Shown: positions 1-33,784 of the stretch, piece by piece
How positions within the stretch are numbered: position 1 is the stretch's first letter
Layout of the letters: the number at the start of each line of letters is the position of its first letter
From: an uncultured Ruminococcus sp.
GTDB taxonomy: Bacteria; Bacillota; Clostridia; UBA1212
DNA: 33,784 nucleotides
NCBI GenBank assembly: GCA_902782645.1
Contig: CACZNV010000122.1
Location: forward strand, 1 to 33,784
Direction of reading: 5' to 3'
Made by a program: the position numbers and the translations under genes
Notes under the pieces: generated by a model
The model's input: the letters and a program-made list of their open reading frames with translations, nothing else
Databases searched by the model: none
What the model was told of the DNA's origin: nothing

Positions 1-45
1 CAGGAGCACGAAATCAAACTGCTTGTTCCGGATCTGTGATTTCAT
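1..45 (-). CDS. N-terminal fragment of a probable FtsW/SpoVE-type SEDS cell-wall polymerase
   Basis: Only the first 15 codons are inside the window (the gene continues beyond the left edge). They read MKSQIRNKQFDFVLL: a short basic head followed by the beginning of a hydrophobic segment, as at the N-terminus of FtsW/SpoVE/RodA proteins. The start is supported by a purine-rich site (AGGAAAGG) just upstream on the minus strand. It lies about 50 bases downstream of mraY and in the same direction, where Clostridia commonly place murD or ftsW. The sequence is too short to prove the family; murD is less likely because MurD does not begin with a hydrophobic helix. Confidence 0.45.
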   Translation of the reverse strand, partial: MKSQIRNKQFDFVLL

Positions 46-98
46 TGTCTTTTCCTTTCCTGATGGGGTTGGCGCCGCGGCAGCGGCGCATTGGCGAG

Positions 99-1082
99 TC
101 AGTTAAAGCCTTTTGCAAAGATATATGTGGCAACGCAGCAAACGGCCACAAAGGCCCAGAAAACGTATGTTACGGTGATTTCCTTCCAGCCGCAGAGCTC
201 GAAGTGGTGGTGCAGCGGAGCCATCTTGAATATTCTTCTCCCGTGGGTGATCTTGAAAAATCCCACCTGCAGCAGCACCGAGAGAGCCTCGAACACAAAA
301 AGCAAACCCGCAAAAAAGAGGAGGAACGGATGGTTCGACATTATTGCCGCCGCTCCCAGGACACCGCCAAGGGCAAGCGACCCTGTGTCCCCCATGAATA
401 TCTTGGCGGGGTGATAGTTGTAAATCATGTACCCTGCGAGAGATCCCACCGAGATTGCGGAGAACATGGATATTCTCCCGTTCGGGAACAGGAAAAGGGT
501 CACGACTGTGAAGAAGGTGAATATGATAGCGCAGCAGCCTCCGCAGAGACCGTCAAGGCCGTCCGTAAGGTTCACCGCATTGCTCTCCGCAAGCATCATG
601 AAAATCACGAAGGGTATGTAGAGCCATCCCAGGTAAACATTGTATTGTGTTCCCAGGAAGGTGAACTTGTATGACGCCGATCTATTCACAAAGAACTGCA
701 TGTAGGCCGCAAAGGCGCCGCTCACTACGAGGAGCGCAGCCATTTTCTGCCACCAGCGCAGCCCGTCTTTGCTCTTCTTTTTGATTTTCAGCATGTCGTC
801 GATGAATCCGACAACACCGAAAAGAACCGCCACCGCCGGAAGAACAATAAGCTCCCAGTCTTTTTTGACAATCGCATATACGCCCGTGACGGCAACCATG
901 GGGATGAGGAATATCCAGCCGCCCATGGTAGGCGTACCCGTCTTTTTCAGATGGCTTTCAACCCCGTTGTATCGCTCCACCTGGCCGAATTTTAGTCTGC
1001 GCATAAGCGGCACGACAAAAATGCCTGACACAGCGGCAACCGCAAAAGCTATCAAAAGACCTATGATTTCTTCGGTTATCAT
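99..1082 (-). CDS. mraY: Phospho-N-acetylmuramoyl-pentapeptide-transferase (MraY)
   Basis: This integral membrane enzyme moves phospho-MurNAc-pentapeptide from UDP to undecaprenyl phosphate, giving lipid I on the inner face of the membrane. The 327 residues are near the usual length. Family signatures are clear: a PTMGG motif at about 51-55, the Asp pair in GFIDDMLK (about 92-99), NLTDGLDGL (171-179), MGDTGS (230-235) and the cytoplasmic HHHFE motif (291-295). About ten hydrophobic segments are spread over the protein. It starts 9 bases after the murF stop, with GAGGG upstream of its ATG, so it is cotranscribed with murF. Assignment is secure. Confidence 0.97.
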   Translation of the reverse strand: MITEEIIGLLIAFAVAAVSGIFVVPLMRRLKFGQVERYNGVESHLKKTGTPTMGGWIFLIPMVAVTGVYAIVKKDWELIVLPAVAVLFGVVGFIDDMLKIKKKSKDGLRWWQKMAALLVVSGAFAAYMQFFVNRSASYKFTFLGTQYNVYLGWLYIPFVIFMMLAESNAVNLTDGLDGLCGGCCAIIFTFFTVVTLFLFPNGRISMFSAISVGSLAGYMIYNYHPAKIFMGDTGSLALGGVLGAAAIMSNHPFLLFFAGLLFVFEALSVLLQVGFFKITHGRRIFKMAPLHHHFELCGWKEITVTYVFWAFVAVCCVATYIFAKGFN

Positions 1083-1091
1083 ATCTTTCCC

Positions 1092-2558
1092 TCAGTTTTT
1101 GTTCTCAAATATCTCTTTTATGCGGGCCGAAATCAGTCCCATGTTCATCGCATGGGATCCCTTTACAAGCACCGTGGATCCGGTTTTCACAAACTCTGCA
1201 GCGTGTTCAGCTGCTTCTTTCGACGTTTCATAGCACACGAAAAGGGTCTTTGATTCCTCCGGAGCTCCGTTTTTGATGTCCGCAGCCCGTTTCCCGACGC
1301 AGACAACCGTGTCCACCTCGTATTCGTCGCATACCTTGCCGATTCCAGTGTGCTCGGCCTCTGATACATCGCCAAGCTCAAGCATATCGCCAAGAAAGGC
1401 TGTCTTGTGCCCTCTTCCCGCAAGCCTTGCGAGTATTCCAAGTTCAGCCCTCACGGCTTCAGGCGAGGCATTGTAGCAGTCGTCAATGAGAGTTCCACCC
1501 GGGAGCTCATAAACCTGCTGTCTACCCGTGTCCTCAGGGACCACGGAGGATACTTCAGGAATCACTTTTTCAAGCAGGTCGGAAGAGCTTGCGCCAAGCA
1601 CATTGGCGGTTCCTATCGCCGCAAGAGCCGCATAGACGAAATGCTCACCCACAACGCCAAGGCTCACCCTCTTCACAAAAATACCGCCAATTTCAAGGTC
1701 AAATTCCGTGGCTGAAGCAGTCACCAAAACGTTTTTTGCCCTGAAATAGCAGCCCTCCGAAAAACCGAAGGTGATTATCCCCGGGATATTTTCTTTCCCG
1801 TTTTCGTCAAGAACATCCCATGCCTCAGAGAGAAGCGCGTCGTCGCCGTTTACGAGCAAAAAGTCGTTTTCGTCCATGAAATCGGCAATTTCAAGCTTGG
1901 CAAGCCTCGTGTTCTCCATGCTTCCCAGAATCTCAAGGTGGGCCGTTCCGATGTTTGTGATGATACCCACATGAGGTCTCACAACCTCCGACAGGAACCT
2001 GATCTGGCCCCGTCCCCGCATACCCATCTCTATGACCGCATATTTAACGTCTTTTTCGATTGAAAGTACCGTCTTCGGAACCCCCACCTCGTTGTTAAAG
2101 TTCTTCGGCGTCTTCGCAGCCTTCCCCAGAGCGGAGACAGCCTTGAACACAAACTCCTTTGCGGTGGTCTTTCCCACGCTTCCGGTGACGCCGATCGCGC
2201 AGAAGTCAAGCATATCACGCCTGATGCCGGCAATTCTGCCGTAGGCCTTTAACGTGTCCTCGCAGCAGACGATTACGGTTTTTTTGCCCTGCAAAACAGC
2301 GCGGCGGGCCTTCTCCATGTCTGCGCCCGCCACGATAAAAAACACTCCGGCCCTTGCCGCCGGACCTATAAAGTCGTTTCCGTCGAAAAATTCGCCTTTA
2401 ACGGCGATAAAAGCGGTGTGGGAATAATCCCCGCCCTCCGAAAGAAGCCTGGTATCTGTAACGACATTGTCGATGCAGTCCGAATCCGAATATTCGAAAC
2501 TCCCCGGCACCACTGTGCCGCCAATGCGTTCTATGATATTTCGTATTGTTATCATCAT
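1092..2558 (-). CDS. murF: UDP-N-acetylmuramoyl-tripeptide--D-alanyl-D-alanine ligase (MurF)
   Basis: Cytoplasmic ATP-dependent ligase that adds D-Ala-D-Ala to the UDP-MurNAc-tripeptide. It carries the Mur-ligase P-loop GVTGSVGKTT (about 123-132), the NNEVGVP segment, IEMGMRGRGQI, the NIGTAHLEILGS motif and the C-terminal IDDCYNASP signature. The frame is open to 2594, but a strong GGAGGAAGG site lies inside that extension, just ahead of an ATGATG at 2558-2553. A promoter whose transcript would begin near 2600 also favours the inner start, giving a protein that begins MMITIRNIIE. The first or second of the two ATGs could be used. It is the first gene of the murF-mraY-(ftsW) unit. Confidence 0.96.
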   Translation of the reverse strand: MMITIRNIIERIGGTVVPGSFEYSDSDCIDNVVTDTRLLSEGGDYSHTAFIAVKGEFFDGNDFIGPAARAGVFFIVAGADMEKARRAVLQGKKTVIVCCEDTLKAYGRIAGIRRDMLDFCAIGVTGSVGKTTAKEFVFKAVSALGKAAKTPKNFNNEVGVPKTVLSIEKDVKYAVIEMGMRGRGQIRFLSEVVRPHVGIITNIGTAHLEILGSMENTRLAKLEIADFMDENDFLLVNGDDALLSEAWDVLDENGKENIPGIITFGFSEGCYFRAKNVLVTASATEFDLEIGGIFVKRVSLGVVGEHFVYAALAAIGTANVLGASSSDLLEKVIPEVSSVVPEDTGRQQVYELPGGTLIDDCYNASPEAVRAELGILARLAGRGHKTAFLGDMLELGDVSEAEHTGIGKVCDEYEVDTVVCVGKRAADIKNGAPEESKTLFVCYETSKEAAEHAAEFVKTGSTVLVKGSHAMNMGLISARIKEIFENKN

Positions 2559-2606
2559 TTGTAAAAGCCTTCCTCCGGCGTGCGTAAACCGCATTTTTTC
2601 TGCCCC

Positions 2607-2635
2607 ATTTTACCATATTCATTATTATTTGTAAA
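2607..2635 (-). promoter_or_regulatory. Vegetative promoter of the murF-mraY unit
   Basis: On the minus strand, TTTACA (2635-2630) and TAAAAT (2612-2607) are separated by exactly 17 bases. Each hexamer matches 5 of 6 positions of the sigma-A consensus. The predicted start of transcription, about 2600, leaves a leader of about 40 bases to the ATG at 2558. Confidence 0.7.
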
Positions 2636-2934
2636 TGAACGAATGTTTAAAGGAATCTTAAAACACACCGCTAATTTATCAAAAGTAGTTTATTCCTCTT
2701 CGGTCTTTGTGATAAACTTAAGTACTTGATGTGGCTTTTCGATTGACCAATTGAAAACAGGTTCATTCGTGAGGAAACTCTGAATAAGGTTCAGGATTTC
2801 TGACTGAGTCCGTTTACTGAGCGCCGCAGGCGGAAAAATCCGCGTTGTTTTGGCGTGTGATTTCATCATAATCGGTTCATGAATTCGAAAGAAAAGCTCA
2901 TCAACAAATGATAAAAACTATAGGAGAGTTATTA
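2636..2934 (+). other. AT-rich spacer and leader between divergent murF and rnj
   Basis: No gene is visible here. The stretch is AT-rich compared with its neighbours. It holds a small perfect hairpin, GCGGA-AAAA-TCCGC (2830-2843), and a weak candidate promoter for rnj (TTGTTT 2845-2850, 16 bases, CATAAT 2867-2872). I found no recognisable riboswitch or T-box. The length of the region ahead of rnj leaves room for regulation, but nothing specific can be called. Confidence 0.4.
2922..2926 (+). promoter_or_regulatory. Ribosome binding site that fixes the rnj start
   Basis: AGGAG lies 8 bases before the ATG at 2935. The frame is also open from an earlier ATG at 2908, but that one has no comparable site, so 2935 is the likely start. 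Confidence 0.7.
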
Positions 2935-4665
2935 ATGGTTAACAAAGCCCAAGCAAACAGATTGAGAGTGATTCCTCTCGGCGGACTGGATGAGATAGGA
3001 AAGAACATTACTGCTTTTGAGACAGATCACGATATTATCATCGTCGACTGCGGTATTTCCTTCCCGGATGAAAACATGCCCGGCATCGACGCCGTGATAC
3101 CCGACTTCACATACCTTGAAGATCACTTTGACAAGATCCGCGGCATTTTCATAACCCACGGCCACGAGGATCACATCGGCGCGCTCCCTTATCTTCTGAA
3201 GAAGATCAACGTGCCGATCTACAGCATGAAATTCACCATCGCTCTCATCAAGAGAAAGCTTGAGGAAGAGAATATGGCCGCAAACGTGCAGCTTGAGGAA
3301 GTTCACTACGGAGACATCGTGATCAAAGGCGATTTCGCGGTGGAGTTCATCCGCACCAACCACAGTATTTCGGACAGCGCAGCCTTCGCCATCATGACCC
3401 CCTGCGGCGTCGTTATCCACACAGGCGACTTCAAGGTCGACTACACCCCCATCGACAATGCGCCGATCGACCTTATGAGGCTGGCGGAGCTGGGTGAAAA
3501 CGGGGTTCTTCTTCTGATGTCGGACAGCACAAACGCTGAGAGGAAAGGCTTCACCATGTCGGAGCGCACGGTCGGCGCCGCGTTCGACGATCTTTTCTCT
3601 AAAATTACGGGAAGAATAATAGTGGCGACCTTCTCCTCCAACATTCACAGAGTTCAGCAGATCATTGATACAGCCGCCAAATTCGGCAGAAAATGCGCCA
3701 TCTGCGGAAGAAGCATGGTGAACGTCCTGGAGGTTGCGAAAGAGATCGGCTATATCAATCACTTTGACGATACGGTTATAGATATCGATGACGCCGCAAA
3801 CTACGACGACAGCGAGATCGTTATAATCACCACCGGAAGCCAGGGTGAGCCGATGTCGGCTCTCACGAGAATGGCCAGCGCCACCCACAACCAGGTGGAG
3901 GTTTCCAGCAACGACACCATCATCATCTCCGCCAGCCCCATCCCGGGAAACGAAAAGGCGATTGCAAGAATGATCGACGAGCTTTTCAAGCGGGGCGCAA
4001 ATGTCATTTACAAAGCCCTTGCCGAGGTGCACGTCTCCGGCCACGCCTGCGAAGAAGAACTTAAACTCATTCTTTCCATCACAAGACCCAAATATTTCAT
4101 GCCGGTCCACGGCGAGTACAGACACCTGGTTCAGCACGCAAACATCGCAAAGAAACTGGGCCTCACCGATGACAACATATTCATTATGAGCAACGGAAAC
4201 GTGCTGGAGTTCAGAGGTTCAGACATAGTTATCCGCGAGGAACAGGTGGAATCCGGAAACGTGCTTATTGACGGCCTTGGCGTCGGCGACGTGGGAAGCG
4301 TTGTTTTGAGAGACAGGAAGCACCTTGCCCAGGACGGCCTCATCATCATAAGCATGCTCGTTTCTTCGAGAACAGGCGAGCTTCTTCTTGACCCGGAGAT
4401 CACGTCCAGAGGATTCGTTTACATCAGGGATTCGGAAAATCTTCTGAGCCAGATCGCGGCCCTTGCGAAGAGCACGATGGCCGAATCCTCGAACGATTTT
4501 TCAAACAGATTCAAAGGCGTTGACATCAACGCAAAGAGACTCAGCGTGAGGGATACGGTGCGCACGTTCATATTTGAGAAAACAAAGCGCAACCCGATGA
4601 TACTTCCCATCATCATTGAGATGGATCCCGACGAGATTGTTTCCGGAAGGTTTGATTTCGGCTGA
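2935..4665 (+). CDS. rnj: Ribonuclease J
   Basis: Metallo-beta-lactamase/beta-CASP ribonuclease that combines endonuclease and 5'-to-3' exonuclease activity in mRNA turnover and rRNA maturation in Bacillota. The 576-residue length fits RNase J1/J2. Zinc-binding motif HGHEDH is at 75-80 and the HTGDF motif at 162-166. SDSTNAERKG follows, and the beta-CASP part contains SGHACEEE and the PVHGEY motif. The C-terminal dimerisation domain is complete. The gene stands alone between the divergent murF unit and a convergent lipoprotein gene and ends in a strong terminator. Only one paralogue is in this window, so J1 and J2 cannot be told apart. This gene contains none of the ATTGGCG words common elsewhere. 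Confidence 0.95.
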   Translation: MVNKAQANRLRVIPLGGLDEIGKNITAFETDHDIIIVDCGISFPDENMPGIDAVIPDFTYLEDHFDKIRGIFITHGHEDHIGALPYLLKKINVPIYSMKFTIALIKRKLEEENMAANVQLEEVHYGDIVIKGDFAVEFIRTNHSISDSAAFAIMTPCGVVIHTGDFKVDYTPIDNAPIDLMRLAELGENGVLLLMSDSTNAERKGFTMSERTVGAAFDDLFSKITGRIIVATFSSNIHRVQQIIDTAAKFGRKCAICGRSMVNVLEVAKEIGYINHFDDTVIDIDDAANYDDSEIVIITTGSQGEPMSALTRMASATHNQVEVSSNDTIIISASPIPGNEKAIARMIDELFKRGANVIYKALAEVHVSGHACEEELKLILSITRPKYFMPVHGEYRHLVQHANIAKKLGLTDDNIFIMSNGNVLEFRGSDIVIREEQVESGNVLIDGLGVGDVGSVVLRDRKHLAQDGLIIISMLVSSRTGELLLDPEITSRGFVYIRDSENLLSQIAALAKSTMAESSNDFSNRFKGVDINAKRLSVRDTVRTFIFEKTKRNPMILPIIIEMDPDEIVSGRFDFG

Positions 4666-4704
4666 ATATAGGGAAAAACAACAAATTTGACAAAAACAGA
4701 AAAA

Positions 4705-4743
4705 CCGGGGCGCGCCAATAGAACAACGCGCCCCGGCCTTTTT
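4705..4743 (+). terminator. Bidirectional terminator between rnj and the lipoprotein gene
   Basis: A 10-bp GC-rich stem, CCGGGGCGCG (4705-4714) with CGCGCCCCGG (4727-4736), has a 12-base loop and is followed by a T-run. An A-rich stretch lies on the other side, so it can also stop the opposing transcript. A CGCCAAT word runs from the stem into the loop (4713-4719). Confidence 0.85.
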
Positions 4744-4788
4744 AATTCCGGTCAATAACCGGCCGGTTTTTTCCGGATCATTTCTCCG

Positions 4789-5253
4789 TCAGGAGAAAGA
4801 CTCCGCGGCAAATTTGTAGACCGTACCCTCTGTAACGGGTGTTGAATCAACACCGGTGCTAGCGTATTCGCCGTTAATGTAAAGTGCCCAATAGTAACCG
4901 TCCGCGGCATAGTCAAGCTTAACGCCGTCAACGGTGTCAACCATAAGACCGTAATCGCCGACTTCTCCGGAGATAAGTTTCTCGTCGAGAAGAGCTTCAC
5001 CGAGCATTTTCTTTGATGTCTTCAAATCAAATGTTTTTTCGGTGCCGTCCTTGCCTACAACCACAAACGTGAAAGAAACCTTGGTCTCTTCCGGTGCAGC
5101 TGTGGCTTGTTCTTCCGGTGCAGCAGTGGCTTTTGTGTCAGGCTCTTTACTTTCATTCTTGCAACCAGCCAGGCAGGCAACTGAAACCGCAGTCAGTATG
5201 ATGCAAAGCATAATTACAAGAAAAGACAACTTATTTGATCTTTCTTTTCTCAT
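4789..5253 (-). CDS. Cobalamin-riboswitch-controlled lipoprotein with DUF4430-like domain
   Basis: The 154-residue product starts with a basic head, a long hydrophobic segment and the lipobox LAGC with Cys31, so it should be a membrane-anchored lipoprotein. An Ala/Thr/Pro/Glu-rich linker follows (about 40-60). The C-terminal part of about 90 residues ends in a YYWALYINGEYASTGV stretch and a VTEGTVYKF strand, which resembles DUF4430, the fold related to the cobalamin-binding C-terminal domain of transcobalamin and intrinsic factor. The frame is open to 5400, but AGGAG at 5267-5263 sits 8 bases before the ATG at 5253 and the upstream part is riboswitch RNA. The riboswitch suggests a role in capturing B12 or a B12-like compound. 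The family call is from memory of the motif; the ligand is inference. Confidence 0.8.
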   Translation of the reverse strand: MRKERSNKLSFLVIMLCIILTAVSVACLAGCKNESKEPDTKATAAPEEQATAAPEETKVSFTFVVVGKDGTEKTFDLKTSKKMLGEALLDEKLISGEVGDYGLMVDTVDGVKLDYAADGYYWALYINGEYASTGVDSTPVTEGTVYKFAAESFS

Positions 5254-5262
5254 AAGCATCAC

Positions 5263-5267
5263 TCCTT
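5263..5267 (-). promoter_or_regulatory. Ribosome binding site that decides the lipoprotein start
   Basis: AGGAG on the minus strand is 8 bases from the ATG at 5253 but only 3 from the in-frame ATG at 5259, so 5253 is preferred. It is the only strong site downstream of the riboswitch. Confidence 0.7.
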
Positions 5268-5339
5268 TACAAAATAATAAGGTACTCCCCTTGCCGGCGC
5301 CCGCAGCATCGCAAAAAACGCGAACGGGAAGTTTTTTCA

Positions 5340-5500
5340 TGTATTCGGGTATTTCGACTGCGGCGGACAACTCTCCGGCCTTCTCAGCAGAAACCGCCAA
5401 TGACCTGTGCCCGGATCTGCGGAATCCGGTTGGAGAGATGCTTTGTAAAACCGCCTCACGGCGACGGGCTCGTTCGGGAGTTTCACCCGATTCCCCTCAC
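5340..5500 (-). ncRNA. Cobalamin riboswitch (B12 aptamer)
   Basis: Read on the minus strand, the transcript carries GGGTGAAACTCCC, then GAACGAGCCCG (together 5488-5465) and the block CCGTCGCCGTGAGG. These match the conserved 5' half of cobalamin aptamers (GGTGnAA-TCC ... CCCGnCnCnGTnA). Further on, GAGAAGGCCGGAGAG (about 5388-5374) corresponds to the B12-box region, although its 3' part departs from the usual consensus. The RNA begins a few bases after a good promoter and ends about 90 bases before the lipoprotein start. That stretch holds a T6 run and the ribosome site; I could not settle whether control is by termination or translation. A CATTGGCG word lies inside the aptamer at 5402-5395. 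Confidence 0.85.
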
Positions 5501-5509
5501 ACGCACGCG

Positions 5510-5538
5510 ATTATACCAAAACGCCCCCGCCAGTTCAA
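5510..5538 (-). promoter_or_regulatory. Promoter of the riboswitch-lipoprotein transcript
   Basis: TTGAAC (5538-5533) and TATAAT (5515-5510) are spaced by 17 bases on the minus strand, with an extended -10 TGG. The -35 element lies in the loop of the upstream trmB terminator hairpin. Confidence 0.75.
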
Positions 5539-5556
5539 ATGAAACGGGGGCGTTTT
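5518..5556 (-). terminator. Terminator of the lon-trmB gene run
   Basis: A 9-bp stem, ACGCCCCCG (5521-5529) with CGGGGGCGT (5545-5553), is flanked by A and T tracts, so it can act in either direction. It lies just after the trmB stop codon. In the minus direction the T-run is only TTTT before GG. Confidence 0.75.
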
Positions 5557-5578
5557 TTGCGGTTTTACGCTAAAATGG

Positions 5579-6304
5579 TCATTCCGCTTTGGCTTTGCTT
5601 TGGAATGCCTTTCTTTTGGCGATGTTTTCCTCGCAGGCAGCGATCCTGTCTGCAACGCTCAGACGGTCAGGCATCCTGACGGCTGCATAGTTTATAGGCA
5701 CGCCAAGGGACAGGAAACGGTCCTCGTACTCGGTGACCACATTGGCGAGTTCACCGTACCAGGGCTCGTTGTGGAGGTCGTAGGATGAGCGGAGAATTTC
5801 GCAGCCGTAATTCTTGTAGATTTCAAGGGAAAAATCAAACAGGTCCCTGTTGTCAGTTTTTTGAATCAGGCAGCCCCGGTCCTTCAAAATCTTTACGTAG
5901 AGGGGCATGAAGGTGTCGCTGGTGAGCCTGTTTTTGTGGTAGCGGTCCCGGGGCCAGGGGTCGCTGAAGTTAAGGTAGAGCTCGTCCACTTCACCCTCTT
6001 CGAAATAATCAGAGATGAAAAGCGCATTGGCGTTTACAAAGAGCACGTTCTCTACGCCCGAAGCAGCCGCTTTTTCGGCGGCGGTCACAATAACGCTTCT
6101 CACAAGCTCGATTCCGACGTAAAGCACATCGGGATTATTCACAGCCATGCCTGTGATGAAGCCGCCCTTGCCGCAGCCAATTTCAAGCCTTAACGATTTA
6201 TACGAGCCCTTCCAGGCGCCTTTTTTTGCCGCAGGGTCGTTCACAAGATATTTCGAGCATGCGTCAAGTCTTTTCTCAAGATTCTTTTTATTTCTCGGTC
6301 TCAT
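5579..6304 (-). CDS. trmB: tRNA (guanine-N7-)-methyltransferase (TrmB)
   Basis: S-adenosylmethionine-dependent enzyme that makes m7G46 in the variable loop of tRNAs. The 241-residue product carries the SAM-binding motif EIGCGKG (41-47), an acidic YVGIELV strand and the family hallmark NFSDPWPRDRYHKNR (about 112-126), followed by the DNRDLF motif. The frame is open further upstream, but MRPRNKKNLE is the typical TrmB beginning, and GGGGAG precedes that ATG. Its ATG overlaps the TGA of the LRR gene (ATGA), which points to translational coupling. It is the last gene before a terminator. Confidence 0.95.
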   Translation of the reverse strand: MRPRNKKNLEKRLDACSKYLVNDPAAKKGAWKGSYKSLRLEIGCGKGGFITGMAVNNPDVLYVGIELVRSVIVTAAEKAAASGVENVLFVNANALFISDYFEEGEVDELYLNFSDPWPRDRYHKNRLTSDTFMPLYVKILKDRGCLIQKTDNRDLFDFSLEIYKNYGCEILRSSYDLHNEPWYGELANVVTEYEDRFLSLGVPINYAAVRMPDRLSVADRIAACEENIAKRKAFQSKAKAE

Positions 6305-7962
6305 TTTTTCTCCCCGTAATTGATTTTTGTGGTGTTGAGGCATTCGACAGCCACCGCGGCGTCTTTAACGTAAACATTCTCAATGTTATCTCCGTAAGCC
6401 TCTATTTTCTTAAGCTTCTCTGCTTTGTTTGCGTCAATCTCGGTGAGCTTATTGTGGCTGAGGTCTACCTCTTCAAGGCTGAGTGCCCCTTCAAAGCTTA
6501 CGGTATCAATGGAGCAGTCAGAAAAGTCGGCGTATTCAACCGTGGAAAGACCGGCAAAATCAAGCTTTGTCACTTTCGGGTTCTCGGAAGCCACCAGTTT
6601 CTTCAGCTTTTCAAGGCCGTAAACCCTTCCGATTGCGGTGTCATCCGCATTGGAACGCATAATGTTCAGGGATTCTACACTCGTCAGCCGTGAATAGTCC
6701 GGATTTATCATGAATTTGATGTCCTTGAGAGACACGGTCTTTGCATTGGCGAGAGCCTCCGTATTAAGCATGTACAGCTTTGTGTTGTCGGCATAAAACT
6801 CCTCAATGGTTTGCGACGAAGGGAGGACCAGTGTGTTCAGCTCGGTTTCGCTGATATCAAGGTATCTGAGCTTCGTCTGCCCGGAAAGATCGAGAGTCTT
6901 CAGCTTTGTGCCCTTCAGGTTAAGTCTTTCCAGATTCACAAGAGCTGCCAGGTCGTTGTACATATCGCCAATGGTATCACCCTCAAAATCAAGAGCCGTG
7001 ACCTTGGCGATGTCCTCTTCGCGCATCACATAATCCTGAGGATATGTCGAATACTGCTGCGGATAGTTGTCTTTCAGCCACTCGAATACTTTCTTTCTAA
7101 CCACCGGGTTTGTAAACTCAAATCTGGGGCTCTCTTTCAGTATCTCGCTGTAGCCCGTGAACAAAATCTCCTTGTAATAGGCTCTGGCGCCGGCGGAGTC
7201 CTTTGCGTACACTGCGCCGTAAAGTACGGTGCCGTCGTACTCCACATTGGCGTTGGGAGCAAGAACCGTGCCCATAACGATGGACTTTTTGAGCTTCACG
7301 ATTTTGGCTTCATAGCAGTTTATGATGAGCCTTGACGCCAGGTTGCCGCTGTCGTCATGGACAAGGATATAGTAGCCCGAAAGGTCAACCTCCTCGCCGG
7401 GTATATTGATGAGGCAGCAGAAGCCCGAATTCACGGAATCTACCCATAAATAGTCAAAATCTGACAGTTTATGATTGCCTGCAATGTGCTCCGGATCCAG
7501 GTTGTAAACCATTCTTTCGCCTTCGTCCTCCGTGGCGATGCAGAAGAAGCCTGTCTCGGAAGGATCCTTGTCGATGTTTGTCCACTCGGTGTGGGTAGAT
7601 TCGAGGGCTGCAAGTCTTGCGGACCTTTCGGAGTAGTCTCCGTACTCAGCCTCCTCGGCAACATTCCCCTTCGAGCTTCCCGCCCCGAGAATGTTTTTCC
7701 CCGCAAGGCCCGGCATCATGCCTCCGGTGTCAAGAATTGCTTTACTGATGTAGAGACCGCATGCGCAAAGGCCGGCGAGCACAAGTACAAGAAGCAAGGT
7801 GAGCACCGGAAAGCCCTTCTTTTTAGCTTTCACCTCAGGCTCGCCCTCGTCACCGTCGAAAAGTTCCGGCAGTTCGGCTCCTACTGCAGCGCTGTACTCG
7901 CTTGAATCCAGCCGCAGCGTCTCTTCCCCTCCGGTATTCTTTTTATCTTCCTCTAAAGCCAT
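6301..7962 (-). CDS. Single-pass membrane protein with choice-of-anchor-A-like and leucine-rich repeat regions
   Basis: The roughly 553-residue product has an acidic, probably cytoplasmic N-terminus, a basic KAKKK stop and one transmembrane helix (about 50-74), so the rest should be outside the cell. The middle part (about 125-290) contains GTVLAPNANVEYDGTVLYG and VYAKDS, which resemble the choice-of-anchor A domain of surface adhesins. From about 330 onwards come leucine-rich repeats (LERLNLKGTKLKTLDLSG, LRYLDIS and so on). The true start is uncertain: ATG at 7962 gives MALEEDKK, while TTG at 7971 overlaps the stop of the preceding gene. Neither has a strong ribosome site. It sits between a HAD hydrolase and trmB; its function is unknown, and surface binding is inference. 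Confidence 0.75.
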   Translation of the reverse strand: MALEEDKKNTGGEETLRLDSSEYSAAVGAELPELFDGDEGEPEVKAKKKGFPVLTLLLVLVLAGLCACGLYISKAILDTGGMMPGLAGKNILGAGSSKGNVAEEAEYGDYSERSARLAALESTHTEWTNIDKDPSETGFFCIATEDEGERMVYNLDPEHIAGNHKLSDFDYLWVDSVNSGFCCLINIPGEEVDLSGYYILVHDDSGNLASRLIINCYEAKIVKLKKSIVMGTVLAPNANVEYDGTVLYGAVYAKDSAGARAYYKEILFTGYSEILKESPRFEFTNPVVRKKVFEWLKDNYPQQYSTYPQDYVMREEDIAKVTALDFEGDTIGDMYNDLAALVNLERLNLKGTKLKTLDLSGQTKLRYLDISETELNTLVLPSSQTIEEFYADNTKLYMLNTEALANAKTVSLKDIKFMINPDYSRLTSVESLNIMRSNADDTAIGRVYGLEKLKKLVASENPKVTKLDFAGLSTVEYADFSDCSIDTVSFEGALSLEEVDLSHNKLTEIDANKAEKLKKIEAYGDNIENVYVKDAAVAVECLNTTKINYGEKK

Positions 7963-7967
7963 AAAGT

Positions 7968-8852
7968 TCAAAAACCGAATTGTTTTCTCAGCTGTTCCTT
8001 TCCGAACAGCTTTTCGATTGCTTCAGCCACGCCGCAGTCATTGTTGGTCCCGGTTACATACCCTGCAACCGCTTTTACTCTCTCATCCGCATTTTCAACA
8101 GCAACACCCAGTCCCGCGGCCTCAAGAAGCGCTATATCGTTTTCAGAGTCCCCGAAAGCCACCGTTTTTGAGATGTCCACGCCAATTATCCCGCAGAGGG
8201 TCTTAAGAGCGTTGCCCTTGCTCACTTCCCTGTCCACAAACTCCATGCATCCGCCGCCGGATGTAAAGCAGGAAACAGTGTCCGGTATAAGCTTTGCGAC
8301 CTCCTCCGACTTCCAGCCCCTGCCGTCATCGTAAGCGGTCCAGTATATCTTGTCGATGTTGCTCCTGTTGTTTCCCGTACTCTTCAGGAAAAAAGGCTCC
8401 TTTGCGTCAAAATAGACGGTTTCCGCAAAAGCAGCTGAGGCATAAAGTTCTCCGTTTCTAGTCCTCCCGGAAATGTAGAGCACCTCATCCGCCCACACGC
8501 AGGCGCAAACCGAAAGCCTGTCTCCAAGGTCAAGGAGGAACTTGGCGTCATCCATTGTGAGAGGAGTTCTCATGATTTCCTTTTCGGCTCCAGCGGTGGC
8601 GATTCTGGCCCCGTTGTGAGCGATAATGTAGCCGTTTTTCCCTTCAACACCGATATATTCGGCAAGAGATCTGTACGACCGTCCGCTGGCGATTACAAAA
8701 TGCACGCCGCAGTCGTCGCATATTTTCGCGGCAGCCCTGTTCCTGTCAGGTATCTTTGCGGCATAGGTTATAAACGTGCCGTCCATGTCCGTTGCCACAA
8801 GTTTGCACCCGCCGAAATCATATCCGTTTGTCATTGGCGATTTGTCTTTCAT
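7968..8852 (-). CDS. Cof-type HAD-IIB family hydrolase
   Basis: A 294-residue haloacid-dehalogenase-type phosphatase. The nucleophile motif is DMDGTF (about 22-27), motif II is the Ser of IASGRS (about 54-59), and the GDSENDIALLEAAG motif near 235 supplies the magnesium-binding acids. A KGNALKTLCG motif with the catalytic Lys lies just before it. The large cap between motifs II and III defines the IIB/Cof group, which usually dephosphorylates sugar phosphates or FMN-like compounds; the substrate cannot be read from the sequence. It begins 13 bases after the lacZ stop, consistent with cotranscription, though its ribosome site (AGGAG about 16 bases away) is poorly spaced. Confidence 0.88.
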   Translation of the reverse strand: MKDKSPMTNGYDFGGCKLVATDMDGTFITYAAKIPDRNRAAAKICDDCGVHFVIASGRSYRSLAEYIGVEGKNGYIIAHNGARIATAGAEKEIMRTPLTMDDAKFLLDLGDRLSVCACVWADEVLYISGRTRNGELYASAAFAETVYFDAKEPFFLKSTGNNRSNIDKIYWTAYDDGRGWKSEEVAKLIPDTVSCFTSGGGCMEFVDREVSKGNALKTLCGIIGVDISKTVAFGDSENDIALLEAAGLGVAVENADERVKAVAGYVTGTNNDCGVAEAIEKLFGKEQLRKQFGF

Positions 8853-8865
8853 TTTTATCTGCAGC

Positions 8866-12105
<3,240 letters not shown>

Positions 12106-13422
12106 TTATTTTCTTTCGGCGTCAAACTCTCCGTCGCGCATGATCACACGGAAAATATCGCCCTGCTTTATGTATTCGGCGCCGGTGACCGGCACACCGT
12201 TTTTTTCTATCATGGAATAGCCCCTGCCCAGCACATTGCGGGGTCCCAGGGCTTCAAGCTTGCCTGAGAGCAGACCGAGGCCCGCCTGTTTTGCCTTGAA
12301 ATATGCATCTCCCGCGGCCTCAAAACGTATAGCGATGCCCGAAAAAGAGGTTCTGTGGTCCGACAGCACCTTTTTTACATCCGAGCCGTTGAACCTGTCC
12401 TTGAGCTCGCCAAGGTCCCTGCGCCTTCTCCCCGACGCATCCTCAATGAGCGACTTAAGCTTCAAGCTTAAACCGTCCAGCATCTGATACCTTGTCTCCG
12501 CAAGTTCAAGGGGCCTCATGAAAACAGGCCGCTGCCTCATCATCTCAAGAGCGCGCTTCAGGTTTTCAAGCCTGAGCTCTCCTGTTCTTCTCATCCTCTG
12601 TCTCAACACGCCAAGGTCGGAAATGATCTTGGCCTTCTCCGGAACGGCTATTTCAGCTGCGGCGGAAGGTGTGGGCGCCCGTCTGTCGGAAACAAAGTCG
12701 CAAATCGTGAAATCTGTCTCGTGTCCCACGGCGGATATGACTGGTATCGGGCAGCTGTATATTTCTCTTGCGAGGGCCTCGTCGTTGAAGCAGAAAAGGT
12801 CCTCAAAGGAGCCGCCGCCCCTTGCGATAATGAGCACGTCGCAGTCATTGTCCGCCACAGCCTCTCTCAGTGCTCTTATAATTTGGGGCGGCGCGTCGCT
12901 GCCCTGCACGGGGCAGGGATACAGCTTTATGGGCATACCCGGGAAACGTCTTCCTGCAACATGCTTAATATCCTCAATCACCGCTCCGCCGGGTGAAGTA
13001 ATCGCGCCGACTTTTTTCGGTAAAAAAGGAATTTTCTTCTTGTGGCTCTCGTCAAAGAGACCCTCTCCGAGAAGCTTCTTCTTAAGGAGTTCAAACTGTT
13101 CGTACAGTTTTCCGGTGCCGTCCTCCGTGAGAGACTCGCAGATAAGCTGGAAGGCTCCGTCCGGCTCGTACAGGGAGCACCGGCCCCTGGCGATTACTTT
13201 AATTCCGTCCTTGGGAACGAACCTGAGGCCAAAAGCGGCACCTTTGAAAAGAACGCACCGGAGGATGGAGTTGTCCTCTTTAAGCGTGAAATAGTAGTGA
13301 CCGTTTCCGGATTTCCGCACGTTTGAAAGCTCGCCGGACACCGCCACGTCGGAGAGGAGTCCGTCCTCTGCAATCATGTCCTTGACGTATTTATTCAGTT
13401 CGGTAACCGAAACAGTCTTCAT
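12106..13422 (-). CDS. xseA: Exodeoxyribonuclease VII large subunit
   Basis: Large subunit of exonuclease VII, which degrades single-stranded DNA. The 438 residues include the N-terminal OB-fold (SVTELNKYVKDMI, GELSNV, GHYYFTLKE), the catalytic central part with ITSPGGAVIEDI, ARGGGSFEDLFCFNDE and SAVGHETDFTICDFVSD, a coiled-coil-rich region and the C-terminal GYSMIEKNG motif. It follows nusB, a frequent arrangement in Clostridia. The small-subunit gene xseB, normally right after xseA, is missing: only 42 bases separate this stop from the lacZ start. The ribosome site is weak, and the ATG lies only 8 bases after a terminator-like hairpin. Confidence 0.95.
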   Translation of the reverse strand: MKTVSVTELNKYVKDMIAEDGLLSDVAVSGELSNVRKSGNGHYYFTLKEDNSILRCVLFKGAAFGLRFVPKDGIKVIARGRCSLYEPDGAFQLICESLTEDGTGKLYEQFELLKKKLLGEGLFDESHKKKIPFLPKKVGAITSPGGAVIEDIKHVAGRRFPGMPIKLYPCPVQGSDAPPQIIRALREAVADNDCDVLIIARGGGSFEDLFCFNDEALAREIYSCPIPVISAVGHETDFTICDFVSDRRAPTPSAAAEIAVPEKAKIISDLGVLRQRMRRTGELRLENLKRALEMMRQRPVFMRPLELAETRYQMLDGLSLKLKSLIEDASGRRRRDLGELKDRFNGSDVKKVLSDHRTSFSGIAIRFEAAGDAYFKAKQAGLGLLSGKLEALGPRNVLGRGYSMIEKNGVPVTGAEYIKQGDIFRVIMRDGEFDAERK

Positions 13423-13430
13423 GGATCCGC

Positions 13431-13451
13431 AAAAAACCGGCGGAGCGCCGG
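13431..13451 (-). terminator. Short terminator-like hairpin between nusB and xseA
   Basis: On the minus strand the stem CCGGCG with CGCCGG (3-base loop) is followed directly by TTTTTT (13436-13431). It begins 2 bases after the nusB stop codon and ends 8 bases before the xseA start. With only 6 base pairs it may be a partial terminator. Confidence 0.5.
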
Positions 13452-13452
13452 G

Positions 13453-14127
13453 TCACTGCTCAGGCCTAAGCTCCTTGGCGATGCCCGCAAGCACGCCGTT
13501 GACAAAGCTGCCAGACTTCTGATCGCCTGCCTTGGCGAGTTCCACCGCTTCGTTGATGGCAATCTGGAGGGGTACAACGCTTCCGAACTTCATCATTTCG
13601 AAAGCCGCCACTCTTATAATAGCAAGATCGGCTCTGTTTACGCGGTCAAGGGCCCAGTTCTTAAGGTTTCTCACAATGGCGGCGTCAATCTCATCGATAT
13701 TTTCCACCACTCCGTTTACTACAGGATAGAGATACTCGTTGTAGTCGGGAAGGTCCGCAAAAATGACCTCCTCTTTGCCCTCTTCCTCAAGCTTTGAGGA
13801 GAGCACGTCCTGGATGAATTCCTCTGTGTTGAAAGTGTCTTCTTTGACGGGTTCCTCAGGGGCCTCGTCCTTCAGAAGTTCGAGAACCTCTTTGTACTTT
13901 TCCTCGTACTCGAAGCGGGTCATTGTGGTGTGTCTCTTGAGGCCCTTTCCCACGGGCTTGCTGATGGAAACGGTGTCCGTGGAACGTTTGATTTTCTCGG
14001 CTTTTTTCGGGTTTTCGCTCTCCGCCGCCCTCTTCTCTCTAAGCACAAAATCGTAGGCGAACACGCAGCTTACCGCAAGGGATCTCATGGTGCGTCTGTC
14101 GAATGGAATTTTCTTACTCTTGCTCAT
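13453..14127 (-). CDS. nusB: Transcription antitermination factor NusB with a long insertion
   Basis: NusB binds boxA RNA together with S10 in rRNA antitermination. The N-terminal helix (RTMRSLAVSCVFAYDFV) and the C-terminal half (NLKNWALDRVNRADLAIIRVAAFEM, INEAVELAKAGDQKSGSFVNGVL) are typical. At 224 residues the protein is about 80 longer than usual. The excess is a highly charged Lys/Glu/Thr-rich segment, about residues 33-105, between the first and second helices. GGAG is 7 bases before the ATG. It lies downstream of lon and upstream of xseA. Confidence 0.93.
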   Translation of the reverse strand: MSKSKKIPFDRRTMRSLAVSCVFAYDFVLREKRAAESENPKKAEKIKRSTDTVSISKPVGKGLKRHTTMTRFEYEEKYKEVLELLKDEAPEEPVKEDTFNTEEFIQDVLSSKLEEEGKEEVIFADLPDYNEYLYPVVNGVVENIDEIDAAIVRNLKNWALDRVNRADLAIIRVAAFEMMKFGSVVPLQIAINEAVELAKAGDQKSGSFVNGVLAGIAKELRPEQ

Positions 14128-14193
14128 TTTGAATCTCCGTCTGCGCAGGACATTGGCGGTTTTCTCCTCTGTCTTCGCAAAATCTTTTTTAAC

Positions 14194-16611
14194 TCAGTTC
14201 TTTTCAGCAGGCTTTTCCGCCAATGCAATCTTAAACACATCGTCAACGGTTTCAACCGTGGTTATCTTAAGCCCGTTCTTCACCTCATCGGGAAGCTCTC
14301 TTATGTCCGCGCTGTTCTCCTTCGGGACAAGTATCTCCGAGATTCCCTCCTTGAGGGCCGCCAGGGACTTCTCCTTGAGCCCGCCAATGGCAAGCACGTC
14401 GCCTCTTATGGTGATTTCGCCCGTCATGGCGATGCATCTCTTCACAGGGGTGCCCGTAAGAGCCGAGAACACCGCCGTTGCGATGGTGACGCCTGCAGAA
14501 GGTCCGTCCTTGGGAGTTGCGCCCTCGGGCACGTGGACGTGGATGTCCTTGGTTTTAAACACCTCGGAAGGTATGCCGTAGACCGAAGCCTTCGACCTTA
14601 TGAAGCTGAGAGCCGCCGTGGCAGACTCCTTCATCACATCGCCAATGAGACCCGTGACCTCAAGCTTTCCGGTGCCGTCAAACACGTTGACTTCCACGTT
14701 GAGGAGCACTCCGCCCACCGGAGTCCAGGCCATTCCGTTGACGGATCCGATTTCGGTCTTATCGATGCCTGTCTCAAACCTGTGGATTGCTTTTCCGGCG
14801 CCCAGCATTTCGAAAATGAGCTTAGGAGTGACGGAAACGCTGCGCTTTCCCGAGGTCTTCATGATGCAGATGGACTTTCTTAAAATCGCCGCGATCTGTC
14901 TCTCAAGGTGCCTCACGCCCGCCTCCTGGGTGTAGTCGTTTATAAGCACTCTGACAGCCTCTTCGCTGAACTTCACGGCGCTCTTCGAAAGGCCGTGTTC
15001 CTTTGCCTGCTTCGGTATCAAGTGCTTCACCGCAATCTGCATTTTCTCGCTCTCCGTGTAGCTTGAAAGCTCTATAACTTCAAGCCTGTCAAGGAGAGGC
15101 GAAGGTATGGTGTCGAGAGTGTTCGCTGTGGTGATGAAAAGGACCTTGGAGAGGTCAAAGGGAACCTCCGCGTAAGTGTCCGTAAACTCCTTGTTCTGCT
15201 CCCTGTCAAGCACCTCAAGAAGAGCCGACGCCGGGTCGCCCCTGAAGTCGCCGCAGAGCTTGTCTATCTCGTCAAGCAGCACCACAGGAGTGTTGGATTT
15301 TACCTTTTCCAAGGCAGAAAGTATCCTTCCGGGCATTGCTCCGATGTATGTCTTTCTGTGTCCTCTGATCTCTGCCTCGTCTCTCACACCGCCAAGAGAA
15401 ATCCTCACGTATTCCCTTCCCAGGGCCTCCGCAATGGATCTCACAATGGATGTCTTTCCGGTTCCGGGAGGTCCGAAAAGGCAGATGACGGAAGAAGCCG
15501 TGGCGTTCTTCATGGTCTTAACGGCCATAAACTCCACGATGCGGTCCTTGACCTTTTCCAGCCCGTAGTGGTCTCTGTCGAGTACCCTTCTCACCTCGCC
15601 AAGGTCAATGTCCGGCCTTGTCTCCGGAGCCCAGGGCAGATCCAGCAGGAAATCCACATGGAGCCTCATGACCGAATAATCCGGCGAGACCGAGGATATT
15701 CTCCTCATCCGGTTTATGTCTTTTTTGATTTTCGTGTAGGTGTCTTCGCTCATGTAGGGCTTGAGGGAGTTGAGTTTTTCCTCAAGAAGATCGCTCTCCC
15801 CAGCCTCGTCATCGCCAAGCTCCTCTTCGATAGTCCTTATCTGCTCCCGCAGGAAGGACTCCTTCTGCTGCTCGGAGATGCTGATACCGGTCTTTTGAAG
15901 GATATTGAGGTGAATTTCCTCGTAGGAGAGGATTTTTTTGGCGATATCATATGTAAGAAGAAGCTTCTTGTAGGGATCGTGTTCGTCCACGATGGCCCTT
16001 TTGTCCTCGTAGTCAAGGTCAAGGAGCTGTGCCACACGGTAGCAGAGGACGTTTGAATCCGGCACCGACAGTACATCCGCAACTTCAATGTGCCTGGACT
16101 CAGACTTTTCAACGGTCTTTGCGTACTTTCTAACCACGGAGCGGAGTGCTCTCCTTATTGAACCGGGGTTCTCATCGGGCTTAAACTCAGGCGAATCCGG
16201 GTCAAGTTCCACTGTGGCCATGAATATGTTTCCTGCATCCGCGTCAGTCACCATCTCCGTTGAGACGCCGGCGCAAATACCGGCAAGGGTGACGTCGCAG
16301 AGGCCGAGTCGCTCCTTCATCTCGATATTTCTGATTTCGCAGGTCATTCCGCTGACTTTCACTTTTTTACCGATGAAAGCTTCCTCAGCGGCTGCACAGG
16401 CGAGAGTTTCATTGTCGGAGTCCTCAAAGGAATCCAGGAAAGGCAGAAATACCTTTTTATGCGTAATATCCGCAGCGATAAGAGCCGCAACATTCTTGAA
16501 TTCGGTCACAGAAAAAACTTCCACAGTGGTAGGCAGCACCGTCTGGAACGGAAGCATTACCGCCGGAATAAGCAGCTCATTGTTCTTGTTTGTAACTTTT
16601 TTTATCCTCAT
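14194..16611 (-). CDS. lon: ATP-dependent protease Lon
   Basis: Cytoplasmic AAA+ serine protease that removes damaged and regulatory proteins. In the 805-residue numbering, the N-terminal substrate domain runs to about 290. The Walker A motif GPPGTGKT is at 380-387 and Walker B VVLLDEIDK at 443-451. The catalytic Ser is in PKDGPSAGVT (S705) and the catalytic Lys in GGLKEK (K748). The frame is open to 16665, but GGAG at 16621-16618, 6 bases before the ATG at 16611, and the product start MRIKKVTNKN support the shorter form. A strong promoter lies upstream. I saw no CIRCE or CtsR operator. It heads the long minus-strand run that includes nusB. Confidence 0.96.
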   Translation of the reverse strand: MRIKKVTNKNNELLIPAVMLPFQTVLPTTVEVFSVTEFKNVAALIAADITHKKVFLPFLDSFEDSDNETLACAAAEEAFIGKKVKVSGMTCEIRNIEMKERLGLCDVTLAGICAGVSTEMVTDADAGNIFMATVELDPDSPEFKPDENPGSIRRALRSVVRKYAKTVEKSESRHIEVADVLSVPDSNVLCYRVAQLLDLDYEDKRAIVDEHDPYKKLLLTYDIAKKILSYEEIHLNILQKTGISISEQQKESFLREQIRTIEEELGDDEAGESDLLEEKLNSLKPYMSEDTYTKIKKDINRMRRISSVSPDYSVMRLHVDFLLDLPWAPETRPDIDLGEVRRVLDRDHYGLEKVKDRIVEFMAVKTMKNATASSVICLFGPPGTGKTSIVRSIAEALGREYVRISLGGVRDEAEIRGHRKTYIGAMPGRILSALEKVKSNTPVVLLDEIDKLCGDFRGDPASALLEVLDREQNKEFTDTYAEVPFDLSKVLFITTANTLDTIPSPLLDRLEVIELSSYTESEKMQIAVKHLIPKQAKEHGLSKSAVKFSEEAVRVLINDYTQEAGVRHLERQIAAILRKSICIMKTSGKRSVSVTPKLIFEMLGAGKAIHRFETGIDKTEIGSVNGMAWTPVGGVLLNVEVNVFDGTGKLEVTGLIGDVMKESATAALSFIRSKASVYGIPSEVFKTKDIHVHVPEGATPKDGPSAGVTIATAVFSALTGTPVKRCIAMTGEITIRGDVLAIGGLKEKSLAALKEGISEILVPKENSADIRELPDEVKNGLKITTVETVDDVFKIALAEKPAEKN

Positions 16612-16617
16612 CAATTT

Positions 16618-16621
16618 CTCC
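16618..16621 (-). promoter_or_regulatory. Ribosome binding site that fixes the lon start
   Basis: GGAG is 6 bases from the ATG at 16611. The alternative ATG at 16665 has no such site upstream. Confidence 0.65.
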
Positions 16622-16692
16622 GTATACTTCAAGGGAAAAACGTCTGTTTTGTCCCGTGTGGTCATATTGAGGGCAGAATTACCCGATTGTGA

Positions 16693-16722
16693 ATTATACT
16701 ACATTAAAGACTTTTCTTTCAA
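16693..16722 (-). promoter_or_regulatory. Vegetative promoter of lon
   Basis: TTGAAA (16722-16717) and a perfect TATAAT (16698-16693) are separated by 18 bases on the minus strand. The predicted leader to the ATG at 16611 is about 75 bases. Confidence 0.75.
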
Positions 16723-16756
16723 GAGAAATAAGGTGCTTAAGGAATATTCAACCGTG

Positions 16757-16785
16757 TTGAATTATATAGGGTAAAGTGCGATAAT
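16757..16785 (+). promoter_or_regulatory. Promoter of the phosphopantetheinyl transferase-murC unit
   Basis: TTGAAT (16757-16762), a 17-base spacer and GATAAT (16780-16785) lie about 45 bases before the start codon. It is divergent from the lon promoter. Confidence 0.65.
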
Positions 16786-16830
16786 TCCGTTGACGGATAA
16801 CGAAAAAAACAGTGCCCGGAGGTGTCCCTA

Positions 16831-17607
16831 ATGTTCTCGGCTTACTATACGGTCATACCCGAAGAGATGCGCTGGGAGTCCTGTGCCGACGCTCTTTTGA
16901 AACTTATTTCGCCGGAGAGAGCCTCCCTGATATCAAGAAAATCAAACACAGAGAAGCTCCTCGAGTCCCTTGCTGCCACGAGACTGTTTGAGCAAAAAGC
17001 ATCATTCATAACAGGTGTGCCCATCTCGGATTTAACCTATAAATACGGCGAAAAGGGAAAGCCCGAGCTTGGGTTTGACTCCGAGATATCTTTCAGTCTG
17101 TCTCACGCCAAGGGACTCGTTGCCGTTGTGATAAACTACAACGAGGACCGGGGCCCCGCCCCCTCCTGCGGCATCGACTGCGAGGATATACCATCGGCTT
17201 TGATAAAGGCGGAAGAGCACATGAAACTTGCCGAGAGGTTCTTCGGAGAGGGAGAGCTGGGTTACATTGGCTGTGCAGAGGGTACGGACAGGGCGGCAAG
17301 ATTCCTTGAGGTCTGGACTGCAAAGGAGGCCCATGCAAAGCTCACCGGAAAAGGTATCTTCGGCGAGATTTCCTGCAAGGACCTTTTTGTGCCCAAAGAC
17401 AGCGGGGAACACATTTACAGCGACGGGCTTCACCTCACCGTTTTTAAAACCTCAGATGCGGTTATTTCGGTTGCGGTGGACGAGCCCCGCGAAAGCATGC
17501 CATACGACATCCTCGAGGTGCCTTTCGAGGATCTTTTCAAGGAGCGTAAGCTGCCTTTTTGGATGATGAGAGACTCCAAACAGCTTGACAATGACCTGTA
17601 TTTTTAA
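16831..17607 (+). CDS. 4'-phosphopantetheinyl transferase superfamily protein (Sfp type)
   Basis: A 258-residue enzyme expected to move the 4'-phosphopantetheine arm of coenzyme A to a Ser of a carrier protein. It carries GKPEL followed by FSLSHAKG (about 76-98), the magnesium-binding GIDCED motif (about 114-119) and FLEVWTAKEAHAKLTGKG (about 153-170). The long two-lobed form is that of Sfp/EntD rather than the short AcpS form. The frame opens at a GTG (16822), but GGAGG at 16818-16822 is 8 bases before the ATG at 16831. No carrier protein, NRPS or PKS gene is in this window, so the partner is unknown; it may be the general ACP activator. It is probably cotranscribed with murC. Confidence 0.87.
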   Translation: MFSAYYTVIPEEMRWESCADALLKLISPERASLISRKSNTEKLLESLAATRLFEQKASFITGVPISDLTYKYGEKGKPELGFDSEISFSLSHAKGLVAVVINYNEDRGPAPSCGIDCEDIPSALIKAEEHMKLAERFFGEGELGYIGCAEGTDRAARFLEVWTAKEAHAKLTGKGIFGEISCKDLFVPKDSGEHIYSDGLHLTVFKTSDAVISVAVDEPRESMPYDILEVPFEDLFKERKLPFWMMRDSKQLDNDLYF

Positions 17608-17622
17608 GATAATAAACCAGCC

Positions 17623-17643
17623 GATCCGTTATGTAAACGGATC
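17623..17643 (+). repeat. Perfect inverted repeat upstream of murC
   Basis: GATCCGTT and AACGGATC form an 8-bp stem with a 5-base loop in the 63-base gap before murC. No T-run follows, so it is not an intrinsic terminator. It could be an RNA processing or protein-binding site; nothing else supports a function. Confidence 0.45.
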
Positions 17644-17670
17644 AAAATACGAAAGAAAAATGGCGGATGC

Positions 17671-19140
17671 ATGGAACTAAATGACAAAACTGTGAAAAAG
17701 ATGTCCCTGCGCAAAGGGGCTTTGATTTATTTTATCGGCATCGGCGGTTCAAGCATGAGCGGGCTTGCCGAGATTTCGCTGAACCGGGGCTACAGAGTCG
17801 CAGGCAGCGACATCAGCATTTCGCCTGCCTCCGAGAAGCTTGAAGCCCTCGGTGCGGCCGTTCACATAGGCCACAGTGCGGACAATATAGATAATAACGT
17901 TGATCTCGTCGTTTACACCGTCGCAATTTCACCCGACAACCCTGAATTTCTCAAAGCGCAGGAGCTTTGCCTTCCCATTGTTGAGAGAGGCGTATTCCTG
18001 GGCTGGATTGCGGACCATTTCGAAAAAACAGTGGCTGTTTCAGGTGTCCACGGAAAGACCACCACCACTTCTATGCTCTCCAACATACTGCTTGAGGCCG
18101 GCATGGATCCCAGCGCCCACATTGGCGGTGTGATTCCGGGTCTTGAGAGCAGCGTCATCACCGGCGGCAGCAGGTTTTTTGTTACCGAAGCCTGTGAATA
18201 TCACAAAAATTTCCTTCACATCAGACCTTTTGCGGGAATCATACTGAACATTGAGCCGGAACACCTTGACTATTTCAAAACCTTCCGCAACATGAAGAAC
18301 GCCTTCATAAAGTTCGCCAAGGGAATCCCGGAGAACGGATACCTCGTCCTCTGTGCAGACTCTGAGTGCGCCCTTTCCTGCGCGAAATATACACATGCAA
18401 ACGTTGTGACATACAGTGTAAACGATGGTCAGGCGCCTTCTGTCGAGAATGCAGACGGGAAGAAAGTATTTGCCCATTTTTACGCAAAAGATGCAAGGCA
18501 GACTCATCCCTCTGACGACAGTTTGGACAGCATTAAGGCAGGTTACTCATACAACCTTGTCAGGAACGGCTCTCCCGTTGGCCGCCCGGAGCTTAAAATA
18601 CCGGGGCTTTACAATGTGTCAGATTCTCTTGCAGCAGCTGCAGCAGCCTCGGTGCTGGGATGTCCGGATGAAAAAATCGTTGAAGGCATTTCGACTTTCA
18701 CCGGCGCAAAAAGGCGCTTCGAGATTGTGGGCAAAACCGCCAAGGGCGCAACGGTGATATCGGATTACGCCCACCACCCTTCCGAAATCAAGGTCACCAT
18801 TGAAGCCGCGAAGCAGAACGCCAAGGGAAAGGTCATTGCCGTGTTCCAGCCCCACACTTATTCAAGAGCACTGCGCTTTAAAAACGACTTTTCAAAGGCT
18901 CTCTCTTCAGCCGACAAGGTGATTCTCACCGACATCTACGCAGCGAGAGAAAAAGACACCGGCGTGATTTCGTCCGGGGACCTTCTTGAACTTTTCCTCA
19001 GGAAAAAGCTTCCGGCGGTCCTCATTTCCGATTTTGACGAAATAGCATCCGAGATAAAGAAAGACGCCAATGAAAACGACACCGTCCTCCTGCTGGGGGC
19101 CGGCACAGTCAACAAGATAGCCGATAAAATAGTGGAATAA
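17671..19140 (+). CDS. murC: UDP-N-acetylmuramate--L-alanine ligase (MurC)
   Basis: First amino-acid-adding Mur ligase, cytoplasmic and ATP-dependent. The 489 residues contain the N-terminal UDP-binding motif YFIGIGGSSMSG (about 20-31), the P-loop GVHGKTTTT (about 127-135), EACEYHKNFL (about 171-180), NIEPEHLDYF and DYAHHPSEIK in the C-terminal domain. The ribosome site at the ATG is weak; an alternative ATG at 17701 would remove ten residues and give MSLRKGALIYF, close to the usual MurC start. It lies 63 bases after the phosphopantetheinyl transferase gene and far from murF/mraY, so the classical wall cluster is split here. Confidence 0.95.
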   Translation: MELNDKTVKKMSLRKGALIYFIGIGGSSMSGLAEISLNRGYRVAGSDISISPASEKLEALGAAVHIGHSADNIDNNVDLVVYTVAISPDNPEFLKAQELCLPIVERGVFLGWIADHFEKTVAVSGVHGKTTTTSMLSNILLEAGMDPSAHIGGVIPGLESSVITGGSRFFVTEACEYHKNFLHIRPFAGIILNIEPEHLDYFKTFRNMKNAFIKFAKGIPENGYLVLCADSECALSCAKYTHANVVTYSVNDGQAPSVENADGKKVFAHFYAKDARQTHPSDDSLDSIKAGYSYNLVRNGSPVGRPELKIPGLYNVSDSLAAAAAASVLGCPDEKIVEGISTFTGAKRRFEIVGKTAKGATVISDYAHHPSEIKVTIEAAKQNAKGKVIAVFQPHTYSRALRFKNDFSKALSSADKVILTDIYAAREKDTGVISSGDLLELFLRKKLPAVLISDFDEIASEIKKDANENDTVLLLGAGTVNKIADKIVE

Positions 19141-19161
19141 TCAGTTTTCGAGCAAAAAAAA

Positions 19162-19198
19162 TCCTTCCGGCGTGCAAAAGGCCGGAAGGACTTTTTTT
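19162..19198 (+). terminator. Bidirectional terminator between murC and mreB
   Basis: A 10-bp stem, TCCTTCCGGC (19162-19171) with GCCGGAAGGA (19181-19190), is followed by a 7-T run and preceded by an A8 run. It can therefore end both the murC and the opposing mreB transcript. Confidence 0.88.
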
Positions 19199-19226
19199 GT
19201 ATGCGGTGCATTGGCGGTTTCCGCCC

Positions 19227-20246
19227 TCACCTGTTCATAAGTTCGTTTTTCTTTTCGTTCGTCAGATTGTCAAGAATCTTCATGCAGCCGTTTACAACGC
19301 AGTTCTGAGGATCCTCGGCAATAACAGTGTCGATTCCGGTTCCCTTGGAGATAAAGGTGTCAAGACCTGCGAATCTGCTTGCGCCGCCGGTGAGAACTAT
19401 TCCCCGCTGGTGGATATCCGACACCAGCTCCGGAGGAGTTTTTTCAAGCACCTTGCTGATGCCCTCAACTATGGGGAGCGCAACATCGCCAAGGAGCTTC
19501 ACCATCTCTTCGGGACGAATCTGTTTGTCCGCAGGAAGCCTCTCCGAAAGCTCAAATGCTGAGACATCAAAGGGCTGAACCCTTGCATCCCTGTAGACAC
19601 ACGCATTCTCGTTTTTGATCTTTTCGGCAGTCCTGTCGCCAAGCACCATCTTGTATTCCCGTCTGAAATACATTTTGATAGCTTCGTCAAAGGACCTGCC
19701 GCCCACATTCACACCGGCAGCGGCCACGATTCCGTCGAAGGAAATAACCGCAATATCGGTAATCTCCGCACCGATGCTGACAATCAGTTTGCCGTTCGGA
19801 GCCGACACGTCAAGATTTGCGCCGATTGCGGCGGCAAGGGGAGTCTCAACAAAGAATATCCTTCCGGCCCCCGCCTCTCTCAGCGCCCTTTCGGTGGCGC
19901 GGCGTCCAACATTGGTTATGTCGCAATGGACTGCTGTGATGACATCGGGCTTTATGAGTCTTCTCACGGGATTTTTGATGGCTTCGTCAAGGAAGTAGCC
20001 GATCATATTTACGGCAACCGTATAGTCCGAAATCGAGCCTTTTTTGACAGGTCTTAAGATGGTAACATCCCCCTCGCCTGTCTTTCCTTCAAGCTTTGCG
20101 GCACTGTCGCCAATGCCGATAACTTCCCCGCTCTGCCTCACGGCAACGAGGGAAGGCTCGTCGATCACTATTCCCTTCTTTTCCACACTGATACGTATTG
20201 CCGAAGAACCGAGATCAACGGCAATATTCTGTCTTAAAGCGCCCAT
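19227..20246 (-). CDS. mreB: MreB/Mbl-family rod-shape actin homologue
   Basis: Bacterial actin that forms membrane-associated filaments guiding side-wall peptidoglycan synthesis. The 339 residues include the phosphate-1 motif AVDLGSSAIR near the start, VKKGSISDY (about 68-76), the RRATERALREAGA stretch, VETPLAAAIGANL, the phosphate-2 region IVSIGAEITDIAVISFDGI and the adenosine motif VLTGGASRFAGL near 280. Some key positions vary from textbook MreB (usual DLGTANT, DIGGGTT), so it may be an Mbl or MreBH-like paralogue. The ATG at 20246 follows GGGAGG by 6 bases; the preceding TTG codon is not needed. It is downstream of a small zinc-ribbon membrane protein. Confidence 0.88.
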   Translation of the reverse strand: MGALRQNIAVDLGSSAIRISVEKKGIVIDEPSLVAVRQSGEVIGIGDSAAKLEGKTGEGDVTILRPVKKGSISDYTVAVNMIGYFLDEAIKNPVRRLIKPDVITAVHCDITNVGRRATERALREAGAGRIFFVETPLAAAIGANLDVSAPNGKLIVSIGAEITDIAVISFDGIVAAAGVNVGGRSFDEAIKMYFRREYKMVLGDRTAEKIKNENACVYRDARVQPFDVSAFELSERLPADKQIRPEEMVKLLGDVALPIVEGISKVLEKTPPELVSDIHQRGIVLTGGASRFAGLDTFISKGTGIDTVIAEDPQNCVVNGCMKILDNLTNEKKNELMNR

Positions 20247-20270
20247 CAAAAGCCTCCCGGAGCATTAGTC

Positions 20271-20798
20271 TCAGATAAACAGGCCTCCCGAGCCGGGACC
20301 TCTAACCGCAAACGAAACGACAAGGTCTATTGCGTAAATCAACACGAAGAAGATAAATACGCCCGAAATAATAACAGTCGGAAGAACCGGTCTTTTACTG
20401 CGGTCAGCAAGCGACGATATCATACCTGCAACCATGAGCACAAAGCCGAGGCCTATTCCCGCCCAGGCAACGATAATCAAAGCGAGTTCCGAGTATGTTA
20501 CTCCTCTGAAAATCATATCTCTGATTGCATACCCGCTGTATGAGGTGATGAAAAACAGTGTGATGAATCCGAAAGCGGTCAAAACCAGACCAACTATGGA
20601 CAGCACCATACCCGGCAGATTTAAAGGTTTTCTCTTGATAACACGTGCCTCAGGCACAGGTGTTACAGCAGGCTGAACAGACGGCTGTGATATTGGCGAT
20701 GCCGGAGCTGCAGGCGCCGCAGATGTAATTTTTTGGCCGCATAACGGACAAAAACCCGAATCGTCAGGGATTTTTTCTCCACAATTGCTGCAAAACAT
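20271..20798 (-). CDS. Zinc-ribbon membrane protein of unknown function
   Basis: A 175-residue protein that starts with a zinc ribbon, CSNC (about 3-6) and CPLC (about 17-20). A Pro/Ala/Ser-rich linker (about 27-50) and three to four hydrophobic helices follow (about 60-85, 100-125, 135-160). Similar small proteins with a zinc-ribbon head and a DUF4190-like membrane tail are common in Bacillota. The ATG at 20798 follows AGGAGG by 6 bases; the earlier TTG start is less likely. It lies 24 bases upstream of mreB and is probably cotranscribed with it. I do not recognise a specific function. Confidence 0.75.
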   Translation of the reverse strand: MFCSNCGEKIPDDSGFCPLCGQKITSAAPAAPASPISQPSVQPAVTPVPEARVIKRKPLNLPGMVLSIVGLVLTAFGFITLFFITSYSGYAIRDMIFRGVTYSELALIIVAWAGIGLGFVLMVAGMISSLADRSKRPVLPTVIISGVFIFFVLIYAIDLVVSFAVRGPGSGGLFI

Positions 20799-20837
20799 AG
20801 TCAACCTCCTAGATTAGTAAAATGTGATGTTGTTTCA

Positions 20838-20856
20838 GGGAAAACAGCCTTTTCCC
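20838..20856 (-). repeat. Hairpin in the leader of the zinc-ribbon gene
   Basis: GGGAAAA and TTTTCCC form a perfect 7-bp stem with a 5-base loop, between the promoter and the ribosome site. No T-run follows on the minus strand. Confidence 0.4.
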
Positions 20857-20871
20857 TTGAAAGTCACTCTT

Positions 20872-20900
20872 ATTTTATCAAATGCCGAGAGCTTTTTCAA
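20872..20900 (-). promoter_or_regulatory. Promoter of the zinc-ribbon-mreB unit
   Basis: TTGAAA (20900-20895), 17 bases and TAAAAT (20877-20872) on the minus strand give a strong vegetative match. The leader to the ATG at 20798 is about 65 bases. Confidence 0.75.
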
Positions 20901-21034
20901 TTGTTCAGGATGACCGGGTCTCTCGTTTTGCTTTGTTAGATTTGCATTATTTTCATTCTTTAAATGCGTGGCAACAAAAACAATTCACTGTCCTACCAAT
21001 AAAAGAAAACGTCTATTCCGAACATTACAAACCA
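20901..21034. other. AT-rich spacer between divergent promoters
   Basis: This part of the 305-base gap between the zinc-ribbon gene and the NAD(P)HX repair gene has no convincing gene. The plus-strand frame is open through it and joins the repair enzyme frame, but it encodes no known domain, is AT-rich unlike the gene, and lies upstream of the likely promoter. Confidence 0.45.
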
Positions 21035-21063
21035 TTGAAAGCCGGTATCGCCAATGATACAAT
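21035..21063 (+). promoter_or_regulatory. Promoter of the NAD(P)HX repair gene
   Basis: TTGAAA (21035-21040), 17 bases and TACAAT (21058-21063). A CGCCAATG octamer (21049-21056) lies within the spacer. The leader to the ATG at 21104 is about 33 bases. Confidence 0.7.
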
Positions 21064-21093
21064 ACAATCGAAAAAACTATCAGTCGCACTTCC

Positions 21094-21100
21094 GGGAGGA
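21094..21100 (+). promoter_or_regulatory. Ribosome binding site that decides the repair enzyme start
   Basis: GGGAGGA lies 3-4 bases before the ATG at 21104. The frame is open 222 bases further upstream, but this site and the promoter at 21035-21063 favour the internal start. Confidence 0.65.
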
Positions 21101-21103
21101 CCT

Positions 21104-22732
21104 ATGTTTCTTCAGACTTCAAAAGCACAGAGAACAGCTGATAAGAAATATGTTGATGGCGGAGGAAGCCTTTTGGACCTGATTTTTTCTGCCGCCGGCG
21201 GTCTTGCAAAGGCTGCAGAAAAACGTTTTGAAGCTGCCGGAAAACCTGTTGTCGTTGTCTCTGGCGTAGGAAACAACGGAAACGACGGGCTTGCCTGCGC
21301 TTGCATTTTAAAAAGCAGCGGGATTCCGGTCACTGTAATTCGTATTGGCGATGTAAAAAAGCACCCGGCAAATGATACGGAACAGCTTTTGAAAAAGCTT
21401 GAAGACATTGGCGTTGAGATATCGGCAGCGAACATGGAGTTCATTTTTTCAGAGAAACTGCGATGTTTATTGGCGGGTTCATCATGTGTACTTGACTGCA
21501 TTTTCGGCACCGGTTTTGACCCCGAAAGAGGCTTCTCCGATGAAATCTGCGGGCTCATAAGCGCTATAAACGAGCACTCACTTTATACAATTTCTGCCGA
21601 CATTCCTTCCGGAGTATCCGCCGACAGCGGCACATGCTCAAAGCCCTCTGTAATCGCCAATGAAACCGTGACATTCGGCGCTCCGAAGCCCGGGCATTTC
21701 ATTCTTCCGGGCAAGTTCCACACCGGAAAGCTCACAGTTTCACCTATTCTCATAACCGAGGGTCTGACAGACGATCAAGCCCCGGAATACTTTTCAAAAG
21801 AAGATTCAAAATCCGTCAGGGAACTGATGCCAAAAAGGAATCCCTACGGGAACAAATATACAAACGGCAGAGTGCTTGTAATTGCCGGATCGCGAAGGTA
21901 TGCCGGCGCCGCGGTTCTTGCCGTGTCGGCCGCCTTAAGGAGCGGCGCCGGGCTGGTGACCGCCGCGGTGCCGGGCGGCATTTCTTCTACGGTCACCGCG
22001 GCATGTCCGGAGGCTGTGAGACTGCCCCTCGGAAGCAATTCTTACGGCTCTTTAAGCATGAAACAACTTGACATGCTGCTTGACGCTTCAAGGATTTCAG
22101 ACTCAGTAGTTATAGGGCCGGGGCTGGGGAGGCTTCCGGGGACAGTAAAAACCGTTGTTGAGTTCTTGAAGAACACCGGGTGCAGGAAGATTATAATCGA
22201 TGCGGATGCGCTGTTTGCCATTTCTGTATTCAGAAATCTCTCTGAAGGAAGCAACCCGGAATTTGCCTTAAAATACGAAAATTTATTCACGAAGAAAGAG
22301 CTTTCGGGCGGTGTTTCAAGGCTCTTTGACGGAAAAGAAGCTGTGCTGACACCCCACTCCGGAGAGGCGGCAAGGCTCATTGGCGTGTTGTCTGAAGAGA
22401 TCGAGTCAAAGAGGCTGGAGAGCGGGTTTAAAGCCGCAAGGGATTTCGGATGTACAGTGCTGCTTAAAGGTAGCGGCACAGTTGTCTGCACTCCCGACGG
22501 ACGTTTTACGGTTAACGGCACCGGCAATTCCGCCCTTTCCAAAGGCGGCAGCGGCGATGTACTTTCGGGACTCATCGGAGGACTTATGGCCCAGGGGCTT
22601 TGCGCATACGACGCCGCAAGGTGCGGAGCTTTCATTCACGGGCTTGCGGCGGAAAAGCTTTCTGAAAAGATGAGCGAATTTGCTGTGATTCCGGGCGATT
22701 TGGGACTCGCTTTTTCGGAACTGATGTGTTAA
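21104..22732 (+). CDS. nnr: Bifunctional NAD(P)H-hydrate epimerase / ADP-dependent NAD(P)H-hydrate dehydratase
   Basis: Cytoplasmic metabolite-repair enzyme that epimerises and dehydrates damaged NAD(P)HX back to NAD(P)H. The 542-residue product has an N-terminal YjeF_N (NnrE) domain, with GVGNNGNDGLACA (about 55-67), DCIFGTGF and ADIPSGVSADSG. The C-terminal ribokinase-like NnrD domain contains VLVIAGS, IGPGLG, IIDADALFAI, LTPHSGEAARL and the NSALSKGGSGDVLSGLIGG motif. The product starts MFLQTSKAQRTADKKYV, the form expected for NnrE. A tRNA gene follows at once, and a promoter-like -10 overlaps the stop codon. Confidence 0.95.
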   Translation: MFLQTSKAQRTADKKYVDGGGSLLDLIFSAAGGLAKAAEKRFEAAGKPVVVVSGVGNNGNDGLACACILKSSGIPVTVIRIGDVKKHPANDTEQLLKKLEDIGVEISAANMEFIFSEKLRCLLAGSSCVLDCIFGTGFDPERGFSDEICGLISAINEHSLYTISADIPSGVSADSGTCSKPSVIANETVTFGAPKPGHFILPGKFHTGKLTVSPILITEGLTDDQAPEYFSKEDSKSVRELMPKRNPYGNKYTNGRVLVIAGSRRYAGAAVLAVSAALRSGAGLVTAAVPGGISSTVTAACPEAVRLPLGSNSYGSLSMKQLDMLLDASRISDSVVIGPGLGRLPGTVKTVVEFLKNTGCRKIIIDADALFAISVFRNLSEGSNPEFALKYENLFTKKELSGGVSRLFDGKEAVLTPHSGEAARLIGVLSEEIESKRLESGFKAARDFGCTVLLKGSGTVVCTPDGRFTVNGTGNSALSKGGSGDVLSGLIGGLMAQGLCAYDAARCGAFIHGLAAEKLSEKMSEFAVIPGDLGLAFSELMC

Positions 22733-22735
22733 AAT
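22730..22735 (+). promoter_or_regulatory. Candidate extended -10 for the tRNA gene
   Basis: TAAAAT preceded by TGT overlaps the stop codon of the repair gene, about 20 bases before the tRNA. There is no clear -35, so the tRNA may instead be made by read-through. Confidence 0.35.
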
Positions 22736-22754
22736 ATGTTGCCCGAAGCGGCAC

Positions 22755-22829
22755 GCCCTCTTAGTTAAACGGATATAATCTTCGCCTCCGACGCGAACGT
22801 TGCCGGTTCGATTCCGGCAGAGGGTGCCA
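22755..22829 (+). tRNA. tRNA-Arg (anticodon CCG)
   Basis: The 75 bases fold as a cloverleaf. The acceptor stem is GCCCTCT (22755-22761) with AGAGGGT, including a G-U pair at position 1-72. The anticodon stem TTCGC/GCGAA encloses the loop CTCCGAC, with anticodon CCG reading the Arg codon CGG. The T-arm is GCCGG/CCGGC around TTCGATT. CCA is encoded (22827-22829). A terminator follows 15 bases later. Confidence 0.93.
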
Positions 22830-22844
22830 TTTTAAATCATTGGC

Positions 22845-22873
22845 GGCAGGTTCATTGAGGACCTGCCTTTTTT
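22845..22873 (+). terminator. Terminator after tRNA-Arg
   Basis: GGCAGGT (22845-22851) pairs with ACCTGCC (22861-22867), followed by a 6-T run. A CATTGGCG octamer (22838-22845) abuts the stem and shares its first base. Confidence 0.85.
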
Positions 22874-22891
22874 ATGCCGTGCTGCGGGATT

Positions 22892-22929
22892 AAAAAAGAG
22901 GCGCAGGAAAATTACCTTGCACCTCTTTT
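22892..22929 (-). terminator. Terminator of the amino-sugar gene run
   Basis: On the minus strand, AAAAGAGGTGCA and TGCGCCTCTTTT form a 12-bp stem with one mismatch and continue into a 6-T run. It lies about 25 bases after the last SIS gene. Confidence 0.8.
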
Positions 22930-22952
22930 GATTGTCGTGTTTTTCGCCATTA

Positions 22953-23690
22953 TCAGTAGCCGAACTTCTCGTAATTGGGCTCGATGACGGTTTTGTTGTA
23001 GTCGTTGCCGCCGGGGTAATTGGCGCTTTTGAGGATACCGGGGGTGATGCCCTTCTTGAGAAGCTCCTCAACCGCAACGGAAGTGAGACTCCACATTATA
23101 TAGTCAGAGGCAATTCCGGAGGCAGCGGCAAAGCGGGCCTCGATACCGTCAACCTCAAGCATCGCTTCCGCGGCAGGGGCGCAGTTGTCAAGGGTAAGAG
23201 TGGCAATCTCGTACAGTTTTTTACCTGAGGGGTGCACCGGGTCAACTTTCACGGCATATTCCATTGACGTAAGGGCAATGACTTTGACGCCAAGCTTTTC
23301 AGCCTCGTAGGCAAGGTCCACTACTTTAACGGTTCTTCCCGACACGGAGCTCACAAAAAGCACGTCGCCGGGTCTGATTGAAGACTGGGTAAGAGCGTAC
23401 TTCGCTGCAGCCTCGGTTTGGCGCTCATAGCCAAGATCCGAGCGGTCCCTGGTTCTTGAGGCGCTTTCAACATTAAGGTTATAGCTGAAATGCTTGTAGA
23501 AAATCGGTCCGCCGCCTCTGTAGATGAGGTCGTTTTCAATCGAATGACATATGCCCGACAAAAAGATGCATCCGCCGTTTGCCACGGAATCCGCTACAAT
23601 CTTGCCCGCTTTTATAATGTTCTCGCGCTGAGTGTTTCTCACCTTCGCAAAAAGCTCCTCAACGGCGCTCTGATACCTGTCTATTAACAT
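22953..23690 (-). CDS. SIS-domain phosphosugar-binding protein (copy 1)
   Basis: A 245-residue protein with a sugar isomerase (SIS) fold: an N-terminal helical part, then GGCIFLSGICHS (about 39-50), VLFVSSVSGRT (about 110-120) with the Ser/Thr-rich phosphate loop, KVIALTSMEYA and HPSGKKLYE. It resembles the UPF0309/COG4821 group of predicted phosphosugar-binding proteins. It is related to the second SIS gene of this operon (shared HPSGKxLxE, an LDN/IDN pair, GIxP and SANxxGGxxxN near the C-terminus). GGGAG lies upstream of the ATG. It follows the kinase gene by 21 bases. A role in amino-sugar phosphate isomerisation or sensing is inferred from its neighbours. Confidence 0.82.
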   Translation of the reverse strand: MLIDRYQSAVEELFAKVRNTQRENIIKAGKIVADSVANGGCIFLSGICHSIENDLIYRGGGPIFYKHFSYNLNVESASRTRDRSDLGYERQTEAAAKYALTQSSIRPGDVLFVSSVSGRTVKVVDLAYEAEKLGVKVIALTSMEYAVKVDPVHPSGKKLYEIATLTLDNCAPAAEAMLEVDGIEARFAAASGIASDYIMWSLTSVAVEELLKKGITPGILKSANYPGGNDYNKTVIEPNYEKFGY

Positions 23691-23711
23691 AATCCAATCT
23701 CCCGTCCTTTT

Positions 23712-24719
23712 TCAAACCGAAAAAGTGTATTTATTGTAGTATTTATCTAAAAATTCGAAATTTTCAGCTGTCAGTCCGGGCGTGTCTCCGCCGTTTCTCT
23801 CAGCCATTTTAAGCATTACCGCTCCCACGGCCGGGATAAACTTCGGCACCACGATTTCTGACGAATCAGCCCCTTCGGACACAGTCTTTTTAAACTCGCC
23901 AAAGAAAACAGGGTTTCCTTTGAAGACGCTCCCTGTAATTGCAATCGGAAGACCCTCCGGCAGTTCGTACTTTCTGATCAGAGCAAGAACCTGCTGCCCC
24001 ACCAGTTTTCCCGCGTCCTTAAGTATCTCCGCCGCAACCTCATCCCTTTCTGCGGCCTTCACCACAACCGGGGTAATGGACGCAATCTCGGTGACGAGAG
24101 AATCCTTTCCGTTCTTGTATATGTTGAAAACGGCTTCCCTGAAATCCGCGTCAACGCTGCCGCCGTACTTTTCGGAAATCGCCAATGTCAAAGCGGTTTT
24201 AGGGCCCCTGCCCTCGTAATCGTGTATGGCCGCGGAAAAAGCCTGCCTTGCGATGTAATAACCGGAGCCCTCGTCCGAAATCAGGGATCCGTAGCCGCCC
24301 AGCGCATTTACCTTTCCGTTCACCTGAGAAAAAACCGACACGCCTGTGCCGCAGACCGCGAGTATCCCGTCGCCGAAAATGCCTGCGGCGGCAAGGCTGG
24401 TTTTAAACTCGCCGTACAGTGAAACGCCGCCCACCTTCAATGTCTTCTTGAACATGTCAGAAACCGGCGCGGGAAAAATACCGCAAAGGGACTCTATCCC
24501 GTCGCCCTTCTGAAGTCCCAGGTCCCTGATCAGCCCGTCAACTCTCTCCCCTATAACCTTGCGGGAGTTGGTGTTAAATCTCAGGCTTCCGGTCCTTGCC
24601 GATGCCACAGGTTTGAAGTCATTGTCAAAACGGAGTGCAAAAGCCTTGGAGCCCCCGTTGTCTATTGCCACGGAGGTCAAAAAAGCCTCACTGTTAGCGA
24701 AGGTCTCATTCTCACTCAT
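23712..24719 (-). CDS. BadF/BadG-type ATPase, probable N-acetylglucosamine kinase
   Basis: A 335-residue actin-like ATPase-fold protein. Near the N-terminus is AIDNGGSKAFALRFD (phosphate-1, usually DGGGTKT). The second phosphate motif is GILAVCGTGVSVF (about 118-130), and GGYGSLISDEGSGYYIARQA follows, typical of the N-acetylglucosamine kinase branch. The adenosine motif near the C-terminus is ITGSVFKG. It should phosphorylate an amino sugar with ATP in the cytoplasm. It lies between two related SIS genes, 9 bases after one and 21 bases before the other, and the operon also includes nagB. The exact sugar is not shown by sequence. The ATG has no good ribosome site, so translational coupling is likely. 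Confidence 0.82.
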   Translation of the reverse strand: MSENETFANSEAFLTSVAIDNGGSKAFALRFDNDFKPVASARTGSLRFNTNSRKVIGERVDGLIRDLGLQKGDGIESLCGIFPAPVSDMFKKTLKVGGVSLYGEFKTSLAAAGIFGDGILAVCGTGVSVFSQVNGKVNALGGYGSLISDEGSGYYIARQAFSAAIHDYEGRGPKTALTLAISEKYGGSVDADFREAVFNIYKNGKDSLVTEIASITPVVVKAAERDEVAAEILKDAGKLVGQQVLALIRKYELPEGLPIAITGSVFKGNPVFFGEFKKTVSEGADSSEIVVPKFIPAVGAVMLKMAERNGGDTPGLTAENFEFLDKYYNKYTFSV

Positions 24720-24728
24720 AGCTTGGAT

Positions 24729-25466
24729 TCACATGTAAAAGATGTTGTCTTTGTATTCCTTGAATATCTTGGCGTTGTGCTCATCGCCGCCGTCAAGGTT
24801 CGCGCTCATAAAAACAGGGGGTACGATTCCCCTCTCCACAAGATTATTCACAGCATCGATCACAATGCCGTTAATAAGGGCCGCGCCTACGGCCGTAGAT
24901 GTGGGACCGATACGTTCAGGAAGCCCTTCGATTGTGACCGCGGCATCGCCAATGTCTCCCATATTGTCGATAACGATGTCCGACACCTCAAAAAGTCTCT
25001 TTCCGGAGGGGTGTCTTGATGTCACTGAGCGGGAGTAGTTGAGGTTTGTGATGCAAATGACCGTAAGGCCCTTCTCTCTTGCCGCAAGAGCCATGTCGAC
25101 GGGCACATTGTTTCTTCCGGACACCGAGTGAATCAGTATGACATCGCCAATACCCGCCTGTGTGCCCTCCAGTATTTCTTTTCCGAGGCCGGGGATGCGC
25201 TCCGTGGCGCTTGTATTTGTGATAGGTCTTGTGTTCAGCATCATCCCGCCGTAAAAGATCGGGTTGATGACCGCAAGGCCTCCCGTCCTGTAAAAAACCT
25301 CCTCGGCAAGGATGCCCGCGTGGGAGCAGCCGAAAACAAACACGTTTTTCTTGGCGGCAATGGCGTCCGAAATCGCAAGCGCAGCCCTGAAAAGCGTGTC
25401 CTTCTGACCCTTCCAGGCCTTATCTATTGTTTGGTTAACTATCTTTATGTAATCCGATCCGTTCAT
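24729..25466 (-). CDS. SIS-domain phosphosugar-binding protein (copy 2), UPF0309-like
   Basis: A 245-residue SIS-fold protein with VFVFGCSHAGILAEEVFYRTGG (start of the fold, about 38-59), DVILIHSVSGRNNVPVDMA (phosphate loop), VICITNLNYS and HPSGKRLFE. This pattern fits UPF0309 proteins, which occur with amino-sugar and phosphotransferase genes. It starts directly after the stop codon of the dehydratase gene (TGA then ATG), so it is translated from the same message. Its product is a paralogue of the SIS protein on the other side of the kinase. No enzymatic activity can be assigned with certainty. Confidence 0.83.
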   Translation of the reverse strand: MNGSDYIKIVNQTIDKAWKGQKDTLFRAALAISDAIAAKKNVFVFGCSHAGILAEEVFYRTGGLAVINPIFYGGMMLNTRPITNTSATERIPGLGKEILEGTQAGIGDVILIHSVSGRNNVPVDMALAAREKGLTVICITNLNYSRSVTSRHPSGKRLFEVSDIVIDNMGDIGDAAVTIEGLPERIGPTSTAVGAALINGIVIDAVNNLVERGIVPPVFMSANLDGGDEHNAKIFKEYKDNIFYM

Positions 25467-26501
25467 TCAGCCAATGCCCAGCTCGCCCTTGACGTAATCC
25501 GTCGTCAAAAGCTTATCCTTTATCTCATTGACGCCAAGGAGCCTCGTGTTGTGGCTCGTGTAAGGCTCGCCGTCCGACTTGTCAACGCCGTCCGTGAAAA
25601 ACTTGTCGTAATTGAGGTCTCTGTTGTCGGCAAAAACTCTGAAGTATTCGCCCATGTCCTCGCACCTTCTGCGCTCCTCCGACGTCATGAGGGTCTCGTA
25701 GAGCTTCTCGCCGTGTCTTGTGCCTATTATGTTCATTCCGGTGTCTCCGAAGAGAGCCTGAACTGCCTTGGCGAGATCGCCAACGGTGGATGCGTCAGCC
25801 TTCTGTATGAAAAGGTCGCCGGGCTCCGCGTGTTCGAAGGCAAAGCCCACAAGCTTCACCGCCTCGTCAAGGTTCATAAGGAACCTGGTCATGTCCGGAT
25901 TGGTGACAGTGATCGGAAGACCGTTTTTGATCTGATCGATGAAAAGCGGTATGACCGAGCCTCTTGAGCACATAACGTTTCCGTACCTGGTGCAGCAGAT
26001 AACCGTGCCCCCGCGCTCTGCGGCGACCCTTGCATTGGCGTATATCACACGCTCCATCATAGCCTTTGAAATGCCCATGGCGTTGATGGGGTAAGCCGCC
26101 TTGTCGGTAGAAAGGCAAACCACCTTTTTGACGCCCGCGTCAACTGCCGCGTGAAGGACATTGTCGGTACCCATGATGTTCGTTTTTACCGCTTCCATAG
26201 GGAAAAACTCGCATGACGGAACCTGCTTCAGCGCGGCCGCGTGAAACACAAAATCAACGCCCTGCATAACGTCCGAGACGGCCCGCATGTCGCGCACATC
26301 ACCAATGTAAAACCTCACTTTTCCGGCAAGCTCCGGTTGGTTTCTCTGCAGCTCATGCCTCATGTCGTCCTGCTTTTTTTCGTCGCGCGAAAAGATCCTT
26401 ATCTCCGCGATGTCTCCCGGCAGAAAGGATTTCAGCACGGCGTGGCCGAAGGAACCGGTTCCGCCCGTTATTAAAAGTGTCGATCCGCTGAATGCGCTCA
26501 T
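25467..26501 (-). CDS. CapE/FnlA-like UDP-N-acetylglucosamine 4,6-dehydratase (extended SDR)
   Basis: A 344-residue nucleotide-sugar dehydratase of the extended short-chain dehydrogenase type. It has the NAD(P)-binding TGGTGSFG motif (about 12-19), DVRDM, FHAAALKQVP, and LSTDKAAYPINAMGISKAMME (split here as STDKAAYPIN and MGISK). The usual catalytic Tyr of YxxxK is replaced by Met (MGISK), as in PseB, FlaA1 and CapE/FnlA. CRYGNVMCSRGSVIPLF also fits this group. Such enzymes open the routes to UDP-FucNAc, bacillosamine or pseudaminic acid. GGAGG precedes the ATG. None of the later enzymes of those routes is in the window, and its place among amino-sugar degradation genes is unusual. Confidence 0.87.
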   Translation of the reverse strand: MSAFSGSTLLITGGTGSFGHAVLKSFLPGDIAEIRIFSRDEKKQDDMRHELQRNQPELAGKVRFYIGDVRDMRAVSDVMQGVDFVFHAAALKQVPSCEFFPMEAVKTNIMGTDNVLHAAVDAGVKKVVCLSTDKAAYPINAMGISKAMMERVIYANARVAAERGGTVICCTRYGNVMCSRGSVIPLFIDQIKNGLPITVTNPDMTRFLMNLDEAVKLVGFAFEHAEPGDLFIQKADASTVGDLAKAVQALFGDTGMNIIGTRHGEKLYETLMTSEERRRCEDMGEYFRVFADNRDLNYDKFFTDGVDKSDGEPYTSHNTRLLGVNEIKDKLLTTDYVKGELGIG

Positions 26502-26736
26502 AAATTCCTCCGAAAGCAGGTCAAAGACCTGCCCATTCAGTGATTAAATTCTTGCGAAAAGCTTCTGATTTTCGAGATGTTTTTGCGTGCACGAGTCCCG
26601 AAGCTGTACGAAGGTACCGCGAGCGGCGAGTTCGCGCAAAGTAATATGCCGACAGATTGTCGAAGACACATTGTATGTTTGTTCGTCAATTCAACTGTTA
26701 TCGTTTTCTTCAGCAAATTACGTAAACAGCCGAAAA
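26502..26736 (-). other. Spacer between nagB and the dehydratase gene with an odd composition
   Basis: The 235 bases contain no convincing gene, although short frames are open on both strands. Close to the dehydratase start is a perfect hairpin, GCAGGTC-TTT-GACCTGC (26532-26516), just before the ribosome site. The middle holds self-complementary bits (GTAC-CTTC-GTAC, GCGA-GT-TCGC). I found no clear promoter or terminator, so the dehydratase genes may be read from nagB. Confidence 0.35.
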
Positions 26737-27525
26737 TCAAAGCCTTTCTTTCTTTTCGATGTCAAGGAAGTATTTGTACGTGTCGACTGTCAGCTCGCCG
26801 CAGGCTGCTTCATCGCAGGCGATGATTGCGCCGTTGTGAAGCTGAAGAGCGGAGCATGTCCACTTCTGGCTGACGGAGCCTTCAACGGTTGCGGCAAGAG
26901 CCCTTGCCTTGTTGTGGCCGCTGATGAGCACCAGAACCTCCTTGGAATCGGTGACTGTGCCGATGCCTACTGAAAGAGCCTGGGCGGGAACCTTTTCGGG
27001 GTCGTTGCCGAAGAATCTGGAGTTCACGATTCTGGTGTCCGTGGTGAGGTCTCTCACGCCGGTTCTTGACGAAAGGGATGTGAAAGGCTCGTTGAATGCC
27101 AGGTGTCCGTCCACGCCGATACCGCCCATGAAAAGATCTATTCCGCCGTAGGAGGCGATCTTCTTTTCATACCTTTCGCACTCTGCAACCGGGTCAGTTG
27201 TCATGCCGTCAAGAATATTGATATTCTCTGCGGGAATGTCTATGTGATCGAAGAAATTGTCGTGCATGAAGTACCAGTAGCTCTGGTCATGTTCCCTCGG
27301 AAGCCCCAGGTATTCGTCCATGTTGAATGTCACGACGTTTTTGAAGGAAACCTTGCCCTCCCGGTTCATCTTAATCAGTTCCTTGTACACGCCAATTGGC
27401 GAGGAACCTGTGGGAAGACCCAGAATGAAAGGTTTGTAGCCCTTGTGGGCGTTTATCTTGGCGGCAATGTAGTTTGCTGCCCATTTGCTCATCTTTTCAT
27501 AATTATCCTGAATAACAACTCTCAT
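26737..27525 (-). CDS. nagB: Glucosamine-6-phosphate deaminase (NagB)
   Basis: Cytoplasmic enzyme that converts glucosamine 6-phosphate to fructose 6-phosphate and ammonia, the last step of amino-sugar catabolism. The 262-residue product carries [15 protein letters not shown] (about 33-47), FNMDEYLGL (about 67-75), the [18 protein letters not shown] active-site region (about 129-146, in pieces DLFMGGIG and DGHLAFNEP) and SVGIGTV. The frame is open to 27588, but AGGAG (27537-27533), 7 bases before the ATG at 27525, and the usual MRVVI beginning fix the start. A strong promoter and a leader hairpin lie upstream. It heads the run containing dehydratase, SIS and kinase genes. Confidence 0.96.
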
Positions 27526-27532
27526 TATAATA

Positions 27533-27537
27533 CTCCT
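27533..27537 (-). promoter_or_regulatory. Ribosome binding site that fixes the nagB start
   Basis: AGGAG lies 7 bases from the ATG at 27525 and rules out the longer reading frame. Confidence 0.7.
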
Positions 27538-27558
27538 TCCGGCGCATATGTATTTGTG

Positions 27559-27573
27559 CGGCAGCGTCTGCCG
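27559..27573 (-). repeat. Hairpin in the nagB leader
   Basis: CGGCAG and CTGCCG form a perfect 6-bp stem with a 3-base loop, between the promoter and the ribosome site. There is no T-run. It might be a regulator or processing site. Confidence 0.4.
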
Positions 27574-27593
27574 CGGCGTCATGGTCAAACTGA

Positions 27594-27622
27594 ATTATAC
27601 ACACGGGAAGTTTCTTTTTCAA
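27594..27622 (-). promoter_or_regulatory. Vegetative promoter of nagB
   Basis: TTGAAA (27622-27617), exactly 17 bases, and a perfect TATAAT (27599-27594) on the minus strand. Confidence 0.8.
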
Positions 27623-27696
27623 GAAAAACAAGTCCGCAGGAACCTGTTTTAAGCTAAAAAACGGATGTTTAAAACTCATTTAACAATATTTTGCGG

Positions 27697-27725
27697 TTGA
27701 TAACAAAACGATAACAGACTATAAT
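27697..27725 (+). promoter_or_regulatory. Vegetative promoter of glcK-truA
   Basis: TTGATA (27697-27702), exactly 17 bases, and a perfect TATAAT (27720-27725). The leader to the ATG at 27761 is about 29 bases. Confidence 0.8.
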
Positions 27726-27760
27726 GTAGCGGTAAATCTAACACACGGAGGTTTCGATTT

Positions 27761-28711
27761 ATGTACAGGATCGGAATAGACCTTGGCGGCATCAACATCG
27801 CCGTCGGACTGGTAACAGAAGACTGTCAGCTGGTTGTTAAGAAAAGTGTCCCTACTTTGAGCAAAGGACGCAAAGCGACTGATGTTGCAAAACTGATGTG
27901 TGATACAGCTCTTTCACTTATCAAAGACGCCAATTTAACAGAAGATGACATTATATCCATCGGTATAGGCATTCCCGGTGCAGTGGACAAACACCTGGGG
28001 AAATTAGTAAGAGTGGCAAATCTTAACCTTGACGGATTCGAGCTCGCCTCATTCTTCAAAAAGTACACAAAAATACCCATAATTCTCGAAAATGACGCCA
28101 ACTGCGCCGCTCTTGCGGAAGCTGTGGCAGGCGCCGGAAAAGGCAGGAAGTCAGCACTAACTGTCACGCTGGGGACAGGCATTGGCGGCGGTCTGGTTTT
28201 AAACGGAAAGTTATATTCCGGGTTCAACTTTGCCGCAGGTGAAGTGGGCCACATGGTCACACATGTTGGCGGCAGAAAGTGCGGATGCGGAAGACGCGGA
28301 TGCTTCGAGAGATACGCCTCCGCGACAGCTATCATACACGACGCAAAAGTTGCGGTCAGAAAGCATCCCGAGTCAAAAATCCTTGAGCTCAGCGGCGGAG
28401 ATATCCAAAAGATTTCAGGCAGAAAGGTTTTCCAGGCGAGGGACCTTGGCGATGAGGTCGCTGCGGCTGTTGTCGACAATTATATCAGAGAGCTTGGCGA
28501 GGGACTCGTCAACCTCATCAACATTGTGGCACCCGAGGTTCTCATTCTCGGCGGCGGCATTTCAAACCAAGGAGAGAAACTGCTCAAGCCTCTTCGCAAA
28601 TACGTTTACGACAGATGCTACGGTACAAATCTCATTCCGATGACTGAGATTACCTGCGCGACGCTCGGAAACGACGCGGGCATCATAGGCGCCGCGCTCC
28701 TTCACAATTAA
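27761..28711 (+). CDS. glcK: ROK-family glucokinase
   Basis: A 316-residue ATP-dependent sugar kinase of the ROK group, probably phosphorylating glucose in the cytoplasm. It has the phosphate-1 motif RIGIDLGGINIAVGLV (3-18), ENDANCAAL (about 110-118), the second phosphate loop LGTGIGGGLV (about 137-146) and the ROK signature GEVGHM followed by the zinc-binding CGCGRRGCFE (about 173-182). No DNA-binding domain is present, so it is a kinase and not a repressor. GGAGG is 9 bases before the ATG. It is divergent from nagB and 3 bases ahead of truA. Mannose or N-acetylated sugars remain possible substrates. Confidence 0.9.
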   Translation: MYRIGIDLGGINIAVGLVTEDCQLVVKKSVPTLSKGRKATDVAKLMCDTALSLIKDANLTEDDIISIGIGIPGAVDKHLGKLVRVANLNLDGFELASFFKKYTKIPIILENDANCAALAEAVAGAGKGRKSALTVTLGTGIGGGLVLNGKLYSGFNFAAGEVGHMVTHVGGRKCGCGRRGCFERYASATAIIHDAKVAVRKHPESKILELSGGDIQKISGRKVFQARDLGDEVAAAVVDNYIRELGEGLVNLINIVAPEVLILGGGISNQGEKLLKPLRKYVYDRCYGTNLIPMTEITCATLGNDAGIIGAALLHN

Positions 28712-28714
28712 ACC

Positions 28715-29527
28715 ATGACTGTCAGACTGTTTTTGAGATACGACGGCAGGGGCTTCTGCGGCTGGCAGATTCAAAATGAAGGCGGGTCCGAAAATCCGTC
28801 AAAGCCGACCGTACAGGGCACCCTGAACAAGGCTCTCCGCGAGCTTCTCCGCGACGATTCGATAAAGGTCACCGGCTGCAGCAGGACCGATACGGGTGTT
28901 CACGCCCTCGATTACTGCGCAAGCTTTGAGGTTTCCTCGCTCACCGTGCCCGCGGACAAGATCTGCCTTGCCCTCCGCCCTCTTCTCCCCGAAACGCTGA
29001 CAGTTTTTCGTTCTGAAATCGCGCCCGACGGCTTTAACGCGCGCTACGACACAGTCAAAAAGACATACAGGTATCTGTTCTATTGCGGCGAGAGCTCTTT
29101 TCCTTCGCTTGACGCTAATGCGTGGTTCGTCAAAACCCAAACCGCCCCTGACCTTGAGACCATGAACAGTGCCGCGGCTAAACTTGTTGGCACCCACGAT
29201 TTTTCCGCATTTTGCGGAGATTTGAAAAACGTCAAGACCACCCTCCGCACAATTTATTCCTGCACAGTAAAAAAATCGGAGCTTGTTGTGGGAGAAGGCT
29301 GCATTGGCGTGTACGTCCTTGAAATCACAGGCGACGGGTTCCTCTACAACATGGTGAGAATAATCGCAGGCACCCTGGTCTACACCGGGCTCGGAAAAAT
29401 GACCCCGGATGACGTTGAGAAGGCCCTTGAAAACAAGGCCCGGAAGGACGCGGGGATAACCGCTCCGCCCCAGGGGCTTTATCTTTCAAAAGTATATTTA
29501 AGAGAAGAAAATCCGGCTCAGCCCTAA
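28715..29527 (+). CDS. truA: tRNA pseudouridine synthase A (TruA)
   Basis: Makes pseudouridine at positions 38-40 of the tRNA anticodon arm. The 270-residue product has the N-terminal RYDGRGFCGWQ motif (8-18), the catalytic Asp in CSRTDTGVHA (D59) and GDGFLYNMVRIIAGT in the second half. It starts 3 bases after the glcK stop codon, so the two are cotranscribed. Its stop codon lies in the loop of the terminator hairpin. Confidence 0.96.
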   Translation: MTVRLFLRYDGRGFCGWQIQNEGGSENPSKPTVQGTLNKALRELLRDDSIKVTGCSRTDTGVHALDYCASFEVSSLTVPADKICLALRPLLPETLTVFRSEIAPDGFNARYDTVKKTYRYLFYCGESSFPSLDANAWFVKTQTAPDLETMNSAAAKLVGTHDFSAFCGDLKNVKTTLRTIYSCTVKKSELVVGEGCIGVYVLEITGDGFLYNMVRIIAGTLVYTGLGKMTPDDVEKALENKARKDAGITAPPQGLYLSKVYLREENPAQP

Positions 29528-29543
29528 GGCTTCGCCGGATTTT
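29508..29543 (+). terminator. Bidirectional terminator after truA
   Basis: AAAATCCGGC (29508-29517) pairs with GCCGGATTTT (29534-29543), and a second small stem (AGCC/GGCT) lies in the loop. It lies between convergent genes. The T-run on the plus side is short. Confidence 0.75.
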
Positions 29544-29571
29544 CCGTAAAAAACTATATTGTCAAGTTTGT

Positions 29572-30489
29572 TTATTGCTGAAAAGGATTCTCTCTTTTGA
29601 CAACCTCTTTTTCCATAAACCCGTTTTCTTTTCTCTTGTAGCCGGAATTGTCAAGGGCATTGATCATGTAGCAGGAAACCGCAATGGAGCCGAAAGCGGA
29701 GACTAACGACGAGATCAGCAGCGTGACGGTTGTAATCACAACCGAGCCGATAATTCCCGCGGTGCCGCTGAGGGGTATGAGTGCGAGCAGCAAGCCCACG
29801 ATGAATGTTGTGAAAAGAGTCGCGGCGCTTGAGACCAGATACATGACAAACATGAGGGGTCTTTTAACGACGGCCCCGCCGGTTCCGAGAAGGCCCTTGA
29901 AAAAGGTCTGCCCTGTGAGAGCCGCAAAGTAGCAGCTGAGGCCCGCTATGACAGCGATGATAAGACCGGGCAGGAACATGATTATGAAGCCAAGCGCTGC
30001 AAACACCGCTCCAAGGAGTGTGCATGCGGCGATTTTCGGAAGCATCTTCAGGGCGCCGGTGAAATACTGTGTGGCGGTCGATGTCTGCTGAAGGTCGAAG
30101 TCATCCGAGTGGACCACGTTCATTTCCTCGTCCGCACGGGAGCGGGAAAGAAGTCCCCGCCTTCCCTCGTCAAGGGTGAGTCTTGAAACGGCGGCAGGCA
30201 GGAGCAGCGTGAGCATCGAAACCAGAAGCATTACGAGAAGAAACGGCACAAGGGACGGGGCCGCACCGTAGAAAGATTCATATATCTCGTTTTGAGAGGA
30301 TTCCGAGTTGCTGAAAACATCAAGGAAAACGTTCACAGATTCGTTTTTCAGCAAAACAAGCTCCGATATTCCCGTTATAACTCCCACAGGAATCATAACC
30401 AGGAGCACCAGCACGATTATAGTTTTAAAGTGAAGGCGGAATATTCTTGCGGATTCCTTGAACACGCCGCCGAATGTGATTTTTTTCAT
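29572..30489 (-). CDS. Multi-pass membrane protein of unknown function
   Basis: A 305-residue protein with a short amphipathic N-terminus (FGGVFKESARIFRLHFK) and about six to seven hydrophobic helices (about 22-45, 75-100, 150-175, 180-200, 220-245, 250-280). It ends in a basic hydrophilic tail. The overall shape resembles bacterial membrane proteins of the glycerophosphodiester-phosphodiesterase membrane-domain or DUF975 type, but I see no specific motif. AAGGA precedes the ATG. It follows another unknown membrane gene by about 60 bases. I do not recognise a function. Confidence 0.65.
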   Translation of the reverse strand: MKKITFGGVFKESARIFRLHFKTIIVLVLLVMIPVGVITGISELVLLKNESVNVFLDVFSNSESSQNEIYESFYGAAPSLVPFLLVMLLVSMLTLLLPAAVSRLTLDEGRRGLLSRSRADEEMNVVHSDDFDLQQTSTATQYFTGALKMLPKIAACTLLGAVFAALGFIIMFLPGLIIAVIAGLSCYFAALTGQTFFKGLLGTGGAVVKRPLMFVMYLVSSAATLFTTFIVGLLLALIPLSGTAGIIGSVVITTVTLLISSLVSAFGSIAVSCYMINALDNSGYKRKENGFMEKEVVKRENPFQQ

Positions 30490-30549
30490 AATCTTATTCC
30501 TTCGTATCTGTCCTTACAGGCCGTTAAATCTTTATAACACGCCAATGAA

Positions 30550-31224
30550 TCACACGCCGCCAGCTTTTTTCTTTTCGAGCCTGCGTTTGTATATCTTCAG
30601 CCAGATGAAAACTCCGTAGGTACCGATCAGCGCAAGAATCAGCGCAACAATCAATACCGTATACCCGTTAAATCCGCCCTCCGTGGTGACCACCTGACCG
30701 TTTTCGATGGAGTCAAGGTGCCCGGGGGCGTAAACAAAGAAGTAGTACGCAAGTATCTCCGGGGGATTCTTGTCCGGGAATGTGTCCGCAAGTTTAGGTA
30801 CATAATGTATCAGGACGGTGACGGCAAAGGATAAAACCGCGGCCAGCACCGTATCGAGCACAAGTATAAGGTTCGTTCTGAAGCCCTTTGTTTTTCCGTG
30901 ACCCAGCGCAAAGAAGAAGGATGTGACACCTGCCCCGCAGGCGAGCATCAGCGGGATTGAGAAAATATCGAAGGCGCAGAGAAGCACCGCAAAAGGCAAA
31001 GAACCTACGATACCGCCAAGGAGACCCACCGCGAACAGCTTCAGAAAACCCGTTGCACCCGGATTTTCCGCCTCGTACATCTCGTTTTTAAAGCTTTCCC
31101 TGTCACTTTCCTTTTTATCGGCAGCCGTTTCCGCAGGCTCCGCTGTTTTTTCATTGGCGGCTGCCTCCGGCGTCGAAGGCGTACCGTCGGTTACTATTTC
31201 GTTTTCGGGCATATTTTCGGGCAT
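30550..31224 (-). CDS. Membrane protein with acidic N-terminus, unknown function
   Basis: The 224-residue product begins with a hydrophilic Ala/Glu/Pro/Thr-rich stretch (about 1-50). Four hydrophobic segments follow (about 60-85, 85-105, 118-140, 190-215), with an extracellular loop before the last one. The C-terminus is very basic (KIYKRRLEKKKAGG). AGGAG is 8 bases before the ATG at 31224, so the open frame to 31281 is not used. It lies between the CarD-like gene and another unknown membrane gene, all on the minus strand. I do not recognise a family. Confidence 0.65.
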   Translation of the reverse strand: MPENMPENEIVTDGTPSTPEAAANEKTAEPAETAADKKESDRESFKNEMYEAENPGATGFLKLFAVGLLGGIVGSLPFAVLLCAFDIFSIPLMLACGAGVTSFFFALGHGKTKGFRTNLILVLDTVLAAVLSFAVTVLIHYVPKLADTFPDKNPPEILAYYFFVYAPGHLDSIENGQVVTTEGGFNGYTVLIVALILALIGTYGVFIWLKIYKRRLEKKKAGGV

Positions 31225-31352
31225 ATCAAATTCTCCTGTATGTCTGAGCCGGTTATATATAAAACCGGCAAGCTCGGGCACTCTTTGGAAGAGATTGCTG
31301 CGCCGCTGTCATTTTTGCTGAAAAAGATAGAGCGGCTTCCGATTTCACCGGT

Positions 31353-31358
31353 ATTATA
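31353..31358 (-). promoter_or_regulatory. Candidate -10 element upstream of the two membrane proteins
   Basis: A perfect TATAAT on the minus strand lies about 130 bases before the ATG at 31224. I found no convincing -35, so this is tentative. Confidence 0.3.
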
Positions 31359-31420
31359 GTTCCGTATACTTAAATTGAGATTAAAACACCGTTCCGCAGC
31401 GGTCCGGTACGTTCCTTTCA

Positions 31421-31903
31421 TCAAGCCAGGCAGCGGCCCACCACCGTTTCGACCTCTTCTTTTTCCATTCCCGAGGCCAGCTGGATTTCGCTGAAAAGAA
31501 TCTTTTTTGCGCTCACAAACATCTTTTTCTCGCCGGAAGACAAAGTTTTAGACTTCTCGCGAAGGGCAAGGTATTTGTAAACGTCGACGATCTTGTAAAT
31601 ATCCCCTGTCTTCATGAGCTCCAGCTGATCCCGCTGGCGTTTGTTCCAGTTCGGGTCCTGGGGCAGTATTTCGGAGGTTCTGATGTAGTTCAGGACGTTT
31701 TCAACTTCGTCTGAAGATATGACAGGCCTGAGTCCGGTCCCTGAGGACGGGCTCGCAGGCACCATAAGGTGAAGATTACCGTAGGGCAAATCGATTACGT
31801 AGTATTTTTTCGTCTCTCCGTCAACCTCGTTCTCCTTAACCTCGCTGATAACGCCGGCCCCGTGAAGCGGAAAAACGACAAAATCTCCTCTTTTGAAATC
31901 CAT
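31421..31903 (-). CDS. CarD/CdnL-family transcription regulator
   Basis: A 160-residue protein with the N-terminal RNA-polymerase-interacting Tudor-like fold (FKRGDFVVFPLHGAGVI, about 3-19, then YYVIDLPYGNLHLMVP) and a helical C-terminal domain with LNYIRTSEILPQDPNWNKR. CarD proteins bind the polymerase beta subunit and stabilise promoter open complexes, notably at rRNA promoters. The frame opens at a TTG (31927), but the ATG at 31903 gives the usual CarD beginning; neither has a clear ribosome site. It is divergent from galK, and their promoters overlap. Confidence 0.88.
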   Translation of the reverse strand: MDFKRGDFVVFPLHGAGVISEVKENEVDGETKKYYVIDLPYGNLHLMVPASPSSGTGLRPVISSDEVENVLNYIRTSEILPQDPNWNKRQRDQLELMKTGDIYKIVDVYKYLALREKSKTLSSGEKKMFVSAKKILFSEIQLASGMEKEEVETVVGRCLA

Positions 31904-31965
31904 GATTAACGCACATACAGTATTCAAGCCGCAATGTAATTCTGATAGCTATTTCAAAATACAAC

Positions 31966-31994
31966 TTGAAACTCTCCCGTGTTTATTTTAAACT
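31966..31994 (+). promoter_or_regulatory. Probable promoter of galK
   Basis: TTGAAA (31966-31971), 17 bases and TAAACT (31989-31994). The -10 is a 4 of 6 match. It overlaps the opposing carD promoter. Confidence 0.55.
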
Positions 31995-32013
31995 ATTCCA
32001 GGTACTTTTTCAA
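31985..32013 (-). promoter_or_regulatory. Promoter of the CarD-like gene
   Basis: TTGAAA (32013-32008), 17 bases and TAAAAT (31990-31985) on the minus strand. The leader to the ATG at 31903 is about 75 bases. Confidence 0.7.
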
Positions 32014-32043
32014 GTCTAAAACGCCAAGAAAGCAGGTAAAGAA

Positions 32044-33246
32044 ATGGACACTGACAGGACAAATCCCCAAATCGGGCAGCTTCTCGACTTCTTCGGCAAG
32101 ACCTTCGGCAGCAGCGAAGGCGTTCGGGTTTTTGCGGCCCCGGGCAGGGTCAATCTCATTGGCGAGCACATAGATTACTGCGGCGGATTTGTATTTCCGG
32201 CCGCCCTCACGCTGGGCACTTACGTTGCCGTCAGGAAAAACGGCACAAAGGACACGGTGAGACTCGCTGCGACTACGATTGACGGAGTCAGATCCTTCAA
32301 ACTGTCAGATATCGAATCGGCAAAAGCCCTCGACTGGGGCAACTACCAGGCAGGCGTTGTGCGGGAGCTGATGCTCCTTGGCGTGCCCGTTGAGGGTTTT
32401 GACGCGGCATATCTCAGCACGATACCTTTCGGCGCAGGTCTTTCCTCATCGGCCTCTATTGAGGTCTCCACCGGTCTTGCGGTGTCAGAGCTTTTCGGCG
32501 CCCCGGTCACAGGCAAAGAACTTGCCCTCGCGGGCCAGCGGGCTGAGAACAGGTTCTGCGGCGTCAACTGCGGCATCATGGACCAGTTTGCATCGGCAAT
32601 GGGTCTTGCCGGCCACGCCATCCTCCTGGACTGCGCATCGGTGACCCACAAGTATGCGCCCCTTGACCTTGGCGATTCGGTGCTGGTACTCGCCAATACA
32701 TGCAAAAAACACGCCCTCGGGGCATCGAAATACAACGAACGCCGGGGTGAAGTGGCTGTGGGACTGGAGGAAATGAACCGCATCGCCCTCGCCCACGGCA
32801 AAACCGCCAAGCCAAACCTCTGCGCCTTCAACAAGGCAGAGCTGCTCGAATATGCGCCTGAAATCGCCAATGACATCATCAGAAAGCGAGTCATGCACGT
32901 GGTAAGCGAAAACGAGCGGGTCAAAGAGGCCGTGACCCTGCTGGAATCCGGCAACCTCACCGCCTTCGGCGCTCTCCTTCGGGACGCCAACCAGTCCATC
33001 CGCTACCTCTACGAGGCCACCGGCGAGGAGCTTGACGCCATCTTCGACGCCGCCCTGGACTTTTCAGACTGCATCGGCTCAAGAATGACGGGCGGCGGCT
33101 TCGGCGGCTGCACAGTCAACATCGTCAAGGCCTCAGCGGTCGAAGCCTTCAAAGCCCACGCGGCAGCCGCCTACACAGCAAAAACCGGCAACATCCCTGA
33201 GTTTTACGTCTGCGAAATCGGCAACGGCGCCAGAGAGCTCGTCTGA
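32044..33246 (+). CDS. galK: Galactokinase (GalK)
   Basis: GHMP-family kinase that makes galactose 1-phosphate from galactose and ATP, the first step of the Leloir pathway. The 400-residue length fits. The galactokinase signature PGRVNLIGEHIDYCGG (about 33-48), the ATP-binding GAGLSSSAS (about 128-136), GVNCGIMDQFAS with the catalytic Asp (about 176-187) and GSRMTGGGFGGC near 345 are all present. It works after lacZ, which lies 20 kb away on the other strand. galT and galE are not in the window. It has its own promoter and terminator. Confidence 0.96.
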   Translation: MDTDRTNPQIGQLLDFFGKTFGSSEGVRVFAAPGRVNLIGEHIDYCGGFVFPAALTLGTYVAVRKNGTKDTVRLAATTIDGVRSFKLSDIESAKALDWGNYQAGVVRELMLLGVPVEGFDAAYLSTIPFGAGLSSSASIEVSTGLAVSELFGAPVTGKELALAGQRAENRFCGVNCGIMDQFASAMGLAGHAILLDCASVTHKYAPLDLGDSVLVLANTCKKHALGASKYNERRGEVAVGLEEMNRIALAHGKTAKPNLCAFNKAELLEYAPEIANDIIRKRVMHVVSENERVKEAVTLLESGNLTAFGALLRDANQSIRYLYEATGEELDAIFDAALDFSDCIGSRMTGGGFGGCTVNIVKASAVEAFKAHAAAAYTAKTGNIPEFYVCEIGNGARELV

Positions 33247-33288
33247 CCGCCCTTTCCCGCGGCCGAATCAAATTCTTGAATCATCTTT

Positions 33289-33340
33289 AAAGCAAGCACC
33301 TTTTTGCACCGCACGGCGCTTGCTTTTTGTTTGTTTTTTT
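33289..33340 (+). terminator. Terminator after galK
   Basis: AAAGCAAGC (33289-33297) pairs with GCTTGCTTT (33318-33326), followed by a long T-rich run up to about 33340. Confidence 0.8.
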
Positions 33341-33463
33341 TGTAGAATTAGTTTACAAGGATATGGCAATATTATTGGATTTATCTCCAATTCTATCCAA
33401 AGGCAAGTATCTAAGTTTAATTCAGCTGTTTCAGACAGTTTGTTACAGGAGGATAATAAAGTT

Positions 33464-33784
33464 ATGAAAAAGTTTATGGTTTTTGTCGTGCTTTTTGCAT
33501 TGGCGGTTTCATTGGTTGCCTGCGGCACCGCCGTGAATCAGGAGCCTGCAAAAAGTACTGCAGAAAGTACTGCAGATAATTCCACACCGGAGCCTATAGA
33601 CAGTGACGATCAGGGCAGGGATTTTCAACCCGGCGTTATTTTGCTGACTCTTAACGAAAAGCAAACCGGCTCCGTTGAAAGTCTGTTCCCGGAACTCAAT
33701 ATTGAGAGTGCGGAAGACGTCAATCAAAAGGCTTACGACAGGGTTAAGGACAATCCGGAGCTCAAGGAACAGGCGGATGCATAC
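33464..33784 (+). CDS. Lipoprotein, N-terminal part (cut by the window edge)
   Basis: The gene is open from the ATG at 33464 to the end of the window (107 codons). AGGAGG (33447-33452) lies 11 bases before the start. A short basic head, a hydrophobic stretch and the lipobox LVAC with Cys20 predict a lipoprotein. A Ser/Thr/Glu-rich linker follows (about 25-50). Then comes PGVILLTLNE, which is reminiscent of the propeptide of secreted subtilisin-like proteases, but this is a weak hint only. The remaining residues look like a folded mixed alpha/beta domain. The full family cannot be decided here. Confidence 0.75.
   Translation, partial: MKKFMVFVVLFALAVSLVACGTAVNQEPAKSTAESTADNSTPEPIDSDDQGRDFQPGVILLTLNEKQTGSVESLFPELNIESAEDVNQKAYDRVKDNPELKEQADAY

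Follow-up and report, generated by a model that had tools for sequence, protein, structure and literature searches.

In the stretch of DNA analysed here (33,784 nucleotides from an uncultured Ruminococcus sp., referred to below as the window) a DUF4430 lipoprotein is encoded on its own, behind its own promoter and a cobalamin riboswitch. Almost all relatives keep the lipoprotein gene and the S gene of an importer side by side, whereas in the genus of the window the two are split. Given the evidence presented below, we consider it likely that the lipoprotein captures cobalamin at the cell surface and hands it over to a CbrT-type importer encoded on contig 157 of the same genome, the riboswitch lowering its expression at high B12.

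A lipoprotein gene on its own, flanked by trmB and RNase J

The lipoprotein locus is a one-gene unit, flanked by the genes for TrmB and RNase J (Table 1). Read along the minus strand, trmB is followed by an inverted repeat with a T-tract, the promoter, the aptamer, a hairpin, the Shine-Dalgarno sequence, the lipoprotein gene and a terminator-like hairpin. No transporter or cobalamin biosynthesis gene was found beside the lipoprotein gene, and the isolated combination of promoter, B12 aptamer and DUF4430 lipoprotein gene that had been proposed by an earlier, sequence-only reading of this DNA was confirmed.

The promoter is embedded within the inverted repeat at the end of the gene before it (window 5519-5554), with the -35 element in the loop of the repeat behind trmB and the -10 element just past its T-tract. 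Considering that 1.6 such sites are expected by chance per 1.8 kb in the promoter scan, the position of the promoter weighs more than its score. The repeat itself was not returned by the terminator scan, as its loop exceeds the length that the scan allows. The sequence AAAGGAGTGATGCTTATG at the Shine-Dalgarno element recurs in L118 and L119, and L120 has a close variant of it.

Table 1. Features of the lipoprotein locus (window positions).
Feature	Position	Strand	Basis or remark
Promoter TTGAAC-17-TATAAT, extended -10 TGGTATAAT	5510..5538	-	-35 TTGAAC, 17-nt spacer; promoter scan
Probable trmB terminator, ACGCCCCCG...CGGGGGCGT then TTTT	5519..5554	-	Read from the sequence; overlaps the promoter
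Cobalamin riboswitch aptamer as transcribed	~5340..5503	-	RF00174; pairs conserved through changes on both sides across 32 leaders
Hairpin 3' of the aptamer, loop GCGGGCGCC	5293..5307	-	Conservation of loop and stem in 32 leaders
Shine-Dalgarno sequence AAAGGAG	5262..5268	-	8 nt ahead of the ATG; sequence
DUF4430 lipoprotein P0001, 154 aa	4789..5253	-	ATG at 5253, stop at 4791-4789
DUF4430/transcobalamin-beta-type domain, Pfam span	4819..4968	-	PF14478; structured domain reaches ~5085; Foldseek matches to 3u7z and transcobalamin beta domain
Terminator-like hairpin 3' of the lipoprotein gene, 18 pairs, T-rich tail	4700..4741	-	Terminator scan

The cobalamin riboswitch

The aptamer had initially been read from the letters alone, with a covariance-model search as the proposed check. 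The Rfam model RF00174 matched positions 5529-5327 of the minus strand with 39.5 bits (E 8.8e-7), which is above the gathering score of 31.5 bits, and this leader was the sole match in the assembly (2.15 Mb, 96% complete). Both the core GGGAA..GGTG and the GYCATTGG box are present. The modest score is partly explained by the fact that the Rfam alignment runs upstream into promoter DNA: TATAAT lies inside the aligned span and the 5' strand of P1 in the alignment falls in part on DNA ahead of the probable start site, and the actual P1 begins at ~5503. When 32 related leaders were aligned, 30 of the 45 consensus pairs showed at least one pair-keeping change on both sides, including pairs of P1 and of the downstream hairpin. 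Folding of the leader as a single sequence yielded a z of -1.6, which is not significant.

Among the same 32 leaders the loop of the downstream hairpin (GCGRGYGCC) is nearly invariant and its stem displays both-side changes. By analogy with known B12 riboswitches, this loop is the probable L13, the kissing partner of the aptamer loop L5. The pyrimidine-rich 5' arm of the hairpin could base-pair either within the hairpin, to the 3' arm, or with the Shine-Dalgarno sequence, and the lipoprotein is likely controlled at the level of translation. Known B12 riboswitches are mostly off-switches, and from this likeness we infer that expression of the lipoprotein would be lowered at high B12.

It had been remarked that the 3' half of the B12 box deviates from the consensus and includes an octamer word. 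The letters indeed differ, as the box reads GTCATTGG where the consensus has GCCACTG, but all 32 leaders share CATTG without exception and nearly all have a G after it, so that this 'deviation' is a trait of the subgroup and normal within it. Similarly, the overlap between the box and the octamer CATTGGCG is real, but six of the letters of the octamer are those of the conserved box, and the overlap looks like a coincidence. The octamer occurs 36 times in the 33.8-kb window, on both strands (e.g. at 89, 1601, 2519, 5395 and 5740), and CCTTGGCG is likewise frequent (23 times). On other contigs of this genome, and also in L026, the octamer was counted ~6-10 times per 10 kb; other species of the genus have fewer copies or lack it altogether (L027: 0), making it a species-level repeat.

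The lipoprotein and its fold

The lipoprotein comprises a signal peptide, a lipobox LAGC (Cys31), a low-complexity linker and a domain that spans residues ~57-152. The DUF4430 model (PF14478) matched with 30.1 bits against a cut-off of 23.8, covering profile positions 16-65 of 72, and the AlphaFold model has a pLDDT of ~97 over residues 60-150. A Foldseek comparison with the PDB returned 3u7z as the top match, followed by 17 chains that were all haptocorrin, intrinsic factor or transcobalamin (E 8e-7 to 2.5e-5). Among these chains was the beta domain of transcobalamin, both with B12 and without it (5np4 and 5no0; in 5np4 the domain stands by itself with cyanocobalamin), and the Foldseek TM-score of 5np4 on the target was 0.70. 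The next match was to ubiquitin-like proteins at 8e-3, so that only 3u7z and the B12 carriers were found at E<0.001. The likeness to transcobalamin is one of fold (10-19% identity): a sequence profile of the lipoprotein matched 3u7z alone in the PDB, and structure was needed to make the transcobalamin link. The suspicion that the C-terminal domain is DUF4430-like with a transcobalamin fold thus held, with Pfam, the predicted structure and Foldseek in agreement.

With 154 aa and no alpha/alpha barrel, the protein lacks the architecture of a whole transcobalamin or intrinsic factor. A BtuF-type substrate-binding protein was ruled out, as DUF4430 was the only domain found (not Peripla_BP_2) and FecCD is absent from the genus. 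The isolated beta domain of human transcobalamin binds cobalamin (PMC5599065) and, judging from the structural model, the lipoprotein would bind B12 as well.

Gene order in relatives

A scan of GTDB genomes yielded 353 relatives, the best 80 of which were studied, 5 from the genus of the window and 75 from outside. Within these best 80, a gene for a CbrT-type ECF S-component lay directly downstream of the lipoprotein gene at 72 of the 75 loci outside the genus, starting within ~20 nt of the lipoprotein stop and in a few cases overlapping it. Two of the three exceptions are situated at most 620 nt from a contig end. A B12 riboswitch was found upstream of the lipoprotein gene in 67 of the 73 relatives among the best 80 that had enough upstream sequence, in 56 on basis of the core motif within 650 nt (background: 1.2% of random windows) and in 11 of the remaining 17 on basis of RF00174. 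In L152 a group II intron (278-418) is located just upstream of the lipoprotein gene, at the expected riboswitch site.

Within the family of nine genomes DUF4430 is present in all nine and the B12 riboswitch in eight, one each; all are directly upstream of a DUF4430 gene and one scores below gathering. In genomes drawn from across the order, three layouts can be discerned. Layout A consists of a riboswitch, a short lipoprotein and a small membrane protein (G002, G003, G012, G013, G015 and G016, and G017 without Rfam match). Layout B consists of a long DUF4430 protein, EcfT, a fused EcfAA and an S-component (G009 and G021 with a riboswitch, G001 without Rfam match). Finally, in layout C the lipoprotein stands alone (the genus of the window and G027). 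In same-order genomes that lack DUF4430, the riboswitch precedes BtuF-BtuCD-type genes (L072-L074).

In layout B the long proteins (G001, G009, G021) combine an alpha/alpha toroid with DUF4430, as in intrinsic factor, in a model of modest quality (mean pLDDT 68). In L023, L062 and L070 the protein encoded beside the ECF genes has a toroid, a likely transmembrane helix and a C-terminal DUF4430 domain and resembles a whole transcobalamin/intrinsic factor, which were also the best PDB matches (E 1.7e-8). Toroid-DUF4430 proteins were furthermore observed upstream of a pheS/pheT-like pair in G019 and G020, and neither a riboswitch nor adjacent ECF genes were found at these two loci (L068, L069). 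In G007 (L029 9232-10041) two tandem DUF4430 domains lie in one frame with a single in-frame stop between them, representing a duplication with a truncated second copy.

A candidate importer in an apparent B12 auxotroph

None of the six genomes from the genus of the window has the linked S gene at the lipoprotein locus, and no homologue of the small linked-type S-component (A2) was found in the genus. The same six genomes encode an EcfT-EcfAA-S operon near recA. In the window's own genome (G000) this operon, comprising EcfT, a fused EcfAA and a CbrT-like S-component, is found on contig 157 at ~19.7-22.6 kb; in G007 its S gene was recovered by tblastn (L110 3028-3720, 56% identity). The contig-157 S-component is 43-46% identical to the S proteins of layout B, whose operons also encode DUF4430 proteins. 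A profile of the layout-B S proteins, including that of contig 157 (A1), matched 6fnp_A (CbrT) in the PDB with E 8.3e-15 and, more weakly, 4hzu_S, another ECF S-component (2.4e-4). The profile of the small linked S (A2) matched one solved chain only, again 6fnp_A (E 1.4e-7); Pfam and NCBIfam do not recognise this protein and its identity derives from the PDB profile search. CbrT is a B12 S-component for which transport has been shown experimentally (PMC5997447). The transporter 'encoded elsewhere' that had been envisaged earlier therefore has a good candidate in the contig-157 operon, given that its S profile is closest to CbrT (6fnp). No riboswitch was found at this operon.

The lipoprotein could also feed another S-component, one that uses a shared housekeeping ECF module, as there are at least five further S-component-like matches in the genome and a second EcfAAT module (L115). 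We regard this as distinctly unlikely: no homologue of the linked-type S was found in the genus, and the S-component of contig 157, the one whose profile was compared with CbrT, shows a relationship both to CbrT and to the DUF4430-linked operons.

The window's own genome was searched family by family. The presence of MetH and of a corrinoid methyltransferase set (a corrinoid protein with RACo and a URO-D-type protein) indicates a need for B12. No FecCD (the BtuC-type permease) was found in the seven family genomes that do not belong to genus g3, namely those of genus g1 and G001, and cobB had no match above cut-off in nine genomes. With neither BtuC nor cobB found and MetH present, the source bacterium, a member of the rumen Clostridia, appears from its gene content to be a B12 auxotroph, in which one riboswitch and DUF4430 protein and one CbrT-type operon are found in separate places. 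This gene content also bears on the identity of the ligand, which could be cobinamide, another cobamide or cobalt and not B12 itself. CbrT moves cobinamide as well as B12 (PMC5997447) and 3u7z was deposited as a putative metal-binding protein, but such a ligand seems improbable, as cobalt and early precursors would be unusable for de novo synthesis without cobB.

Proposed function and possible change of partner

We propose that the lipoprotein, anchored to the cell surface by its lipid, would capture cobalamin or a cobamide precursor via its isolated transcobalamin-type beta domain. The captured cobalamin would then be handed to the ECF importer, and we infer that the receiving S-component is the CbrT-type protein of contig 157. 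At high internal B12 the riboswitch would lower the expression of the lipoprotein, and when B12 is scarce more of the capture protein would be made.

Several observations speak against capture. ECF S-components bind their substrate directly and can in principle do without a separate capture protein, the riboswitch is found on the lipoprotein gene only and not at the transporter operon, the likeness to transcobalamin is confined to the fold, and transcobalamin binds tightly with two domains, whereas the lipoprotein has one. In addition, the pairing of lipoprotein and operon in the genus is based on absence at the locus and presence elsewhere, in draft genomes. The lipoprotein might then be an accessory in B12 import that does not bind B12 but helps to position or stabilise either the S-component or the ECF complex. 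This would agree with its almost constant place next to an S gene in relatives and with the ability of S-components to bind substrate without a soluble partner (PMC5997447). Nevertheless, we consider it unlikely, since the fold is shared with the B12-binding transcobalamin beta domain and since a partner of fixed stoichiometry is expected to be co-regulated with the transporter, while in this genus the riboswitch is present at the lipoprotein gene alone.

Could the orphan gene be a relic, no longer needed after its S-component partner was lost? The S gene that comes next in other genera is indeed absent here, and in G007 the second tandem domain is cut off by the in-frame stop (L029). Nevertheless, the gene is intact in the window, in G004-G006 and in G008, one complete domain remains in G007, and both the riboswitch core and the CbrT-type operon are kept in six of six genomes. 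Moreover, the dN/dS of 0.12-0.35 within the genus (synonymous sites being near saturation in some pairs) argues against decay of the gene, and a relic is highly improbable.

Returning to capture and hand-over, the origin of the present pair can be approached via a tree of DUF4430 domains. The window protein groups with the lipoproteins of layout A and not with the proteins of layout B, a placement to be read with caution given the very long branch between the types; its nearest neighbours outside the genus (L124 and L139) both have a linked S gene. Since the operon of the genus is of layout B, the grouping suggests that the present pair combines a type-A lipoprotein with a type-B transporter. 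More specifically, and with doubt slightly prevailing, the lipoprotein may have lost its small CbrT-like partner and may now work with a different CbrT-type operon, itself devoid of the usual large DUF4430 protein, B12 regulating only the capture protein. If true, this would imply that ECF import uses an exchangeable, separately regulated extracellular cobalamin-binding subunit.

Comparison with known systems

ECF importers are described with a membrane S-component as the substrate-binding protein, and a soluble one is not needed. The widespread occurrence of a riboswitch-controlled lipoprotein of the transcobalamin type next to B12 S-components, with 353 relatives found in a single scan, suggests that a capture step is frequent in B12 ECF import, a step that would be related in fold to the human B12 carriers. 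In this way a function is offered for DUF4430 and for structure 3u7z. The family is annotated by prediction only in the literature that could be read openly, and no biochemical test of such lipoproteins (cobalamin binding, role in uptake) was found in the open-access literature; the one-gene locus makes the capture idea easy to test.

The kind of protein is already known by prediction. Burroughs et al. 2007 (PMC1796856) described a bacterial transcobalamin-like clade of SLBB domains, in connection with the loss of B12 synthesis and with CbiO/CbiQ-type operons, and predicted a role in B12 scavenging. Like that clade, the lipoprotein is a secreted beta-grasp domain of the transcobalamin type in an apparent B12 auxotroph. 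Unlike it, the lipoprotein consists of one domain, without alpha/alpha toroid and without linked transporter; lipoproteins and riboswitches are not mentioned in the 2007 paper.

Among the proteins listed in a proteomics study of Lactobacillus (PMC9963975) is an 'additional lipoprotein component of putative cobalamin ECF transporter'. The study also discusses a DUF4430 protein encoded near rtpR, and we take the two to be the same protein. The lipoprotein resembles this component in being a small DUF4430 lipoprotein, there tied by annotation to a CbrT-type ECF importer, and differs from it in forming a one-gene unit that has a B12 riboswitch to itself and no CbrT gene nearby. Of the features of such a component, the lipobox LAGC and PF14478 are present; the link with a CbrT-type S gene is absent at this locus and at the other loci of the genus, is present in 72 of the 75 relatives outside it, and has a counterpart in the CbrT-type operon elsewhere in the same genome. 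Possibly, cbrS of L. delbrueckii (PMC5997447) encodes the same kind of lipoprotein component.

The predicted fold is shared with the beta domain of human transcobalamin (5no0/5np4), but the identity is low (13%) and the window protein is lipid-anchored and lacks the alpha domain. The closest solved relative is RUMGNA_00854 of Ruminococcus gnavus (3u7z; sequence E 3.5e-18, TM-score on target 0.95), a DUF4430 protein deposited as a putative metal-binding protein, for which no established ligand role was found in the openly readable literature. With BtuF-BtuCD, used by the DUF4430-lacking members of the same order (L072-L074), the lipoprotein has in common that B12 capture is controlled by a riboswitch, but the fold of BtuF is unrelated and the genus of the window has no FecCD protein. 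What is new with respect to these systems is that the two genes lie apart, that the transporter partner has apparently changed and that the riboswitch controls the capture protein only.
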